A DNA stretch of 64,000 nucleotides, from contig NZ_REFA01000008.1 in the NCBI RefSeq assembly GCF_003852705.1, positions 1 through 64,000 of the forward strand. The letters are read 5' to 3'. The notes beneath the pieces were generated by a model. It saw only the letters and a list, made by a program, of their open reading frames with translations. It did not search any database and was not told the DNA's origin. The stretch comes from Amniculibacterium aquaticum. GTDB taxonomy: Bacteria; Bacteroidota; Bacteroidia; Flavobacteriales; Weeksellaceae. The translations under genes and the position numbers were made by a program. Below, one piece after another: positions 1 to 64,000 of this stretch; position 1 is the first letter of the stretch, and every line of letters begins with the position of its first letter.

Positions 1-2
1 TG

Positions 3-116
3 AACGCTTGGATAGATAGCTTTAAAGCGCTATTAATACGATATGAAACTAAAGAAAAACATTGGAGGGATTTTCATCTGCTCGCATTCTGTTGTATTTT
101 GATTAGGAAACATTAA
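3..116 (+). pseudogene. DDE transposase, C-terminal tail (IS5/IS4-like)
   Basis: An open frame enters from the left edge and stops at 114-116. Its 37 residues contain an AWIDSFKALLIRYE stretch followed by an aromatic and hydrophobic tail ending in IRKH. This resembles the last segment of IS5/IS4-superfamily DDE transposases, just after the final catalytic glutamate region. The rest of the element, if intact, lies outside the window. Its stop overlaps the helicase stop on the other strand by a few bases, so the element probably ends close by, within about 50 bp, although I could not identify a terminal inverted repeat. Family assignment is from recall of the motif only. Confidence 0.55.
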
Positions 117-1018
117 ACAAGTTCATTATCTCCTTCTTCATCAGGATCTTCCATGGGTTTGAATTTAAAATTCGGAGCCAAAACTTGTTCCATCAACAAC
201 GAAGCAGTAATGGCTTTTAACATATTATTCACCGCTAATTTCACATCATCATCCACCGCATCGGGTTGGGCAATAAGATTGGTAAATTGTGCATGGTTTT
301 TATTATTGCTGTCTCTGGTTGCTCGACCAATAATCTGAATGATTTCTGTTAAAGATCCTCGATAGCCTATCGTTAAAGCATGTTGGCAAAACGGCCAGTC
401 GAAACCTTCTTTTGCCATTCCTAAGGCGATAATCATATCGATATCTTCTTCTGTTTTTACTCCTCGCAAATAAGCTACAATTTTATCTCTTGCTTTTGGG
501 TTATCATTCACCAAATCGGCAATTTTCAAGATTCTTCCCGAACGCTTACTTTTTACATACATCACGCCGGTTTCATTATCCTGATATTCTAAGTCGCCTA
601 TACAATCAACAATGTGGTTCACCTCCTCTAATTTTTCTTTTGAGGATTCGGCTGAATTTACACTCGGGATATGGATAATGGTTTTCAGATTTTCATCTAA
701 AATTTCTTCAAGTGCGGACATTTCTTTTTCTCCATCTTTTTTATAATATCTTCCTTTATAAAAATGATAACCTATTCCTAAGGATTTTAAATATTCATAA
801 CCATTGAGTTGGTCGTAGTAATTATAAGTAACATGGGTAAACTTCGCTTCATCTTCCGGAGTTAAAACAGGAACACTATCTCCACGGAAATAAGATCCCG
901 TCATGGCAATAATATGTGCATTAGATTTAGCCATTATATTGCGAATTACATTTCCCAAGATGTTATCGCCATCGGCAGAAACATGGTGGAACTCATCAAT
1001 AGCCACTAAACAATTGTT
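113..1018 (-). pseudogene. DExH helicase of a restriction-modification locus, C-terminal remnant
   Basis: The frame is open from a stop at 1019-1021 and begins directly at helicase motif II (CLVAIDEFHH, Walker B). It then shows motif III (AMTGSYFRGD), a RecA2 domain with GMAKEGFDWP, and motif VI (IQIIGRATRDS). Motif I (Walker A) and everything before motif II are missing, so this cannot be an active ATPase. A GTG at 1004-1006 could start translation but lies inside motif II. From memory, the family normally continues well beyond the LAPNFKFKP segment; here it ends 15 residues later, against the transposase tail, so the 3' end is probably also cut. Related helicases are encoded next to MmeI-like methyltransferases, and the preceding fragment is exactly that. 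Confidence 0.75.
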
Positions 1019-1601
1019 TTAACCTCAAAAATTCCGGTATCCTCCGCAAAAAAACAAAACAACAAACGCGATAGAAAGATATTTAATTGGTGACTTCCCT
1101 TCGCAATCCAATCGGGATTGTCCACCGCCAAATATCATACAACTCACCCAGTTTATAGGCAGCATCTCTGTCGGCTTTATTGTTATTACTCACCCGGTAA
1201 ATTTCCGCCCCGGAAAGTGGCAGGAAAAAATCTACCTGCTCTAAAGCTCCAAGATCTTGAAGGTTAAATTCCCTATTAACATTTTTCTTGGTATCTACGG
1301 CTACGGCTTTTTCAAAATCGGTAACAAAAAGAAAACGCGGCTTTTGTCGGGCTATTTTAGGATCTTTAATCAGTTCATCAATCGAGTGAAGCAGGTTTTC
1401 GGCCTTTTCTGTTTTAAAGAAAATTTTCCCTTTGTAGAAGAGTTCACCTTCCTTTTTCGAGAGGTTGTAATCTCCTTTTTTCAGACGGGTAATCGTGGTT
1501 TTTGATAAACCAAAAGAAAGAAGAAAATCATAGATGAATTCTTCCTTGGAAAAGCTAGTGGATATATTTTGTAAGTTTTTCTGTATCTCAGATTTTTTCA
1601 T
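1006..1601 (-). pseudogene. MmeI-like DNA methyltransferase, N-terminal remnant with frameshift
   Basis: The gene begins at ATG 1601 and reads 157 plausible residues (FIYDFLLSFGLSKTTITRLKKG near the start) up to ELYD near 1132. There the frame is lost and ends in the junk tail IWRWTIPIGLRREVTN. In the neighbouring frame the protein continues immediately as YLAVDNPDWIAKG and then NIFLSRLLFCFFAEDTGIF, a segment typical of MmeI-like class I methyltransferases just before their catalytic domain. One missing base near 1131 explains this. The second frame then breaks off around 1010-1030, where helicase sequence takes over. The SAM-binding and target-recognition parts are deleted. This is a dead R-M locus, not a short functional gene. 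Confidence 0.7.
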
Positions 1602-1779
1602 GAGTCTTATAAAAATCTTTAGCCAGTATTTGAAAGTCTAAAGTTAAGCAAATTAGGGAATTTACTAGTATCAACAATCGTATTTCACAGTTGTTTTTAA
1701 AGATTTTTTTATTGAATCTTGATTATTTAAAAAGATAGATCCAACAACCAATTTAATCCTTTGGTATTTCCTAACAAAA

Positions 1780-1805
1780 AAGCACCTACATTGCTGTAAG
1801 TGCTT
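1780..1805 (-). terminator. Intrinsic terminator after the tRNA/GIY-YIG array
   Basis: Ten-base stem AAGCACCTAC / GTAAGTGCTT with one mismatch and a 6-base loop. On the minus strand it is followed by a run of T (A-run at 1776-1780). It follows the last tRNA fragment and differs from the three hairpins inside the array, so it may be the original terminator of the ancestral tRNA gene. Confidence 0.7.
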
Positions 1806-1818
1806 AATTCAAAAAGTG

Positions 1819-1900
1819 TGGTCCTCCCGAAAGTATTCGGGATAAATTTGGCTCGAACCAGGGACCACCAGTCCCGATAGCTATCGGGAGAGTCAGGTGC
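1819..1900 (-). pseudogene. tRNA 3' fragment with palindrome insertions, copy 1
   Basis: Matches the intact tRNA at 3040-3113 in three blocks: GCACCTGACTC (anticodon stem, 1890-1900), the variable and T-arm block ending TTCGAGCC, and the terminal GGACCA. The anticodon loop segment is replaced by the perfect palindrome CCCGATAGCTATCGGG (1873-1888). The T-stem 3' side is replaced by a hairpin TCCCGAA/TTCGGGA (1825-1842). The acceptor 5' strand and D-arm are absent, so it cannot make a tRNA. It overlaps the last codons of the adjacent GIY-YIG gene. Confidence 0.85.
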
Positions 1901-2189
1901 AAGCATATTTTTGTTTTAGTTTCTCTGAGATTTCAGGGAATTTTTTAAGATTTTCAATATAAGTTCGACTTTTCATTTTTTTGATATGTTGCTCAATGGA
2001 AATAGCTTGAACATTACAATCACATTTAATAAAGAAATAAACCACCCAATCATTAGTAATTTTGGTATAGGATTGATTATAGAACCCTAGACGGTGTTTT
2101 TTCAAACGATTGTCCAAAGAATCTTGGGTAAATCCGATATAAAATTTATCCAAACATTTAGAATACAATATATAACAAATTGAGTCCAT
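1893..2189 (-). CDS. GIY-YIG nuclease family protein, copy 1
   Basis: 98 residues covering a compact GIY-YIG domain: the CYILYS strand (GIY position), FYIGF (YIG position), NRLKKH with the catalytic-type Arg, and a Glu in SIEQHIKK. The size matches the small stand-alone YhbQ/UvrC-N-like nucleases. The last two codons and the stop are contributed by tRNA sequence (GCACCTGA). The start codon lies 2 nt after the T-run of a hairpin, leaving no ribosome binding site between them. It differs from copies 2 and 3 at four positions (K/R11, S/A40, Q/K67, F/Y83 approximately). Target and function are unknown; a role in copying the element into tRNA genes is inference. Confidence 0.75.
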   Translation of the reverse strand: MDSICYILYSKCLDKFYIGFTQDSLDNRLKKHRLGFYNQSYTKITNDWVVYFFIKCDCNVQAISIEQHIKKMKSRTYIENLKKFPEISEKLKQKYACT

Positions 2190-2191
2190 AC

Positions 2192-2223
2192 AAAAAAAGC
2201 CTTAACCAAAAATGTTAAGGCTT
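2192..2223 (-). terminator. Hairpin with T-run between tRNA fragment and GIY-YIG copy 1
   Basis: Perfect 10-bp stem AAGCCTTAAC / GTTAAGGCTT with a 7-base loop, followed on the minus strand by seven T residues and then, 2 nt later, the ATG of the nuclease gene. It has the form of an intrinsic terminator for the tRNA upstream and would also limit transcription into the nuclease gene. Confidence 0.75.
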
Positions 2224-2225
2224 TG

Positions 2226-2307
2226 TGGTCCTCCCGAAAGTATTCGGGATAAATTTGGCTCGAACCAGGGACCACCAGTCCCGATAGCTATCGGGAGAGT
2301 CAGGTGC
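2226..2307 (-). pseudogene. tRNA 3' fragment with palindrome insertions, copy 2
   Basis: Same layout as the fragment at 1819-1900, with the same two palindrome replacements at the same positions: CCCGATAGCTATCGGG in the anticodon loop and the TCCCGAA/TTCGGGA hairpin in the T-arm. The palindromes were therefore in place before the units multiplied. Confidence 0.85.
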
Positions 2308-2596
2308 AAGCATATTTTTGTTTTAGTTTCTCTGAGATTTCAGGGTATTTTTTTAGATTTTCAATATAAGTTCGACTTTTCATTTTTTTGATATGTTTTT
2401 CAATGGAAATAGCTTGAACATTACAATCACATTTAATAAAAAAATAAACCACCCAATCATTAGTAATTTTGGTATAGGCTTGATTATAGAATCCTAGACG
2501 GTGTTTTTTCAAACGATTGTCCAAAGAATCTTGGGTAAATCCGATATAAAATTTATCCAAACATCTAGAATACAATATATAACAAATTGAGTCCAT
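2300..2596 (-). CDS. GIY-YIG nuclease family protein, copy 2
   Basis: 98 residues, identical in protein sequence to copy 3. CYILYS, FYIGF, NRLKKH and SIEKHIKK mark the GIY-YIG fold. The stop codon is read from the tRNA-derived GCACCTGA. It is preceded by the hairpin at 2599-2630. Near identity to copy 3 means recent duplication or gene conversion. Confidence 0.75.
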   Translation of the reverse strand: MDSICYILYSRCLDKFYIGFTQDSLDNRLKKHRLGFYNQAYTKITNDWVVYFFIKCDCNVQAISIEKHIKKMKSRTYIENLKKYPEISEKLKQKYACT

Positions 2597-2598
2597 AC

Positions 2599-2630
2599 AA
2601 AAAAAGCCTTAACCAAAAATGTTAAGGCTT
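2599..2630 (-). terminator. Hairpin with T-run between tRNA fragment and GIY-YIG copy 2
   Basis: Second copy of the AAGCCTTAAC / GTTAAGGCTT stem, with seven T on the minus strand ending 2 nt before the nuclease start codon. Confidence 0.75.
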
Positions 2631-2632
2631 TG

Positions 2633-2714
2633 TGGTCCTCCCGAAAGTATTCGGGATAAATTTGGCTCGAACCAGGGACCACCAGTCCCGATAGCTATCG
2701 GGAGAGTCAGGTGC
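2633..2714 (-). pseudogene. tRNA 3' fragment with palindrome insertions, copy 3
   Basis: Third copy, same blocks and same palindromes as at 1819-1900. It lacks the 5' half of a tRNA. Confidence 0.85.
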
Positions 2715-3003
2715 AAGCATATTTTTGTTTTAGTTTCTCTGAGATTTCAGGGTATTTTTTTAGATTTTCAATATAAGTTCGACTTTTCATTTTTTTGATA
2801 TGTTTTTCAATGGAAATAGCTTGAACATTACAATCACATTTAATAAAAAAATAAACCACCCAATCATTAGTAATTTTGGTATAGGCTTGATTATAGAATC
2901 CTAGACGGTGTTTTTTCAAACGATTGTCCAAAGAATCTTGGGTAAATCCGATATAAAATTTATCCAAACATCTAGAATACAATATATAACAAATTGAGTC
3001 CAT
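2707..3003 (-). CDS. GIY-YIG nuclease family protein, copy 3 (next to the tRNA)
   Basis: 98 residues, same protein as copy 2. It follows the intact tRNA by 36 nt, and that gap is filled by a terminator-like hairpin. If the hairpin works as a terminator, the gene is expressed only by read-through from the tRNA promoter or from a promoter I cannot see. GIY-YIG domains cut DNA with one conserved Glu and a YIG Tyr, and both are present. Housekeeping repair (UvrC, YhbQ) versus a selfish nuclease cannot be told apart from sequence alone; the linkage to tRNA favours selfish. Confidence 0.75.
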   Translation of the reverse strand: MDSICYILYSRCLDKFYIGFTQDSLDNRLKKHRLGFYNQAYTKITNDWVVYFFIKCDCNVQAISIEKHIKKMKSRTYIENLKKYPEISEKLKQKYACT

Positions 3004-3005
3004 AC

Positions 3006-3037
3006 AAAAAAAGCCTTAACCAAAAATGTTAAGGCTT
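3006..3037 (-). terminator. Terminator of the intact tRNA
   Basis: AAGCCTTAAC / GTTAAGGCTT stem, 7-base loop, seven T on the minus strand. It starts 3 nt after the tRNA 3' end and finishes 2 nt before the start codon of the nearest GIY-YIG gene. Confidence 0.8.
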
Positions 3038-3039
3038 TG

Positions 3040-3113
3040 TGGTCCCACCTGGGCTCGAACCAGGGACCACCTGATTATGAGTCAGGTGCTCTAACCAACT
3101 GAGCTATAGGACC
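3040..3113 (-). tRNA. tRNA with CAT anticodon (Met or Ile2)
   Basis: 74 nt fold into a complete cloverleaf: acceptor GGTCCTA / TGGGACC, a D-arm with AGCTCAGTTGGTTAGAGC, anticodon stem CCTGA/TCAGG around loop CTCATAA, and T-arm CCTGGTTCGAGCCCAGG. The discriminator base is A and CCA is not encoded. The anticodon CAT fits either elongator Met or the lysidine-modified Ile2, and I cannot decide between them. It is the parent of the three fragments downstream. Confidence 0.9.
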
Positions 3114-3145
3114 TCGAAAACAAGTTGTTTCCGTTGATTGGTGTG

Positions 3146-3153
3146 CAAAAATA
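3146..3153 (-). promoter_or_regulatory. Bacteroidota -7 box for the tRNA
   Basis: TATTTTTG on the minus strand (TAnnTTTG consensus) lies 33 nt upstream of the tRNA 5' end. Confidence 0.6.
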
Positions 3154-3180
3154 ATAAAAAAATATCTTCTGCAAAATTTT

Positions 3181-3579
3181 TTATGCTTTTTCTTGACACA
3201 ACTCTACCAAGACTCCATTGGTGGACTTGGGGTGGAGGAATACAACCAGCTTATTGTCAGCGCCTTCCTTGGGTTCTTCGGAGATGAAGATGAAACCGGA
3301 TTTTTTTAATCTTTCAATTTCTGAGTAAATGTTTTCTACTCCAAAAGCAATGTGATGGATGCCTTCACCTTTTTTGTCAATGAATTTTGAGATGGGACTT
3401 TCTGGATTGGTGGCTTCTAAAAGTTCGATTTTGGATTCGCCCACTTCAAAAAAAGAGGTGGTTACGCCTTCGCGCTCTACGCTTTCTTTTTTGTAACAGT
3501 CCTTGCCTAAGAGTTTTGCGAAAAGTTCGTCGGACATTCCTAATGATTTTACGGCAATGCCGAGGTGTTCTATTTTCAT
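3181..3579 (-). CDS. mce: Methylmalonyl-CoA epimerase
   Basis: 132 residues, full length for the family, in two vicinal-oxygen-chelate modules. The metal-ligand pattern is visible: His5 in IEHLGIAV, His76 in IHHIAFGV, and Glu126 in LVELC. The enzyme interconverts (R)- and (S)-methylmalonyl-CoA in the cytosol, linking methylmalonyl-CoA mutase to propionyl-CoA carboxylase. It is transcribed away from rbfA, with no obvious operon partner; the mutase subunits are not in this window. Confidence 0.9.
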   Translation of the reverse strand: MKIEHLGIAVKSLGMSDELFAKLLGKDCYKKESVEREGVTTSFFEVGESKIELLEATNPESPISKFIDKKGEGIHHIAFGVENIYSEIERLKKSGFIFISEEPKEGADNKLVVFLHPKSTNGVLVELCQEKA

Positions 3580-3651
3580 GAAATAAGTTTTAAAGATAAA
3601 TTAATGGAAGTTTGGAAATTGAATTCTAAAATAAAATTCAAACAAAAATAC

Positions 3652-3659
3652 TAAATTTG
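3652..3659 (+). promoter_or_regulatory. -7 box for rbfA
   Basis: TAAATTTG ends 4 nt before the rbfA ATG at 3664, so the transcript is nearly leaderless if this box is used. Confidence 0.6.
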
Positions 3660-3663
3660 CAAC

Positions 3664-4026
3664 ATGAATGAAAGTAACAGACAAAGAAAAGTAGCCCAAA
3701 TCATACAAGAAGACTTTGCCGAATTGTTCAGAAAACAATCTGCTGAAAGTCCTCAGAATATCCTTATTACCGTATCAGATGTAAAGGTTACAGCGGATTT
3801 GAGTATTGCTAAAATCTATTTGAGCATTTTTCCACAGGAATTTTGCAAGAATATTATGTCGGAAATTGAAACGAATAAATCGCAGTATCGCAATTACATG
3901 GGACAAAAAATGGGCAAGCAAGTTCGAATTATTCCGAATCTAAATTTTTATTTAGATACCACTTTGGACGATGTAGAAAGAATTGAAAAAGAATTGAAAG
4001 GAGAGGGCGATAATCCCGTTTTGTAA
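3664..4026 (+). CDS. rbfA: Ribosome-binding factor A
   Basis: 120 residues with the KH-like RbfA fold pattern: N-terminal helix RQRKVAQIIQEDFAELFRK, VKVTADLSIAKIYLSIF, then GKQVRIIPNLNFYLDTTLDDVERIEKEL with the typical PxLxFxxDxxx signature. It assists 30S subunit maturation at the 16S 5' helix. It is followed 21 nt later by a LolC/E-like permease gene, an arrangement I recall from other flavobacteria. Confidence 0.95.
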   Translation: MNESNRQRKVAQIIQEDFAELFRKQSAESPQNILITVSDVKVTADLSIAKIYLSIFPQEFCKNIMSEIETNKSQYRNYMGQKMGKQVRIIPNLNFYLDTTLDDVERIEKELKGEGDNPVL

Positions 4027-4047
4027 ATTCTCTTAGAACGAATTTTC

Positions 4048-5253
4048 TTGAAGAACACGGCTTTTTATATTGCACAAAGGTACCTTATTGCCAAAAAAGG
4101 AAGTTCTGCAGTCACCATAATTACTTGGTTGGCTGTTTTGGCGATGACTTTTGCCGTTACGGCCATGTTCATCATTATTTCGGTTTTCTCGGGATTGGAA
4201 GATCTCAATCGAGACATCATCAAAAATCTGCATGCCGATCTTACCATAAAAAGTTCGTCTGGGAAAACGCTGAAAAATCTCGATACGATTGTTAAAACCC
4301 TGAAAGAAACAACTGAGATCAAAACTTTTTCTAAAGTTATTGAAGAGAAAGTCTATGTAGAGTTCAGTTCTAAAGGAGATATTGCCTATCTTAGAGCAAC
4401 CGATTCTGCCTATACCCAAGTCAACCCGATCAATAAAAATCTATTAATTGGCAATTATCCTGGATACACCTACAGCAACGAAGTGGTGATGGAGTACCAA
4501 TTGGCCAATCGTTTGGCGATACCGGTAGGTTCGGATCAGGATTATGCCATGATGTTTATGCCAAAAGCAGGGACGGGGATCATCTCCAAAGAGGAGGATA
4601 TTTTTAACAAAAAAGAAATTTTTATTACCGGAATTTTTCCCGGAAACGATCAGCTGAACAACTACATTATTGCTCCAATAGAGCTGGCTCAGCAGTTGTT
4701 GAACTTGCCCAAAAATTCAGCCTACCAAATTGTAATCAAGCTTAAAAATCCAGATCAGACGGATGAGGTAAAAGCTAAATTGCTTTCCAAATTGGGATCT
4801 TCTGTAAAAATTACTACCAAGCAAGAAGAGAATGCGGCTTTTTGGAAAATGATCAATACCGAAAAGATATTTATCTATCTTATTTTTGCATTGGTTATTT
4901 TTATCACAACATTCAATTTGGCCGGAGCCATCACCATTTTACAATTGGACAAGAAGGAGCAAGCAAGAGCTTTGTTGTCTTTTGGTATGTCGCTTAGAGA
5001 GCTTCGTTTGACCTATTTTTATACGGGAATACTCATTATTGTTACCGGAGTATCTGCGGGACTTTTGTTGGGGACCGCCATTTGTTTGGTTCAGATTCAG
5101 ACTGAAATCTTTCAAGCTGGCGAGAATTTCCCATATCCTGTTCGTATTCTGGCAAAAAATTATTTAATCGTAACAGCTACTGCTTCTTTCTTTAGCGTCA
5201 TCATCGCTTGGTTGTTTTCAAAAATCAATAAAAAGAATATTACGGAGAAATAA
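4048..5253 (+). CDS. LolC/LolE-family ABC transporter permease
   Basis: 401 residues: an N-terminal membrane helix (TIITWLAVLAMTFAVTAMFIIISVFSG), a large periplasmic domain (about 45-270), then three C-terminal membrane helices, the last near FFSVIIAWLF. This is the MacB/FtsX-core topology of lipoprotein-releasing permeases. It probably extracts lipoproteins from the inner membrane together with an ATPase encoded elsewhere. The start is TTG at 4048, since no ATG lies upstream in frame. It is probably cotranscribed with rbfA. Confidence 0.85.
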   Translation: MKNTAFYIAQRYLIAKKGSSAVTIITWLAVLAMTFAVTAMFIIISVFSGLEDLNRDIIKNLHADLTIKSSSGKTLKNLDTIVKTLKETTEIKTFSKVIEEKVYVEFSSKGDIAYLRATDSAYTQVNPINKNLLIGNYPGYTYSNEVVMEYQLANRLAIPVGSDQDYAMMFMPKAGTGIISKEEDIFNKKEIFITGIFPGNDQLNNYIIAPIELAQQLLNLPKNSAYQIVIKLKNPDQTDEVKAKLLSKLGSSVKITTKQEENAAFWKMINTEKIFIYLIFALVIFITTFNLAGAITILQLDKKEQARALLSFGMSLRELRLTYFYTGILIIVTGVSAGLLLGTAICLVQIQTEIFQAGENFPYPVRILAKNYLIVTATASFFSVIIAWLFSKINKKNITEK

Positions 5254-5276
5254 TATAGAACTCGATATTAATTTCG

Positions 5277-5284
5277 TAAATTTG
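5277..5284 (+). promoter_or_regulatory. -7 box for the secreted endonuclease
   Basis: TAAATTTG, 27 nt before the ATG at 5312. Confidence 0.5.
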
Positions 5285-5311
5285 TTGCCCATTTTTTAAA
5301 ACATAGAAAGT

Positions 5312-7084
5312 ATGAAATCGTATTTCGTATGGGTGGCTTCTTTATTACTGTCCACCAATTTACTAGCGCAAGCTCCAGCAGGTTATTATAGCGGGACTAC
5401 CGGGCTTACAGGTCAGGCACTAAAAACCAAACTAAGTCAGATCATCACCAACGGTCATGTCGATCATGGATATGGAGGATTGTGGACGGCCTATCAAACT
5501 ACAGACAGAGATTATTACTACGAAAACGATGGAACGGTTTTGGATATGTATTCTGAAAATCCTACAGGATCGGATCCGTATTCGTACACGATATCGACCA
5601 ACCAATGCGGGTCGTATTCTGCAGAGGGACATTGTTATAATCGTGAGCATGTTGTACCTCAAAGTTTGTTTAGTGAAGCTTCACCAATGAAAAACGATAT
5701 TCATTTCATCAGAGCTACCGATGGTAAAGTGAATGGGATGAGAAGCAATTATCCTTTTGGGAAAGTAGGTACAGCAACATTCACTTCTCAAAACGGATCC
5801 AAATTGGGGAATTCTGTTTCTGCAGGATATTTCGGAACGGTGTTTGAGCCGATTGATGAGTTTAAAGGCGATATCGCCAGGATGATATTTTATTTCGTAA
5901 CCCGTTATGAAAATAACCTTTCTAATTTTTCTTCAGGGGACATGTTGGGAGGTTCTTCGTATCCAGGGTTACAATCTTGGGAGCTCAACCAGTTGTTGTT
6001 GTGGCATGCTCAAGATCCGGTTTCTGCAGCTGAAATTGGCAGAAACAACGCTTCTTATGCCTATCAAGGAAATAGGAATCCCTACATCGATAATCCACAA
6101 TGGGTGGGCGTAGTTTGGGGTACTCTAGATGCGGTACCTCCAACAGCAGCTGCCAATCTTGCGACTTCTGGAGCTACCAGCAATTCAATCAATTTGTCAT
6201 GGACAGCAGCTACGGATAATGTTGCTGTGGCGGGTTATGATGTCTATGTTAATGGAGTTTATCACTCCACCGTTTCCGGAACTTCATGTGTGATTAGCGG
6301 ATTGTCGCCATCTACAACTTATTCGTTTTATTTAATTGCAAAAGATCTTTCAGGAAACGCATCACCACAAAGTAATACCGCAAGCGGAACGACATTGGCA
6401 GGATCTGGAGGCGGAACTCCTGGTACTTCTTGTGGGACTGAAGACTTTGCGTCCATTCCTACAGGATCTGGGTATGCAACAAGAACTTGGACCAACAATT
6501 CAATCACTTGGACGGCAACCGATGCTAGGGTAGATGAGACCATTAATGGAAAAGCAATAACTGTAAGAAATGGAAATTTATTGTCATCTACAATTTCTGG
6601 AGGTGTCGGATCCATCACCATGACCACCCAATTGAAGTATTCGGGTTCAGATGCTAACCTGAATGTTGAGGTGAATGGGGTACAAGTAGGTACCATACCG
6701 TACTCTGCAACAGTGGGTACATTTACCATTAACAACATTAATGTAACGGGAAGTTTTACCATAAAAGTGATACAACCAACCACGGGAAATCGTGTTGCAA
6801 TAGACGATCTTAGTTGGACTTGTTATACTTTGGGTACCAACGAAGTTGCCAAAGATGAGCAGTTTGTAGTGTATCCAAACCCAGTGAAAAACAATCAGCT
6901 TTTTGTGAAAGGGAAAAATATTGAAAAAATAGAATTTGCAGAAATTTATTCCACAGAAGGTCGTTTGGTAGAGAAAATTAAACATCCTTTTAAAAACGGA
7001 AACCAATTGAACTTGCCAAAACTCTCCAAAGGAAAATATTTCTTGAAAACCAAAAACGAAACCAAATCGTTTATTATCGAATAA
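5312..7084 (+). CDS. Secreted endonuclease I with FN3 and T9SS sorting domain
   Basis: 590 residues. The signal peptide ends near LLAQA (residue 20). Endonuclease I domain about 25-265, with the CYNREHVVPQSLF core holding the catalytic His, followed by NDIHFIRATDGKVNGMRSNYPFG. A fibronectin type III module lies at about 275-360 (PPTAAANLATSG ... STTYSFYLIAKDLSGN). A beta-rich domain follows (about 370-505), then a type A sorting signal (VVYPNPVKN ... KGKYFLK). It is predicted to be exported through the Sec and type 9 systems and to degrade extracellular DNA for nutrients or biofilm turnover. Its own promoter and terminator make it a single-gene unit. Confidence 0.9.
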   Translation: MKSYFVWVASLLLSTNLLAQAPAGYYSGTTGLTGQALKTKLSQIITNGHVDHGYGGLWTAYQTTDRDYYYENDGTVLDMYSENPTGSDPYSYTISTNQCGSYSAEGHCYNREHVVPQSLFSEASPMKNDIHFIRATDGKVNGMRSNYPFGKVGTATFTSQNGSKLGNSVSAGYFGTVFEPIDEFKGDIARMIFYFVTRYENNLSNFSSGDMLGGSSYPGLQSWELNQLLLWHAQDPVSAAEIGRNNASYAYQGNRNPYIDNPQWVGVVWGTLDAVPPTAAANLATSGATSNSINLSWTAATDNVAVAGYDVYVNGVYHSTVSGTSCVISGLSPSTTYSFYLIAKDLSGNASPQSNTASGTTLAGSGGGTPGTSCGTEDFASIPTGSGYATRTWTNNSITWTATDARVDETINGKAITVRNGNLLSSTISGGVGSITMTTQLKYSGSDANLNVEVNGVQVGTIPYSATVGTFTINNINVTGSFTIKVIQPTTGNRVAIDDLSWTCYTLGTNEVAKDEQFVVYPNPVKNNQLFVKGKNIEKIEFAEIYSTEGRLVEKIKHPFKNGNQLNLPKLSKGKYFLKTKNETKSFIIE

Positions 7085-7101
7085 TAAATGTCATACCATC
7101 C

Positions 7102-7128
7102 AGGCCGAAGTTTTCTTCGGTCTTTTTT
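7102..7128 (+). terminator. Terminator of the endonuclease gene
   Basis: Stem CCGAAG / CTTCGG (extended by AGG/TCT with one wobble) around a TTTT loop, then a T-run. The T-run touches the promoter box of aroE. Confidence 0.85.
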
Positions 7129-7135
7129 ATATTTG
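7128..7135 (+). promoter_or_regulatory. -7 box for aroE
   Basis: TATATTTG, 4 nt before the ATG at 7140, directly after the upstream terminator. Confidence 0.55.
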
Positions 7136-7139
7136 TAAG

Positions 7140-7871
7140 ATGGAAGCTATTAAAAAACTAGGACTGATCGGGAAAAACATCTCCTATTCTTTTTCTAAAA
7201 AATATTTTGAAGAGAAATTTAAAAAATCCTTCATTCAAGAGTATTCGTATTCGCTTTTTGACCTTGAAAGTTCTGATGAGGTTGAATCTTTGTTGAGTTC
7301 CAACGAAATGTTGGGTTTCAATGTGACCATTCCGTACAAAGAAAAAGTAATTCCGTTTTTGGATGAACTTAGTCCTGAAGCCCAAGAAATAGGAGCGGTC
7401 AATACCATTTTGCTAAAAGATGGAAAGAGAAAGGGCTACAATACCGATGTTGTAGGTTTTGAAAAAAGCCTGAAGTTGATGCTGAAAGATGAACAGCAAT
7501 CGGCAATTGTTTTGGGAGACGGAGGAGCTTCTAAAGCGGTGCAATTTGTGCTGAAAAAACTAAATATTCCTTTCATAATTGTTTCCAGAAAAACAGGATT
7601 GACCTTTGACGAGTTGAATTTTGAAACGGTAAGGAAACATCATATAATTGTACAGTGCACACCGGTAGGGACTTTCCCAAATGTTGACGACTGTCTGGAT
7701 TTTCCATTTTTAGGACTTACAAAAGATCATGTTCTGATCGACTTAATTTACAATCCAACAGAAACTCGTTTTCTAAAAATGGGACAAGCAGCGGGAGCCA
7801 AAACCATGAATGGACTTTTTATGTTGGAGCAGCAAGCCGAAGCGGCATGGAGAATTTGGACCGAAAATTAA
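7140..7871 (+). CDS. aroE: Shikimate dehydrogenase
   Basis: 243 residues, a little shorter than E. coli AroE but typical of Bacteroidota. The substrate domain has SYSFSKKYF and NVTIPYKEKVIP (catalytic Lys near 68), then GAVNTI, the NADP loop VLGDGGASKAV and a C-terminal MLEQQAEAAW helix. It reduces 3-dehydroshikimate to shikimate with NADPH in aromatic amino-acid synthesis. The promoter box lies next to the start codon. Confidence 0.95.
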   Translation: MEAIKKLGLIGKNISYSFSKKYFEEKFKKSFIQEYSYSLFDLESSDEVESLLSSNEMLGFNVTIPYKEKVIPFLDELSPEAQEIGAVNTILLKDGKRKGYNTDVVGFEKSLKLMLKDEQQSAIVLGDGGASKAVQFVLKKLNIPFIIVSRKTGLTFDELNFETVRKHHIIVQCTPVGTFPNVDDCLDFPFLGLTKDHVLIDLIYNPTETRFLKMGQAAGAKTMNGLFMLEQQAEAAWRIWTEN

Positions 7872-7953
7872 AAAATACAAGTCGGTCTTGATTTCAAGTT
7901 TTTTTTATAAATTTACTGATTGATACACCATAGAACTAATAAAAAGATTTGTT

Positions 7954-9747
7954 ATGATTACAGAAAGCAACTTTTCTGAGAACGAAGAGAATAAACCACA
8001 GCAAGAACATCCAAATAACGACCAAGCCATATCTGAAAACACACCCGAAACTTCGGATGTCGCACATGATGAGGTAGAGCATACAACGGATGCACGATCC
8101 GTAGGCGAGTTGGTGGACGAAATGGAAAAATTAATCAATCAACCCAATGCTGGTGCCGAATCCAAAGCGTTCAATCATCTCAAAAATTTGGTTAAAAATA
8201 AAGTGGCTGATGAAAAGGAAGTGAAAAAACACGAATTCGAAGCTGAACACGAAACCGACGAATCTTTTTCTTGGGAGCATCCTTTGGCCAATAAAATCTC
8301 TGGTATCCTGCATATTTTTCATGAAAAACACCAAGAACACCTGAAGCATCAGGAAGAATTGCATCAAAAACACAGAGAAGAAAGACACGAAATCATCGAA
8401 AGATTAAAAAGACTGAATGCCAATAGCGAACCGGGTGTTAATTTGTTTAAAGAAATAAGAGAAATAAAAAAAATGTGGACGGAAGCCGGACAGGTTTCAA
8501 AATCCGATTTTAATACCTTAAACAACGATTATTTTCATCATTTGAATCAGTTTTATCAAATGTTGGACATGCACAAAGAATTCTTGGAGCAAGAATATTC
8601 TCATAATTTAGAGAAAAGATTGCACATCATCGAAAGAGCCAAAGAATTGGAAAGCGAAAGTTCTGTGCAAAAAGCGCTAAATGAATTGCAATACCTGCAC
8701 AGATTATGGAAGGAAGAGGCAGAACCTGTCGCTGAAGAGTTTAGAGAGAAAACCTGGGAGGAATTCAAAACGGTTTCCAATAAAATTCACGAAAGAAAAG
8801 CTGAGCTAACGGCTCAGATAGAAGCCGAACAGTTGGCGCACCTTGAAAAGAAAAATGATATCATTTCCCAAATGAATGCGGTATTGTCCAATCAAGAAAA
8901 AGGACATCAATATTGGCAAAATGCCATCAAAAAAATAGAAGAGCTTAGATCCGAGTTTCTAAAAACCGGGAATGTGCCAAGAAGATTATCAAACGAAAAC
9001 TGGAATGCCTTTAAAGTTGCGCTGAAAGACTTTAACTCAGCTAAAAATAATTTTTATAAATCCCTAAAAAGCAATCAACTAAAAAATCTTGAAGACAAGT
9101 TGGCACTGATCAAAATTGCAAAGGACAATATGCTTACCGAAGATTGGGAAATGGCACTTCCGTTGTACAAAAAACTTCAAGACGATTGGAAGAAAATTGG
9201 ACATGTACCAAGGAATATGACCGACAAAACATGGGCGGATTTCAGAGAAGCGTGCAATGGATTCTTTAACAACTACCGAGAAAAGAAAAAAGCAACTGGC
9301 GATAATTGGAAAGAAAATTTCAAATTGAAAACTCAGCTTTTGGCCGATTTGAAAGCCGTTTCTGACGGTGAAGGAAGTGTTGAAAAAATTGAAGCAATCA
9401 AAACCGAATGGAATGCCATTGGAAAGGTGCCAAGAGAAAAAATGAACATCAATTCTGAGTTTAACAAAGTCTTGAGAGAAAAATTGAAACTGAACAAGAT
9501 CAACGAATTCGAACTGAAAGAAGAAGGATTGTCCGGAGCTCAACTGACAGACAAAGCCAGAAAAATGAAAAATCAAATTGCTGAGCTGGAATCTGAAATT
9601 ACCACTTTGGAAAATAACCTGGGTTTTTTCTCCAATCCAAGTCGAGAAAATCCTTTGTTAACCGATACTTACAACAAAATTGACGAGAAAAAAGAATTGT
9701 TGGAAAGCATGAAGGTAAGCCTTCATCAAATGATTGCTGGAGAATAA
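7954..9747 (+). CDS. DUF349 repeat protein
   Basis: 597 residues, acidic and very rich in Glu and Lys. The N-terminal 60 residues look disordered. From about 130 onward, helical DUF349 modules repeat, each about 70 residues with a W..aG.vp...... core (IKKMWTEAGQVSKSDF, FLKTGNVPRRLSNENW, DDWKKIGHVPRNMTDKTW, TEWNAIGKVPREKM). A coiled-coil tail ends the protein. It is widespread in Bacteroidota, cytosolic (no signal peptide) and of unknown function. The name is by domain only. Confidence 0.85.
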   Translation: MITESNFSENEENKPQQEHPNNDQAISENTPETSDVAHDEVEHTTDARSVGELVDEMEKLINQPNAGAESKAFNHLKNLVKNKVADEKEVKKHEFEAEHETDESFSWEHPLANKISGILHIFHEKHQEHLKHQEELHQKHREERHEIIERLKRLNANSEPGVNLFKEIREIKKMWTEAGQVSKSDFNTLNNDYFHHLNQFYQMLDMHKEFLEQEYSHNLEKRLHIIERAKELESESSVQKALNELQYLHRLWKEEAEPVAEEFREKTWEEFKTVSNKIHERKAELTAQIEAEQLAHLEKKNDIISQMNAVLSNQEKGHQYWQNAIKKIEELRSEFLKTGNVPRRLSNENWNAFKVALKDFNSAKNNFYKSLKSNQLKNLEDKLALIKIAKDNMLTEDWEMALPLYKKLQDDWKKIGHVPRNMTDKTWADFREACNGFFNNYREKKKATGDNWKENFKLKTQLLADLKAVSDGEGSVEKIEAIKTEWNAIGKVPREKMNINSEFNKVLREKLKLNKINEFELKEEGLSGAQLTDKARKMKNQIAELESEITTLENNLGFFSNPSRENPLLTDTYNKIDEKKELLESMKVSLHQMIAGE

Positions 9748-9772
9748 TCTTTTTGAAATTTTAATAACAAAC

Positions 9773-9806
9773 AGCGAAGCAAAGCACCATTTGACTTCGC
9801 TTTTTT
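9773..9806 (+). terminator. Terminator after the DUF349 gene
   Basis: AGCGAAG / CTTCGCT stem with a 15-base loop, followed by six T. Confidence 0.75.
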
Positions 9807-9813
9807 ATACAAC

Positions 9814-10842
9814 ATGAACGACGAAATTTTCATGCAGCGCTGCATCGATTTGGCTCAAAAAGCTTTTGGAAAAACCTATCCCAATCCCATGGTGGGCTCT
9901 GTCGTTGTGCATCAAGGGCGGGTTATTGGCGAGGGATATCACAAAAAAGCGGGTGAAGCTCATGCCGAAGTGAATGCCATAAATTCCGTGAAAAATCCAG
10001 AACTTCTCAAAGAATCAACCCTTTATGTTTCTTTGGAACCTTGCTCTCACTTCGGGAAAACACCACCTTGCTCTCTGAGGATTGTTGAAGAAGGCTTTAA
10101 AAAAGTTGTTGTGGGGACTTTGGATTCTCATGAAAAGGTCAATGGAAAAGGAATTGATTTGATTAAAAAAGCGGGGATTGAAGTGGGTTTCTCAAGTTTG
10201 AATCTCGAATGCAGATCGCTCAACAAACGATTTTTCACCTATCATCAAAAAAAGAGGCCTTTTGTAATCCTAAAATGGGCTGAATCTAAAGATGGTTTTA
10301 TCGATAAAGATTTTAAACCAACAGCGATTGGTAACGATGTTACCCAACAGTTTGTTCATAAAATGAGAAGTGAAGAGCATGCGATTTTGGTCGGTACACA
10401 AACGGCACTCAACGACAATCCGAGTTTGACAACAAGGGCTATTGACGGTAGAAATCCAACGCGTATTTTGGTGGATTTTGATTTGAAAGTTCCCCCTGAT
10501 TTTAAAATATTTAATGAAGAGGCGGATACCATCATCATCAACGGTATCAAAAATGAAGTTTGTGGTAATTTGAAATTTGTGAAAATTGACCGTGAAAACT
10601 TTTTACAGAATTTAATGAAGGCTTTGTATGAAAACCAAATACAATCGGTATTGGTGGAAGGGGGAAGAACGATCCTTAACGAGTTTATTACACATGAGAT
10701 TTGGGACGAATGTTTTGTTATTAAAAATTCAGATTTGATTTTAAAAAATGGAACACAAGCGCCAAGTTTTGAATCTAACGCCGATTCTATAGAAAATTTC
10801 CGAAACTGCACCGTTGAATATTTTAAAAACAATGACTTTTAG
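9814..10842 (+). CDS. ribD: Bifunctional riboflavin deaminase/reductase
   Basis: 342 residues. The N-terminal deaminase domain has zinc ligands His50, Cys77 and Cys86 in AHAEVNAI and PCSHFGKTPPC. The C-terminal reductase domain (from about 145) has FVILKWAESKDGF, DNPSLTTR and VLVEGGRTILNEF. It performs the second and third steps of riboflavin synthesis, deamination of the pyrimidine followed by NADPH reduction of the ribose. It is followed 16 nt later by the YigZ-family gene. Confidence 0.95.
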   Translation: MNDEIFMQRCIDLAQKAFGKTYPNPMVGSVVVHQGRVIGEGYHKKAGEAHAEVNAINSVKNPELLKESTLYVSLEPCSHFGKTPPCSLRIVEEGFKKVVVGTLDSHEKVNGKGIDLIKKAGIEVGFSSLNLECRSLNKRFFTYHQKKRPFVILKWAESKDGFIDKDFKPTAIGNDVTQQFVHKMRSEEHAILVGTQTALNDNPSLTTRAIDGRNPTRILVDFDLKVPPDFKIFNEEADTIIINGIKNEVCGNLKFVKIDRENFLQNLMKALYENQIQSVLVEGGRTILNEFITHEIWDECFVIKNSDLILKNGTQAPSFESNADSIENFRNCTVEYFKNNDF

Positions 10843-10858
10843 CTAAACGATATTTGCA

Positions 10859-11464
10859 ATGATCCATGCATATAATACCATATCTGTACCCGTCGAAGAT
10901 GTCCTTCTGAAAGAAAAAGGAAGTAAATTTGTTGGGTTTGCCTATCCTGTAAACAACGAAGCCGATGTCAAAGATTGTTTGGCGAAATTGTACGAAATTC
11001 ATCCCAAAGCAACCCATCACTGTTATGCTTTTCGTTTGGGCTTGCAAGGTGAAAATTATCGTGCAAATGACGATGGCGAACCTTCAGGAAGTGCAGGGTT
11101 ACCGATCTATAACCAACTTTTAGCACACGACATAACCCATGTTTTGTTGGTGGTCATCCGATATTACGGCGGTACCAAGTTGGGCGTTTCGGGTTTGGTG
11201 AAAACCTACAAGGAATCGGCAAAGTTAACTTTAGAAGCTTGTGAAATTGTCACAAAAGAATTGGAAACGGTACTTGAAGTGAGTTTTAATTTCAATCAGC
11301 AAAACCTTCTTTTTACTATGCTCAATAAATTTGATGCAAAAATTTTGGATTTTGACACCCAAGATTTGTGTACCATAAAAGCAAGTCTCAAAGTGGTTCA
11401 TAAAGAAAACATCTCGGAAAAACTCTCCGAGATGCAACATGTTCAATTTGATTTTTTAGATTAA
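10859..11464 (+). CDS. YigZ/IMPACT family protein
   Basis: 201 residues. The N-terminal UPF0029 (IMPACT) domain has KGSKFVGFAYPV, HHCYAFRLG, DDGEPSGSAGLPIYNQL and VVIRYYGGTKLGVSGLVKTYKES. A short C-terminal ferredoxin-like domain follows. Exact activity is unsettled; related proteins act in translation regulation. It is probably cotranscribed with ribD. The 3' end overlaps the convergent metallopeptidase gene by 4 bp. Confidence 0.9.
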   Translation: MIHAYNTISVPVEDVLLKEKGSKFVGFAYPVNNEADVKDCLAKLYEIHPKATHHCYAFRLGLQGENYRANDDGEPSGSAGLPIYNQLLAHDITHVLLVVIRYYGGTKLGVSGLVKTYKESAKLTLEACEIVTKELETVLEVSFNFNQQNLLFTMLNKFDAKILDFDTQDLCTIKASLKVVHKENISEKLSEMQHVQFDFLD

Positions 11465-12150
11465 TCTCTTCGCCCACCCATCAGCATGGATGCGAAATAG
11501 ATAAGTTGTGCCAAGGATCCCAAAGCAGCAACAACATAAGTTCTGGCGGCCCATTTCAAGGCGTCTTTGGCGCCATCGTGTTCTTCGCGACTTACCGTTC
11601 CCGATTTTTCCAACCAAGCCAAAGCTCTATTGCTGGCATCGTATTCTACTGGCAGTGTGACAAATGCGAATAGAGTGGTTATGGCAAACAATACTACACC
11701 GATCGCTAACACGGTTTTGTTTCCGCTCATGGCCATTACGGCAATACCACCCATCAATATCCATTGCATAAGATTGGATGCAATGTTTACGGCAGGGACC
11801 ATTTTGGATCTGAATTCCAACATGGAATATCCTACTTTATGTTGTACAGCGTGGCCACATTCGTGAGCAGCAACTGCAGCAGCAGCGGCATTTCTTTGCA
11901 TATAAACACCTTCGGAAAGGTTTACCGTTTTGTTTGCAGGATTGTAATGGTCAGTCAATTGACCCGGTACAGAGATTACTTGCACATCGGTAATTCCGTT
12001 GTCTCTCAGCATTTTTTCTGCGATTTCCTTTCCTGACATTCCATTTCTTAAATGCAGTTTTGAGTAATGTTCAAATTTGGATTTCAAACGATATTGTATC
12101 CACATACTCAAAAGGAAAACGATTCCAATAATTAAATAATAACTACCCAT
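11461..12150 (-). CDS. YugP-type zinc metallopeptidase (membrane)
   Basis: 229 residues. An N-terminal helix (YYLIIGIVFLLSMWIQY), then the zinc motif HECGH in AAVAAHECGHAVQH, two further hydrophobic helices (VNIASNLMQWILMGGIAVMAM and VLAIGVVLFAITTLFAFVTLP) and EYDASNRAL with the likely third ligand Glu. This matches the neutral zinc metallopeptidase family of Bacillus YugP. Substrate unknown. It is transcribed divergently from the GNAT gene. Confidence 0.9.
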   Translation of the reverse strand: MGSYYLIIGIVFLLSMWIQYRLKSKFEHYSKLHLRNGMSGKEIAEKMLRDNGITDVQVISVPGQLTDHYNPANKTVNLSEGVYMQRNAAAAAVAAHECGHAVQHKVGYSMLEFRSKMVPAVNIASNLMQWILMGGIAVMAMSGNKTVLAIGVVLFAITTLFAFVTLPVEYDASNRALAWLEKSGTVSREEHDGAKDALKWAARTYVVAALGSLAQLIYFASMLMGGRRD

Positions 12151-12234
12151 TTTGATTTTTTTTAACTTTTAATTTTTTCTTAGAATTGTTATGTAAAAAA
12201 CATGCCAAATATGGTAAAATAATTGCAGAAAACC

Positions 12235-12242
12235 TATATTTG
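12235..12242 (+). promoter_or_regulatory. -7 box for the GNAT gene
   Basis: TATATTTG, 19 nt before ATG 12262. Its position places the earlier in-frame start (12223) inside the promoter and supports 12262. Confidence 0.6.
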
Positions 12243-12261
12243 TGTATCAATCGAAATTTTT

Positions 12262-13410
12262 ATGTCAAAAGTCACCATGCGCGAAGTATCCAACAGTCAG
12301 GATTTGATGGACTTCATTAGATTTCCTATGGAATTGTATAAAGACAATCCTTATTTTGTGCCGCCTTTAATTCAAGATGAAAAAAACATCTGGGACTCTA
12401 AAGAAAATCCAGCATTGCTTTATTCTGAATGTAAAAAATATTTGGCCTTGAAAGAGGGGAAAGTACTCGGTCGAATTGCTGTGATGATCAATCATAAAGA
12501 AGCCAAAGAATTGGGCATAGAAAAAGTTCGATTTGGATGGTTGGATTTTGTAGATGATCCTGAAGTATCCGAAGTATTGATTGCTAAAGCTGTAGATTAT
12601 GCTAAGGAACACAAAGTATCTAAAATAGAAGGTCCTATGGGATTTACCAATTTGGATAAAGCAGGAATGCTCGTGATGGGTTACGATCAATTGGCAACCA
12701 TGATCGGGATTTATAACCACGATTACTATCCAAAGCATATGGAACAATTGGGGCTGAAAAAAGAAAAAGAATGGGTAGAATTTGAAATTATTTTCCCTGA
12801 TGTTCTTCCGGAAAAAGTCACAAAATTCAGTCAGTTGATTGCGGAGAAATATAAACTAAAAGTGGTAAAATTCAACAATAAAAAAGAAATTCTACCTTTG
12901 GTAGAGCCCATGTTCAAGTTGTTGGACGAAACCTATAAAAACCTTTCGACCTATACCCCGATTACGGACGAGCAGATCAAGACTTATAAAGAAAAATACT
13001 TTGGTTTTATAGATAAAGACTATATTGTGTGCATTAACGATGAACACGATAGGCTAATTTCTTTCGCCATTACCATGCCTTCCTATTCTAAAGCCCTACA
13101 GAAAGCCAAAGGGAAACTTTTCCCTCTCGGTTGGTATCATTTTCTACAAGCCGGCAAAAAAAACGATAGAGCCAATTTTTATTTGATTGGGATACATCCT
13201 GATTATCAACGACGAGGGGTGACCTCAATAATTTTTAAAGAGATCTATGATATTTTTAAGAAAAAAGGAGTGCGGTTTTTAGAAACCAATCCAGAATTGG
13301 AAGAAAATAAAAACATCCAGTTGCTTTGGCAAGATTACAATCCTGTAAATCATAAAAGAAGAAGAACTTACGCTTTGAATTTGAACGACCCACACAAAAT
13401 TGACTTATGA
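12262..13410 (+). CDS. GNAT-fold acetyltransferase-like protein
   Basis: 382 residues from ATG 12262, chosen because the promoter box precedes it. The N-terminal half (MREVSNSQDLMDFIRFP ... RIAVMINHKEA ... KIEGPMGFTN) and the C-terminal half (LIGIHPDYQRRGVTSIIFKEIYDIFKKKG) both resemble GNAT folds. The latter carries the Q/RxxGx acetyl-CoA loop. Long tandem-GNAT proteins like this are common and uncharacterised in Bacteroidota. Substrate unknown. The stop overlaps the next small gene (ATGA), so the two are translationally coupled. Confidence 0.75.
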   Translation: MSKVTMREVSNSQDLMDFIRFPMELYKDNPYFVPPLIQDEKNIWDSKENPALLYSECKKYLALKEGKVLGRIAVMINHKEAKELGIEKVRFGWLDFVDDPEVSEVLIAKAVDYAKEHKVSKIEGPMGFTNLDKAGMLVMGYDQLATMIGIYNHDYYPKHMEQLGLKKEKEWVEFEIIFPDVLPEKVTKFSQLIAEKYKLKVVKFNNKKEILPLVEPMFKLLDETYKNLSTYTPITDEQIKTYKEKYFGFIDKDYIVCINDEHDRLISFAITMPSYSKALQKAKGKLFPLGWYHFLQAGKKNDRANFYLIGIHPDYQRRGVTSIIFKEIYDIFKKKGVRFLETNPELEENKNIQLLWQDYNPVNHKRRRTYALNLNDPHKIDL

Positions 13411-13589
13411 AACGACATCTTTACTTCTACGGATTGTTAATATTCGCATTTATTTTTTACAATTTATTCTTTAAAATTGATGATGTTAGACTTCATAATA
13501 TTATAAACATTGTTTGGGGTTCGGTGATATTCCTTTACATTGCTTATATGGCAATGGTTTTACTCAAGAAAACAAAAAATAAAAGTTAA
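13407..13589 (+). CDS. Small two-helix membrane protein
   Basis: 60 residues. Helix 1 is about 7-22 (YFYGLLIFAFIFYNLF) and helix 2 about 34-52 (NIVWGSVIFLYIAYMAMVL), with a Lys-rich tail. The ATG overlaps the GNAT stop codon by 4 bp, which supports it as a real coupled gene. I do not recognise the family. Confidence 0.65.
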   Translation: MKRHLYFYGLLIFAFIFYNLFFKIDDVRLHNIINIVWGSVIFLYIAYMAMVLLKKTKNKS

Positions 13590-13746
13590 TTGAAGGTAGA
13601 ATGGTGGAATGTTTTATAAAAATGAATTATTTTAATTCAATAAACAATTAAACGGGTGATTATTTTTAATCGTTCTAAATTACATCTTTTGTAAATTGAA
13701 GCGGATATTAGGCATGATAAAACTTATAACTTAATGTTAAATTCCT

Positions 13747-13754
13747 TAAATTTG
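13747..13754 (+). promoter_or_regulatory. -7 box for the nuo operon
   Basis: TAAATTTG, 24 nt before nuoA. It is the only clear consensus box I found between here and the nuoN terminator. Confidence 0.6.
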
Positions 13755-13778
13755 CAAATTGAGAAAATAATGTAGATA

Positions 13779-14150
13779 ATGAATTTACCAGAAAATTATA
13801 TTCCGATTTTAATTTCCGCAGCGGTGTCGTTGGGGTTTGTTTTGGTTTCGCTTTTAGGAGCTCATTTTTTAGGTCCTAGACAGAAAAAAGGCGATAGCAT
13901 AAAAAATCAAAACTTTGAGTGTGGTATAGAAATTAAAGGAAATGCCAGAGCTCCGTATTCCATTCGATATTTCTTGACGGCCGTATTGTTCGTGCTTTTT
14001 GATATAGAAATTGTGTTTTTCTATCCTTATGCGGTGAATTTTAAAGAATTCGGTTTCGAAGGATTTTTAGCCATTCTAACTTTCGTAGCAGTTTTCTTTA
14101 CAGGATTTATTTATGTTTTGAAAAGAGGTGCGCTGGATTGGAATAAATAA
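13779..14150 (+). CDS. nuoA: NADH-quinone oxidoreductase subunit A
   Basis: 123 residues with three membrane helices: PILISAAVSLGFVLVSLLG, YFLTAVLFVLFDIEIVFFYPYAV and FLAILTFVAVFFTGFIYVL. The conserved FECG loop (QNFECGIEI) follows helix 1. This is part of the membrane arm at the junction with the quinone site. First gene of the complex I operon; nuoB follows after 34 bp. Confidence 0.95.
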   Translation: MNLPENYIPILISAAVSLGFVLVSLLGAHFLGPRQKKGDSIKNQNFECGIEIKGNARAPYSIRYFLTAVLFVLFDIEIVFFYPYAVNFKEFGFEGFLAILTFVAVFFTGFIYVLKRGALDWNK

Positions 14151-14184
14151 TCGAGCCCAAAGTTGAATTTAATTAATTAGTACA

Positions 14185-14742
14185 ATGTCTGATAATAAAC
14201 CAATCATAAATACAAATGCTCCTGCTCCTGCGGGATACGAAGGAGAAGGTTTTTTTGCAACCAAACTTTCGGATCTCATCGGTTTAGCAAGATCGTATTC
14301 CCTTTGGCCATTGCCATTTGCAACATCGTGTTGCGGTATCGAGTTCATGGCAACCATGGCACCCAATTACGATTTAGGACGATTTGGAGGGGAAAGGATG
14401 AGTTTCTCGCCCAGACAAGCCGATGTCTTGATCGTTTGTGGAACCATTTCCAAAAAATTAGGACCAATCCTAAAAGATATTTATTTGCAAATGGCTGAAC
14501 CGAAATGGGTAATCGCTGTAGGTGCTTGTGCTTCCAGTGGTGGTATTTTCGATTCTTATTCCGTATTGCAAGGTATTGATAAGATAATCCCTGTGGATGT
14601 GTATGTTCCTGGATGCGCACCTAGACCAGAGCAAATTTTGGACGGATTTATGCAAATTCAAAAACTAGCACAAAGTGAAAGTTTGAGAAGAAGAGATTCT
14701 GAAGAATACAAAAAACTTTTAGAAAGTTATAATATTAAATAA
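14185..14742 (+). CDS. nuoB: NADH-quinone oxidoreductase subunit B
   Basis: 185 residues. Ligands of the N2 4Fe-4S cluster are Cys49 and Cys50 (TSCCGIEFMA), Cys115 (VGACAS) and Cys144 (VPGCAPRPE). N2 donates electrons to quinone. Full length for the family. Confidence 0.97.
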   Translation: MSDNKPIINTNAPAPAGYEGEGFFATKLSDLIGLARSYSLWPLPFATSCCGIEFMATMAPNYDLGRFGGERMSFSPRQADVLIVCGTISKKLGPILKDIYLQMAEPKWVIAVGACASSGGIFDSYSVLQGIDKIIPVDVYVPGCAPRPEQILDGFMQIQKLAQSESLRRRDSEEYKKLLESYNIK

Positions 14743-14785
14743 ATTCTAATTCATTTTCCGAATCGGAAAATAAAAAGTAGAAAAT

Positions 14786-15280
14786 ATGACAAACGAATTT
14801 GTTTTAGAAGCCATCTCCAGAGAGTTTCCAGAAAGCGTAATTACGCATTCTGAACCTTACGGAATGCTGACCATAGAGATAAAAAAAGAAGATATTAAGA
14901 AAGTCATTCATCACCTGAAAGATTCTTCACTGAATTTTCATTTTTTAACCGATGTGACAGGTATTCATTATCCAGACAACAAAGAGAGAGAGTTGGGGGT
15001 GATCTATCATCTTCACAACATGATAGAGAATTTCAGATTGAGACTGAAGGTATTCATGCCCAAACCCAATGCGGAGGTCGAGTCCATTACCGATTTGTAC
15101 TCCGGAGCCAACTGGATGGAAAGAGAAACTTTTGATTTCTTCGGAATTAAATTTAGAAACCACCCGGATTTAAGAATTATTTTAAACGATCCAGAGCTGG
15201 GAGTTCATCCAATGTTAAAGGAATTTCCTCTTGAGGATCAAACCAGAACCGATAAGGACGATAAAATGTTCGGTAGATAA
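14786..15280 (+). CDS. nuoC: NADH-quinone oxidoreductase subunit C
   Basis: 164 residues, the 30-kDa subunit as a stand-alone protein (not fused to NuoD as in E. coli). LTDVTGIHYP, the signature ERETFDFFGIKFRNHPDLRIIL and the C-terminal EFPLEDQ are clear. It sits in the connecting module beside NuoB and NuoD. Confidence 0.95.
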   Translation: MTNEFVLEAISREFPESVITHSEPYGMLTIEIKKEDIKKVIHHLKDSSLNFHFLTDVTGIHYPDNKERELGVIYHLHNMIENFRLRLKVFMPKPNAEVESITDLYSGANWMERETFDFFGIKFRNHPDLRIILNDPELGVHPMLKEFPLEDQTRTDKDDKMFGR

Positions 15281-15318
15281 AAAGCTAAAGCCTTGCTTAA
15301 CGCTTAAAGTCAAATATT

Positions 15319-16542
15319 ATGAAAGACAATACATTATCCAATATACTCGGGCAATACGAAGCCAAAGAACAAATTGACGGACAGTTGTATACCCTGAATT
15401 TGGGACCAACGCACCCTGCAACACACGGGATTTTCCAAAACATCCTTACCATGGATGGAGAAAGAATTTTACATTCCGAACAAACCGTAGGGTACATCCA
15501 CCGTGCATTTGAAAAGATCTCCGAAAGAAGAAATTTTGCACAAATCACCACGCTCACCGATCGCCTTAATTATTGTTCGGCACCGATTAATAACATCGGT
15601 TGGCACATGACGGTAGAAAAATTAATCGGATGCCAAGTGCCAAAAAGAGTCGATTATATGCGTATCATTATGATGGAGTTGGCCAGGATTGCCGATCACT
15701 TGGTATGCAATTCCGTAATTGGTGTAGATACCGGAGCCCTAACCGGATTTACTTATGTATTCCAAGATAGAGAAAGAATTTACGATCTTTACGAACAAGT
15801 TAGTGGAGGTCGTTTGACAACCAATATGGGAAGAATAGGTGGTTTTGAAAGAGATTTTTCACCAAAATTCCACGAATTGATAAAAGCATTTATCAAAGAA
15901 TTCCCAAAAAGATTCCAAGAATTCTGTACCCTTTTGGAGAGAAACAGAATTTTTATGGACAGAACGATCAATGCAGGATCTATATCTGCCGAAAGAGCTT
16001 TAAGTTATGGCTTTACAGGACCTAACCTTCGTGCAACAGGAGTGGATTATGATGTTCGTGTAGCACAACCGTATTCGTCCTATGAAGATTTTGATTTTAC
16101 CATTCCAATTGGTACACAAGGGGATACTTACGATAGGTTTATGGTAAGACAACAAGAAATTTGGGAAAGTTTTAAACTGATCAAAAATGCATACGAAAAC
16201 TTACCAGAAGGTGATTTCCATGCTGATCTTCCGGATTTTTACTTGCCTGAAAAAGCAGATGTTTATACCAAAATGGAAGCCCTGATCTACCATTTTAAAA
16301 TCGTAATGGCCGAAACCGATATCCCAAGAGGAGAGGTTTACCATGCCGTTGAAGGAGGAAATGGTGAGTTAGGTTTTTATATGGTCAGCGATGGTGGCCG
16401 ATCTCCGTATCGTTTGCACTTCAGAAGACCTTGCTTTATCTATTACCAAGCATATCCAGAAATGATTACCGGTTCTGTAATTTCAGATGCCGTAGTCACG
16501 CTTAGTTCACTGAATGTGATTGCTGGTGAGCTGGATGCATAA
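15319..16542 (+). CDS. nuoD: NADH-quinone oxidoreductase subunit D
   Basis: 407 residues, the 49-kDa subunit. GPTHPATHG and QTVGYIHRAFEK lie near the N-terminus, RVDYMRIIMMEL in the middle, and GELGFYMVSDGGRSPYRLHFRRPCF near the C-terminus. The His of the THPATHG loop belongs to the quinone pocket. Full length. Confidence 0.97.
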   Translation: MKDNTLSNILGQYEAKEQIDGQLYTLNLGPTHPATHGIFQNILTMDGERILHSEQTVGYIHRAFEKISERRNFAQITTLTDRLNYCSAPINNIGWHMTVEKLIGCQVPKRVDYMRIIMMELARIADHLVCNSVIGVDTGALTGFTYVFQDRERIYDLYEQVSGGRLTTNMGRIGGFERDFSPKFHELIKAFIKEFPKRFQEFCTLLERNRIFMDRTINAGSISAERALSYGFTGPNLRATGVDYDVRVAQPYSSYEDFDFTIPIGTQGDTYDRFMVRQQEIWESFKLIKNAYENLPEGDFHADLPDFYLPEKADVYTKMEALIYHFKIVMAETDIPRGEVYHAVEGGNGELGFYMVSDGGRSPYRLHFRRPCFIYYQAYPEMITGSVISDAVVTLSSLNVIAGELDA

Positions 16543-16635
16543 TATGTAGATGATTTTTTAATAAATTTTAATAACAGTTTCGGATTTCGTTTTTTTTATA
16601 AAATCACAATCTGAACTCTTGAATTCAATATCAAA

Positions 16636-17145
16636 ATGAGCGAAAATATAGTTTTCAAACCAGAAACAATGGAGCAAGTCAATAAGATCATTGCCCGTTA
16701 TCCAGATGGTAAACAAAAATCTGCTCTTATTCCTATTTTGCATGTTGCGCAAAAAGAATTTGGCGGATGGCTTTCTGTACCGGTAATGGATTATGTAGCA
16801 ACTGTACTTTCCATAAAACCGATTGAGGTGTATGAAGTGGCTTCTTTCTATACCATGTTCAACATGAAACCGGTAGGGAAATATGTATTGGAAGTATGTA
16901 GAACAGGACCTTGCATGGTTTGTGGAAGTGAAAAAATCCTCGATCATATCCGTACAAAACTGAATATTAAAGACGGAGAAACTACAGAAGATGGTTTGTT
17001 CACCCTGAAACCAGCAGAATGTCTTGGCGCTTGTGGATACGCACCAATGTTGCAATTGGGCAAGTTTTATCATGAAAATTTAACCATAGAAAAAGTAGAT
17101 GAGATCATTGAACTTTGCCGTCAAGGAGCCATCGCTTTGGATTAA
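16636..17145 (+). CDS. nuoE: NADH-quinone oxidoreductase subunit E
   Basis: 169 residues with a thioredoxin-like 2Fe-2S domain. Likely cluster N1a ligands are Cys88, Cys93, Cys129 and Cys133 (CRTGPC and CLGACGYAP). It partners NuoF in the NADH-oxidising module. A 93-bp spacer separates it from nuoD, without a clear promoter box. Confidence 0.95.
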   Translation: MSENIVFKPETMEQVNKIIARYPDGKQKSALIPILHVAQKEFGGWLSVPVMDYVATVLSIKPIEVYEVASFYTMFNMKPVGKYVLEVCRTGPCMVCGSEKILDHIRTKLNIKDGETTEDGLFTLKPAECLGACGYAPMLQLGKFYHENLTIEKVDEIIELCRQGAIALD

Positions 17146-17156
17146 TATACAAAAAA

Positions 17157-18512
17157 ATGAGTAAAAAACTTTTACTTAAAGACGCACATATAGAAGGCAT
17201 TCGCCACTTCGATGTTTATAGAAAACAAGGAGGGTATGATGCTGTTGAAAAGGCTTTGAAAATGACTCCAGACCAAGTGTTGGAAGAGGTGAAAGCTTCA
17301 GGACTTCGTGGTCGTGGAGGTGCTGGTTTCCCAACAGGTATGAAGTGGAGCTTCTTGGCTAAACCAGAAGGCATCCCAAGACACTTGGTTGTAAATGCCG
17401 ATGAATCCGAACCTGGAACTTTCAAAGACCGCTATCTGATGGAGTTCATCCCTCATTTATTGATTGAAGGAATGATTATTTCATCTTTTACCTTGGGCTC
17501 TAACCTTTCATATATCTACATCCGTGGAGAGTATTCTTGGATTCCGGATATATTAGAAGAAGCCATTGAAGAAGCAAAAAAAGCGGGCTTCCTAGGTAAA
17601 AACATCTTAGGTTCTGGTTTCGATTTAGAAATTTATGTTCAAAGAGGTGCCGGAGCTTACATTTGTGGTGAAGAAACGGCTTTACTAGAATCTTTGGAAG
17701 GGAAAAGAGGAAATCCAAGAATCAAACCACCTTTCCCTGCTGTAAAAGGACTTTGGGGAAGACCAACCGTGGTTAACAATGTTGAATCTATTGCAGCCGT
17801 AGTACCCATCATTAACATGACCGGTGCTGAATATGCTAAAATTGGCGTAGGCCGATCAACAGGGACAAAATTAATTTCAGCTTGTGGTAATATTAACAAA
17901 CCCGGCGTTTATGAAATTGATATGACCATTACAGTTGAAGAATTTATTTATTCTGATGAATATTGTGGAGGCATCCCGAACGGAAAACGATTAAAAGCGT
18001 GTATCCCTGGTGGATCTTCCGTACCCATTGTACCCGCAAATTTATTGTTGAAAACCATCAGTGGTGAACCGAGATACATGAACTATGAATCTCTTTCTGA
18101 CGGAGGTTTTGCAACAGGAACCATGATGGGTTCTGGAGGGTTTATCGTCTTGGACGAAGACCAATCCGTTGTCGAACATACCTTGACTTTGGCTAGATTT
18201 TATGCCCATGAAAGTTGTGGTCAATGTACACCATGTCGTGAAGGTACCGGTTGGATGTACAGAATTTTGAAAAAAATCTATTCCGGAAAAGGAACCATGG
18301 CCGATATCGATTTGCTGTGGGATGTACAAAGAAAAATTGAAGGAAATACCATTTGCCCTCTTGGTGATGCTGCTGCATGGCCTGTAGCTGCAGCCATTAG
18401 ACATTTCCGTGACGAATTTGAATGGTATGTGAAAAACCCAGAACTTAGTCAGACTCAAAATTACGGTTTGGCTCATTATGCAGATCCAATTGTGGTACCT
18501 GCAAACCAATAA
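17157..18512 (+). CDS. nuoF: NADH-quinone oxidoreductase subunit F
   Basis: 451 residues from ATG 17157; an earlier in-frame start at 17115 would overlap nuoE and adds a non-conserved tail. The NADH and FMN loops are GLRGRGGAGFPTGMKW and GAGAYICGEETALLES. The N3 4Fe-4S motif is ESCGQCTPCREG with the fourth Cys in NTICPLGD. It oxidises NADH at the tip of the peripheral arm. Confidence 0.97.
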   Translation: MSKKLLLKDAHIEGIRHFDVYRKQGGYDAVEKALKMTPDQVLEEVKASGLRGRGGAGFPTGMKWSFLAKPEGIPRHLVVNADESEPGTFKDRYLMEFIPHLLIEGMIISSFTLGSNLSYIYIRGEYSWIPDILEEAIEEAKKAGFLGKNILGSGFDLEIYVQRGAGAYICGEETALLESLEGKRGNPRIKPPFPAVKGLWGRPTVVNNVESIAAVVPIINMTGAEYAKIGVGRSTGTKLISACGNINKPGVYEIDMTITVEEFIYSDEYCGGIPNGKRLKACIPGGSSVPIVPANLLLKTISGEPRYMNYESLSDGGFATGTMMGSGGFIVLDEDQSVVEHTLTLARFYAHESCGQCTPCREGTGWMYRILKKIYSGKGTMADIDLLWDVQRKIEGNTICPLGDAAAWPVAAAIRHFRDEFEWYVKNPELSQTQNYGLAHYADPIVVPANQ

Positions 18513-18513
18513 T

Positions 18514-19353
18514 ATGAAGAAATTAGTTTTAGCTGCCTTTAGCTTTTTGGCCTTTACCAATGCTTTTGCGCAGATAGATCATATAGAAGACGATCAATCA
18601 TTAACAAAAAAAGGAAAAGTCTTTTTATTTTGGGGATGGAATAGAGCGGTTTATTCCGATTCTAACATCCATTTTAAAGGCAACGGATACAATTTTACTT
18701 TGAAAAATGTATCGGCTCATGACAGACCAACCGAATTAAGTTTTAATGATTATTTAAAACCGGATAGGCTAACCATTCCGCAAACCAATGCCAGAATAGG
18801 TTATTTTATCCAAGACAAAGTAGCTGTAGTTTTAGGTCTTGATCATATGAAATATGTGATGGATCAAAAACAAAATGTAGGATTCAAAGGAAATATTTCC
18901 GACCCTACCTATGCAGCAATGGTTCAGCCGGGACAAGTCGTAAATCTTAGCGATGAAAAATTCCTGACTTTCGAACATACCGACGGGTTGAACTATGTTA
19001 ATATTGGTGCCGAGAGATTTGAAAATCTGTATCATACCAAAGGTTTTGATTTGGAACTTTCTTTCGGAGCGGGGTTAGGGGCTTTAATTCCTAAGACCAA
19101 TGCCAAATTATTTGGAAATGAAAGAAGCGATCGTTTTCATTTGGCCGGCTTTGGAGCAGATGTAAGAACAGGTTTTAATGCCATTTTTGCAAAACATATT
19201 ATGTTAAGATTAGAAGGCAAGTTGGGATATATCAATATGCCGGATATCAAAACAACACTCAACAATAGACCGGATAAGGCATCGCAAGATTTCTTTTTTG
19301 CACAAGCCAATCTGGGGATAGGATATATATTTGGATTCTCTAAAAAGAGATAA
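18514..19353 (+). CDS. Predicted outer-membrane beta-barrel protein inside the nuo operon
   Basis: 279 residues from ATG 18514, 1 nt after the nuoF stop. The signal peptide MKKLVLAAFSFLAFTNAFA is cleaved near AFAQ. The rest alternates polar and hydrophobic residues in strand-like stretches and ends in an aromatic strand (LGIGYIFGF). No membrane helices or cofactor motifs. It follows nuoF so tightly, with nuoG 27 bp later, that it must be cotranscribed. It is not a complex I subunit in any scheme I know. I recall similar placement in other Chryseobacterium-like genomes but no function. Confidence 0.75.
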   Translation: MKKLVLAAFSFLAFTNAFAQIDHIEDDQSLTKKGKVFLFWGWNRAVYSDSNIHFKGNGYNFTLKNVSAHDRPTELSFNDYLKPDRLTIPQTNARIGYFIQDKVAVVLGLDHMKYVMDQKQNVGFKGNISDPTYAAMVQPGQVVNLSDEKFLTFEHTDGLNYVNIGAERFENLYHTKGFDLELSFGAGLGALIPKTNAKLFGNERSDRFHLAGFGADVRTGFNAIFAKHIMLRLEGKLGYINMPDIKTTLNNRPDKASQDFFFAQANLGIGYIFGFSKKR

Positions 19354-19380
19354 TTTGATAAAGCTTATAAAAATATAAAA

Positions 19381-20421
19381 ATGAGCGACGAAATTAAAAA
19401 AGTAAAAATAACCATTGATGGTAAAACGACAGAAGTTTTGCCGGGAACTACCATTTTGGAAGCCGCCAGACAAATAGGTGGCGAGGTAACTCCAGCAGCA
19501 ATGTGTTATTATAAACCACTTGAACAAAGTGGAGGCCGATGCAGAACTTGTTTGGTTGAAGTTTCTAAAGGTTCTGAAGCCGATCCTAGACCAATGCCAA
19601 AATTGGTTGCAAGTTGTAGAACCGCTGTAATGGACGGCATGGAAGTGAAAAACAACTCTTCTGAAAAAGCAGTAGAAGCTCACAAAGCAGTTACTGAATT
19701 TTTACTGATCAACCATCCATTGGATTGCCCGGTTTGTGACCAAGCTGGTGAATGTCATTTACAAGACCTAAGCTACGAACACGGATTACAAGAAACCAGA
19801 ACCGAGTTTGAAAAAAGAACTTTTGATGCCGATGACATCGGACCGAACATCAAACTGAATATGAACCGTTGTATTCTTTGTGCAAGATGTGTACTTCTTG
19901 CCGGTCAGTTGACCGAAGAAAGAGAGCATGGAATCTTAAACAGAGGTTGGGAAGCAGAAATCTCTACCAACCTAAACAAAGCTTTGCACCACGACTTTAT
20001 CGGAAATGTTATTGATGTCTGTCCAGTAGGGGCATTAACAGATAGGACATCCAGATTCAAACAAAGAGTTTGGTTCACCAAACCAATGAACGCAACTTGC
20101 GAATGTACTAAGTGTGCTGGTAAAGCTGTTCTATGGATGAAAGGTGAAGAAATTGTGAGAGTAACTGCAAGAAAAGATCAATGGGGTGAGGTACAAGATT
20201 GGATCTGTAACGAATGTCGTTTTGAGAAAAAAGATACCAACCAATGGACAATCGAAGGACCAAGACATATTGACAGACACTCGGTAATCTCCCTAAACCA
20301 TTATCAAAAAGCGGAAGGCTATCCAAGACATCTTGATAATGCAAGTGCAAAAGAACTAAGTGTAAAAGACGATGAAATCATACAAAATTTGTTAGATAAC
20401 GATAAATTATTGGATCAATAA
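19381..20421 (+). CDS. nuoG: NADH-quinone oxidoreductase subunit G, short form
   Basis: 346 residues, against about 700-900 for the usual NuoG. Present: the 2Fe-2S domain (CYYKPLEQSGGRCRTCLVEV, SCRTAV), the His-ligated 4Fe-4S motif HPLDCPVCDQAGEC, CILCARC with CPVGAL, and a further CECTKC / CNEC set. The whole molybdopterin-oxidoreductase-like domain is missing. The ending is clean and nuoH follows after 55 bp, so this is the short flavobacterial version and not a broken gene. Confidence 0.9.
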   Translation: MSDEIKKVKITIDGKTTEVLPGTTILEAARQIGGEVTPAAMCYYKPLEQSGGRCRTCLVEVSKGSEADPRPMPKLVASCRTAVMDGMEVKNNSSEKAVEAHKAVTEFLLINHPLDCPVCDQAGECHLQDLSYEHGLQETRTEFEKRTFDADDIGPNIKLNMNRCILCARCVLLAGQLTEEREHGILNRGWEAEISTNLNKALHHDFIGNVIDVCPVGALTDRTSRFKQRVWFTKPMNATCECTKCAGKAVLWMKGEEIVRVTARKDQWGEVQDWICNECRFEKKDTNQWTIEGPRHIDRHSVISLNHYQKAEGYPRHLDNASAKELSVKDDEIIQNLLDNDKLLDQ

Positions 20422-20476
20422 TTTAGAAAATCAAAACAAAAAGTTGTAGAATATATTTTAAACTCAAATTCATAAA

Positions 20477-21550
20477 ATGGATTTAATTACCTTCAAAATA
20501 ATTTTAGTATTGTGCTTATTTTTATTGGCACTTACGGTTGCTGCTTACTCCACATGGGGCGAAAGAAAGGTGGCGGCCTTCATCCAAGATCGTTTGGGAC
20601 CAAACAGAGCAGGTATTTTTGGGTTGTTGCAACCTCTTGCTGATGGGGGCAAGTTTTTCTTCAAGGAGGATTTTACACCCAATTCTGCAGAAAAATTCCT
20701 TTTCATCCTTGGACCTTCCATGGTGATGTTTATTTCCCTTATCACCGGTGCGGTTATTCCTTGGGGGGCTCCGATCCAAATTGCTGGACAATCTTTTGAT
20801 CTGCAGGTTGCTAATGTAGATATTGGTGTTTTATACATCATTGGACTTGCCTCGATAACCGTTTATGGAATGATGATCGGTGGTTGGGCTTCTAATAATA
20901 AATATTCACTAATGGGTGCAGTAAGAGCTTCATCCCAAATGATTTCTTACGAACTTGCCATGGGATTGGCACTTTTAGCAATTATTATGATGAGCGGTTC
21001 TTTGAATCTAGCTGAAATTGTTAGCCAACAAAGCTCCGGGAAAATCTGGGGTGTTATCCCAACCGTTTCTGGTATGAATTGGAACATCTTCTATCAGCCG
21101 GTAGCGTTTTTTATTTTCTTTGTTGCTGCAATGGCAGAATGTAACCGTCACCCATTCGATTTACCTGAATGCGAATCCGAGTTGGTAAACGGATATTTCA
21201 CCGAATACTCCTCCATGAAATTGGGATTGTATATGTTTGGTGAGTATGTCAACATGTTTATTTCTAATGCTTTGATGGCTGTATTGTTCTTTGGAGGGTA
21301 CAACTATCCGGGCATTGATTGGGTAACAGAAAATTGGGGAGATAATGCAGCATCTATCCTTTCAGTTGTTGCTTTCCTAAGCAAAACTTTCTTTGGAATT
21401 TTTGTTTTCATGTGGATCCGATGGACTTTACCAAGATTCAGATACGATCAATTGATGCATTTGGGATGGAAAAAATTAATTCCTTTTGCTTTGATTAATT
21501 TAATGCTTACAGGAGCTGTAATATTGGCTTACCAGCATTATGTAAATTAA
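20477..21550 (+). CDS. nuoH: NADH-quinone oxidoreductase subunit H
   Basis: 357 residues with about eight membrane helices. The family signatures are WGERKVAAFIQDRLGPNRAG on the first cytoplasmic loop and AECNRHPFDLPECESELVNGY, which borders the quinone cavity. It links the membrane arm to the NuoB/D module. Confidence 0.97.
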   Translation: MDLITFKIILVLCLFLLALTVAAYSTWGERKVAAFIQDRLGPNRAGIFGLLQPLADGGKFFFKEDFTPNSAEKFLFILGPSMVMFISLITGAVIPWGAPIQIAGQSFDLQVANVDIGVLYIIGLASITVYGMMIGGWASNNKYSLMGAVRASSQMISYELAMGLALLAIIMMSGSLNLAEIVSQQSSGKIWGVIPTVSGMNWNIFYQPVAFFIFFVAAMAECNRHPFDLPECESELVNGYFTEYSSMKLGLYMFGEYVNMFISNALMAVLFFGGYNYPGIDWVTENWGDNAASILSVVAFLSKTFFGIFVFMWIRWTLPRFRYDQLMHLGWKKLIPFALINLMLTGAVILAYQHYVN

Positions 21551-21563
21551 TAAAACGAGTACA

Positions 21564-22106
21564 ATGAAACTAACGAATAGATCAAAAGTAGTATCCAACA
21601 AAACCATGACTTTTTCTGAGAGTTTATACTTACCAGAAATCTTCAAAGGTATGGCAATTACTGCAAAACATATTTTTAAAAAACCTGCAACCATACAATT
21701 TCCTGAAGTGAAGAAAACCATGCCAAAAGTATGGCGAGGGCATCATGTTCTAAAATTGGATGATGAGGGCAGAGAAAGATGTACAGCGTGCGGACTGTGT
21801 GCTGTAGCGTGTCCGGCAGAAGCCATCACCATGACTGCAGGAGAACGAACGAAAGATGAAAAACACTTGTACAGAGAAGAAAAATACGCATCGACCTATG
21901 AAATTAATATGTTGAGATGCATCTTCTGTGGTATGTGTGAGGATGCCTGTCCAAAATCCGCCATCTATATGACCGATCGTTTGGTAAGTGCCGAAGAAAA
22001 CAGAGGTTCTTTCATCTACGGTAAAGATAAATTAGTTGAGAAAATCAATGCGAGAATTGATATTTCTGAAAGACAAACCGAGAAACAAAAAAATGCTTTG
22101 AAATAA
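21564..22106 (+). CDS. nuoI: NADH-quinone oxidoreductase subunit I
   Basis: 180 residues. Two 4Fe-4S ferredoxin motifs, CTACGLCAVACPAE and CIFCGMCEDACPKS, bind clusters N6a and N6b that pass electrons to N2. The stop codon overlaps the nuoJ start by one base. Confidence 0.97.
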   Translation: MKLTNRSKVVSNKTMTFSESLYLPEIFKGMAITAKHIFKKPATIQFPEVKKTMPKVWRGHHVLKLDDEGRERCTACGLCAVACPAEAITMTAGERTKDEKHLYREEKYASTYEINMLRCIFCGMCEDACPKSAIYMTDRLVSAEENRGSFIYGKDKLVEKINARIDISERQTEKQKNALK

Positions 22107-22600
22107 TGGAACAGATTTTATTTTATTTTGTAGCCGCAATAGCATTGATTAGTGCAAGTTATTTTGTATTTGCTAAAAATCCTTTGTATGCCATCCTTTC
22201 GCTTATCATAACATTTTTCTCCATCGCAGGACTTTATGTTTTGTTGAATGCTCAGTTTTTAGGAGTTATTCAAGTTATCGTTTATGCAGGAGCCATCATG
22301 GTACTTTTCCTTTATATTTTGATGATGCTAAATCTCAATAAAGAAGATGAAACCAAAAAACACAACATCAATAAATTTGTTGGCATTGTAGCAGCAGGAA
22401 TTTTATTTATCGGAATTCTTGGAGCATACAAAGGTCTTGCAGGATCTGAAGTAGCCGGAGAGGTTGATTTTGGTGTCGGACTTACCAAAAATTTGGGTAA
22501 GTTATTGTTTAACGAATATGTATTGCCTTTTGAGTTCGCATCAGTATTGATCCTTGCAGGGATTGTAGGTGCAGTCTTAATCGGAAAAAGAGAATTATAA
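22106..22600 (+). CDS. nuoJ: NADH-quinone oxidoreductase subunit J
   Basis: 164 residues, five predicted membrane helices, with the conserved VIVYAGAIMVLFLYILMML segment that forms the flexible helix TM3. It starts on the last base of nuoI and ends 3 nt before nuoK. Confidence 0.95.
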   Translation: MEQILFYFVAAIALISASYFVFAKNPLYAILSLIITFFSIAGLYVLLNAQFLGVIQVIVYAGAIMVLFLYILMMLNLNKEDETKKHNINKFVGIVAAGILFIGILGAYKGLAGSEVAGEVDFGVGLTKNLGKLLFNEYVLPFEFASVLILAGIVGAVLIGKREL

Positions 22601-22603
22601 AAT

Positions 22604-22930
22604 ATGGAAGCAAATACTTTTATACAACAAGTACCTTTGGACTATTTTATCGTCCTGAGTACAGTATTGTTCAGCTTAGGAGTTTTAGGAGTTTTATTAA
22701 GAAAAAATGCCATCATCATTTTAGGATGTGTGGAGCTTATGCTGAATTCTGTAAATCTTCTTTTGGCTGCATTTTCTTCCTACAAAGGAGACGGTAACGG
22801 ACAGATTTTGGTGTTCTTTATTATGGTTGTAGCAGCGGCCGAAGTAGCCGTAGGTTTGGCAATCATCGCGATGATGTACAGAAATACAAAATCGGTTGAT
22901 GTAAGTATTTTTAATAAATTAAGAGGATAA
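22604..22930 (+). CDS. nuoK: NADH-quinone oxidoreductase subunit K
   Basis: 108 residues, three membrane helices, with buried Glu residues in GCVELMLNSVNLLL and AAAEVAVGLAI that form part of the proton path. MrpC/NuoK family. Spacing to its neighbours is 3 and 5 nt. Confidence 0.96.
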   Translation: MEANTFIQQVPLDYFIVLSTVLFSLGVLGVLLRKNAIIILGCVELMLNSVNLLLAAFSSYKGDGNGQILVFFIMVVAAAEVAVGLAIIAMMYRNTKSVDVSIFNKLRG

Positions 22931-22935
22931 TAGGA

Positions 22936-24852
22936 ATGGAGAATTTAATTTACGCAATTATACTTTTACCATTATTGGGTTTTTTCATTAGTGGTATTTT
23001 TGGAAACAAACTTCCTAAAAATGTAACAGGTGGTATCGCTACCTTGGTGGTTTTTGCCTCTTTTTGTTTGGCTGTTTCTGTTTTTATGAACTTTGAAAAC
23101 ACTTCTCAGCCTTTGGTTTTCAATGCTTTTGAATGGTTTTCTGTAAACGGTATGCAAGTGAATTTCGGCTTCCAAGTCGATCAACTTTCTTTGATGATGG
23201 TACTGATCATCACCGGGATTGGTTCGCTTATTCACCTGTATTCAATTGGTTATATGCACGAAGATGGAGGTTTCTCCAGATTCTTTGCCTACCTTAATCT
23301 TTTCGTATTTTCCATGCTCTTGTTGGTATTGGGAAGCAATTATCTAATCCTATTCATCGGTTGGGAAGGTGTGGCTTTGTGCTCCTATTTACTTATCGGT
23401 TACTGGTTCGAAAATGAAGAATACGGTAAGGCTTCCAGAAAGGCTTTCATCATGAACAGAATTGGTGACCTTGGACTTTTAGTCGGAATATTCCTTTTGG
23501 CTATCGAAACCAACGCTGTGGATTATTTAACCATTTCCAACAACGCTTCTAAGTTTGCAATTGATAGTCCAATTATAATTTTTATCACGGCATCTTTATT
23601 TATCGGTGCGGTGGGTAAATCGGCTCAAGTTCCGTTGTACACTTGGTTACCCGATGCGATGGCTGGACCAACACCGGTTTCGGCTTTGATCCATGCGGCA
23701 ACCATGGTAACGGCCGGTATTTATTTGGTAGTAAGATCCAATTTCTTATATACTTTAGCACCAACGGTACAAGGTGGAATTTTATTTATAGCTTTGTTAA
23801 CCGCTGCATTGGCTGCATTTTTTGCCATCAGACAAAACGATATCAAGAAAGTATTGGCTTATTCTACAGTATCTCAGTTAGGTTTTATGTTTGCAGCTTT
23901 AGGGGTAGGAGCATATACAACGGCCATGTTCCACTTAATGACACATGCATTCTTCAAGGCTTTACTTTTCTTAGGTTCAGGATCCGTAATTCATGCAATG
24001 TCTGGCGAACAAGACATGCGTTTTATGGGAGGACTTAAAGATAAAATTAAAGTAACCCATTGGACTTTCTTAATCGGTACTTTGGCTATTTCTGGATTCC
24101 CATTGCTTTCCGGTATGATTTCAAAAGATGAAATCCTGATTGCCACTTATGCAAAAAGCTCGATCTATTGGGGAGTTTTATTTGTTATCGCAGCTTTCAC
24201 AGCAACCTATATGTTTAGAATGTATTTCTTGACCTTTCATGGAACATTCAGAGGAAGTGAAGAGCAAAAACACCATTTGCACGAAAGTCCATTGAACATG
24301 ACCCTACCATTGATCGTTTTGGCGATATTGTCCATCGTTGGTGGTTTCTTCAACATCCCTAAACTATTTGGCGAATTTTCTTTTACAGAAAAATTGGCTC
24401 ATTGGATCAAACCAGTGCTTACGGAGCAATCTTGGAGTCAACAACAAGCCAATGTAGAAGGCATGAGCCACAGCACAGAATATATTTTGTTAGCCATTAC
24501 CATTTTAATGTTCTTCGGAGTTTGGTTTTATGTTAGAAATCTTTATGTTTCTAAAGGTAAATTGGCTCAACCGGAAGAGAATTATAAAGGTTGGGAAAGG
24601 CTTTCTGCCCACAAACTTTTTGTTGATGAAATCTACACTCTATTGTTTGTGAAAACAGCCGAAGGTCTAGGAAGAGCTGCAAAAATGTTTGATAAAGATA
24701 TTTTGGACAGAGGAGTGGAATTTGTTGGTGATGGTGCCGAAGATTCCGGAAAATCCATGAAGAAATTCCAAAACGGGAATATAGAAAACTATGTACTGAT
24801 CATGTCTTTGGCAATCGGTGTAATTTTAATTGTTAATTTTATTTTTCAATAA
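22936..24852 (+). CDS. nuoL: NADH-quinone oxidoreductase subunit L
   Basis: 638 residues, antiporter-like subunit with 14 or more membrane helices and a C-terminal lateral-helix extension. Signatures are FIGWEGVALCSYLLIGYW, SAQVPLYTWLPDAMAGPTPVSALIHAATMVTAG, and LMTHAFFKALLFLGSG. It pumps protons at the distal end of the membrane arm. Its stop overlaps the nuoM start by one base. Confidence 0.97.
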   Translation: MENLIYAIILLPLLGFFISGIFGNKLPKNVTGGIATLVVFASFCLAVSVFMNFENTSQPLVFNAFEWFSVNGMQVNFGFQVDQLSLMMVLIITGIGSLIHLYSIGYMHEDGGFSRFFAYLNLFVFSMLLLVLGSNYLILFIGWEGVALCSYLLIGYWFENEEYGKASRKAFIMNRIGDLGLLVGIFLLAIETNAVDYLTISNNASKFAIDSPIIIFITASLFIGAVGKSAQVPLYTWLPDAMAGPTPVSALIHAATMVTAGIYLVVRSNFLYTLAPTVQGGILFIALLTAALAAFFAIRQNDIKKVLAYSTVSQLGFMFAALGVGAYTTAMFHLMTHAFFKALLFLGSGSVIHAMSGEQDMRFMGGLKDKIKVTHWTFLIGTLAISGFPLLSGMISKDEILIATYAKSSIYWGVLFVIAAFTATYMFRMYFLTFHGTFRGSEEQKHHLHESPLNMTLPLIVLAILSIVGGFFNIPKLFGEFSFTEKLAHWIKPVLTEQSWSQQQANVEGMSHSTEYILLAITILMFFGVWFYVRNLYVSKGKLAQPEENYKGWERLSAHKLFVDEIYTLLFVKTAEGLGRAAKMFDKDILDRGVEFVGDGAEDSGKSMKKFQNGNIENYVLIMSLAIGVILIVNFIFQ

Positions 24853-26345
24853 TGTCGAATATGTTACTAGCATTATTGCTATTACCTCTTGTAGGTTCGG
24901 GTTTGGTTTTTGCTTTTAGAAATTCTAACAGCAAGATCGTGGCACTACTATTTTCCATAGCACAACTGGTGCTCACCATTTGCATGATGGCATCTTTTGA
25001 CTATGGACCAACGGTTGATTCTGCATTACAGTATGAAATCACCTATCCTTGGTCGGACTTTATCCGAAGCACCATTCATTTCGGAGTAGATGGGATGAGC
25101 ATGCTTTTGGTTTTCCTTACCAATTTATTAGTGCCGTTCATCATTCTTTCATCTTTTAATGAACAAAAATCGTACAGCAACAATTTCTATGCATTAATCT
25201 TGATGATGCAATTCGGGTTGTTAGGTGTTTTTACCGCTTTGGATGGTCTTTTGTTCTATATTTTCTGGGAAGTAACCCTTATCCCAATTTGGTTTATCGC
25301 CGGACTTTGGGGACAAGATGATAAGAAATTTGCATTTACAACCAAGTTCTTCGTTTATACTTTCGTAGGATCGTTATTCATGCTATTGGGATTGATTTTT
25401 GTCTATACCAATGCGGCATCGTTTGCACTTACGGATCTTTATAATGCACAATTGGATACCACCGAACAAAATTTTGTATTTTGGTTCATCTTTTTTGCAT
25501 TTGCAGTTAAGTTACCGGTGTTCCCATTCCATACTTGGCAGGCAGATACCTATACTTATTCGCCTACACAAGGATCGATGTTGTTGTCTGGTATAATGTT
25601 GAAAATGGCCGTTTATGGACTTTTAAGATATCTTTTACCCATCACTCCTGAAGCTGTAGCTGGTACTTCCGGTGGAATTGCCATCATGTTAGCGGTTTTC
25701 GGAATTGTTTATGGTGCACTTATCGCAATCGTTCAGAGCGATGCCAAAAGAATCATAGCCTTCTCATCTCTATCGCATGTCGGATTGATTGTAGCGGGGA
25801 TATTTGCATCTGCTATTTTAAGCCTAAATGGAAAATTTACTTTTGAAGGTGGACAAGGTGCGATGATACAAACTTTGGCTCACGGTATCAATGTTGTTGG
25901 TTTGTTTTATTGTGCGGACATTCTTTACAAAAGATTCAAAACAAGAGATATTAGACAAATGGGAGGTTTGGCAAAAGTTGCTCCAAAATTTGCAATCTTC
26001 TTTATGATTATCATGCTAGGGTCTCTAGGCGTTCCATTGACCAACGGTTTTATCGGTGAGTTCATCCTGATCAAATCGGTTTTTGATTACAGTGCACTGT
26101 TGGGGATTATCTCTGGACTTACGGTAATTTTGGCAGCAGCCTATTTGTTGAGATTTTACGGTAAAGCCATGTTTGGAAAAGGAAATCCAGAATTGTTGGC
26201 TTCTATGAAAGACCTTAGCAATGTAGAATTTATTGTACTGGGAAGTATTTCCATTTTAGTTTTAGCATTTGGGGTATATCCACAATGTGTATTGGATATG
26301 GTAGATTCTTCAGTGAAATTCATCTATACAGCTTTGAATTCATAA
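24852..26345 (+). CDS. nuoM: NADH-quinone oxidoreductase subunit M
   Basis: 497 residues, antiporter-like with about 14 helices. FGVDGMSMLLVFLTNLLVP, YIFWEVTLIPIWF (buried Glu), VKLPVFPFHTWQADTYTYSPT and SSLSHVGLIVAG are conserved. Confidence 0.97.
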   Translation: MSNMLLALLLLPLVGSGLVFAFRNSNSKIVALLFSIAQLVLTICMMASFDYGPTVDSALQYEITYPWSDFIRSTIHFGVDGMSMLLVFLTNLLVPFIILSSFNEQKSYSNNFYALILMMQFGLLGVFTALDGLLFYIFWEVTLIPIWFIAGLWGQDDKKFAFTTKFFVYTFVGSLFMLLGLIFVYTNAASFALTDLYNAQLDTTEQNFVFWFIFFAFAVKLPVFPFHTWQADTYTYSPTQGSMLLSGIMLKMAVYGLLRYLLPITPEAVAGTSGGIAIMLAVFGIVYGALIAIVQSDAKRIIAFSSLSHVGLIVAGIFASAILSLNGKFTFEGGQGAMIQTLAHGINVVGLFYCADILYKRFKTRDIRQMGGLAKVAPKFAIFFMIIMLGSLGVPLTNGFIGEFILIKSVFDYSALLGIISGLTVILAAAYLLRFYGKAMFGKGNPELLASMKDLSNVEFIVLGSISILVLAFGVYPQCVLDMVDSSVKFIYTALNS

Positions 26346-26436
26346 TTGTGAATCCTTTTAGATCGATAAAGAGTATTAAAATAATTTAAGATTTAGGAAG
26401 TTTTTACTTTTAATCTTTACAACTCAAAATTATAAC

Positions 26437-27816
26437 ATGACAGTTTTTATTATTGTTTTCTTAACAGCTTTGGCCTCTCTATTTGCAGGGACATTCGGAA
26501 GTGGAAAATGGTCCAGATACTTTGGTATTTTTGGTTTGTTAATCGCTTTGTATGTAAGTTATTTGCCAGAATGTTCATTCTTCGACCAGTACAAAAACAT
26601 GTTCGAATTCGGAGCAAATGCTGCCTTATTTACTAAAATTTCTATTGTAACTACAATATTTATCTTCATCATTGCAGGGTTTGCATTCAGCAATCACAGA
26701 AGTCACCAATCCGAATTGTATGCCTTGATGTTGTTCTCGCTTTGTGGTGGAGTAATACTTTTCAGCTACCAAAATTTAGTAACGCTATTTTTAGGTGTCG
26801 AAATATTGTCCATTCCACTTTATGTATTGGCAGGAGCTAACAAAACCGATCTAAGATCGACAGAGGCATCCATGAAGTATCTTTTGATGGGAGCTTTTGC
26901 AACCGGTTTCTTACTTTTCGGTGTGGCCATGGTCTACGGAACAACAGGAAGCTTTGATTTGTATAAAATTCATGAATTCTCGACCTCTGCAGAAGGAAAT
27001 TTAATGTTCAAATTGGGTGCAATCATGATGTTGGTCGCTTTGGCTTTCAAAGTATCTTTAGCTCCTTTCCACATGTGGAGTCCGGATGTCTATCAAGGTG
27101 CCCCATCATTAATCTCCGTATTTATGATGACGGTGGTAAAAATTTCTGCATTCTTTGGGTTCTTTAGACTTATGACCATTGCTTTCGTAGGTATCATTCC
27201 GGATTGGATTCAGGTTATTGGGGTCTTGGTCATCATTACTTTGCTATTGGCTAATGCTATGGGACTTGCACAAAGCAATGCCAAAAGAATGTTGGCATAC
27301 TCTTCCGTTTCTCACGCTGGGTATATTGCATTAATTTTCTTCGGAATTACCAATGCATCCATTTATAATTTAGCTTTTTACCTATTTGCTTATGCCATTG
27401 CAACCGTTGGTATGTTTATGTCATTAATTTGGGTAGAAAAACTAAAAAGAGAAACTTCTTTTATGGCTTTCAAAGGATTGTCTAAGAACGAGCCTCTAAT
27501 CTCAGTGGTTGCAGCGATTTCCTTAATGTCCATGGCTGGTGTGCCTTTAACTGCTGGTTTTATTGGGAAATTCGGTATTTTTTCTCAAGCTATCGTAACC
27601 AATCCTATGATTGTTATAATTGCAATTTTAGGATCTGCAATCTCAATTGCGTATTATTTGAGACCAATTATAGCCATGTTCTTCTACAAAGAAAGCAGCT
27701 TTAACACGACCGAAAAGGTATCTTTCACTTACAATGCAGTGGCTGTTGTTTTAATTGCTACCATGATTGGTTTAGGTGTTTATCCAGATTTGTTTAAAAT
27801 GATCTTTTCTTTATAA
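26437..27816 (+). CDS. nuoN: NADH-quinone oxidoreductase subunit N
   Basis: 459 residues, third antiporter-like subunit. Key segments are FLGVEILSIPLYVLAG (buried Glu), FKVSLAPFHMWSPDVYQGAPS and YSSVSHAGYIAL. It closes the operon and is followed by a strong terminator. The 91-bp gap before it has no clear promoter box. Confidence 0.97.
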   Translation: MTVFIIVFLTALASLFAGTFGSGKWSRYFGIFGLLIALYVSYLPECSFFDQYKNMFEFGANAALFTKISIVTTIFIFIIAGFAFSNHRSHQSELYALMLFSLCGGVILFSYQNLVTLFLGVEILSIPLYVLAGANKTDLRSTEASMKYLLMGAFATGFLLFGVAMVYGTTGSFDLYKIHEFSTSAEGNLMFKLGAIMMLVALAFKVSLAPFHMWSPDVYQGAPSLISVFMMTVVKISAFFGFFRLMTIAFVGIIPDWIQVIGVLVIITLLLANAMGLAQSNAKRMLAYSSVSHAGYIALIFFGITNASIYNLAFYLFAYAIATVGMFMSLIWVEKLKRETSFMAFKGLSKNEPLISVVAAISLMSMAGVPLTAGFIGKFGIFSQAIVTNPMIVIIAILGSAISIAYYLRPIIAMFFYKESSFNTTEKVSFTYNAVAVVLIATMIGLGVYPDLFKMIFSL

Positions 27817-27837
27817 AGAAGAGTTGAATCATACGAT

Positions 27838-27870
27838 GTCCATTTTCATTTTTGAGAATGGACTTTTTTT
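27838..27870 (+). terminator. Terminator of the nuo operon
   Basis: Ten-base stem GTCCATTTTC / GAGAATGGAC (one wobble) with a 6-base loop, then seven T. Confidence 0.9.
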
Positions 27871-27905
27871 GTTTTATAAAACCAAGCTCTTTCTTTCATA
27901 ATCCC

Positions 27906-27913
27906 TATTTTTG
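27906..27913 (+). promoter_or_regulatory. -7 box for the DbpA-like helicase
   Basis: TATTTTTG, 4 nt before ATG 27918. This rules out the in-frame start at 27852. Confidence 0.6.
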
Positions 27914-27917
27914 CAAA

Positions 27918-29225
27918 ATGAATTTAGAAAACATTCTTCAAAATTTGCAGATTCAGGATATGAATCAAATGCAGAAATCGGCATATAAAGCCTCACAAAA
28001 TCATCAAGACTTGGTGTTGCTTTCCCCTACAGGATCCGGTAAAACACTGGCTTTTTTGTTGCCATTGCTCAGGAATATGAAACCAAATCAAAGTGGCATT
28101 CAGGCTCTTGTATTGGTGCCAGCACGAGAATTGGCTTTACAAATTGAACAAGTTTTCAAGAGCATGAAAACCAATTTTAAGGTAAGCGTATGTTACGGCG
28201 GACACGATAAAAAAATAGAAACCAATAATCTGCAACAAGCTCCGGCTCTTCTTATTGGGACTCCTGGTAGGGTTGCCTATCATCTAAGAAATTCTAATTT
28301 TGATCCCAAATCCATCTCCATGTTGGTTTTGGATGAATTTGATAAATCTTTAGAATTCGGTTTTCAGGAAGATATGGCTTTTATCGTATCCACCATGTCC
28401 AACCTTCAGCAAAGGATTTTAACTTCTGCTACAGCTATGGATGCTATACCCACATTTGCAGGTCTTAAAGATGAAAAAATCCTTTCATTTCTAAAAACTC
28501 AAGAGGTAAAACCCATCTTGCATTTTAGAAAAGTGGAAACTACTGCCGAAGAAAAACTGGAAACTTTATTCAAATTAATTTGTAAAATAGGTGACAAAAG
28601 AACCCTAATTTTCTGCAATCACAGAGATGCTGTCGATCGTATTTCTGAACTTTTAAAACAAAAAGGAATCGAGAGGGAAGTTTTCCATGGCGGTTTAGAG
28701 CAAGACGAAAGAGAAAGGGCTTTGCTAAAATTTAGGAATGATTCTTCACGAGTGCTAATCACAACTGATTTGGCAGCTCGTGGATTGGATATTCCGGAAG
28801 TAGAGTCCATAGTTCATTATCAATTGCCTCCAAAAGAAGATGCTTTTATCCATAGAAACGGAAGGACTGCCAGGATGAATGCCAAAGGTTTTGTATATCT
28901 CATCATGTCCGAAGACGAAGATTTTCCATTTATTAAAAACGATATTGCCGTAGAAAGTTTGGTGGAACGATACAAAATTCCACAGAAAACTCCTTTTCAA
29001 ACCATCTACATCAGTGCCGGGAAAAAAGATAAAGTAAATAAAGTGGACATCGTAGGCTATCTTATCAAAAAGGGAAAACTGAACAAAGACGAAGTGGGCT
29101 TGATAGAGGTTAAAGACAATACTTCTTTCGTAGCAGTCGACAGGAAAAAAATCCAAGATTGTCTTATTCATTTGTCTAAAGAACGCTTGAAAAACAAAAA
29201 AGTTAAAATTGAAGTAGCTTATTAA
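27918..29225 (+). CDS. DEAD-box family RNA helicase, DbpA-like
   Basis: 435 residues from ATG 27918. Walker A is SPTGSGKT. Motif II reads DEFD, where most of the family has DEAD. SAT motif, then HRNGRTAR (motif VI) in the second RecA domain. The last 75 residues (TIYISAGKKDKVNKVDIVGYL ... SFVAVDRKKIQDCL) match the DbpA C-terminal RNA-binding domain, which targets 23S helix 92. Role inferred: 50S subunit maturation. It has its own promoter; the M28 peptidase gene follows after 18 nt. Confidence 0.85.
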   Translation: MNLENILQNLQIQDMNQMQKSAYKASQNHQDLVLLSPTGSGKTLAFLLPLLRNMKPNQSGIQALVLVPARELALQIEQVFKSMKTNFKVSVCYGGHDKKIETNNLQQAPALLIGTPGRVAYHLRNSNFDPKSISMLVLDEFDKSLEFGFQEDMAFIVSTMSNLQQRILTSATAMDAIPTFAGLKDEKILSFLKTQEVKPILHFRKVETTAEEKLETLFKLICKIGDKRTLIFCNHRDAVDRISELLKQKGIEREVFHGGLEQDERERALLKFRNDSSRVLITTDLAARGLDIPEVESIVHYQLPPKEDAFIHRNGRTARMNAKGFVYLIMSEDEDFPFIKNDIAVESLVERYKIPQKTPFQTIYISAGKKDKVNKVDIVGYLIKKGKLNKDEVGLIEVKDNTSFVAVDRKKIQDCLIHLSKERLKNKKVKIEVAY

Positions 29226-29243
29226 ACTCAAATTTTTTTTTAA

Positions 29244-30185
29244 ATGAAAATTGCATCAATCCTGTTTTTCATGGCATTTTCCATGTTTTGTTTTGGTCAA
29301 AATGCTGAAGTATCTGAGAAAAATATCAAAAAGAACATCTATTTTTTGTCTTCGGATAAAATGAAAGGCAGACAGACCGGAAGCAAACAAATAGAAAAAA
29401 CGGCTCGATTTATTGAGAAGCAATTCAAGAAAATGGGGCTACAACCTTTGGGGAATATCGGTTTTAGACAGCATTTTACAGCGAAAGTGAAAAGAGTTGT
29501 TGTATCCGATAGTTTGAGGAAAGCCAGTAACATCATTGGTTTCTTGGATAATGGAGCTGAAAAAACCATTGTCATTGGTGCTCATTATGACCACATTGGT
29601 TTTGGTGAATTGGGTAATTCTAAAGATGATAAATCAAATATTGGCAAAATCCATAACGGTGCCGATGACAATGCATCTGGAGTTGCCGGATTATTAGAAT
29701 TAGCCAGAGTATATTCACAAAACGGTATCAAAGAAAAACACAATATTTTGTTTATCGCTTTCTGTGCTGAAGAATTGGGATTGTTGGGATCAAAATATTT
29801 CGTGGAAAATCCAACACTTCCTTTACAAAATATCTTATGGATGCTCAATATGGACATGATCGGTCGTTATTCCAAAGAGAATAAACTTGCCGTTATCGGT
29901 TACGGTACAAGTGCTGAGTTTAAAAAAGTTTTTGAAAATGTTAAAACCAATCTAAGTTTGAATTTAAGTAAAGACGGTCGTGGCGGTTCCGATCAAACCT
30001 CTTTTTATGATAAAAAAATTCCCGTTTTATTTTTTCATACCGGTGGACATCCAGATTACCACAAGCATGGTGATGATGCGGATAAAATCAATTATCGAGA
30101 TTTAATTTCCATTTTAGATGTAGAAATTTCTGTGATCAACGAAACCATGAAATTTTCCAATATGGATTTTGTATGGACCAATTAA
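29244..30185 (+). CDS. Secreted M28-family aminopeptidase
   Basis: 313 residues. Signal peptide of about 18 residues ending in CFG. The M28 zinc ligands are visible in order: VIGAHYDHIG, HNGADDNASG, FCAEELGLLGS (catalytic Glu and ligand), MLNMDMIGR and HTGGHPDYHKHGDD. It probably trims peptides in the periplasm or outside the cell. It ends at a bidirectional terminator. Confidence 0.9.
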   Translation: MKIASILFFMAFSMFCFGQNAEVSEKNIKKNIYFLSSDKMKGRQTGSKQIEKTARFIEKQFKKMGLQPLGNIGFRQHFTAKVKRVVVSDSLRKASNIIGFLDNGAEKTIVIGAHYDHIGFGELGNSKDDKSNIGKIHNGADDNASGVAGLLELARVYSQNGIKEKHNILFIAFCAEELGLLGSKYFVENPTLPLQNILWMLNMDMIGRYSKENKLAVIGYGTSAEFKKVFENVKTNLSLNLSKDGRGGSDQTSFYDKKIPVLFFHTGGHPDYHKHGDDADKINYRDLISILDVEISVINETMKFSNMDFVWTN

Positions 30186-30226
30186 AAAAATACCGTATTC
30201 GACTTTGTCAAATACGGTATTTTTTA
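30184..30226. terminator. Bidirectional terminator between convergent genes
   Basis: AATACCGTATT / AATACGGTATT stem with a run of A before and T after it. It serves the M28 gene (+) and the exported protein gene (-). Confidence 0.9.
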
Positions 30227-30239
30227 ATATTAAAATTTG

Positions 30240-30785
30240 TTACGGTTTCCAATAAGTCCATTTGTTACCATTAAATACGGCCAATCGTTTGGCACCAGTT
30301 TTATTGACATAAACCATCATACCTGGAGCAGGATCAGGAATGTTGTTGGTGTCTAAAACCATGGGCAATACCATGGCTTTGTTTGGTGATTCTAAAACCA
30401 ATACACCGTCGGCAGTGCTTGTGTTGGATCCGATAATTACTTTAGCGCCGGTAACTTCAGTGACATTGGGCTGGTTGGTTAGTGCGCTTGTAATATTTGC
30501 GGTGTTGGCACTGCTCAGATTTTGCCAAGTTCCGTTGTAATACATCACTTTGGCGCTGGTTGCGGTACTTGCGTCCAAGAGTATAGTGCCTTCGGTTAGA
30601 CTAGAACCGGTAGGAATGGTTCTTACATAAGGTAAGATAATTCCTTTGTTTTGACCTGCAGCAAATTCTAATAAAACGGAGGTCTTTTGTGCTGCAGGTA
30701 CAGTTCCTACGGCATCTCCGATAATCACTTGTGAGTATCCTAAATTAAACAAAAGGATGCTTAGGATGGAAAATATAGTTTTCAT
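30240..30785 (-). CDS. Exported protein with Bacteroidota surface C-terminal module
   Basis: 181 residues. Signal peptide MKTIFSILSILLFNLGYSQ. A first beta-rich part has NKGIILPYVRTIPTGSSLTEGTILLDAS and KVMYYNGTWQNLS; a second ends in PAPGMMVYVNKTGAKRLAVFNGNKWTYW. The repeated pattern (glycine-bounded GTI/GMMVY, then YNG.W) is the same as at the end of the RCC1 protein next door. Found on many Bacteroidota adhesin-like proteins. Function unknown; cell surface or periplasm. Confidence 0.7.
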   Translation of the reverse strand: MKTIFSILSILLFNLGYSQVIIGDAVGTVPAAQKTSVLLEFAAGQNKGIILPYVRTIPTGSSLTEGTILLDASTATSAKVMYYNGTWQNLSSANTANITSALTNQPNVTEVTGAKVIIGSNTSTADGVLVLESPNKAMVLPMVLDTNNIPDPAPGMMVYVNKTGAKRLAVFNGNKWTYWKP

Positions 30786-30827
30786 AATTGTGTTGTATTT
30801 AAAATGTTAGTAAATCTGAAAATGTTT

Positions 30828-32769
30828 TTATGGACATCCTGGGATATTGAAGCATTTCCAAGCTCCATCAGAATAGATTTTTAAACATTTATCGGTAGTG
30901 TCATAGACCATCATACCTTCTTGAGGGTTGGTAATATTTGTTAAATTAGCTTTTGCAATTCTAGTCACTACAAATCCTTTGGTATTGGACTCTAATGCAA
31001 TATGTCCGGATTTTCTCAACATAGGCCAATTGTCGGTGTTTCCAGAGCCTGCTCTTTTCAATAAGGTGATACCTTCTTTTGTTGCAGGTCCATTATTAGG
31101 TGTATAAGGAGAGTTATAACAAATACAACTTGCATATCCTGGATCTGTAGGTACATAATAAGTCACATGTACAGTTGAATATGGAGGGTTAGGACAGTCA
31201 CCTTCAAAGAAAGCATAGTATGTACCAGGACCTACCATGAACGGAGTAACGATTTCTGTACCAGGTGTTTTAGTTGTAGTAGTATACCAATGTAAAGTCT
31301 GTCCAAGAGGTACTGTTCCTACAAATGCAGTATTGATATTAACCGTCGTATTAGGACAGATTTTTAAATCTTGAACTGCAGGTACAGTAGCGGCTCCACA
31401 AAGGTTTAATGGTGCAGTATTGGCAAAATTATACAATGGTTCATAAGCATTTGTTGTTGTGCCATCAGCCATACTACCGTTGATTCTATGTCCCACATAT
31501 CCGAATTTAAAGGTACATTTCTTAACTACCATGGTGGTATGCCCACCGGTTTCTACTGCCATTAATACATCAGTGCTGAGGATCCCAGTTGTACCGTCAT
31601 TTAATAATTCAGGATCATAATTACTACCTTCGTTTTGTTGTGCAAGCATTCTACCTCCATTGTTACCCCATCGGTAGATGGTTCCATCAGATCTTAAAGC
31701 ATTAATTGCTGGATCATTTCGATCGTGTTCTTGGGGGCTGATCCAAGCAACATTGTCCATGGCTGTACCATTTGTTTTTTCTACGATTACCCAAGATTTT
31801 CTTTCGTTGGTGGTAAAATCTCCTAATTGTTTGTTTCCATTTGCTCCCAAACTATAAAGTTTACCATCGGATGCTAGTAAAAAATAACTGTTACTACCTC
31901 CAGCTGTAGTGGTCATCCCAATCATTTTAACATACGGAACAGATCCAGGATAAGTTCCAGTTACGGCTCCTGGTTTGTTCATTAAAGTAGCATAGTTTAA
32001 TTGCAGAGGCGCATTTCCGTCACCTTTGTAGGCACCGGTACCCCAAGTGTAAATGTTACCATCACCGGTTAGGGCAAACATGGCTCCATGAACCCCTCGG
32101 ATTACTTTGATATCACTAAGATTGGTGGTAGAGTTGGTTTTTATTCTATGCCATTTGTTGGTGATACCAGTAGTACCATCACCATTTTTACTATTGGTAC
32201 CAGAAAGGATGTAACCGGCTCCGGAATTGGTAACAATAGCAAGGGTTAGATAAGATCCAAACATCATTTTTACATCGGTTGGTGCTACACCATCAGGTAA
32301 TCCTGTGGTATTGGTAGCGCTTCCCCCTTCTGTTAAAATTGAAACGGAATTGAATGCATTACTGCTTGTTAATGCGCCAGCAATTAGATTGTTTTCTACT
32401 CCCCATACATATAATCCTGTTGTGGTTAACACCGCCATTTGGTCGTTATTGATGGAGTTAGAGCCAACTGCTGTTTTTAGGATAGTCCCAGTGTAGGAAA
32501 ATCCATTAGCTGGGATTACTTTTGTAGTCACTAAAAGGTGTGAGGCTCCAGTGCTAGCTGCATTTTCCCCCCCAAGTGAGAACATCACCATTGGCTTCTC
32601 TAACTAAAGAAGAGTGGAAGTTGGATAATAAGTTGTCGTATTCAATCGTGTTGGGATCAACACTGTTAAGGTATGAATTCGAGTTACAAGCCGTTTGAGA
32701 ATAAAGGTTGTAAGATGTGAACAGTAGGAGTACCCCTACCGCTTTCATTAAATTTTTTAAGCGTATCAT
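30828..32769 (-). pseudogene. RCC1-repeat exported protein, split by a G7 run
   Basis: Start ATG 32769 (MIRLKNL), signal peptide ending near LYSQ. The first frame runs through NGDVLTWGGKCS and stops at 32554-32556. The second frame carries the rest from LGGENAAS at 32574 to 30828. A run of seven G (coding strand, 32566-32572) lies at the switch; six G would give a continuous LTWGENAASTGASHLL, matching the WG.N pattern of RCC1 blades. Later blades include NIYTWGTGAYKGDG, KLYSLGANGNKQLGD and TIYRWGNNGGRML. The C-terminal module GMMVYDTTDKCLKIYSDGAWKCF resembles the neighbour at 30240. The repaired product would be about 646 residues. Mutation, phase variation or a sequencing error are all possible. 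Confidence 0.8.
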
Positions 32770-32865
32770 TTTTTTTTGTTTTGAAGGTTTATAGTTTACT
32801 TGAATGATCAATGCATTCAAATAGTTCTTTCCGGTACAATTTTATTTAAAGATTGTTGAAAGAAA

Positions 32866-33510
32866 TTAGTTTTTAAGATAACTTAAAAAAGGAGGGGGAC
32901 GATTTCTAGAACTTATCAATAAGTATGAAATTAGTATTAATAAAATAAATGCAATAATTAAATTGATTACGAATGCATTAACACTAAGAGGGTAATTTAT
33001 TGTTGGATTCCAAAATTTGAAATGATTTTTGAAAGTCGGCAACAATATGTTTTTCTCTTCAATTTTTTGTCGATACAAACTTTGTTGACTTGAAGTATAG
33101 AATGTTATGGTCTTATAAAGAGGTTTTACTAGTCCTGTTTTGTTTATAGAAACGGTTGTTTTGGATGGATTTCTATGGGGTTTTGGCTGTGCAACGGAAA
33201 GGTTTTTATTAATGATTTTACCGTTGTTAAATTCAGTAGGATTTATTATCGTTGCTCCTTTTTCTACTGCAATGATTTCTAATTGGACAGAAGTATTGTT
33301 TTTTTGAACTTGCTCCAATTTAGAAGCGTTGTCGGTAATAACAGTTGCGCCATTTAAAATGAAAATACGAGTGTTTAGACTGTCCTTTTCAAGTTGATGG
33401 GAAAAATTGTTGCCAAAAAAAAGTTGAGAAATGATTAGAAATAAAAACACTAAGGAACGCCCTACCAACAAGGTAGAGAACTCCTTAGTGTTTGTGTACT
33501 TCTTTTTCAT
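32866..33510 (-). CDS. Exported, C-terminally membrane-anchored protein of unknown function
   Basis: 214 residues. N-terminal hydrophobic segment (SLVFLFLIISQLFFG) acts as a signal sequence; the polar middle is rich in Asn and Thr (ILNGATVITDNASKL); a C-terminal membrane helix (FVINLIIAFILLILISYLLI) is followed by a short basic tail. No family recognised. It lies upstream of the RCC1 gene in the same orientation with a 96-bp gap. Codons 7-21 form the hairpin described at 33441-33490. Confidence 0.6.
   Translation of the reverse strand: MKKKYTNTKEFSTLLVGRSLVFLFLIISQLFFGNNFSHQLEKDSLNTRIFILNGATVITDNASKLEQVQKNNTSVQLEIIAVEKGATIINPTEFNNGKIINKNLSVAQPKPHRNPSKTTVSINKTGLVKPLYKTITFYTSSQQSLYRQKIEEKNILLPTFKNHFKFWNPTINYPLSVNAFVINLIIAFILLILISYLLISSRNRPPPFLSYLKN
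33441..33490 (-). promoter_or_regulatory. Terminator-like hairpin inside the 5' coding region
   Basis: CACTAAGGA (33448-33456) pairs with TCCTTAGTG (33482-33490), and CTACC pairs with GGTAG inside it, with symmetric 5-base internal loops and an AACAA loop. On the minus strand the stem is followed by TTTTTAT. It lies about 20 nt after the ATG of the 214-residue gene, so it could stop transcription early or fold over the start of the mRNA. Function is inferred from structure only. Confidence 0.5.
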
Positions 33511-33551
33511 CTTGTGTTGGAATTATCATTTGTGTGGATCTAATTCCTATG

Positions 33552-33559
33552 CAAATATA
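33552..33559 (-). promoter_or_regulatory. -7 box for the 214-residue gene
   Basis: TATATTTG on the minus strand, 41 nt before the ATG. A TTTG at 33577-33580 (minus strand) sits 17 nt upstream, matching the -33 element spacing. Confidence 0.65.
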
Positions 33560-33789
33560 CTCAAAAAGCAACACCTCAAAAGGGGAAAAAGACTGTATTT
33601 GAAATGGCAGATCTTAATAAATTAATCAAAATGGTGTGAATGATTTTAAATTTTTCTTCAAAAAAATATGTTTATCAGAGTAATGTTTTTTACTTTATTA
33701 CGATTGGGTTAAAATATTTTTTATTATTTTTTATTTGACTTATTTTGATAAATCTAAAAGAAGTATGGAATTGACAAAAAATAAATTAT

Positions 33790-33797
33790 TATTTTTG
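33790..33797 (+). promoter_or_regulatory. -7 box for thrS
   Basis: TATTTTTG, 24 nt before ATG 33822. It favours 33822 over the in-frame starts at 33735 and 33765. Confidence 0.6.
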
Positions 33798-33821
33798 CCT
33801 ATTAAATTTTTAAGCAAGAAA

Positions 33822-35759
33822 ATGGTTAAAATTACTCTTCCGGATGGAAGCATCAAAGAATTTGAAAATAAAGTAACCCCAATTGAGGTTGCAAAATCGA
33901 TAAGCGAAGGTTTGGCTCGAAATACCATTTCGGCAATTGTAAACGATAAACAGGTCGAAATTACAACAGAGATCGATCAAGATGCTTCGTTACAATTATT
34001 GACTTGGAACGATGATATGGGTAAGAAAGCATTTTGGCACTCTTCTGCCCATCTTTTAGCACAAGCAATTCTAGCGTATTTTCCTGATGCAAAATTAACC
34101 ATTGGTCCTGCAATTGAAAATGGATTTTACTATGATGTCGATTTTGGAGATCAGTCTCTAAGTGAGAAAGATTTTGAAAAAATTGAAAAGAAAATGTTGG
34201 AAAATGCTAAAAAAGATTCAACTTTTCATCTGTATGCCGTGTCAAAAGCAGATGCTCTAAAAGAGTATGAAGGTAACCCTTTCAAAACCGAGTTGATCCA
34301 AAATTTAGAAGACGGAGAAATTACCTTCTGCAAACACGATGACTTTACTGACCTGTGTCGTGGTGGTCATATCCCATCAACAGGAATTGTGAAAGCCGTA
34401 AAAATTCTGAATGCTGCAGGGGCTTATTGGAGAGGAAACGAAAAAAATCCTCAATTGACCAGGGTTTACGGTATTTCTTTCCCAAAACAAAAAGAACTAA
34501 CAGAATACTTAGAGAGATTAGAGGAAGCGAAAAGAAGAGACCATAGAAAATTAGGGAAAGAACTGGGGATTTTTGCTTTTTCAGAAAAAGTAGGTGCCGG
34601 CTTACCATTGTGGTTGCCAAAAGGTGCAGCTCTAAGAAAAAAACTTGAAAATTTTCTTTCCGAAGCTCAGAAAAAAGCGGGTTACGAATTTGTAATGACG
34701 CCGCACATCGGTAACATTGATTTGTATAAAACATCAGGGCATTACGAAAAATATGGTGCAGACAGTTTCCAATCCATTAAAACACCAAATGAAGGCGAAG
34801 AGTTTTTCCTAAAACCTATGAACTGCCCTCACCACTGCGAGATTTACAAAGTAGGACAGTGGTCGTACAGAGATTTGCCCAAAAGATATGCAGAGTTTGG
34901 AACGGTATATCGTTACGAACAATCCGGTGAGTTGCATGGGTTAACCAGAGTTAGAGGTTTTACACAAGACGATGCCCACCTTTTCTGTACTCCGGATCAA
35001 TTGTTAAAAGAATTTGAAGGAGTAATCGATTTGGTTATGTATGTATTCAATTCTTTAGGATTTTCAGATTTCGTAACTCAAGTTTCTTTAAGAGATCAAG
35101 AAAATAGAGATAAATACATCGGTTCCGACGAGAATTGGGAAAAAGCAGAAAATGCAATTATCCAAGCAGCCAAAAATAAAGGCTTAAAAACGGTTGTAGA
35201 GTACGGTGAAGCAGCGTTCTACGGTCCGAAATTGGATTTCATGGTCAAAGATGCATTGGGTAGAAGCTGGCAGTTAGGAACCATTCAGGTAGATTATAAT
35301 TTGCCTGAACGATTTGATCTTTGGTACACCGGAAATGACAACGAAAAGCACAGACCGGTGATGATACATCGTGCTCCGTTTGGATCTATGGAAAGATTTA
35401 TCGCAATTTTATTAGAAAATACAGCCGGAGACTTCCCGTTGTGGTTAAGTCCGGAACAATATATTATTCTACCAATTTCAGAAAAATATGTAGATTATGC
35501 GAAAAAAGTTTCTCAATTGTTAGAAAATCACGAAATTAGCGGTTTGGTAGATGAGAGAAACGAGAAAACGGGTAAAAAAATTAGAGATGCTGAATTGAAA
35601 AAGATCCCATTCATGCTAGTTGTGGGAGAAAATGAAGAAAACGAAGCAACCGTTTCTGTTAGAAGACGAGGAGAAGGCGATCTTGGAGTTATGAAAATTG
35701 AAGATTTTATCCAGTATTTTAAGAAAGCTGCAGATACAGGTTTTGAATTTGGTAAATAA
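33822..35759 (+). CDS. thrS: Threonyl-tRNA synthetase
   Basis: 645 residues from ATG 33822. TGS domain ([14 protein letters not shown], 1-60), editing domain with [11 protein letters not shown] and the DLCRGGHIP zinc-type motif, class II catalytic core ([58 protein letters not shown]) and anticodon-binding domain at the end. Charges tRNA-Thr and proofreads Ser. Followed 71 nt later by infC. Confidence 0.97.
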
Positions 35760-35800
35760 AACCTGGAATAATAAAAGTGTAACATTTAAAACATACGACA

Positions 35801-36364
35801 ATAGCACAGAAATTTAACAACAGAGGAGGGATGCGCAGACCGATGCAAAAAGAGGATGCACATCAAATTAACGAAAAAATCCGCGCTAAGGAACTTCGTT
35901 TAGTAGGCGATAATGTAGAGCCTGGGATTTACCCAATTGAGAAAGCAAGAGAACTTGCCGAACAATTAGAATTGGATTTAGTAGTAATATCCGACAAGCA
36001 AGATTTGTACATCGCTAGAATTTTAGACTACAAAAAATTCCTTTTCGAACAAAAGAAAAAACAAAAGGAATTAAAGGCAAAGCAAGTTAAAGTAGTGGTA
36101 AAAGAAATCCGCTTTGGTCCTCAGACTGATGAACACGATTATGAGTTCAAAAAGAAACATGCTGAAAAATTCTTGGAAGAAGGATCAAAATTAAAGACTT
36201 ATGTGTTTTTTAAAGGTCGTTCAATTATCTTTAAAGACCAAGGGGAGATTTTATTGTTAAAATTAGCTCAAGAGCTAGAACATGTAGGAAAGGTAGATCA
36301 ATTGCCTAAATTAGAAGGTAAAAGAATGATTATGATGATGAGCCCTAAGAAGCCTGCAAAATAA
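35801..36364 (+). CDS. infC: Translation initiation factor IF-3
   Basis: The first ATG is 35831 (177 residues), but the in-frame sequence upstream from ATA 35801 (AQKFNNRGG) looks protein-like. IF-3 genes commonly use a rare start codon for autoregulation, so I place the likely start at 35801. A run GAGGAGGG just before 35831 is too close to serve that ATG as a Shine-Dalgarno site. The IF-3 N domain ([23 protein letters not shown]) and C domain ([26 protein letters not shown]) are complete. rpmI and rplT, its usual partners, do not follow. Confidence 0.85.
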
Positions 36365-36383
36365 TCAGATAAAATAATAAGCA

Positions 36384-36414
36384 AAGAATCGAGATTTCTC
36401 GGTTCTTTTTTTTT
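36384..36414 (+). terminator. Terminator of infC
   Basis: Ten-base stem AAGAATCGAG / CTCGGTTCTT with an ATTT loop, then a long T-run. Confidence 0.9.
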
Positions 36415-36424
36415 GCATAAAAAA

Positions 36425-36495
36425 ACCTCCAACACTAAGGAAGGAGGTAAAAACTAATAACCATGAAAACTCAAATTAAACATGAGAATCTTTAA
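36425..36495 (+). other. Hairpin plus ten-codon mini-ORF
   Basis: ACCTCC pairs with GGAGGT (36425-36448), which would hide a Shine-Dalgarno-like GGAGGT. After 14 nt an ATG opens a ten-codon frame, MKTQIKHENL, ending at 36495. I recall similar hairpin-plus-MKTQ leaders elsewhere in Weeksellaceae-like genomes. It is not coupled in an obvious way to ndk, whose promoter box lies further downstream. Could be a leader peptide, an orphan mobile remnant, or chance. Confidence 0.35.
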
Positions 36496-36576
36496 AATAA
36501 CTAGCAATATGCGTGCCAATTATTTGTTTTGAAATTCAATGTTCGAATTTTCAATGCAAATGTAAAAAGATTTTTG

Positions 36577-36584
36577 TAATTTCG
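36577..36584 (+). promoter_or_regulatory. -7 box for ndk
   Basis: TAATTTCG, one mismatch from TAnnTTTG, 19 nt before the ndk ATG. Confidence 0.5.
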
Positions 36585-36603
36585 CACCTTAAAAATAAAA
36601 AAT

Positions 36604-37023
36604 ATGTCAGGTAATATTACTTTTACAATGATTAAGCCCGATGCAGTTGCTGACGGGCATATCGGAGCAATTTTAGGGAAAATTTCTGAAGCTGGATTTG
36701 GTATTAAAGCATTAAAGCTAACCCAACTTACAGTGGATGATGCAAAGAAATTTTATGAAGTTCACGCAGAAAGACCGTTCTACGGAGAGTTGGTAGAATT
36801 TATGAGCAGAGGTCCAATTGTTGCTGCAATTTTAGAAAAAGACAATGCAGTAGAGGATTTTAGAACTTTAATCGGTGCTACCAATCCAGCTGAAGCTGCA
36901 GAAGGAACCATCAGAAAAATGTTTGCAAAAAGCGTTGGAGAAAATGCCGTACACGGTTCAGATTCTGATGAGAATGCATTAATCGAAGCTCAATTCCATT
37001 TTTCAGGAAGAGAAATATTCTAG
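36604..37023 (+). CDS. ndk: Nucleoside diphosphate kinase
   Basis: 139 residues. [16 protein letters not shown] at the N-terminus, catalytic His in the [12 protein letters not shown] loop, and FHFSGREIF at the C-terminus. Balances nucleoside triphosphates using ATP through a phospho-histidine. Flanked by its own promoter and terminator. Confidence 0.97.
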
Positions 37024-37044
37024 TAAATAGAATTTTTAATATTA

Positions 37045-37077
37045 AACGCCTTTGTACTGTTCAAAGGCGTTTTTTTG
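37045..37077 (+). terminator. Terminator of ndk
   Basis: ACGCCTTTG / CAAAGGCGT stem, 7-base loop, seven T. Confidence 0.9.
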
Positions 37078-37156
37078 TTTCTGTTTAAGTAATTATATAT
37101 GACTGTGTTATTATTTAGAAATGGTGATTTTTGTTATAATATATTGTAAAAAATAG

Positions 37157-37164
37157 TATATTTG
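37157..37164 (+). promoter_or_regulatory. -7 box for the large surface protein gene
   Basis: TATATTTG with TTG (37131-37133) 23 nt upstream. The box contains the TTG of a spurious earlier start and supports ATG 37180. Confidence 0.65.
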
Positions 37165-37179
37165 CTGAAAACTTACAAA

Positions 37180-39849
37180 ATGTTAAATTATAGATTAAAA
37201 AATTACTTTCCGTTATTGGCTTTTGGGTTGTTGGGGAACTTATCTCTGGCTCAAAACCAACCTCAGAGGGCATCTATACCTAGCGCACCCATACCAAGTA
37301 CTTATAGGGCAGGCTCTATGATTGATGTAAACATGCCTCAATATCCTGCATCTGCATATACACCTCTGCAAATGATTCAAAATGTTTTGATGACCAATGG
37401 TGGAGGTACAGGCTGTGCAACCCCGAATATTTCGAATGTTGTGATGACGCCGAATGTACCGGTAACTAACCCTAATAGACCGTGGGGTTATTTTAATAAA
37501 GGGACAGCGACCTATCCTTTTGCTGATGGATTAATATTATCTACTGGATATGCTGTAAAAGCTGGAAACACACCTAAAGGAGGAACACTTTCAGATAATT
37601 TGGAAATATTGTTTGGGAATGGAGGAGATCAAGACTTGTCAAATGCGATTAATGTACCGGTTAGTCAGTTAAATGATGCGGTATCTTTAGAGTTTGATTT
37701 TGTACCTACAGCTACTCAAATGAAGTTTAATTATCATATGGCTTCTGATGAATATACAGGGTCTTTCCCTTGCTCTTATGCCGATGGTTTCGCATTATTG
37801 TTGAAAAAAGTAGGAGATCCCAACTATACCAATATTGCAATTTTGCCTGCGGGTGGAGGCCCGGTAAGTGTGACCAATATTCGTCCGGCTAATAATAATA
37901 CTGGGGGACCTATGGGATGTCCTCCGATGAACCCGACTTATTTTGCAGGGTACAATACCAACCCACCAACCGGAGATAACTTCAATGGGAAAACAATTCC
38001 ATTAACCGCAATGGCGACCGTTATTCCAGGTCAGACTTATCACATCAAGATGGTAGTTGCCGATAAAGGGGATAACGCGTTTGACACGGCTGTGTTTTTA
38101 GAAGGTGGTTCTTTTAATATTGGGGTTCAGATTCTTGGTCCTGGTGGTGTTGCTTTGCCGCCATCCATCAATATGTGTGACAATACACCTCAAACACTTA
38201 CAGCATCTATCCAGACTGCTGGTACTACCTATCAGTGGTTTTTAGGAACAACTCCTATTCCTGGAGCTACCTCACCTACAATTACGGTGAACCAAGGTGG
38301 TGACTATTCGGTTGAAGCTATGGTGCCAGGAAATAACTGTCCAAGTAAAGCTACAATTACTGTTGTAGCAGGAACCTCACCTACTGTTCAGGATACCACT
38401 TTAACCAATTGTTCAGGGAATAATAATTTTAATTTGACATTGTCACAACCAGGTGTTACTTCTACTCCGAATGTAACTTACTTATATTACACCAATCAGG
38501 CAGATGCCTTGGCAGGAAATGTGAACAACTCTATCCCTGATCCATTAAATTTTAACAGTCCAGGTAACCAATCCGTTTATGTACAGGTAAGCAGCGGTTT
38601 TTGTTATAAGGTAGCTAAAGTTGATCTTGCAATTGCAGATCCAATTGTAGTGGATATCGTACAGCCGGCTCAGATTTCATGTACCAATTCTACTGTTGTT
38701 TTGGATGCAACTGCTTCAACATATCCTGCGGGAGCAGTGTTTAGTTGGGTAGCATCTGCAGGAGGTACCATTTATTCTAACCCGAATACTTTGACTCCGA
38801 CTGTAAGTTCCGCAGGTACTTATACATTGACAATTTCAAGAAATTATCAGCCAGGAGATACGACATGTTCTGGTGCTGCTGCTGTTAATGTTACGGATAA
38901 CTTAGTGAAACCGGTAACTCAAGTTACGGCCAATAAAGTGAAAATTTGTAAAGGCGAGTCGGTAACTCTTACTGCAACAGGTGGGGTAACTTATAATTGG
39001 ACCAATATTGCTGGTACCGGTGGGGTACAAGTGGTATCTCCGAGTACAACTACTACTTTCACCGTGTATGCCGTTGGAGCTAACGGATGTCCTTCTATAA
39101 ATCCAGCGACTATTAAAATTGAAGTAGAACAACCTCCGGTTTCTAGTTTGAAAGCGATTTCAGGTCAGATTTGTCAAGGCGATGAGATTACTTTAGATGC
39201 AGGAGCTCCACCGGCAGGATTCACACAAACTTATACCTACTTGTGGGATTCAGGTGAGACCACACAGACCATTACTACAGGTGTTGTTGGACCGCATACG
39301 GTAACTATTGACAACGGAACTTGTACCAAATCATTTACAACACAGGTTGTACAAGCGCTTCCACCTCATATTAAGAGTGTAGAATTCAACAATCATGTAT
39401 TATCACTTTGGGCATACAATCCGAGTAACGGACCTTTGATGTACTCTATTGATGGTGGATTTACTTGGCAAGATTCTAATGTATTCACCAATGTCCCTAA
39501 CAATGTAACTATTTTTATTAAAGTGAAATTAAGAAATACTAGTTGCGAAAGTACTTTGGAATACTTTACCTTTAATATGAACAATGTTATTACGCCAAAT
39601 GGTGATGGACAAAACGATGTGGTAGATTTTACAGGGATTTCCGTGTACAAAGGATTCACAGCATCCATCTTTGATAGATACGGTAAAGAATTGTTCAAAA
39701 CAGGTCCTAACAAATACATTTGGGACGGAAAATTCCAGACCAGAACATTGCCTTCTGCGACCTATTGGTATAAAATTAATTATGAAGATCCAGCAAGTAA
39801 AGAACAAGTTAATAAATCGGGTTGGATCATGTTGAAAAACAGAGAATAA
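37180..39849 (+). CDS. Choice-of-anchor L surface protein with T9SS type B sorting domain
   Basis: 889 residues from ATG 37180. Signal peptide ends near LSLAQ. A choice-of-anchor L domain at about 65-320 has FADGLILSTGYAVKAG and VSLEFDFVPTATQMKFNYHMASDEY. Several Ig/PKD-like beta domains follow (SPTVQD, TASTYPAGAVFSWVA, KICKGESVTLTATGG, QICQGDEITLDAGAP). The last about 90 residues are the gliding-motility-associated CHU_C domain (NVITPNGDGQNDV ... FDRYGKELFKT ... WDGKF). Predicted to be secreted by the type 9 system and to be adhesin-like. Single-gene unit. Confidence 0.88.
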   Translation: MLNYRLKNYFPLLAFGLLGNLSLAQNQPQRASIPSAPIPSTYRAGSMIDVNMPQYPASAYTPLQMIQNVLMTNGGGTGCATPNISNVVMTPNVPVTNPNRPWGYFNKGTATYPFADGLILSTGYAVKAGNTPKGGTLSDNLEILFGNGGDQDLSNAINVPVSQLNDAVSLEFDFVPTATQMKFNYHMASDEYTGSFPCSYADGFALLLKKVGDPNYTNIAILPAGGGPVSVTNIRPANNNTGGPMGCPPMNPTYFAGYNTNPPTGDNFNGKTIPLTAMATVIPGQTYHIKMVVADKGDNAFDTAVFLEGGSFNIGVQILGPGGVALPPSINMCDNTPQTLTASIQTAGTTYQWFLGTTPIPGATSPTITVNQGGDYSVEAMVPGNNCPSKATITVVAGTSPTVQDTTLTNCSGNNNFNLTLSQPGVTSTPNVTYLYYTNQADALAGNVNNSIPDPLNFNSPGNQSVYVQVSSGFCYKVAKVDLAIADPIVVDIVQPAQISCTNSTVVLDATASTYPAGAVFSWVASAGGTIYSNPNTLTPTVSSAGTYTLTISRNYQPGDTTCSGAAAVNVTDNLVKPVTQVTANKVKICKGESVTLTATGGVTYNWTNIAGTGGVQVVSPSTTTTFTVYAVGANGCPSINPATIKIEVEQPPVSSLKAISGQICQGDEITLDAGAPPAGFTQTYTYLWDSGETTQTITTGVVGPHTVTIDNGTCTKSFTTQVVQALPPHIKSVEFNNHVLSLWAYNPSNGPLMYSIDGGFTWQDSNVFTNVPNNVTIFIKVKLRNTSCESTLEYFTFNMNNVITPNGDGQNDVVDFTGISVYKGFTASIFDRYGKELFKTGPNKYIWDGKFQTRTLPSATYWYKINYEDPASKEQVNKSGWIMLKNRE

Positions 39850-39879
39850 CCAGAATTTAATAATTATTGTAAGTAAATA

Positions 39880-39912
39880 AAATCAGCCTTTCTAGAACAG
39901 AAAGGCTGATTT
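39880..39912. terminator. Bidirectional terminator
   Basis: Fourteen-base perfect stem AAATCAGCCTTTCT / AGAAAGGCTGATTT around AGAAC. T-rich on the plus side and A-rich on the other. It separates the convergent surface protein gene and rsmA. Confidence 0.9.
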
Positions 39913-39930
39913 GTTTTTTTGAGTGTTTTT

Positions 39931-40695
39931 TTAAGAATTCCAAAGTTGTGTAAAATGGATGAAATCATCCACGGAAAGCTCTTCCGCTCGTTTGTCCATA
40001 AATGGATGTTTTTGCAAATGCTCAGGTATCATTAATACTTTTAGGGCATTGCTCAGTTTTTTTCTCCTTTGATTGAATCCTGCTTTTACAATTTTCTTAA
40101 ACAATTCTTCATGCCCCGCCAACCCTTCTTTTGGGTTTCTAACCATCTGTATAACTCCAGATTTAACTTTTGGAGGAGGGTTGAAAACATTTTCATGAAC
40201 GGTGAAAAGGTATTTGACATCATAATATGCCTGTACCAAAACCGTTAGGATTCCATAATCTTTTGTTCTGGGCTGTGCAGAGGTTCTCTCGGCAACTTCC
40301 TTCTGAAACATACCAACCATCTCTGGAATTAATGCATAGTTATCGATAATTTTAAACAATATTTGAGAAGAAATGTTATACGGGAAATTCCCGATAATGG
40401 CTGTCTGCTCTTGGTTAAATTGGTTGAAATCCAACTTTAAAAAATCCCCAACAAAAGTTTGTTCTGTGATTTTTAAATAGTTGTTTTTTAAATATTCAAT
40501 AGACTCTTGGTCGATCTCGGCTAAATATAAATGTTGAGGCTTTTCTAAAAGGTATTTAGTCAGAACACCAGTCCCCGGACCTACTTCAATAATGTTTTTG
40601 TAATCGTTTCCAGATAGACCTTCAACAATTTTATTGGCAATATTTTCATCGGTAAGAAAGTGTTGGCCTAAATGTTTTTTTGCTTTTACAGACAT
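39931..40695 (-). CDS. rsmA: 16S rRNA dimethyladenosine transferase
   Basis: 254 residues. SAM motif I IIEVGPGTGVLTKYLL, motif IV IGNFPYNISSQILFK, and FNPPPKVKSGVIQM. The C-terminal helical domain is present. Dimethylates the two adenines of 16S helix 45 late in 30S assembly. Also called KsgA. Confidence 0.96.
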   Translation of the reverse strand: MSVKAKKHLGQHFLTDENIANKIVEGLSGNDYKNIIEVGPGTGVLTKYLLEKPQHLYLAEIDQESIEYLKNNYLKITEQTFVGDFLKLDFNQFNQEQTAIIGNFPYNISSQILFKIIDNYALIPEMVGMFQKEVAERTSAQPRTKDYGILTVLVQAYYDVKYLFTVHENVFNPPPKVKSGVIQMVRNPKEGLAGHEELFKKIVKAGFNQRRKKLSNALKVLMIPEHLQKHPFMDKRAEELSVDDFIHFTQLWNS

Positions 40696-40841
40696 GTATG
40701 ATTGTTCTTTTTATTTAATAGACGGTCGATAGAAAACCCTCGTTAATTCTGAAGTTTTATGATTTCATTAACATTGATTTTCACTAAACCGTGGCAAATT
40801 TCGGAAGATTTTTTCTATTTTAGCCAAAAATTTTTGTTCGA

Positions 40842-41738
40842 ATGGCAAATACTGTAGAAGATTATAACAAGAAAAGACTGAGATCCAGTAACATTACCGT
40901 TGTGGTAAGTATTGCCTTGGTGCTTTTTTTGGTGGGACTAATAGGTTTAATATTGATTAATGCCCAGAAATATTCAGATTATCTGAAAGAGCAATTGGTT
41001 GTGAATGCTTATTTTAGTGACAACTACGATGTAAAAGATTCAGTAAAAGTTTTAAAATTAGAAGTAGAGGCTGTTCAGAATATTCAGAAACTTCCTTCCG
41101 TTAAAAAAGTAAACTACATCACCAGAGAACAAGCTACTTTGGAGGCTAAAAAAAGTCTTGGAGTTGATGGACAAAGTCTTTTTGAAGAAAATATTTTCCC
41201 CGCTTCTGTAGAAATCTCTTTAAAACCTGAGTACAACGATTCTACCAAGATCAGCACGGCAATCAAAGAAATATCCAGCATTCCAGGTGTGGTCGATGTC
41301 AAGAACGATACCGATTCTCAGAAAATTTATAACAATCTGAACAAAATCCTAAAATGGATTTTTGCATTCTCAATGTTGTTTTTAATCTTGGCCATCGTCT
41401 TGATTAATAATTCCATTCGTTTGAAAATTTTCTCAAAAAGATTCATCATCAAAACCATGCAATTGGTAGGCGCCAATCGATCGTTTATCTTAAAACCTTT
41501 CGTAATAGAAGCTTTAATACTTGGATTGGTAGGTGCATTTATCGGTTTATTGGCTCTTTTTGGAGTTTGGTATTACTTCACAACCGAAATCAAGACTCCT
41601 TTTGTACAGGATAATCAACAGTATATGTGGTTGGTTCTGACGGTGTTGGGTACAGGTGTTGCAATTACAGTTGTGAGTACAGTGGTGGCAACTTGGAGAT
41701 TTTTAAGATCGAATATTGACGATTTATATTATTCATAA
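40842..41738 (+). CDS. ftsX: Cell division permease FtsX
   Basis: 298 residues. N-terminal helix (ITVVVSIALVLFLVGLIGLILI), periplasmic loop about 45-165 and three C-terminal helices, with NNSIRLKIFSKRFIIKTMQLVGANRSFILKPF as the FtsX core signature. With FtsE (not here) it controls septal peptidoglycan hydrolases. Followed by DUF3098, uppP and truB, an order I recall as conserved in flavobacteria. Confidence 0.93.
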   Translation: MANTVEDYNKKRLRSSNITVVVSIALVLFLVGLIGLILINAQKYSDYLKEQLVVNAYFSDNYDVKDSVKVLKLEVEAVQNIQKLPSVKKVNYITREQATLEAKKSLGVDGQSLFEENIFPASVEISLKPEYNDSTKISTAIKEISSIPGVVDVKNDTDSQKIYNNLNKILKWIFAFSMLFLILAIVLINNSIRLKIFSKRFIIKTMQLVGANRSFILKPFVIEALILGLVGAFIGLLALFGVWYYFTTEIKTPFVQDNQQYMWLVLTVLGTGVAITVVSTVVATWRFLRSNIDDLYYS

Positions 41739-41741
41739 ATT

Positions 41742-42047
41742 ATGGCAAAGAAAAGCACTGTTTTTTCCGCAGACCAATTCGGATTGAAAAAGGAAAATTC
41801 TAAAAATAATGAAAACGCATTCTATTTCGGAAAAGAAAACTATAAGTGTATGCTTATCGGTATTGTTTTTATCGCTCTTGGTTTTCTTTTGATGTTAGGC
41901 TCGGATGCCAATACGGTAGATGGAAAACTCAATCCCAACGAATGGAATGAAGGCATATTTTCGATTCGAAGAATTAGGATTGCCCCACTTTTAGTGATCC
42001 TAGGATTTGGTATAGAAGTCTATGCCATTCTGAAAAGAAACAAATAA
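41742..42047 (+). CDS. DUF3098 membrane protein
   Basis: 101 residues, two membrane helices (CMLIGIVFIALGFLLMLG and APLLVILGFGIEVYAIL) with a short loop rich in Asn and Asp. Starts 4 nt after ftsX. The DUF3098 family neighbours ftsX across flavobacteria; function unknown, perhaps linked to division or envelope synthesis. Confidence 0.85.
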   Translation: MAKKSTVFSADQFGLKKENSKNNENAFYFGKENYKCMLIGIVFIALGFLLMLGSDANTVDGKLNPNEWNEGIFSIRRIRIAPLLVILGFGIEVYAILKRNK

Positions 42048-42070
42048 TATTTTAATTAATAATTTACTAC

Positions 42071-42108
42071 AACTTTGTCTGAACAATTTGATTGGACAAA
42101 GTTTTTTT
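42071..42108 (+). terminator. Terminator between DUF3098 and uppP
   Basis: AACTTTGTC / GACAAAGTT stem with a 15-base loop and T-run. The loop is large, so termination may be partial and uppP could still receive read-through. Confidence 0.65.
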
Positions 42109-42123
42109 TAATAGAAAGCAAAC

Positions 42124-42942
42124 ATGGATTTAGTACAAGCCATCATCATAGCCATTGTAGAAGGTTTAACAGAATTTTTACCTATTTCATCAACCGCACA
42201 CATGGGATTTGCTGCCAATTTGATGGGGATGCAAGAGTCAGAATTTCTGAAAATGTTTCAGGTGTCCATTCAATTTGGGGCTATTTTAGCGGTTGTTATT
42301 GCTTATTGGAAGAAATTTTTCGACTTTTCAAATTTTCAATTTTATATAAAATTAGCGTTCTCTGTATTGCCGGCATTGGTTTTGGGCAAGTTGTTAGACG
42401 ACAAAATAGAAGCTGTTTTGGGTAATCAAATTGCCATTTCTGCAGTCTTGGTTATCGGTGGAGTTATTTTGCTATTTGTGGACAAATGGTTCAAGAATCC
42501 TACCGTTTTAGATGAAAAAGAAATGACCATCAAAAAAGGCATTATGATTGGTTTTTGGCAATGTTTGGCCATGATGCCGGGAACCAGCCGAAGTGCAGCT
42601 TCCATTATTGGTGGTATGACCCAAGGATTGACCAGAAAAGCAGCCGCAGAATTTTCATTTTTCTTGGCGGTACCCACGATGCTGGCCGTTACCGTTTATT
42701 CGGTTTTTGTGAAAACTTGGGCCGAAGGTACAGAACATGCAACCAAAGGTTACGAAATGTTGTTGAGCTCAAACGATAATTTAATGTTGTTTTTTGTTGG
42801 AAATGCAGTCGCTTTCATTACCGCTTGGATTGCCATAAAATCCTTTATCGCATTCCTCAACAAATACGGATTCAAGCTTTGGGGAATCTACAGAATTGTT
42901 GTAGGTATCGTATTACTCATCTATTTTTATTTTCTACAATAA
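42124..42942 (+). CDS. uppP: Undecaprenyl-diphosphatase
   Basis: 272 residues, about eight membrane helices. Catalytic motifs EGLTEFLPISSTAH and MMPGTSRSAASI are present. Recycles undecaprenyl diphosphate for peptidoglycan and surface polysaccharide synthesis. BacA family. Confidence 0.95.
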   Translation: MDLVQAIIIAIVEGLTEFLPISSTAHMGFAANLMGMQESEFLKMFQVSIQFGAILAVVIAYWKKFFDFSNFQFYIKLAFSVLPALVLGKLLDDKIEAVLGNQIAISAVLVIGGVILLFVDKWFKNPTVLDEKEMTIKKGIMIGFWQCLAMMPGTSRSAASIIGGMTQGLTRKAAAEFSFFLAVPTMLAVTVYSVFVKTWAEGTEHATKGYEMLLSSNDNLMLFFVGNAVAFITAWIAIKSFIAFLNKYGFKLWGIYRIVVGIVLLIYFYFLQ

Positions 42943-42955
42943 TTTTTAGGTTTAC

Positions 42956-42963
42956 TATTTTTG
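42956..42963 (+). promoter_or_regulatory. -7 box for truB
   Basis: TATTTTTG, 4 nt before the truB ATG. It lets truB be transcribed apart from uppP. Confidence 0.55.
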
Positions 42964-42967
42964 CATC

Positions 42968-43675
42968 ATGAATTTTACAGCAGAAGAGATACAAGCAGGA
43001 CAAGTTTTACTAATTGATAAACCGTTGGATTGGACTTCCTTCAATGCGGTTAATAAAGTGAAATGGAAACTGAAAAGGGAGTTTAACCTAAAAAAAATTA
43101 AAGTAGGACACGCCGGAACTCTTGATCCTAAAGCCACAGGATTGTTAATCGTTTGTACAGGAAAAGCGACCAAACAAATTCAAGAAATTCAAGATGCACC
43201 TAAAGAATATTTCACAGAAATTAAAATTGGAGCTCAGACCGAGAGTTACGATACCGAAAAACCCGAGATTCTAAATCAGGATATTGCCCACATCAATCAT
43301 GAGTTTATTTTGGAAAAATTAAATGATTTTTTGGGAGAAATAGACCAAACGCCACCAATTTTTTCGGCCTTGAAAGTGGACGGCAAAAGAGCTTACGATC
43401 TTGCAAGAGCTGGGAAAGAAGTGGAAATGAAATCCAGAAAAACCACGATTTTCTACATTCAAAATATTGAAATTAATTTGCCATTTGTACAATTTACTGT
43501 AGGGTGTTCCAAGGGAACTTATATCCGCAGTTTGGCTCACGATATTGGCCAATCCTTGGGAGTAGGAGCCTACCTCACCCAACTGAGGAGAACTAAAATC
43601 GGTGATTATTCTGTGGAAAATGCCAGTCAGGATTATTTGCAAAACGAATTCAGGTTTTCAAATATTTTGGATTAA
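42968..43675 (+). CDS. truB: tRNA pseudouridine(55) synthase
   Basis: 235 residues. LLIDKPLDWTSF, catalytic Asp in GHAGTLDPKATGLLIV, KEYFTEIKIGAQTES, and CSKGTYIRSLAHDIG. Makes pseudouridine 55 in the T-loop of tRNAs. The stop overlaps the convergent helix-hairpin-helix gene by 4 bp. Confidence 0.96.
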   Translation: MNFTAEEIQAGQVLLIDKPLDWTSFNAVNKVKWKLKREFNLKKIKVGHAGTLDPKATGLLIVCTGKATKQIQEIQDAPKEYFTEIKIGAQTESYDTEKPEILNQDIAHINHEFILEKLNDFLGEIDQTPPIFSALKVDGKRAYDLARAGKEVEMKSRKTTIFYIQNIEINLPFVQFTVGCSKGTYIRSLAHDIGQSLGVGAYLTQLRRTKIGDYSVENASQDYLQNEFRFSNILD

Positions 43676-45021
43676 AAATCAGTTAAATACAGCTTCATTT
43701 GGTTTTCATACTCAGATTTTAGCTTCAAAAACTTCAAAATCTTTTTACTGTCCGGATTAGAAATTCTATAATACAGTATTTTTTCTGCTGAATATTTAAA
43801 GTAAGGATGGCTTTTCAACCAAGCTTCAGGAGCGTCCGTCAAAGAATATTTTTGAACTTGATCGGTATTTAGTTTTACGGTAGATATGAGTTTTTCTGCC
43901 AATGATTTGTCGATTTCATAGGTGTCTACAAGTTGTTGCGCTTTCATAAAACCACCTAGTTTTTTTCTGAATCCCAATATCATGGCGGCATCTTTTTCTG
44001 AAAAACCAAATTCTGTAAGTTGTCGATACGAGATTTTATTGAGGTCTATCGTGCTAAAATCGGTAGGATTATGCTGAACGGCAACTGCTTCTTTCTTTTC
44101 AACAGGATTTGTGTGTTCGGTATTTATCCGAATATACGGTTCTAATTCTTTAAATTTTTCATCGGAAATAACAAAGCAATTTTTAAGGTCTTCCATTGTT
44201 CTGAATTGGCCTTTTAGATTTCGATCTCTGTAATTTACGATGACTTGAGCTTGTTTTTCAGAAAAACCAAGGCCTTTCCAACCGTCGAGATCGGTTTGGT
44301 TGGGATCAAACGGTTTTAGATGAATTTTGTTTTTTGAACCTTCATTTTTTGCGTAAAATTTATTGTAATCCGACGGTGTTTTCTCGGGTAAAATGAGATA
44401 GGCTTCTAGTTTTTTATAATTTTCATCTGAAATGATGAAACATTCTTTAAATTTCTCTTTGCTTACGAATGTTCCGCCTAAATATTTCTTGTATTTATCA
44501 ATGGCAATTGCCTGTTTCTCACTGAATCCCATGTTTTGCCAGTCGTTTATGCTTAACTTGTCGGGGTTGAATTTTTGTGAAACCTGAAGTTGTTTTTTAT
44601 CGTATTTATCAAAATTTCTATCAAAGTTATTTTCTTTTTTATGGGTTTCAGGAAGGAGGATGTAAGGCTCTATTTCGGCATATTTTTCATCCGATATGGC
44701 ATAACATTTTTTCAATTGTACTTTCGATAGAAACCGACCGCCAATAATGTTTTTGTACTTTAGAATGGTGGCGATTTGCTTTTTGCTGAACCCTAATTTT
44801 TCCCATTGTTGCTCGTCCAATTCATTTGGGTCAAATTCTGACAGGACCACTTTGGGTTGGCTGGTTCGGACATTGCTCCAAGTCAATTGTTTATCAAATT
44901 GAACAGCCGATTTTTTTAGTGCAAAATGAAAAATACTTTTGCTGAAAAGAAGAAGAAAACCCAAAATTAGGATGCCCCAAAATTGTTTCCTTCGGATGAT
45001 GAAAGGAAGTTTTGCATTCAT
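43672..45021 (-). CDS. Helix-hairpin-helix repeat protein, membrane-anchored
   Basis: 449 residues. One N-terminal helix (FWGILILGFLLLFSKSI). Four tandem ComEA-like modules at about 62-125, 152-212, 238-300 and 325-386. The first three share a FDPN...W..LGFS.KQ....YK pattern and then a C..ISDE.Y..LE.Y block; the fourth starts IDLNKISYRQLTEFGFSEKDAAMILGFRKKLGG. Likely binds DNA non-specifically at the outer face of the inner membrane, perhaps in DNA uptake. That role is inference. Confidence 0.8.
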   Translation of the reverse strand: MNAKLPFIIRRKQFWGILILGFLLLFSKSIFHFALKKSAVQFDKQLTWSNVRTSQPKVVLSEFDPNELDEQQWEKLGFSKKQIATILKYKNIIGGRFLSKVQLKKCYAISDEKYAEIEPYILLPETHKKENNFDRNFDKYDKKQLQVSQKFNPDKLSINDWQNMGFSEKQAIAIDKYKKYLGGTFVSKEKFKECFIISDENYKKLEAYLILPEKTPSDYNKFYAKNEGSKNKIHLKPFDPNQTDLDGWKGLGFSEKQAQVIVNYRDRNLKGQFRTMEDLKNCFVISDEKFKELEPYIRINTEHTNPVEKKEAVAVQHNPTDFSTIDLNKISYRQLTEFGFSEKDAAMILGFRKKLGGFMKAQQLVDTYEIDKSLAEKLISTVKLNTDQVQKYSLTDAPEAWLKSHPYFKYSAEKILYYRISNPDSKKILKFLKLKSEYENQMKLYLTDF

Positions 45022-45087
45022 TTGTGTTGGTTTTCATACAAAGTTAATGAAATAACAACTTGCAAATGAGGTATATAATGTTAAATT

Positions 45088-45438
45088 TTATTCGGGATCA
45101 TCAGGTTTGTCAACGAGCGATTCTTTCAACTTGTTCAGTTCTGCTCGTACAAACTCCAAGCGATCAATGATAGAAACGGTGGCCGGAATCTTGGCATTGG
45201 TCGTTAGTGCAATTCTGGCACCGTCCAAAGTGTAGCCTTTTTCTTTGACCAAATGATAGATAATTTTTAGATTTTTGATGTCCTCTGGAGTAAAATATCG
45301 ATTTCCTTTTCTATTTTTTTTGGGCTTCAAAATAGGGAATTCTTGCTCCCAATACCGGATGAGCGAAGCATTGACATCAAATGCCTTGGCAACTTCACCG
45401 ATGGAATAGTACAATTTGTCTGGGAGATTGAGTTTCAT
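45088..45438 (-). CDS. MerR family transcriptional regulator
   Basis: 116 residues. Winged helix LYYSIGEVAKAFDVNASLIRYWEQEFPILKP ... NRYFTPEDIKNLKIIYHLV, then a helix GYTLDGARIAL and a short coiled tail. No effector domain or metal cysteines, so the signal is unknown. It lies upstream of the helix-hairpin-helix gene, with a 66-bp gap and the same orientation. Confidence 0.88.
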   Translation of the reverse strand: MKLNLPDKLYYSIGEVAKAFDVNASLIRYWEQEFPILKPKKNRKGNRYFTPEDIKNLKIIYHLVKEKGYTLDGARIALTTNAKIPATVSIIDRLEFVRAELNKLKESLVDKPDDPE

Positions 45439-45501
45439 ATTGAAGGTTAAAGATAGAAAATTTCACTTTATTTTATTTTGATTTTTATCAGCAACGATTG
45501 T

Positions 45502-46143
45502 TTAAATAAACCCAACATGGGTAATGTTTCCTTTTTTCTTTAAAACCAAGAACAAAAGTTTTAAAGAATTTTCATCTTGTTTTTCTATTTCGATCAGGTT
45601 GTTTTTCCCTTTCAAGGGATATGTTTTTTCAGTGTTTTTTACAACATAATTGTTAAAATCAGCATTAAGATGGATCAAGACGGCTTCATCTGCAACTTGG
45701 TTGATGGCAATGCTGTCGTTAAAAAGTCCAATGTCCATTACAGCAACTTTGCTCAGATTGGGAATTTCTCCAAACTGAAATTGTCTAAGCAGTTGCTGGG
45801 CTTCATCCGATTTCAATCCCAATTCTATTCTTCTTTGTCCACGGGGCGATGTTTTATCCAAATCTTTGATGTTGGTCATCACCTTTGTAAATTTTTGATA
45901 CATCACCTTGTCGCCACAATTTTCAACAAAAGTGGCTACGGCCATTCGGATCATTTTGCTGGCTTTCGAGCAATGTCCAAACTCAGTAGAATTTTCTTTA
46001 ACCTTTTTATAATTGGGATTGTTGGCAAAAGCTTCCGTACTGAAACCACTTTTTTTTCTCACCACCGGAACTCCGTTGAGGTTGTAAAAAACAAGGTCAT
46101 CAATGCTGCCTCGTACTTCTTTCAGATCGTTGTATTTTGCCAT
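45502..46143 (-). CDS. Conserved protein of unknown function
   Basis: 213 residues from ATG 46143 (MAKYNDLKEVRGSIDDL). The in-frame ATG at 46161 lies inside the promoter box and is rejected. No signal peptide or membrane helix. It has a basic middle (FTKVMTNIKDLDKTSPRGQRRIELGL) and a beta-rich C-terminus. I do not recognise the family; it looks like a Bacteroidota-specific cytosolic protein. Confidence 0.65.
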   Translation of the reverse strand: MAKYNDLKEVRGSIDDLVFYNLNGVPVVRKKSGFSTEAFANNPNYKKVKENSTEFGHCSKASKMIRMAVATFVENCGDKVMYQKFTKVMTNIKDLDKTSPRGQRRIELGLKSDEAQQLLRQFQFGEIPNLSKVAVMDIGLFNDSIAINQVADEAVLIHLNADFNNYVVKNTEKTYPLKGKNNLIEIEKQDENSLKLLFLVLKKKGNITHVGFI

Positions 46144-46158
46144 ATTTTTTATGAAGAA

Positions 46159-46166
46159 CAAATGTA
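46159..46166 (-). promoter_or_regulatory. -7 box for the unknown gene at 45502-46143
   Basis: TACATTTG on the minus strand, 15 nt before ATG 46143. Confidence 0.55.
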
Positions 46167-46231
46167 GAATTTTTCATCAAATTGGCAAAGTTGTAGTATA
46201 AGTTGTTGTGAAAAATTCTGAAAAAATAGAG

Positions 46232-46239
46232 TATATTTG
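46232..46239 (+). promoter_or_regulatory. -7 box for the NlpC/P60 lipoprotein
   Basis: TATATTTG with TTG (46206-46208) 23 nt upstream; 17 nt before ATG 46257. Confidence 0.65.
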
Positions 46240-46256
46240 TTGCAATTAATTGGCTT

Positions 46257-46790
46257 ATGAAGCGTATTGGGATGGCTTTGGTATCGGTGTCTTTATTTTT
46301 GGTCTCTTGTGGAGCCAAAAAAGTAACGGCATACCCTACTTCTACCAAAACAAAAACTGAAAATTTAAGAAAATTAGAATCTAAAAATACAGGCGTTTTT
46401 TCTAGATATGCCAAAAATATTCTAAAATCGGCAGATCAATATTTGGGAGTTCCATACCGATACGGTGGAGCTACAGCAGAAGGGTTTGATTGTTCGGGCT
46501 TGGTATGTAAGGTGTTTGACGAGAACAATAAAAAGTTACCACGAAGATCCGAAGATCAATCCAAATTAGGAGATCGTATTGACATTGATGAGGTGAAACC
46601 TGGAGATCTTTTATTTTTTGCAACCGGCGGTGGCACTCGCGTTTCTCATGTCGGCATTGTTCATGAAATTGAAAATCTTGGCGAAATACGATTCATCCAT
46701 GCATCTACCTCCAAAGGGGTTGTCGTGTCTTCGTTGAACGAAAAATATTGGAACAAAGCCTTTCTTTTTGCTAGAAGATTGAATGATTAA
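46257..46790 (+). CDS. NlpC/P60 lipoprotein peptidase (C40)
   Basis: 177 residues. Lipoprotein signal with lipobox LVSC (Cys19). A linker, then the C40 domain: LGVPYRYGGATAEGFDCSGLV (catalytic Cys), RRSEDQSKLG, KPGDLLFFATGGG, VSHVGIVHE (catalytic His). Predicted to cut the gamma-D-Glu-to-diamino-acid bond or related bonds in peptidoglycan at the outer-membrane inner leaflet. Confidence 0.92.
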   Translation: MKRIGMALVSVSLFLVSCGAKKVTAYPTSTKTKTENLRKLESKNTGVFSRYAKNILKSADQYLGVPYRYGGATAEGFDCSGLVCKVFDENNKKLPRRSEDQSKLGDRIDIDEVKPGDLLFFATGGGTRVSHVGIVHEIENLGEIRFIHASTSKGVVVSSLNEKYWNKAFLFARRLND

Positions 46791-46843
46791 ATTCAATAGT
46801 ATTTCAATACCCAATGCTGGTTCGAGCGTCTTGCCGTCCGCTC

Positions 46844-46870
46844 TCGCACGATTTTATAGTGTGGTAGGTT
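46844..46870 (+). repeat. 27-bp direct repeat, left of the toxin-antitoxin pair
   Basis: TCGCACGATT...GGTAGGTT matches 25 of 27 bases at 47660-47686. Its core CACGAT...GTG is an inverted repeat. A second shared block (GCTGGT..GAGCGTC) lies just before it at 46815-46830. Confidence 0.75.
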
Positions 46871-47031
46871 CAAAAAAAATAGATAACTTTAGCTAAAAGT
46901 TTGTTTAATGAGCCGTAATTGAAAAAGGATTGTTAGATAATGTCGTATTTAGAATGTTTGATTTTTAAGATGTCCACACAAAAGGATTGACTTCGTCGAA
47001 TTTCATTTCGTGCGGTAGTGGGGTGTTGGTT
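46871..47031. other. AT-rich spacer between repeat and toxin gene
   Basis: No reading frame, tRNA or clear hairpin seen. Part of the segment bounded by the two direct repeats. Confidence 0.5.
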
Positions 47032-47346
47032 TTAAAGATTAGGATATTTCTCCGGATTTTGGAAAGTGTTAAAAACAGAGTAAATGTAAACTGTCTTTTC
47101 GTCTTCGTAAATTTCAAAGAAAACGAGGTACGGCATGTGTTTAAACGGCAATGCTCTGATATTTTTGTGTCGAAATTGGAAAAACGGATTGAACTCCAAA
47201 GCGTCTAAAGCATCATTCAGTTGTGTTCTGAAGTTGTACTCCCCATTTTCAGATTTTGAACTATGGTATTCTATTGCCTGCTCAATTTCTTTATCAGCAA
47301 TGCTAGAAAATAGGAGTTTATAATTTGTGTTTTCTTGTGAGTTCAT
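47032..47346 (-). CDS. RelE/ParE-family toxin
   Basis: 104 residues. YKLLFSSIADKEIEQAIEYHSSKSENGEYNFRTQLNDALDALEFNPFFQFRHKNIRALPFKHMPYLVFFEIYEDEKTVYI read in blocks shows the ParE/RelE fold: N-terminal two-helix hairpin then a beta sheet with the RALPFKHMPYLVFF core. The start overlaps the end of the antitoxin gene by 29 bp. Target (ribosome or gyrase) cannot be told from sequence. Confidence 0.85.
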   Translation of the reverse strand: MNSQENTNYKLLFSSIADKEIEQAIEYHSSKSENGEYNFRTQLNDALDALEFNPFFQFRHKNIRALPFKHMPYLVFFEIYEDEKTVYIYSVFNTFQNPEKYPNL

Positions 47347-47542
47347 CTCGGGAAATAAAGCTTTTTTTATCTTGTTGTAATGCTTTTTCCAGTATTCTTT
47401 TTTGCTGTTCAGAAATCAAAGGAAAATCTTCATTTTCATTTGGAATAATAATAATTTCTACACTTTTGGCATTAAAATCCTTTGGAAGCGACACATTAAA
47501 AGAATGGTCTTTCACTTCTACAAATTGTCTAATCGCATTCAT
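47318..47542 (-). CDS. Antitoxin partner of the RelE/ParE toxin
   Basis: 74 residues from ATG 47542 (MNAIRQFVEVKDHSFNVSLP); ATG 47548 is the alternative. A longer open frame to 47728 is rejected because it runs through repeat DNA. The N-terminal half is beta-like (HSFNVSLPKDFNAKSVEIIII) and the C-terminal half is helical and charged, as expected for a toxin-binding tail. It precedes and overlaps the toxin gene, the normal antitoxin-first order. Autoregulation is likely but no operator is identified. Confidence 0.8.
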   Translation of the reverse strand: MNAIRQFVEVKDHSFNVSLPKDFNAKSVEIIIIPNENEDFPLISEQQKRILEKALQQDKKSFISRDELTRKHKL

Positions 47543-47659
47543 AATCATAAAATTTTCTATACAAACATACAAAAATTCTGCTTTCTTTATAAAGGGAAAA
47601 AAAGTAAAATAAGATATTGAAAAACATAAACTTCTAATAAAGGAACCTTCCCTCCACTG

Positions 47660-47686
47660 TCGCACGATTGTATCGTGTGGTAGGTT
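47660..47686 (+). repeat. 27-bp direct repeat, right of the toxin-antitoxin pair
   Basis: Partner of 46844-46870 with two mismatches, same orientation. The related GCTGGT..GAGCGTC block follows it at 47694-47708, whereas at the left copy that block comes before it. Confidence 0.75.
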
Positions 47687-47781
47687 TCCCCACGCTGGTG
47701 TGAGCGTCCCACTCGTACCCATAAACAATAAGAAATGAGTAGAAAATATAAATTCAAAGAAAAAGACGGAGCAAATTTTAT

Positions 47782-47789
47782 TAGTTTTG
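47782..47789 (+). promoter_or_regulatory. -7 box for dapD
   Basis: TAGTTTTG, 34 nt before the dapD ATG. Confidence 0.5.
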
Positions 47790-47823
47790 CAGATACAAAA
47801 TTGTAAAATTTAAATAAAATAAT

Positions 47824-48633
47824 ATGTTGCAACAAACAATCGAAAACATTTGGGAGAATAGAGAATTGCTTCAAGATCCTGCCAATCAGGAAATTATCAG
47901 AACGGTGATCCATCAGTTGGATTTGGGTGAACTTCGTGTAGCAGAACCTACAGAAAACGGTTGGAAAGTAAACGAATGGGTGAAAAAAGCCGTAGTCATG
48001 TATTTCCCAATTCAAAAAATGGAAACCATTGAGGTGGGATGTTTCGAGTTTCACGATAAAATTCCGTTGAAGAAAAATTATGCTGAAAAAGGAGTAAGAG
48101 TTGTGCCACATGCCATTGCAAGACACGGATGTTTTGTAGCGCCTGGCGTTATTATGATGCCGTCTTATGTTAATATTGGTGCGTATGTCGATAGCGGAAC
48201 CATGGTAGATACTTGGGCTACCGTAGGATCTTGCGCACAAATCGGTAAAAATGTTCACCTTAGTGGTGGCGTTGGTATTGGTGGTGTTTTGGAACCTTTG
48301 CAGGCTGCTCCCGTAATTATTGAAGACGATTGTTTTGTGGGTTCAAGATGCATTGTTGTAGAAGGGGTTCATGTGGAAAAAGAAGCGGTTTTGGGTGCCA
48401 ATGTCGTATTGACGGCTTCAACAAAAATCATTGATATTACAGGTGATGAACCGGTTGAATTGAAGGGAAGAGTGCCGGCCAGATCGGTGGTGATCCCAGG
48501 TTCTTATACCAAAAAATTCCCGGCAGGAGAGTATCAAGTTCCTTGTGCTTTGATCATCGGAAAAAGAAAAGAATCAACCGACAAAAAAACCTCTTTGAAC
48601 GATGCTCTTAGAGAAAATAATGTTGCCGTATAA
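47824..48633 (+). CDS. dapD: Tetrahydrodipicolinate N-succinyltransferase
   Basis: 269 residues. An N-terminal helical domain and a left-handed beta-helix made of hexapeptide repeats (about 100-220) with GVRVVPHAIARHGCFVAPGVIMMPSYVNIGAY and SGGVGIGGVLEP. C-terminal DKKTSLNDALRE. Uses succinyl-CoA in the lysine/diaminopimelate pathway. Confidence 0.95.
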   Translation: MLQQTIENIWENRELLQDPANQEIIRTVIHQLDLGELRVAEPTENGWKVNEWVKKAVVMYFPIQKMETIEVGCFEFHDKIPLKKNYAEKGVRVVPHAIARHGCFVAPGVIMMPSYVNIGAYVDSGTMVDTWATVGSCAQIGKNVHLSGGVGIGGVLEPLQAAPVIIEDDCFVGSRCIVVEGVHVEKEAVLGANVVLTASTKIIDITGDEPVELKGRVPARSVVIPGSYTKKFPAGEYQVPCALIIGKRKESTDKKTSLNDALRENNVAV

Positions 48634-48656
48634 GCAATAACTCTTTTCTATTAGAA

Positions 48657-48695
48657 AAAAAACTCTTTGAATGTTGTTTCAGAGAGTTTTTTTTG
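48657..48695 (+). terminator. Terminator of dapD
   Basis: AACTCTTTGA / TCAGAGAGTT stem with one bulge, then eight T. Confidence 0.8.
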
Positions 48696-48777
48696 GTCAT
48701 AATATGACGAATGTCGATTTGAGTTATTATAAAATGAATTTCGTTATTTTCGAATGATCAAATGTGAAACTACCGAT

Positions 48778-48820
48778 AGGATTGCCCCATGCAATCCTTA
48801 CCAATAATCAAACAATTGGT
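48778..48820. repeat. Two consecutive short stem-loops
   Basis: AGGATTGC / GCAATCCT (8 bp, loop CCCAT) followed at once by ACCAAT / ATTGGT (6 bp). They lie in the 272-bp gap between dapD and the glycosyltransferase operon. No T-run follows, so they are not terminators. A further GATTATCGATAATT near-palindrome lies at 48833-48846. Confidence 0.5.
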
Positions 48821-48905
48821 TGAAACCCCCGATGATTATCGATAATTCGTTTTGTTGCTTCACGATACTTTAGTATTTTTACCCATTAACTAAATTTTGT
48901 ACTAA

Positions 48906-50078
48906 GTGAAAGAAAAGTTTATTTCTTTTTTTACCCGTTTTCCCATTGTTGCTGCAATTTATATTCTTGTTGCAGGGCTTACGGCGTTTTCAAAATACCA
49001 AAGAGGACCGGAGAGTTATAACAATTATTTATTGTTCAAAAATGTTTTTGTACACACCAGCGAGAAGCTGAATTTATACTCACTGTATCCGGAACTGTAC
49101 TTTGATAGCAACCATTACGGAGTTTTTTTCTCAGTGCTTATTGTTCCATTTGCCGTATTGCCGGACGGTTTTGGAATGGTTTTGTGGAATGTTGCCAATG
49201 TTCTGTTATTTCTATTCGCCATTTATAAACTCCCTTTTACCGAAACTCAAAAGTCACTTTTTGCTTGGCTTTGCATTCAAGAATACATTACTGCAGCTCT
49301 TTATTTTCAGTTTAATATTGCACTTACAGGTCTTTTAATGCTTTCGGCTGTGGCTGTTTTAAGAGGTAGAGAAATTCATTCGGCTTTTTCCATCATGATT
49401 GGGACTTTTGTGAAAATCTACGGAGTGGTCGGGCTTTCGGCATTTTTATTTATGAAAAACAAAACTAAATTTATTGCAGCTTGCTTCGTGTTTGCAATAC
49501 TTTTTTTCTTACTCCCGATGCTGATTTCGGATGCGCATTTCGGTGTACAATCGTATCTGGATTGGTACCAATCGCTTACCGAAAAAAATCTGTCCAATCA
49601 AGTTTTAGGGACAAGGCAAGACTATTCTGTAATGGGCGTCTTTAGACGAATTTTGGGCGATGCTTCCTTGCCAACTTTGTGGTTTCTAATCCCGGGTATG
49701 GTGGTCTTTGCTTTGCCGTATCTACGATTCAATCAATATAAATTGCCTGCGTTCCAAATGATGATATTGGCATCAACATTATTGTTTCTAGTGCTCTTTA
49801 GTTCCGGATCGGAGTCGCCAACCTACATCATCGCTGTTTCTGGGGTGATGATATGGTTTTTGATGCAGAAAAATAAAAACAAATTGGATGTTGCTCTTTT
49901 GATTTTCGTGATTGTTCTTACATGTTTCGGGTTTTCGGATGTATTCCCAAAATCTTTTAAAGAAAACTACATAATGAAATATTCTCTGAAAGCCGTCCCT
50001 TGTATTTTGGTGTGGATGAAAATAATTTACGAATTGCTTACCCGTGATTTCGAGAAAGATTATATTTTAGCAAAATGA
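48906..50078 (+). CDS. DUF2029/GT87-type glycosyltransferase, membrane
   Basis: 390 residues from GTG 48906, about ten membrane helices. The first external loop has FDSNHYGVFFSVLIVPFAVLP and a later loop SYLDWYQSLTEKNLSNQ, as in the polyprenyl-phosphate-sugar using GT-C family GT87. Probably adds a sugar to a glycolipid or polysaccharide on the periplasmic side. First gene of a three-gene overlapping operon. Confidence 0.8.
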   Translation: MKEKFISFFTRFPIVAAIYILVAGLTAFSKYQRGPESYNNYLLFKNVFVHTSEKLNLYSLYPELYFDSNHYGVFFSVLIVPFAVLPDGFGMVLWNVANVLLFLFAIYKLPFTETQKSLFAWLCIQEYITAALYFQFNIALTGLLMLSAVAVLRGREIHSAFSIMIGTFVKIYGVVGLSAFLFMKNKTKFIAACFVFAILFFLLPMLISDAHFGVQSYLDWYQSLTEKNLSNQVLGTRQDYSVMGVFRRILGDASLPTLWFLIPGMVVFALPYLRFNQYKLPAFQMMILASTLLFLVLFSSGSESPTYIIAVSGVMIWFLMQKNKNKLDVALLIFVIVLTCFGFSDVFPKSFKENYIMKYSLKAVPCILVWMKIIYELLTRDFEKDYILAK

Positions 50079-50998
50079 AAAGCATCAGCATTGTAATTCC
50101 AGCCTATAATGAAGAGGGAAATCTTAGAAAAATCAGAGAAGAAATAGATTTGGTTTTTCAAAATTTACCCACTTATCGATACGAAATTATTTTTGTTAAT
50201 GATGGCAGTCGGGACAATACTCAAGAGATTTTAGAAATCATGTCCACGGAGTTTTCAGAAGTGAAATTTATAGAATTTTCAAGAAATTTTGGCCATCAAA
50301 ATGCGGTGAAAGCGGGTCTGGATTTTGCCATGGGCAATGCAGTAATCTCAATGGATGCCGACCTTCAGCACCCACCAAAAGTAATTTTGGAGCTGATCAA
50401 AAAATGGGAAGAAGGTTACGACTTGGTCTATACTCTGAGAAAATACAACCAAGCAACATCACCGTTTAAAAAATTGACTTCCAATTTTTTCTATAAAATT
50501 TTAGTCTCACTTTCCGATGTCGAGTTGGAAAAAGGAAGCTCGGATTTCAGGTTGATGGATGCTTCTGTAGTCGAAATTATGCGCCAAGCCGATGAATCGG
50601 ATTTGTTCCTTCGTGGACTTTCCAAATGGGTGGGCTTTAGACAATATGCCGTTCATTATACGGCAGACGATCGTTTCTCCGGAAGCAGCAAATACAGTTT
50701 GAAAAAAATGTTCAAATTTGCTTTTACAGGCATCACGGCTTTTTCGGTGAAACCCTTATATTTAGCTTCTTATCTTGGGTTTTTCTTTTCTTTTTTAGGG
50801 TTGCTGTACATTCCGTATGTGGTTTATGCCTTCATCAGCAAAACAGAAATTTCAGGTTGGGCATCGCTTATCATGACGGTGGTTTTTTTTGGTGGTGTGC
50901 AGCTCATCATTCTCGGGATATTGGGCATCTACATTGGGAAAATGTTCAAACAAATGAAAAATAGACCCAATTATATTGTTAGGTCCAAAAATTTTTAA
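50075..50998 (+). CDS. Family 2 glycosyltransferase, GtrB/DPM1-like
   Basis: 307 residues. GT-A domain with VIPAYNEEGNL, FVNDGSRDNT, FSRNFGHQNAVKAG, MDADLQHPP, then two C-terminal membrane helices (SYLGFFFSFLGLLYIPYVVYAF and IMTVVFFGGVQLIILGILGIYIG). Likely makes polyprenyl-phosphate-sugar, the donor for the GT87 enzyme. ATGA overlap with the previous gene. Confidence 0.88.
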   Translation: MKSISIVIPAYNEEGNLRKIREEIDLVFQNLPTYRYEIIFVNDGSRDNTQEILEIMSTEFSEVKFIEFSRNFGHQNAVKAGLDFAMGNAVISMDADLQHPPKVILELIKKWEEGYDLVYTLRKYNQATSPFKKLTSNFFYKILVSLSDVELEKGSSDFRLMDASVVEIMRQADESDLFLRGLSKWVGFRQYAVHYTADDRFSGSSKYSLKKMFKFAFTGITAFSVKPLYLASYLGFFFSFLGLLYIPYVVYAFISKTEISGWASLIMTVVFFGGVQLIILGILGIYIGKMFKQMKNRPNYIVRSKNF

Positions 50999-52101
50999 TG
51001 ATGAAGATAGGGTACGATGCCAAACGGCTTTTTCATAATGCCTCTGGATTGGGCAATTATTCTCGGGATTTAGTCAGGATTGTCGCTCAGTTTTATCCTG
51101 AAAACTTGTATGTCGTTTTTGCAAAATCACCTTCTGAAAGAGCAAAGTCTTTGTTAGAAGTATCAAATGTTTTTTTTAGAAAAATATCAGGAGCTAAGTT
51201 TGGACGACAACTTCAAATGGGAAAAGATGCACAAGCTGAGGATTGTGATATCTTCCACGGTCTGTCTGGAGAATTGCCTTTGAAATGGAGCCGTAAACCC
51301 ATTAAAAAAATCGTTACCGTACACGATGTTATCTTCTTAAAATATCCGGAATTTTATTCTTTTTTTGATCGTAAAATCCATGCTTGGAAATTTAAAAATG
51401 CATGTTCGCAAGCCGATTTGGTCGTGGCTATTTCGCAGCAAACAAAAAGCGACATCGTGCAGTACTTCAAAGTTCCGGAAGAGAAAATCCGTGTGGTGTA
51501 CCAATCCTGTCATCAGGCTTTTAAAGTAGAATATTCTGAAAAAGAATTATCAGAAGTTCAGCAAAAATATTCTCTTCCACTTGAGTTTTTATTGAATGTA
51601 GGGACTATAGAAGAGCGAAAGAACCTTTTCTCCGTGGTGAAAGCCATTAAAGGTACCTCCATCCCTTTAGTGGTGGTAGGTAAGGAGACAAAATATTCGG
51701 TTAGAATTAGAAAGTTTATAGAGAAAAATAAGATGCAAAATCAGGTTTTTTTTCTGAAAAATGTATCCATGGAAGATTTGGCAAAAATCTATCAATTGGC
51801 AAGCATCTTTATTTATCCAAGTTTGTACGAGGGTTTTGGTATCCCGATTATCGAGGCGTTGTTTTCTAAAACTCCCGTAATTACAAGCAATCTGAGTTGT
51901 TTGCCAGAAGCAGGCGGGCCGGATTCTTTATACATAGACCCCAATAATACGGACGACATCAGGTCGAAAATCAATTTTCTTTGGGAAAATAAATCCGAAC
52001 GAGATCGACGATCAGAAAGATCTTTTCAATTTGTACAAAAATTCAACGAAGAGCAGATCGCTAAAGAGATGATGGAAGTGTATAAAGAAGTACTAAGTTA
52101 G
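50998..52101 (+). CDS. Family 4 glycosyltransferase
   Basis: 367 residues, GT-B fold. GYDAKRLFHNASGLGNYSRDLV at the N-terminus, VTVHDVIFLKYPEFY, LNVGTIEERKNLFSVVKAIKG and the donor-site motif YPSLYEGFGIPIIEALFSKTPVITSN. Cytosolic, nucleotide-sugar dependent. The start overlaps the stop of the previous gene by one base. Closes the operon. Confidence 0.88.
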   Translation: MMKIGYDAKRLFHNASGLGNYSRDLVRIVAQFYPENLYVVFAKSPSERAKSLLEVSNVFFRKISGAKFGRQLQMGKDAQAEDCDIFHGLSGELPLKWSRKPIKKIVTVHDVIFLKYPEFYSFFDRKIHAWKFKNACSQADLVVAISQQTKSDIVQYFKVPEEKIRVVYQSCHQAFKVEYSEKELSEVQQKYSLPLEFLLNVGTIEERKNLFSVVKAIKGTSIPLVVVGKETKYSVRIRKFIEKNKMQNQVFFLKNVSMEDLAKIYQLASIFIYPSLYEGFGIPIIEALFSKTPVITSNLSCLPEAGGPDSLYIDPNNTDDIRSKINFLWENKSERDRRSERSFQFVQKFNEEQIAKEMMEVYKEVLS

Positions 52102-52124
52102 TTACTCACTATTCAGAATAATTT

Positions 52125-52161
52125 ACAACCACAAACTTTTTATTTGTTTGTGGTTGTTTTT
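52125..52161 (+). terminator. Terminator of the glycosyltransferase operon
   Basis: Twelve-base stem ACAACCACAAAC / GTTTGTGGTTGT with a 9-base loop, then T-rich DNA. Confidence 0.85.
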
Positions 52162-52179
52162 ATTAGAACCTAAAATCTA

Positions 52180-52458
52180 TTATTCGATAAATTTGTTTTG
52201 CTCATTGAGTAAAACACCAGCAAAACCAAAAAATACAACTGCAAATACAGTGAAAGCAATGACCAGAATCCAAATGAGAAACATTCCTCTAGCCCAATTT
52301 TTTCTGTGAATGTTACCGTCTCCTAAAGCCCAGACTAACAAAAGAATCCATCCGATGACTGGGATTCCGGCGAGAACAATATTGATGGCCCAATCACCAC
52401 TGGACAATGTTCTATGTCTGTAGTCGTAAGCTCCGTTGATTTCTTTTTGATTTTCCAT
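52180..52458 (-). CDS. Small two-helix membrane protein
   Basis: 92 residues. A polar N-terminus, helix 1 INIVLAGIPVIGWILLLVWALG, a basic loop (NIHRKNWARG) and helix 2 MFLIWILVIAFTVFAVVFFGFAGVLL. Common in flavobacteria next to dnaJ-like genes as I recall, but I cannot name a family or function. Confidence 0.7.
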   Translation of the reverse strand: MENQKEINGAYDYRHRTLSSGDWAINIVLAGIPVIGWILLLVWALGDGNIHRKNWARGMFLIWILVIAFTVFAVVFFGFAGVLLNEQNKFIE

Positions 52459-52540
52459 TGATTTGTTTTTTTAATTTGAAATAAATGTATGGTTTTTTTC
52501 TTCTTTATGAGTATTTTTTTGCAAGGTATTGTGCAATGGA

Positions 52541-52579
52541 CAAAAAAATCCCCAACACGAATAAAAATGTTGGGGATTT
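52541..52579 (-). terminator. Terminator of grpE-dnaJ
   Basis: AAATCCCCAACA / TGTTGGGGATTT stem, 10-base loop, seven T on the minus strand. Confidence 0.88.
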
Positions 52580-52630
52580 ATGAAGTTGAAATTTGGTATT
52601 GAAAATTTCTAAATAAATTTAAACCGGCTC

Positions 52631-53752
52631 TTAATTGAACATGTCTTTTACCTTGTCGAAAAATGATTTTTCTTTTCCAGACGGTTCGGCAGTCATTTCG
52701 CCGTTTTCCATTTGTTTTTCAAAGAAAGCTTTTTGTTCGGCATTTAGTTTTTGAGGAGTCCAAACATTGATGTGGACAAACATATCGCCTTTGCCATAGC
52801 TGTCGATGCTTGGGAGTCCTTTTCCGCTAAGTCTAAGAATTTTTCCGGATTGTGTACCGGCATCTATTTTTATTTTTACCTTCCCACCTACGGTTGGGAT
52901 TTCTTTTTGAGTTCCCAGAGCGGCTTCTGCAAAAGAAATGTACAATTCTTGGTGCAGGTTGTCACCTTCTCGTTTGATGGTTTTATCTTCTTCTTCCTCA
53001 ACAACAACATAAAGGTCACCAGGGTTGCCACCAAAAGGTGCGTCGTTACCTTTGCCTCTCACATTCAGTTGTATGCCGTCTCTTGCACCTGCCGGAATGT
53101 TGATGGTCACTTCTTCCTCATCTTTTACCAATCCTTGAGCATTTGCACCAGCCGGGATTTTATCGGCCACCTTTCCAAGACCTTGACAAGTGCCACAAGT
53201 GGTTTGTGTTTGCATTTGCCCGAACATGGTGTTCATAACTTTTATTTGAGCACCAGATCCGTGACAGGTCGGACAGGTTTTGGAAGTTACTCCGGCTGCG
53301 GCTTTCATTTTTTTTACCTTGATGGTTTTTTGGGTGCCGTTCACCATTTCTTCCAAGTTTAGTTTTATCCTAACCCTAAGGTTAGATCCTCTAACTTGTT
53401 GTTGTCTTTGCTGTCCACCACCAAAACCACCGCCAAAATGACCGCCAAAGATGTCACCAAACTGGGAGAAAATATCTTCCATGTTCATGCCGCCACCAAA
53501 ACCGCCACCGCCAAAACCACCGTTTCCGCCCATTCCGGCGTGTCCGTATTGGTCATAACGGGCTTTTTTATTGTCGTCACTCAAGATTTCATAGGCTTCA
53601 GCAGCTTCTTTAAATTTATCTTCAGCTTCTTTGTTTCCAGGGTTTTTGTCAGGATGGTATTTGATAGCCATTTTACGGTAGGCTTTCTTAATTTCATCCG
53701 CCGATGCACCTTTGGAGATGCCTAGAACTTCGTAATAGTCGCGTTTTGCCAT
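52631..53752 (-). CDS. dnaJ: Chaperone DnaJ with half zinc domain
   Basis: 373 residues. J domain with HPD at 33-35, a long Gly/Phe region (about 70-115), then a zinc domain with only two CxxCxGxG motifs (CPTCHGSG at 160, CGTCQGLG at 186); by position these are motifs 2 and 3, and the pair forming zinc site I is absent. Two C-terminal substrate domains follow. It stimulates DnaK ATPase and delivers unfolded clients. Transcribed 24 nt after grpE. Confidence 0.93.
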
Positions 53753-53776
53753 TTTTTTTACTTTTCTTGGGGTCTA

Positions 53777-54316
53777 TTAAAATCCGGTTACCACTTTTGT
53801 GAAACGGATTACTTTTCCGTGAAGGGTGTATCCCACTTCGATTACATCTACAATTTTTCCTTTCAATTCTTCCTGTGGAGCAGGGATTTGGGTAATGGCT
53901 TCATGGAAATCCACATCAAAAATGTCACCTGCTTTAACTTCTATGGTTTGAAGCCCTTTTTCCACCAATTTTCCTTTGAATTTTTGGTAAATTAATTCCA
54001 CTCCTTTCAGGTCGGCCTCGTTGCCGTTTTTAGCAATTTCTTTTAAAGCTCTTTCAAAATCGTCCAAAACAGCCAACATGGTGACCATCATATCTTGATT
54101 GGCAAATTGAAAGAAATCGTTTTTCTCTTTTGCTGTTCTTTTTTTATAATTTTCAAATTCGGCAAAAAGACGGATGTAGCGATCTTTTTCTGCTGACAAA
54201 AGTTCCTCTGCTGTCGGTGCAGCTTCGGTTTTTTCTGTCGTTTCGGTATCGGTTTGTGCCGTATTTTCTTCTTGCAATTCTAGGTTTTCTTCGTGTATAT
54301 CTTTGTTTTCGGACAT
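53777..54316 (-). CDS. grpE: Nucleotide exchange factor GrpE
   Basis: 179 residues. A long acidic N-terminal tail and coiled-coil, then RLFAEFENYKKRTAKEK, MLAVLDDFERAL and the C-terminal FDVDFHEAITQIPAP ... VGYTLHGKVIRFTKVVTG. Releases ADP from DnaK. First gene of the pair with dnaJ. Confidence 0.95.
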   Translation of the reverse strand: MSENKDIHEENLELQEENTAQTDTETTEKTEAAPTAEELLSAEKDRYIRLFAEFENYKKRTAKEKNDFFQFANQDMMVTMLAVLDDFERALKEIAKNGNEADLKGVELIYQKFKGKLVEKGLQTIEVKAGDIFDVDFHEAITQIPAPQEELKGKIVDVIEVGYTLHGKVIRFTKVVTGF

Positions 54317-54387
54317 AATCTTGATTTTATTTTTTACTGTAAGTCAAATTTTTTGCCAAAGATTGTATTCGGACAAAAGGTCAGTTT

Positions 54388-55389
54388 TTAGTTTAAATGA
54401 AAATGATGAGGGAAGGCTTCTTCCGGTTTTTTCTTTAATACATTGAGAAGTATCCACGATTTTAAAAATCCATATCCGTAGGAAAATAATTGTATGTAAG
54501 ATGCCATAATCGCCAACAATCCAATGCTGATGTTTTTAGTTTTTACCGTAGCATGGATCAGGATCAGGAAGGTGTACAGACCGTACATGGATAGTATGAA
54601 TCCTTGGTGCAGGGTATAATATTCTATAAAAGATCCCACATAGCCCAATAAAAATAGGGTAGGAAAGGCAAATGAAATCTTAACATATTGGGGGTGTCTT
54701 TGGTTGAGGATGGGTCTTGCACATCCAAATTGATACACCTGTTTGGAGAATTTTCCAAAATCGACCCTGCGTTTGTGGTACACCGCGATATCATCAAAAA
54801 ATGCCGTGGTGTAGCCTTTTTCCCACAGCGTCATGGAAAGATCCGGATCTTCGCCAATTCTTAAATTGCTAAATCCTCCAACCTCTAAAAAAGTAGTTTT
54901 CCTAACGCCCATGTTAAAACTTCTGGGTTGAAATTTGGACATTGACTTTTTACTGCCTCTAATACCACCGGTGGTAAAAATGGAAGTCATGGAATAGGAA
55001 ATTGCTTTTTGTATCAGGTTGAATCCGTGATGTGCTTTGTCTGCACCGCCAAAGGCATCGCAAGTGTTTTTCTCTAAATTTTTCTTGATGTTCTCCACAT
55101 AATCCTTTTCCACAATCACATCCGAATCCACAAAAACCAGCCATTCGTTGCTCGCTCTTTCAGCTCCGTAATTTCTGGATAATCCCGGCCCAGAGTTTGA
55201 TTTTTTAAAATAGCGGATGTCCAAAATTTCTTTAAAACCATCAACGGTTGGCTGTAAATTGATCAAAGAACCGTCATCAACAATAACAATTTCAAACGCC
55301 TTATCCGTTTGGAAAGATAGGGACTGCAACAACTCGAAAAGCTCGTCTTTGCGGTTGTAGATGGCAATGATGATGGAAAGTGTGGGCAT
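54388..55389 (-). CDS. Family 2 glycosyltransferase
   Basis: 333 residues. GT-A domain with IIAIYNRKDELFELL, VDDGSL, GPGLSRNYGAERASNEWLVFVDSDV (DxD) and GEDPDLSMTLWEKGY. Two hydrophobic segments near the C-terminus (FAFPTLFLLGYVGSFIEYY and YGLYTFLILIHATV) suggest membrane association. It likely extends a surface glycan; acceptor unknown. Confidence 0.85.
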   Translation of the reverse strand: MPTLSIIIAIYNRKDELFELLQSLSFQTDKAFEIVIVDDGSLINLQPTVDGFKEILDIRYFKKSNSGPGLSRNYGAERASNEWLVFVDSDVIVEKDYVENIKKNLEKNTCDAFGGADKAHHGFNLIQKAISYSMTSIFTTGGIRGSKKSMSKFQPRSFNMGVRKTTFLEVGGFSNLRIGEDPDLSMTLWEKGYTTAFFDDIAVYHKRRVDFGKFSKQVYQFGCARPILNQRHPQYVKISFAFPTLFLLGYVGSFIEYYTLHQGFILSMYGLYTFLILIHATVKTKNISIGLLAIMASYIQLFSYGYGFLKSWILLNVLKKKPEEAFPHHFHLN

Positions 55390-55426
55390 TCTCTAGTATT
55401 GAAAGAAAAGTTGGGTAGGTTAAAAA

Positions 55427-56584
55427 TTAATCGTTGTCGTGTTTTTTCTTTGTTCCTTCGTACATTTCGTATTGTAGGAAACGGGTTTCTAACTTCCCGT
55501 TGAATAATTTTACCTTTCTGGAAGGTCGTAGTCCAATTTTTTTTACCGCTTCCAAATCCGAAGAGATGAGCCATGCCAAAGTGTTGGGGTAGCTTTGCTT
55601 GAAGGTATCTCCAATTTTTTTGTAGAAATCTTCTTGGTTGATGGCGATTCTCTCGTCGTACGGAGGGTTGAAAACCATCAGTAGAGGGAAAAGATCTTTT
55701 TTACTGTCGAAAAAGTTTTGTTTTCTTACCTCGATGAGGTCTTCCATTTCTGCTGCTTCAATATTGATTCTGGAGTAGGCCAGCATTTTAAGGTCGATAT
55801 CGTATCCAACAATTTTTCCGGTAAATTCTTTCACGCGATTCAGACGGAACTCTTTTATTTTTTTGAATAAATCTTCGTCATAATTTTTCCAATTTTGGAA
55901 AGCAAATCGTTTTCTGAAAGTTTGTGCCGGAAGATCCATAGCGATCATCGCCGCTTCGATCAAAAGCGTGCCACTACCACACATAGGATCCAGGAAATTT
56001 CCCTTTCCGTCCCAACCTGCAATTTGCAACATCCCCGAAGCCAAAACTTCGTTTAGTGGGGCTTGTCCTTGCTCTCTTCTGTAGCCTCTCTTGAAAAGCG
56101 GCTCGCCTGAAGAATCCAAAGAGATGGTCACAAAATCTCTATCGATGTGGAGGTGGAATTTGATGTCTGGATTTTTTGCATCTACAGAAGGTCTTTTTCC
56201 AAATTTGTCCTTAAAATAATCCACAATAGCGTCTTTCATTTTCAGAGCCATAAATTGTGAATGGGTGAATTTTTCTGAATGTACCGTTGCGTCAATAGCA
56301 AAAGTCTGCCCAATGGACATAAAAGTTGACCAATTGGTTCGGTATATTTTTTCGTAGAATTTTTGCTCGTTAAAGGCTTTGAATTCTAAAATTGGAACTA
56401 AAATTTTAACGGCTGTTCTGGCAGAGTAGTTGATCTTGTATAGGAAACCCAAATCGCCCACGCAATTTACCGCACGATTTTTAATTTCTACATTTCTACC
56501 TCCCAATTTCTTTATTTCTTCGGCCAAAATAGGCTCCAATCCAAAGAAAGTCTTTATTTGTATTTGTAAATTTTCAGTATCCAT
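55427..56584 (-). CDS. THUMP-domain RNA methyltransferase (YpsC/RlmL-N-like)
   Basis: 385 residues from ATG 56584; the longer frame to 56719 runs across the promoter box. THUMP domain about 1-160 (KTFFGLEPILAEEIKKLGGRN ...), then a Rossmann methyltransferase with FLDPMCGSGTLLIEAA, VGYDIDLKMLAYSRINIEAA and the NPPY motif in VFNPPYDER, typical of amino-group base methylation. Likely makes m2G in 23S rRNA. Confidence 0.9.
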   Translation of the reverse strand: MDTENLQIQIKTFFGLEPILAEEIKKLGGRNVEIKNRAVNCVGDLGFLYKINYSARTAVKILVPILEFKAFNEQKFYEKIYRTNWSTFMSIGQTFAIDATVHSEKFTHSQFMALKMKDAIVDYFKDKFGKRPSVDAKNPDIKFHLHIDRDFVTISLDSSGEPLFKRGYRREQGQAPLNEVLASGMLQIAGWDGKGNFLDPMCGSGTLLIEAAMIAMDLPAQTFRKRFAFQNWKNYDEDLFKKIKEFRLNRVKEFTGKIVGYDIDLKMLAYSRINIEAAEMEDLIEVRKQNFFDSKKDLFPLLMVFNPPYDERIAINQEDFYKKIGDTFKQSYPNTLAWLISSDLEAVKKIGLRPSRKVKLFNGKLETRFLQYEMYEGTKKKHDND

Positions 56585-56590
56585 AGTTTG

Positions 56591-56598
56591 CAAAGGTA
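56591..56598 (-). promoter_or_regulatory. -7 box for the THUMP methyltransferase
   Basis: TACCTTTG on the minus strand, 6 nt before ATG 56584. Confidence 0.55.
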
Positions 56599-56653
56599 AG
56601 GACTTTGTAGAATAATTAACGGTAGATAAGGATAGTTTTCCATCAATTTTGGT

Positions 56654-56661
56654 TATTTTTG
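56654..56661 (+). promoter_or_regulatory. -7 box for the class I methyltransferase
   Basis: TATTTTTG, 4 nt before ATG 56666. Divergent to the box at 56591. Confidence 0.6.
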
Positions 56662-56665
56662 CACT

Positions 56666-57409
56666 ATGGCATGGTTCAAAGATTGGTTTAATACCGAATA
56701 TTATCATATTCTTTATCAAGATAGAGATTTTACAGAAGCAGAAATTTTCATCAGAAAACTTTCAGAATATAACGCATTACCAGAAAAAGCCAAGATTATA
56801 GATTTGGCTTGTGGCAAGGGTAGGCATTCCTATTTCCTGCATCAGTTGGGGTACGAAGTTTTGGGGGTAGATCTTTCCGAAGAAAGTATTGCTTTTGCAA
56901 CGAAAGAATTTTCGCAAAATCATTTGGAATTTAAAGTCCACGACATGCGTACCGAACTCTATCCTTCGGTTGCACCATCAAAGGTGCACGCGGTGTACAA
57001 TCTCTTCACCAGTTTCGGATATTTTGATGATGAAAACGACGACAAAAAAGTGTTTGCATCCGTAAAAAATGCTTTGTGTGACAACGGTGTTTTTGTACTG
57101 GATTTCCTGAACGAAAAATGGGTTAGAAATACATTAGTCCCCGAAACCACCATCAGCAAAGGTGGGATCGATTTCCACATCAAAAAAAGAATACACGATG
57201 GACATGTCATCAAAGATATTATTTTTACTGACCAAGGCGAAGATTTTCATTTTTTTGAAAAAGTAAAATTGCATACCTTGGAGCAAATCGAAAAGTATGC
57301 TCAGGAATTTGGATTTGTCCGCAAAAAAGTTTGGGGCGATTATCACTTGTCCGATTTCGATTTAGAAACCTCACCAAGAGCCATTAATCTCTTTGTCAAA
57401 GAAAACTGA
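56666..57409 (+). CDS. Class I SAM-dependent methyltransferase
   Basis: 247 residues. AKIIDLACGKGRHSYFLHQLG (motif I), VLGVDLSEESIAFA, VHAVYNLFTSFGYF and GVFVLDFLNEKWV. Small-molecule type fold with a beta-rich C-terminal insertion. Substrate unknown. The ZIP gene follows after 11 nt. Confidence 0.85.
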   Translation: MAWFKDWFNTEYYHILYQDRDFTEAEIFIRKLSEYNALPEKAKIIDLACGKGRHSYFLHQLGYEVLGVDLSEESIAFATKEFSQNHLEFKVHDMRTELYPSVAPSKVHAVYNLFTSFGYFDDENDDKKVFASVKNALCDNGVFVLDFLNEKWVRNTLVPETTISKGGIDFHIKKRIHDGHVIKDIIFTDQGEDFHFFEKVKLHTLEQIEKYAQEFGFVRKKVWGDYHLSDFDLETSPRAINLFVKEN

Positions 57410-57420
57410 GACCCTATACT

Positions 57421-58119
57421 TTGTTTATGATTATACTACTTCTGATTTTGAGTGTCGTTTTGGGCGTTGTTTTGGGTAAATATTTTGGTTCCAAAGATCA
57501 ATTTGCCAAATCCTTGTTGGTGGTTAGCGCAGGATTTCTGATCACGATATGCCTCAACGAGGTTTTCCCAACGGTTTATCATTCGGACAATCATCAGATT
57601 GGTGTTTTTGTAATTGCCGGAGTTTTGTTGCAAATGCTTTTGGAAAATCTTACCAAAGGATTCGAGCACGGACATTTCCATCAACACGAAGAAGAGCAAA
57701 ATATTTTACCCATCGCTTTGATGGTTGGGATGTTCATCCATGCTTTTATTGAAGGGATTCCGTTGGCCAATATCAATAATTACGATTCGCCATACCTCAT
57801 GGGGATTTTGGTGCACAACCTGCCCATTTCTTTTGTGTTGGGAGCGTTCTTATTCAAAAAAAGTAAAGTCAATTTTCCACGAATACTGATCGTAGTGCTC
57901 TTCGCTATTTCATCACCTTTGGGTATGGTTTTAGGGAAATATTTCGATCCCAATCTCGAGCCGTACTTTTTGGCCATCGTAGGTGGGATTTTTCTGCACA
58001 TCTCATCGGTCATCATTTTTGAAAGCAACAAAAACCACAAAATGGATTGGCAAAAAATCCTCTTGGTGATGTTGGGGATTGCTTTTGCACTTAGTGGACA
58101 TCTTTTTCACTCACATTAA
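57421..58119 (+). CDS. ZIP family metal transporter
   Basis: 232 residues from TTG 57421 or ATG 57427, seven to eight membrane helices. The His-rich cytosolic loop FEHGHFHQHEEEQ, then GMFIHAFIEGIPL and LVHNLPISFVLGAF with the paired metal-binding His, Glu and Asn residues. Imports zinc or another divalent metal. Ends 2 nt before the T-run that borders the first Flavo-1-like RNA. Confidence 0.9.
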   Translation: MFMIILLLILSVVLGVVLGKYFGSKDQFAKSLLVVSAGFLITICLNEVFPTVYHSDNHQIGVFVIAGVLLQMLLENLTKGFEHGHFHQHEEEQNILPIALMVGMFIHAFIEGIPLANINNYDSPYLMGILVHNLPISFVLGAFLFKKSKVNFPRILIVVLFAISSPLGMVLGKYFDPNLEPYFLAIVGGIFLHISSVIIFESNKNHKMDWQKILLVMLGIAFALSGHLFHSH

Positions 58120-58120
58120 T

Positions 58121-58249
58121 TTTTTTTTAGGAGCAGAAAGGGTGTAACCCTCTTCAATACTCGTCCGGCTGTCCGTTATTACTCCTCGCCAGTTTCTGTC
58201 GCTGCGCTCCATAACCTTGCTGTGGGGTAGCCACTTCCATCCGGGCTAC
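58121..58249 (-). ncRNA. Flavo-1-like RNA, minus-strand copy
   Basis: On the minus strand it begins TAGCCCGGATGGAAGTGG and later has GGACAGCCGGAC, the same order of blocks as the copy at 58333, and ends in the shared GCTCCT plus A-run (RC of 58121-58134). A GC-rich arm fills the middle. I believe this is the Bacteroidota Flavo-1 motif, based on recall of the 5' block and the tail. Function unknown. Confidence 0.5.
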
Positions 58250-58332
58250 GATTTCGGTGCGTAACCGTACAGTAAGTTTTTTTTTTTTCAATGTCACGAT
58301 ACAAATTTTCAAAAAAGGTGGAGGCGTGGTCT
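58250..58332. other. Spacer between divergent RNA elements
   Basis: Contains a 13-base T-run and no reading frame. Promoters for both flanking RNAs would have to lie here, but I see no exact TAnnTTTG box. Confidence 0.4.
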
Positions 58333-58450
58333 TAGTCCCGATGGAAACGGCATCCTTTTGTAAGCCTGGGGTGTAGCTTTGCACAAAAGATACAGTGGAC
58401 AGCGGGTCTGGTGGTGAAAAAAAACGAACCGTTGAAGCTCCTAAAAAAAA
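58333..58450 (+). ncRNA. Flavo-1-like RNA, plus-strand copy
   Basis: TAGTCCCGATGGAAACGG then CATCCTTTTGT pairing with ACAAAAGATACAG across a short GC-rich loop, then GGACAGCGGG closing the outer stem (CCCG/CGGG), and a tail GCTCCTAAAAAAAA. The arrangement matches the flavobacterial structured RNA that I believe is Flavo-1. A 100-codon open frame on the opposite strand is spurious. Confidence 0.6.
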
Positions 58451-58471
58451 GGCCACCCGAAAAGGATAGCC
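58443..58471 (-). terminator. Terminator of the FadL-type gene
   Basis: GGCTATCC / GGGTGGCC stem (two wobbles) with a 5-base loop, followed on the minus strand by eight T. The T-run is the complement of the A-tail of the plus-strand RNA. Confidence 0.85.
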
Positions 58472-58495
58472 GTATGAAATTTTTCATCGATGAGG

Positions 58496-59887
58496 TTAGA
58501 ATTTCCAACCCAAAGTGATGGAATAGTTGTTAAGATTTCTTTTTACATTAGAAACTAGAGATCCGTCGTACTCGACAATGTATTTGTTGGAGAAGTACCC
58601 GGCGTTGTATGCCGCATCGCCTTTTAAGAAAGGATTTTTATACTCTGAGCTCACATTTTGATACGCAAAATCTAAAAATACAGATCCAAAGTCATAACCC
58701 AAACCTAGTCCCAAAGTATTTCTCTCGCCCAATAGGAAATTGCTGTAAGATGCGTCTTTTAGGTTGCCGTTCACAGTCAGTTCGGTTAAGTTTACGGTTT
58801 TTGTAGGGTTTGATTCGTAACCGTAACCGCCTCTTAATCTAAAGTTTTTAATACGATATTCCGCTCCAATTTTTATTTCGGAAGTGGTTTGAGAATATTC
58901 TTTATAGAAGTTGTTCAGTTCCGTTTCTGCACCGCCATAGACTTTGTATTTTGGTTTTCCCAAGCCAACCGTGTAGTCCACATTTACTGCAAGATTTTTG
59001 GTAGGAACCATGGCTGCACTCAGTGTTGCCTTCATCGGAGTGGTCAGTTTTCGGTCTTCTGCAGCCGTTCCGTCGTTGGGCGAGCTGTAATAATTGTACA
59101 CCCTTTCCATAGTCCACCAAGTAGGTGTTTCTAGGGCTGCTCCCAAACGAAATTCTTGAGAGATTTTTCCAATAATACCAACATTGGCAGAAAAACCGGA
59201 TGAGGTTTCGGAATAAGGCGTGTCTTGTTTTTCGTAGTAATCTATTTTTTTGTCAACGGCCGAATAGAAAGCTGCCGAGTCGTACTGGTCGATTTGTGCA
59301 CCATGGAAATTTAATCCCCCACCAATATAGATTTGGTTGTCGTAATTAGCACCTATGGCGATGTTCATTTTACTGACATTTCCGTATCGGTTAAAGGCAT
59401 GTCCAGCGTAGGTGAGTACATCTGCTGTTGCCGGAATGCTGTAGGTCAAGTTGTTATTTCCTGGAGTTTCAACATAATCTTCGATGGATTTTGAAGAGTA
59501 GTTCACTCCGATATTTACAAATTTCCAAGGGGTTTCTGTGAGCAGTTGGAAAGAGGCGATCCCGCCGATATTTCCCAAATCTGTTTTGTTGAAACTGTAT
59601 TCTTTAGAAGCACCCGCAAGTGTACTTTTGTTGTTGATGTTGTTGATGGCCAAAGTACCAGAAATACTGCTGGATATGGCGACCCCAACACCTGCAGGGT
59701 TGGTGACAGCTGCAGAAGCATCGCCTCCCAAAGCTCCCATGGATCCTGACATGGCATTGTATTTAGCAGTTCCCTGTAGTCCGCCACCGCTGTACACATC
59801 CATGGTGTTTCTAAGTACTGTTACATTTTGAGCCTGAGCAAAAAAGAAAGCCGAGATGCTCAATATAGAAATTGATTTTTTTAACAT
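58496..59887 (-). CDS. OmpP1/FadL/TodX-family outer membrane transporter
   Basis: 463 residues. Signal peptide ending FFFAQAQ. The N-terminal block TAKYNAMSGSMGALGGDASAAVTNPAGVGV matches the FadL hatch region; the rest is a long beta barrel ending in an aromatic strand (ITLGWKF). Takes hydrophobic compounds across the outer membrane. It lies 26 nt after the lipoprotein gene on the same strand, so the two form an operon. Confidence 0.9.
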   Translation of the reverse strand: MLKKSISILSISAFFFAQAQNVTVLRNTMDVYSGGGLQGTAKYNAMSGSMGALGGDASAAVTNPAGVGVAISSSISGTLAINNINNKSTLAGASKEYSFNKTDLGNIGGIASFQLLTETPWKFVNIGVNYSSKSIEDYVETPGNNNLTYSIPATADVLTYAGHAFNRYGNVSKMNIAIGANYDNQIYIGGGLNFHGAQIDQYDSAAFYSAVDKKIDYYEKQDTPYSETSSGFSANVGIIGKISQEFRLGAALETPTWWTMERVYNYYSSPNDGTAAEDRKLTTPMKATLSAAMVPTKNLAVNVDYTVGLGKPKYKVYGGAETELNNFYKEYSQTTSEIKIGAEYRIKNFRLRGGYGYESNPTKTVNLTELTVNGNLKDASYSNFLLGERNTLGLGLGYDFGSVFLDFAYQNVSSEYKNPFLKGDAAYNAGYFSNKYIVEYDGSLVSNVKRNLNNYSITLGWKF

Positions 59888-59913
59888 TTCAATTGTATAG
59901 TTTAATTCTTGTA

Positions 59914-60906
59914 TTATCTAAAGCCACCGGATCTTTGACCTCCACCTCCTGAAGAGCCTCCAAAACCACCTCCGGAGCGGAAGCCACCTCCGTTGGACCC
60001 ACCTCCGAATCCGCTGGAGTTAGAAGACGGTCTGAAACCGCTATCGTTTCGGAATCCTCCATTGTTTCTAGGGCTTTCGTATTGTGGGGTTGTATTTCTA
60101 GGTCTTGGGATGTTCGGAACATTTTGTTGCGTGTTCGATTGTCCACGGTATCTAGGGAAAGTGTTTTGCTGACCTTGATTTCCGGGTCTGTTGAATCCAG
60201 AGTTGTTTTGATTGGTGTTTCCAAATCCACGATCTCTAAATCCAGAGTTTTGATTGCCTACTTTATTGCCAAAACTTCCTTGGTATGAGTTTCCAAAGTT
60301 TCCGCTAGAGCCACTTCTTCTGTAATCGTAAACCGGTCTGTAATATCCGTAATTGTAGTACGGGTAGTAGCCACCTCCCCAATAGTAAGGCGAGTTCCAA
60401 CCCCAATAAGGATTGTATCCGTAATACCATGGGGAATAATATCCACCATAACCCCAATAAGGGCTGTATCCGTACCAATTGTTCCAAGGAGATCCCCAAG
60501 AATAGCCAAAGCTTATACCAAAATTCCATCCGTAAGGGGAATATCCGTAATTGTAATATGGAGAAGCCCAATTGTTGTAATTAACCTCGGTACCGGTATA
60601 ATTTCCCCAATCCGAATTGGATCCTGGTGCTCCCCAATTGTAATTTTTGGAATAAATACCCTTGTCGTCCAAACGGGCAACATCGTTCTGGTTGCTGTAA
60701 TCATAATATTCGCCAACCTGATTGCCGTAATTGTCTACTGTTTCAACGGGTAAGGTATCCTTGTTAGGATCGTAATACACGCCATCGGACTCGCTGTATG
60801 CACCCATCTGTGTACCACATGATACGGCTACTAAACTTGCCGTAAGAAAGGCTAATGCTCTAAGTTGTGGTAAATTAAACCTGTTTTTATTAATATTTTT
60901 TTTCAT
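59914..60906 (-). CDS. Tyr/Gly/Asn/Trp-rich lipoprotein
   Basis: 330 residues. Signal with lipobox VSCG (Cys29). After an acidic linker the middle (about 100-200) is dominated by YY, WG and PYW motifs (SPYWGYGGYYSPWYYGYNPYW in blocks), and the C-terminus by Asn, Gly, Ser and Phe repeats (GFGGGS, NNGGFRND). No catalytic motif; low complexity. Probably an outer-membrane-tethered, self-associating or glycan-facing protein. It is followed by the FadL-type gene. Confidence 0.7.
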   Translation of the reverse strand: MKKNINKNRFNLPQLRALAFLTASLVAVSCGTQMGAYSESDGVYYDPNKDTLPVETVDNYGNQVGEYYDYSNQNDVARLDDKGIYSKNYNWGAPGSNSDWGNYTGTEVNYNNWASPYYNYGYSPYGWNFGISFGYSWGSPWNNWYGYSPYWGYGGYYSPWYYGYNPYWGWNSPYYWGGGYYPYYNYGYYRPVYDYRRSGSSGNFGNSYQGSFGNKVGNQNSGFRDRGFGNTNQNNSGFNRPGNQGQQNTFPRYRGQSNTQQNVPNIPRPRNTTPQYESPRNNGGFRNDSGFRPSSNSSGFGGGSNGGGFRSGGGFGGSSGGGGQRSGGFR

Positions 60907-60932
60907 GACATTTATTTGAAAATTAGTTTAAT

Positions 60933-60940
60933 TATCTTTG
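60933..60940 (+). promoter_or_regulatory. -7 box, candidate for proS
   Basis: TATCTTTG on the plus strand, 113 nt before proS. Longer leader than usual here, so less sure. Confidence 0.4.
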
Positions 60941-60990
60941 CACTGTTTTATACCAAAATTATACCAAATATTTAGTATAATTCGATACTC

Positions 60991-60998
60991 CAAATATA
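60991..60998 (-). promoter_or_regulatory. -7 box for the lipoprotein-FadL operon
   Basis: TATATTTG on the minus strand, 84 nt before ATG 60906. Confidence 0.5.
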
Positions 60999-61053
60999 CT
61001 TTATTATTTGGATAAAATTTAGAGTTAAAAGTTAAATTAAATCAGCACAAGAA

Positions 61054-62529
61054 ATGGCAAAATTAACTTCCAGAAGCGAAGATTATAGCAAATGGTACAA
61101 TGAACTAGTCGTAAAAGCCGATTTAGCAGAAAACTCAGGGGTAAGAGGCTGTATGGTCATCAAACCTTATGGTTTTGCTATTTGGGAAAAAATGAGAGAT
61201 CAGTTGGACAAAAGATTCAAAGAAACAGGACATCAAAATGCTTATTTCCCAATTTTTGTACCCAAAAGTTTGTTTGAAGCCGAAGAAAAAAATGCAGAAG
61301 GTTTTGCAAAAGAATGTGCTGTAGTTACTCACTATAGACTAAAGACCGATCCGAACAATCCGTCCAAATTGGTGGTAGATCCGGATGCGAAATTAGAAGA
61401 GGAATTGATCGTAAGGCCGACTTCTGAAGCCATCATTTGGAATACCTATAAAAACTGGATCCAGTCGTACCGAGATTTACCAATCCTTATTAACCAATGG
61501 GCAAATGTCGTGCGTTGGGAAATGAGAACAAGGCTTTTCCTAAGAACGGCAGAGTTTCTTTGGCAAGAAGGACATACGGCTCATGCCACCAGAGAAGAAG
61601 CCATTGTAGAAACCGAGCAAATGTTGGATGTGTATGCCGAATTTGTTGAAGGATTTATGGCGGTGCCCGTAATCAAGGGATTGAAAACACCAAGCGAAAG
61701 GTTTGCTGGTGCCGATGAAACCTATTGTATAGAAGCCATGATGCAAGATGGTAAAGCATTGCAGGCAGGAACTTCTCATTTTTTAGGACAAAATTTTGCT
61801 AAAGCTTTTGATGTGAAATTCACCAATAAAGAAGGGAAAATAGAACATGCTTGGGCGACTTCTTGGGGAGTTTCAACGCGATTGATGGGAGCTTTAATTA
61901 TGGCTCATTCCGATGATTTTGGTTTGGTACTTCCTCCGAAATTGGCTCCAATCCAAGTGGTGATCGTTCCAATATTCAAAGGAGAAGAACAGTTGCAACA
62001 GATTTCTGAAGTGGCTTTGGATCTACAACAAAAACTGAGAGCAAAAGGTATTTCTGTGAAATTTGACAACGACGATAAGAATAAACCGGGTTGGAAGTTT
62101 GCTGAATACGAACTGAAAGGTGTACCTGTAAGAATTGCTATGGGGGCTAGGGATTTGGAAAACAAAACCGTAGAAATTGCTAGGAGAGATACCTTGACTA
62201 AAGAAACGGTTTCTTTGGAAAATATCGATGTGTACATCGAAGAATTGTTGGTGAAAATTCAAGAAGAAATCTACAACAAAGCGTTGAATTTCCGTACAGA
62301 AAACATTACCAAGGTGGATACCTACGAAGAATTTAAAAAAGTTTTGGAAGAAAAAGGCGGATTTATTTCAGCACATTGGGACGGCACTGAAGAGGAAGAA
62401 GAGAAAATAAAAGAAGAAACCAAGGCAACCATCCGTTGTATTCCTTTGGACAATGAGATGGAAGAAGGCGTTTCTTTGATCTCCGGGAAACCATCCAAAC
62501 AAAGAGTTATATTCGCAAAAGCGTATTAA
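61054..62529 (+). CDS. proS: Prolyl-tRNA synthetase, archaeal/eukaryotic type
   Basis: 491 residues, no editing insertion between motifs 2 and 3, and a C-terminal zinc-like extension region, so type 3 ProRS. Class II signatures: [61 protein letters not shown] and [28 protein letters not shown]. The anticodon-binding domain follows at about 290-380. Single-gene unit. Confidence 0.96.
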
Positions 62530-62543
62530 ATTTTATGTCAAAC

Positions 62544-62583
62544 AAAAAAATATTCCGTTTCAAATGAGACGGAATATTTTTTT
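62544..62583. terminator. Bidirectional terminator
   Basis: ATATTCCGT / ACGGAATAT stem extended through TTCA/TGAG, flanked by A-run and T-run. Serves proS and the SDR gene. Confidence 0.9.
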
Positions 62584-62601
62584 ACAATCGAAGTCTGTAT
62601 T

Positions 62602-63315
62602 TTAAGGATTGGTAGAGAAAATAGATCCATTAGCAATCAGAGCTCTTCTGTTCATCTTTAAAATGTCTCTTACCCATTCTGCAAAATCTTCAGGTTGAAG
62701 TACTTTTTCAGGATTACCATCGGTCAAACCTCCATCTATGCTCATGTCGGTCGCAATGGTACTTGGTGTGAGGGTGAATACACGAATGTTGTTTTTTCTC
62801 CATTCGGCCATCATGGATTGCGAAAGAGAGATTACCGCTGCTTTGGAAGCGGCATAGGCCGACATTCCAGCTCCACCTTTCAATCCGGCTATAGAGGCAA
62901 TGTTTACAATGTCACCTTGATTTTTTTCTTTTAGATACGGATAAACAGCTTGTGCAGCGTAATAGACACCCATCAAGTTGGTTTGCATCACTTGTTCCCA
63001 AGTTTTTGTTGGCATTTCGTCCAGTTTTCCAAAATTACCAATGCCGGCATTGTTAATCAAGATATCAACCGTTCCCAAATCCGAAATTATTTTTTTTATT
63101 CCTTGGTTTACTTCCTCTTCTTTAGAAATGTCGAATGCAGCAAAAGCCACTTTTACGCCTAAATTTTCAATTTCAGCAGCTACGGTTTTTAGGGTTTCTG
63201 TACTTCTTCCTGTAATTCCGATGTTGACTCCTTCATGAGCCAAAGCCATAGCAATCGCTTTGCCCAAACCTCTGCTGCCACCAGTGATGATGGCGTTTTT
63301 ACCTTGTAAATTCAT
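62602..63315 (-). CDS. SDR family oxidoreductase
   Basis: 237 residues. Rossmann motif ITGGSRGLGKAIA, NNAG in LINNAGIGNFG, catalytic SIAG ... YAASKAA (Tyr-x-x-x-Lys), and a PSTIATDM tail. Classical short-chain dehydrogenase/reductase, FabG-like. Substrate unknown, and a ketoacyl reductase role is only one possibility. Confidence 0.9.
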   Translation of the reverse strand: MNLQGKNAIITGGSRGLGKAIAMALAHEGVNIGITGRSTETLKTVAAEIENLGVKVAFAAFDISKEEEVNQGIKKIISDLGTVDILINNAGIGNFGKLDEMPTKTWEQVMQTNLMGVYYAAQAVYPYLKEKNQGDIVNIASIAGLKGGAGMSAYAASKAAVISLSQSMMAEWRKNNIRVFTLTPSTIATDMSIDGGLTDGNPEKVLQPEDFAEWVRDILKMNRRALIANGSIFSTNP

Positions 63316-63388
63316 AATTTTATTTTCTTTTCAAAATGCAAAATTAAGAATTTCACTTGCCATTCGTGTTAATTTTATGTGAAGTCTT

Positions 63389-64000
63389 TTATTGATTTTC
63401 ATTGATGATGTCGATGAAAAGATTTGGGTAATCTGTCGTGATTTGGTCAATGTTCATCAAATTTAATTTTTTATAAATTTCAACCTCGTTTACCGTCCAA
63501 GAATTGGTGCTAAGATTCAAATTTTTTGCATCTTCAATCCAAGACGGTTGGTCTAAAAAAACAGAATAATGGTAGTTGATGCCGTCTATTCCTAAATCGG
63601 AAACTTCCTTTGGATTTAGATCGCCCTTCAGGTATTGAACATGAATTTGTGGATTGATTTTTTTTATCGTTTCACAAATATTTATGCTGAAGGATATTAG
63701 AATGACCTGATCTTCCATTTTTTTCTCGGTGATCAGATTCAAACATTTTTCAACCATTATTTTTTTTAAATCCTCTTCTACAGGCGGTTTAAGTTCGATG
63801 ACGAGTTTGAATTTTGGAGTTTTTTTTCCTTGCAAAAGAAAGTCTTCAAAAGCAGGAAGCCCTTCGTTGTTGCTAAGTTTTAGAGTTTTTAGAAATTCCA
63901 AATCGGAATGAGAAATTTTCCAGTTTTCAAAATATTCATCGTGAAAAACCAAAAGCCGATGGTCTTTAGTCAATCGTATGTCGAATTCGGATCCGAATAT
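63389..64000 (-). CDS. Glycerophosphodiester phosphodiesterase, 5' end beyond window
   Basis: The frame stays open to the right edge; the last nine codons before the TTG at 63973 read IFGSEFDIR, so translation begins further upstream. GSEFDIRLTKDHRLLVFHDE is the GDPD catalytic block (Glu, Asp and His that bind calcium and the phosphate). A TIM-barrel pattern continues with KFKLVIELKPP and ends with DQITTDYPNLFID. Hydrolyses glycerophosphodiesters to glycerol-3-phosphate plus alcohol. The first catalytic HRG motif lies outside the window. Confidence 0.88.
   Translation of the reverse strand: MFGSEFDIRLTKDHRLLVFHDEYFENWKISHSDLEFLKTLKLSNNEGLPAFEDFLLQGKKTPKFKLVIELKPPVEEDLKKIMVEKCLNLITEKKMEDQVILISFSINICETIKKINPQIHVQYLKGDLNPKEVSDLGIDGINYHYSVFLDQPSWIEDAKNLNLSTNSWTVNEVEIYKKLNLMNIDQITTDYPNLFIDIINENQ

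Follow-up and report, generated by a model that had tools for sequence, protein, structure and literature searches.

Tandem GIY-YIG nuclease genes and palindrome-interrupted tRNA halves behind tRNA-Met in Amniculibacterium aquaticum, and tRNA-linked relatives across the Bacteroidota

An array of nuclease genes behind tRNA-Met

The window analysed here, a stretch of 64,000 nucleotides of the A. aquaticum genome, carries on its minus strand an intact gene for elongator tRNA-Met(CAT), directly followed by three head-to-tail units of exactly 407 bp each (3038-2632, 2631-2225 and 2224-1818), a count that may be off as the source genome is in 74 contigs and the repeats are identical. Each unit runs from a terminator hairpin, through a 98-codon GIY-YIG gene whose ATG lies right behind the T-run of that hairpin, to a displaced 3' part of the same tRNA (Table 1). 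TRF reports a single array in the 64-kb window (period 407, 3.0 copies, 99% matches, score 2402) and no second one anywhere in it. This architecture had been proposed in a preliminary description of the locus, and ARAGORN, TRF, the open reading frames and the PF01541 match all agree with it. The description was also right that the nuclease genes end inside tRNA sequence (the reading frames close with ..TGCACCTGA, which is tRNA sequence, and the stop codon lies within it) and that the intact tRNA is in phase with the repeat, since its acceptor end and the terminator behind it fit the 407-bp period. It had further called the two inner units identical in protein and the outer one diverged. Two units are indeed the same DNA throughout, but these are units 1 and 2, the pair proximal to the tRNA; unit 3 differs from them at 8 of 407 positions, all within the open reading frame, with four amino-acid changes as the result.

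Table 1. Features of the tRNA-Met locus, in window coordinates
Feature	Position	Strand	Basis
Intact tRNA-Met, anticodon CAT, elongator	3039..3113	-	ARAGORN
Unit 1 terminator hairpin, AAAGCCTTAAC-N7-GTTAAGGCTTT + T-run, directly 3' of the intact tRNA	3010..3038	-	Terminator scan
Unit 1 GIY-YIG nuclease gene, 98 aa	2707..3003	-	ORF, PF01541 match
Unit 1 displaced tRNA-Met 3' part, tRNA positions 25-75, two palindromes inside	2632..2714	-	Alignment to intact tRNA
Unit 1 first palindrome, TCCCGATAGCTATCGGGA, in place of most of tRNA 36-42 (anticodon loop)	2686..2703	.	Pattern search
Unit 1 second palindrome, TCCCGAATACTTTCGGGA, at tRNA 63-68	2639..2656	.	Sequence and alignment
Unit 2 terminator hairpin	2603..2631	-	Terminator scan
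Unit 2 GIY-YIG nuclease gene, same as unit 1	2300..2596	-	ORF
Unit 2 displaced tRNA-Met 3' part; palindromes 2279-2296, 2232-2249	2225..2307	-	Alignment
Unit 3 terminator hairpin	2196..2224	-	Terminator scan
Unit 3 GIY-YIG nuclease gene, protein 96% identical	1893..2189	-	ORF
Unit 3 displaced tRNA-Met 3' part; palindromes 1872-1889, 1825-1842	1818..1900	-	Alignment
Distal terminator, AAGCACTTACAGCAATGTAGGTGCTT	1780..1805	-	Terminator scan

The terminator at the far end of the array (1805-1780) is unlike the three unit terminators. The same type stands after tRNA-Met at seven loci of other genera (L043, L049, L050, L054, L058, L062 and L064) and after displaced copies at two more (L009 and L031), and it is probably the older terminator of the tRNA-Met locus, now displaced. 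A near-identical copy of the unit-type terminator follows the empty tRNA-Met of the congener G002 (L039). With the unit type at this empty site and the distal type in other genera, an order of insertion read from the terminators is suggestive only.

A search of the source genome with the tRNA itself identified the gene in the window as the sole full-length copy of tRNA-Met(CAT), as a match of 100% over 75 nt occurs only here and the next best reaches 89% over part of the sequence. Another short GIY-YIG gene of this genome, on contig C15, ends in a tRNA-Val copy broken by TCCCGATTAAACATCGGGA. Two further GIY-YIG genes lie in frames of 597 aa, which is probably UvrC, and 272 aa, neither of them near a tRNA.

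The nuclease matches the Pfam GIY-YIG profile PF01541 with an E-value of 1e-9 and 39 bits against a cut-off of 22.6, and its active site is intact, the catalytic residues Y6, Y17, R28, H32 and E66 being invariant in 13 diverse relatives; the profile match and the Y, Y, R, H, E set together place it in the GIY-YIG superfamily. The AlphaFold model comprises one confident GIY-YIG domain followed by C-terminal helices (pLDDT 92). The nearest solved folds found by Foldseek are UPF0213, Slx1, HIGLE and I-TevI, all with modest scores, and the closest entries (1zg2 and 6sei) have a probability of 1.00, yet E-values not below 1e-3. Pooled pN/pS within arrays is 0.31, indicating that most copies have been under purifying selection, although truncated copies exist. 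Two other identities were considered and dropped: a defence gene, as PADLOC gave no match to the nuclease, and a phage gene, as no relative was found in 50,697 phage records, viral contigs or PHROGs.

Palindromes within the displaced tRNA copies

The end of each unit had at first been taken for a simple 3' fragment of the tRNA. The fragment is present, but two palindromes within it had been missed. In the alignment to the intact gene, the displaced part keeps tRNA positions 25-35, 43-62 and 69-75, and positions 36-42 and 63-68 are exchanged for the 18-bp palindromes TCCCGATAGCTATCGGGA and TCCCGAATACTTTCGGGA, respectively. In the window, a pattern search finds TCCCGATAGCTATCGGGA three times where 0.01 occurrences are expected by chance, and the source genome holds no mismatch-free site outside the array. 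Since the palindrome is confined there to the tRNA-Met array and the related C15 unit, its interpretation as a dispersed repeat of this genome was abandoned. In G254 and G275 the same palindrome is dispersed, away from nucleases and tRNAs, and it is therefore not exclusive to the element.

The displaced copies at related loci follow a consistent pattern. An intact tRNA upstream goes with a displaced 3' part, and one downstream with a displaced 5' part. At nearly all alignable loci, one interval of the displaced copy is palindrome and the remainder closely matches the intact neighbour, and the interval that is replaced belongs to the nuclease group, i.e. it is clade-specific. The palindrome of Arg first units covers tRNA 30-42 at all 45 alignable loci (exactly 30-42 at 34 of them), that of the Asp group occupies 39-50 at 7 of 7 loci, with an extension to 35-50 at one, and that of the Ala group takes up 28/29-43/44. 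At the five Asn loci of the family it lies within 21-41 and always spans 26-35, and at loci with the tRNA downstream it sits at the D-loop (15-17) in 9 cases out of 15, across Asn and Phe tRNAs. Because neither the Asp nor the Asn interval corresponds to a natural hairpin of the tRNA, the replacement does not amount to a swap of one tRNA arm for another.

The sequence of the palindrome likewise goes with the nuclease group, reading TCCCGAT in Arg/Val, TCTCGTC in Asp and TCCCGAA in Asn/Ala. Its stems covary, with 19 double-changed cells and a score of 0.414 against 0.156 for shuffled data (0 of 500). The core CCGA..TCGG is nearly invariant, and the outer pairs change on both sides; this combination speaks for a functional dyad or hairpin. 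Units that contain a palindrome and no open reading frame also multiply in tandem (L021, L071 and L079).

Relatives, their tRNAs and empty sites

Relatives of the nuclease occur in 145 of 320 genomes of the window's family, many as head-to-tail arrays, and about 90 family loci were read; these and the further loci below were chosen by protein similarity only. An intact tRNA lies upstream on the same strand in 72 of 84 first units, mostly 40-62 nt off, and the tRNA types comprise Arg-TCT, Asp-GTC, Asn-GTT, elongator Met, initiator Met, Ala-GGC, Val and Phe. In the nuclease tree of the family, each type forms one group, the elongator-Met group with weak support (64), and the nine tRNA labels require 8 changes, which is the minimum, compared with a shuffled mean of 24.5. 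Loci at contig ends that were scored as having no tRNA fall within these groups. Several types can coexist in one genome, each beside its own tRNA (Asn and Arg in G147; Met and Arg in G191). Vertical inheritance at one locus could account for part of the match between clade and tRNA; flanking DNA is common to many Arg-type loci of different species.

The same linkage is seen beyond the family. A scan of named genomes yielded 80 loci with 41-58% identity in Flavobacteriaceae, Cyclobacteriaceae, Chitinophagaceae, Saprospiraceae, Sphingobacteriaceae, Salinivirgaceae and Bacteroidales, and an intact same-strand tRNA adjoins 61 of the 78 with a complete gene (44 upstream, 17 downstream), the remainder having a tRNA fragment (15) or nothing (2). 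A search of the phylum gave matches in 245 of 395 genomes and 124 of 171 genera, with the tRNA upstream in 27 of the 29 loci read, and includes arrays of six units at 381 bp and five at 315 bp; units of 315-381 bp occur in G607 and G542. The nuclease clade tracks the tRNA across genera and across families: the phylum tree needs 18-20 changes of tRNA label against 37 in shuffles, among them several switches between Asn, Met, Leu and Phe. Four tRNA-Asp are present at L112, and at L103 the unit also holds an intact second tRNA; intact tRNA-Val(GAC) is repeated there.

The preliminary description had pointed to empty sites and copy-number differences among relatives as the observations to look for, and both were found. 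The congeners G001 and G002 possess the orthologous tRNA-Met and its neighbouring gene and lack the nuclease, and all 27 other orthologous tRNA-Met loci that were read are empty too. As is characteristic of homing genes, the gene adjoins its putative target and is absent there in close relatives. The Met locus yielded no pair of empty and occupied sites in which both flanks are conserved. The intact tRNA of the occupied locus is identical to that of the empty site, and only the displaced copy is altered. Unit number differs between near-identical loci, with one unit in L025 (G200) and two in L088 (G198), which otherwise share 95-96% of their DNA sequence, and with one in L085 and two in L084, which are 94% identical. 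That description had also named two outcomes that would speak against it, an old single-copy neighbour without empty sites and clustering with YhbQ, and neither was observed. The YhbQ-like sequences L124 and L126, from the same genomes, have no adjoining tRNA, and some 4 substitutions per site separate them from the nuclease on the tree; as the nuclease groups apart from them and is linked to tRNAs, a housekeeping UPF0213/YhbQ identity was set aside.

A selfish element specialised on tRNA genes as the proposed explanation

Comparison of these loci makes it, in our judgement, somewhat probable that the array is a minimal selfish element, a SegB-like free-standing homing endonuclease specialised on tRNA genes that carries half a tRNA and amplifies in tandem. 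A selfish nuclease that copies itself into its tRNA target and carries part of it along had been suggested at the outset; the empty sites of the congeners, the copy-number variation, the match of clade and isoacceptor and the patchy phylum-wide spread bear this out in part, while the Met locus offers no insertion pair with both flanks, the palindromes had been missed, and cleavage and movement are steps that we infer. The nuclease would cut within the gene for a single tRNA isoacceptor, at a position characteristic of its clade, and repair of the break from an element-bearing copy would place the nuclease gene into the tRNA gene. With it the element would bring the missing tRNA half and a terminator, so that one tRNA copy would always be complete and the host would survive. 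The other tRNA half would be displaced to the far side of the nuclease gene, with a palindrome at the clade-specific interval. Most simply, the palindrome would be what has become of the cut site in the displaced copy; it would remove that site and also interrupt the homology through which the element could otherwise be lost by recombination. Head-to-tail arrays could then arise as breaks recur and tRNA sequence recombines with the 3' end of the nuclease gene, itself derived from tRNA, a process for which phage SegB offers an experimental example.

The main difficulty of this homing reading is that the intact tRNA, being unchanged, should stay cleavable. The tRNA sequence alone can thus confer no immunity on an occupied locus, and self-cutting must be weak or flank-dependent. 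The conservation of the palindrome core, which exceeds what a mere scar would need, also counts against it.

The closest precedent is SegB of phages T4 and T6. SegB, a free-standing GIY-YIG homing endonuclease of T-even phages, cuts inside tRNA genes, with RAWTSGAAC as its preferred motif, and must be active for a tRNA-segB segment to be amplified in tandem by recombination that joins a tRNA 5' region to the segB 3' region; no preference for a tRNA isotype is reported (PMC13096335). We read the motif as the T-loop on the other strand. In T4, segB sits between tRNA-Arg and tRNA-Ile. The loci described here also have a GIY-YIG gene among tRNA genes and show the hallmark of segmental amplification, tandem tRNA-plus-nuclease segments joined at the tRNA and the nuclease 3' end, and it is on the strength of these joins and of the nuclease genes ending inside tRNA that we adopted the homing interpretation. 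The differences are that SegB is phage-borne and 221 aa long, with a second half that is missing from the window protein, that no palindrome-broken half tRNA is reported for it, and that here the nuclease clade matches the isoacceptor. SegB and the window protein share no detectable similarity (BLASTP E 0.32, hhalign probability 0.6), and membership of the SegB family was rejected, no homology being detectable over SegB including its C-terminal half.

Other known systems share single traits. The closest folds are those of UPF0213/YhbQ and Slx1, and the YhbQ-like members are not tRNA-linked. Integrase islands and tycheposons that insert into tRNA 3' ends bring a replacement tRNA part and leave a displaced fragment. 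The element resembles them in keeping the tRNA functional and leaving such a fragment, but it has no integrase, its 0.4-kb unit holds one nuclease, its displaced part is broken by a palindrome, and at some loci the 5' half is the one displaced. In REP/RAYT and BIME systems, a small DNA-processing enzyme, a Y1 transposase, goes with palindromes that are short and conserved, and tandem and ORF-less copies occur. All of these traits recur here, except that the enzyme is a GIY-YIG nuclease instead of a Y1 (HUH) transposase and the palindromes occupy fixed positions inside tRNA halves.

A more far-reaching version of the proposal, which we put forward tentatively, is that these are a phylum-wide class of minimal mobile elements of about 0.3-0.5 kb that reside in tRNA genes, each with one single-domain nuclease and one isoacceptor to a lineage, in which the palindrome is a working recombination or cleavage site, and which would represent the first transposition-like mechanism to combine a GIY-YIG nuclease, a palindrome and a half tRNA.

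An alternative that we regard as rather unlikely makes the palindrome in the displaced half the substrate of the nuclease. The CCGA..TCGG dyad would be cut as duplex, cruciform or single-strand hairpin, and the cut would free a tRNA-homologous end, through which the unit would be copied into tRNA genes or the array lengthened, making the element a GIY-YIG counterpart of REP/RAYT. An invariant core flanked by covarying pairs speaks for such a substrate, as does a palindrome sequence that follows the nuclease group; the ORF-less units resemble non-autonomous copies, and Slx1, among the structural neighbours, acts on branched DNA. That some relatives carry the palindrome at dispersed sites with no nuclease or tRNA beside it does not fit, and the model does not itself explain why the replaced interval is fixed by clade.

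Ordinary tandem duplication appears improbable. Here an old, non-mobile nuclease beside tRNAs would have been inherited vertically and have expanded or shrunk by RecA-dependent unequal crossing over, the tRNA fragments being passive by-products. Recombination between identical 407-bp repeats is to be expected in any genome, and the flanks shared by Arg-type loci between species agree with descent in place, but many different tRNAs are linked, each with its own nuclease clade, the nuclease is missing at the orthologous tRNA-Met in both congeners and in the 27 other genomes that were read, and the exact, clade-specific replacement by covarying palindromes is left unaccounted for. We give even less credence to a host-useful device for tRNA dosage or repair, in which amplified tRNA genes would counter tRNA-cutting toxins or phage defences, as SegB serves T6 against Septu; intact tRNAs are amplified at some loci (L112 and L103), but most arrays, including that of the window, have one intact tRNA, with palindromes interrupting the additional copies. 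An assembly artefact, conceivable in a 74-contig draft with identical repeats, has a negligible chance of being the explanation given the like architecture of complete single-contig genomes (G065, G147, G160, G542 and G607), as has coincidence, which the TRF result excludes.

We found no description of this chromosomal element in the open-access literature, a search that could miss one in a subscription journal, and we class it with the free-standing homing endonuclease elements, with a real chance that the palindrome sets it apart as a kind of its own. If the homing interpretation is right, a parasite of an essential class of genes lies hidden in more than half of the sampled Bacteroidota genomes (245/395), where annotation shows nothing but stray 'GIY-YIG' proteins with C-termini that are translated tRNA. 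The element would be a chromosomal, isoacceptor-specific counterpart to phage SegB and would explain tandem and broken tRNA copies in Bacteroidota. Its relatives would also constitute a large natural collection of compact nucleases, each paired with its tRNA target, and would bear on how such enzymes choose their sites and spare their hosts.

The 3' side of tRNA-Met and the flank of the array

Close relatives differ strongly in the terminator and in the DNA directly 3' of the orthologous tRNA-Met gene (loci L038-L066), and this variation suggests that several kinds of insertion have a hot spot on the 3' side of tRNA-Met. At its distal end, away from the intact tRNA-Met, the window array adjoins two restriction-modification-like pieces at the extreme start of the contig, separated by a break at about 1007-1082. 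The pieces look like a single type IIG restriction-modification gene that has been broken.

Features beside and beyond the window array
Feature	Location	Strand	Remarks
Putative broken type IIG restriction-modification gene, two pieces	window 113-1601	minus	MmeI_N, E 2e-22; helicase C domain
Divergent second GIY-YIG unit (L005)	G000 (the window's own genome), contig C15, 2030-2450		ends in tRNA-Val copy
Tandem array, palindrome units without nuclease gene	G037:C4:34715-35119		
Tandem array, palindrome units without nuclease gene	G017:C1:501097-501445		

tRNA genes and palindromes at other loci

The tRNA-Val copy of the L005 unit is almost full-length, is interrupted by TCCCGATTAAACATCGGGA and holds a second hairpin in its T-arm. 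The upstream tRNA-Val is reduced to a 3' stub, from which it appears that the intact tRNA of this unit has been lost. Intact tRNA genes have been amplified together with the units at two loci in relatives: every unit of L103 contains tRNA-Val(GAC), so that the intact gene is repeated, and four tRNA-Asp copies precede the array at L112.

Tandem arrays with a palindrome in each unit and no nuclease gene were also observed (L079, L021 and L071). In the loci read, nuclease-less units are tRNA-Arg copies broken by palindromes and repeat with periods of about 103-176 bp. Such arrays look like the product of amplification in trans. In genome G254, the same palindrome, TCCCGATA..TATCGGGA, sits within a larger dispersed repeat (L219, L220, L221 and L222) that has neither a tRNA nor a nuclease nearby.

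tRNA-encoded C-termini

In many of these GIY-YIG proteins the C-terminus is translated tRNA sequence, as at the gene ends of L014, L074 and L116; examples are ..KIEHPDL, encoded by tRNA-Arg plus palindrome, and ..LAQLVRVPNFRD, encoded by tRNA-Asn. Such tRNA-derived C-termini can be used to find nuclease genes of this kind in protein databases.
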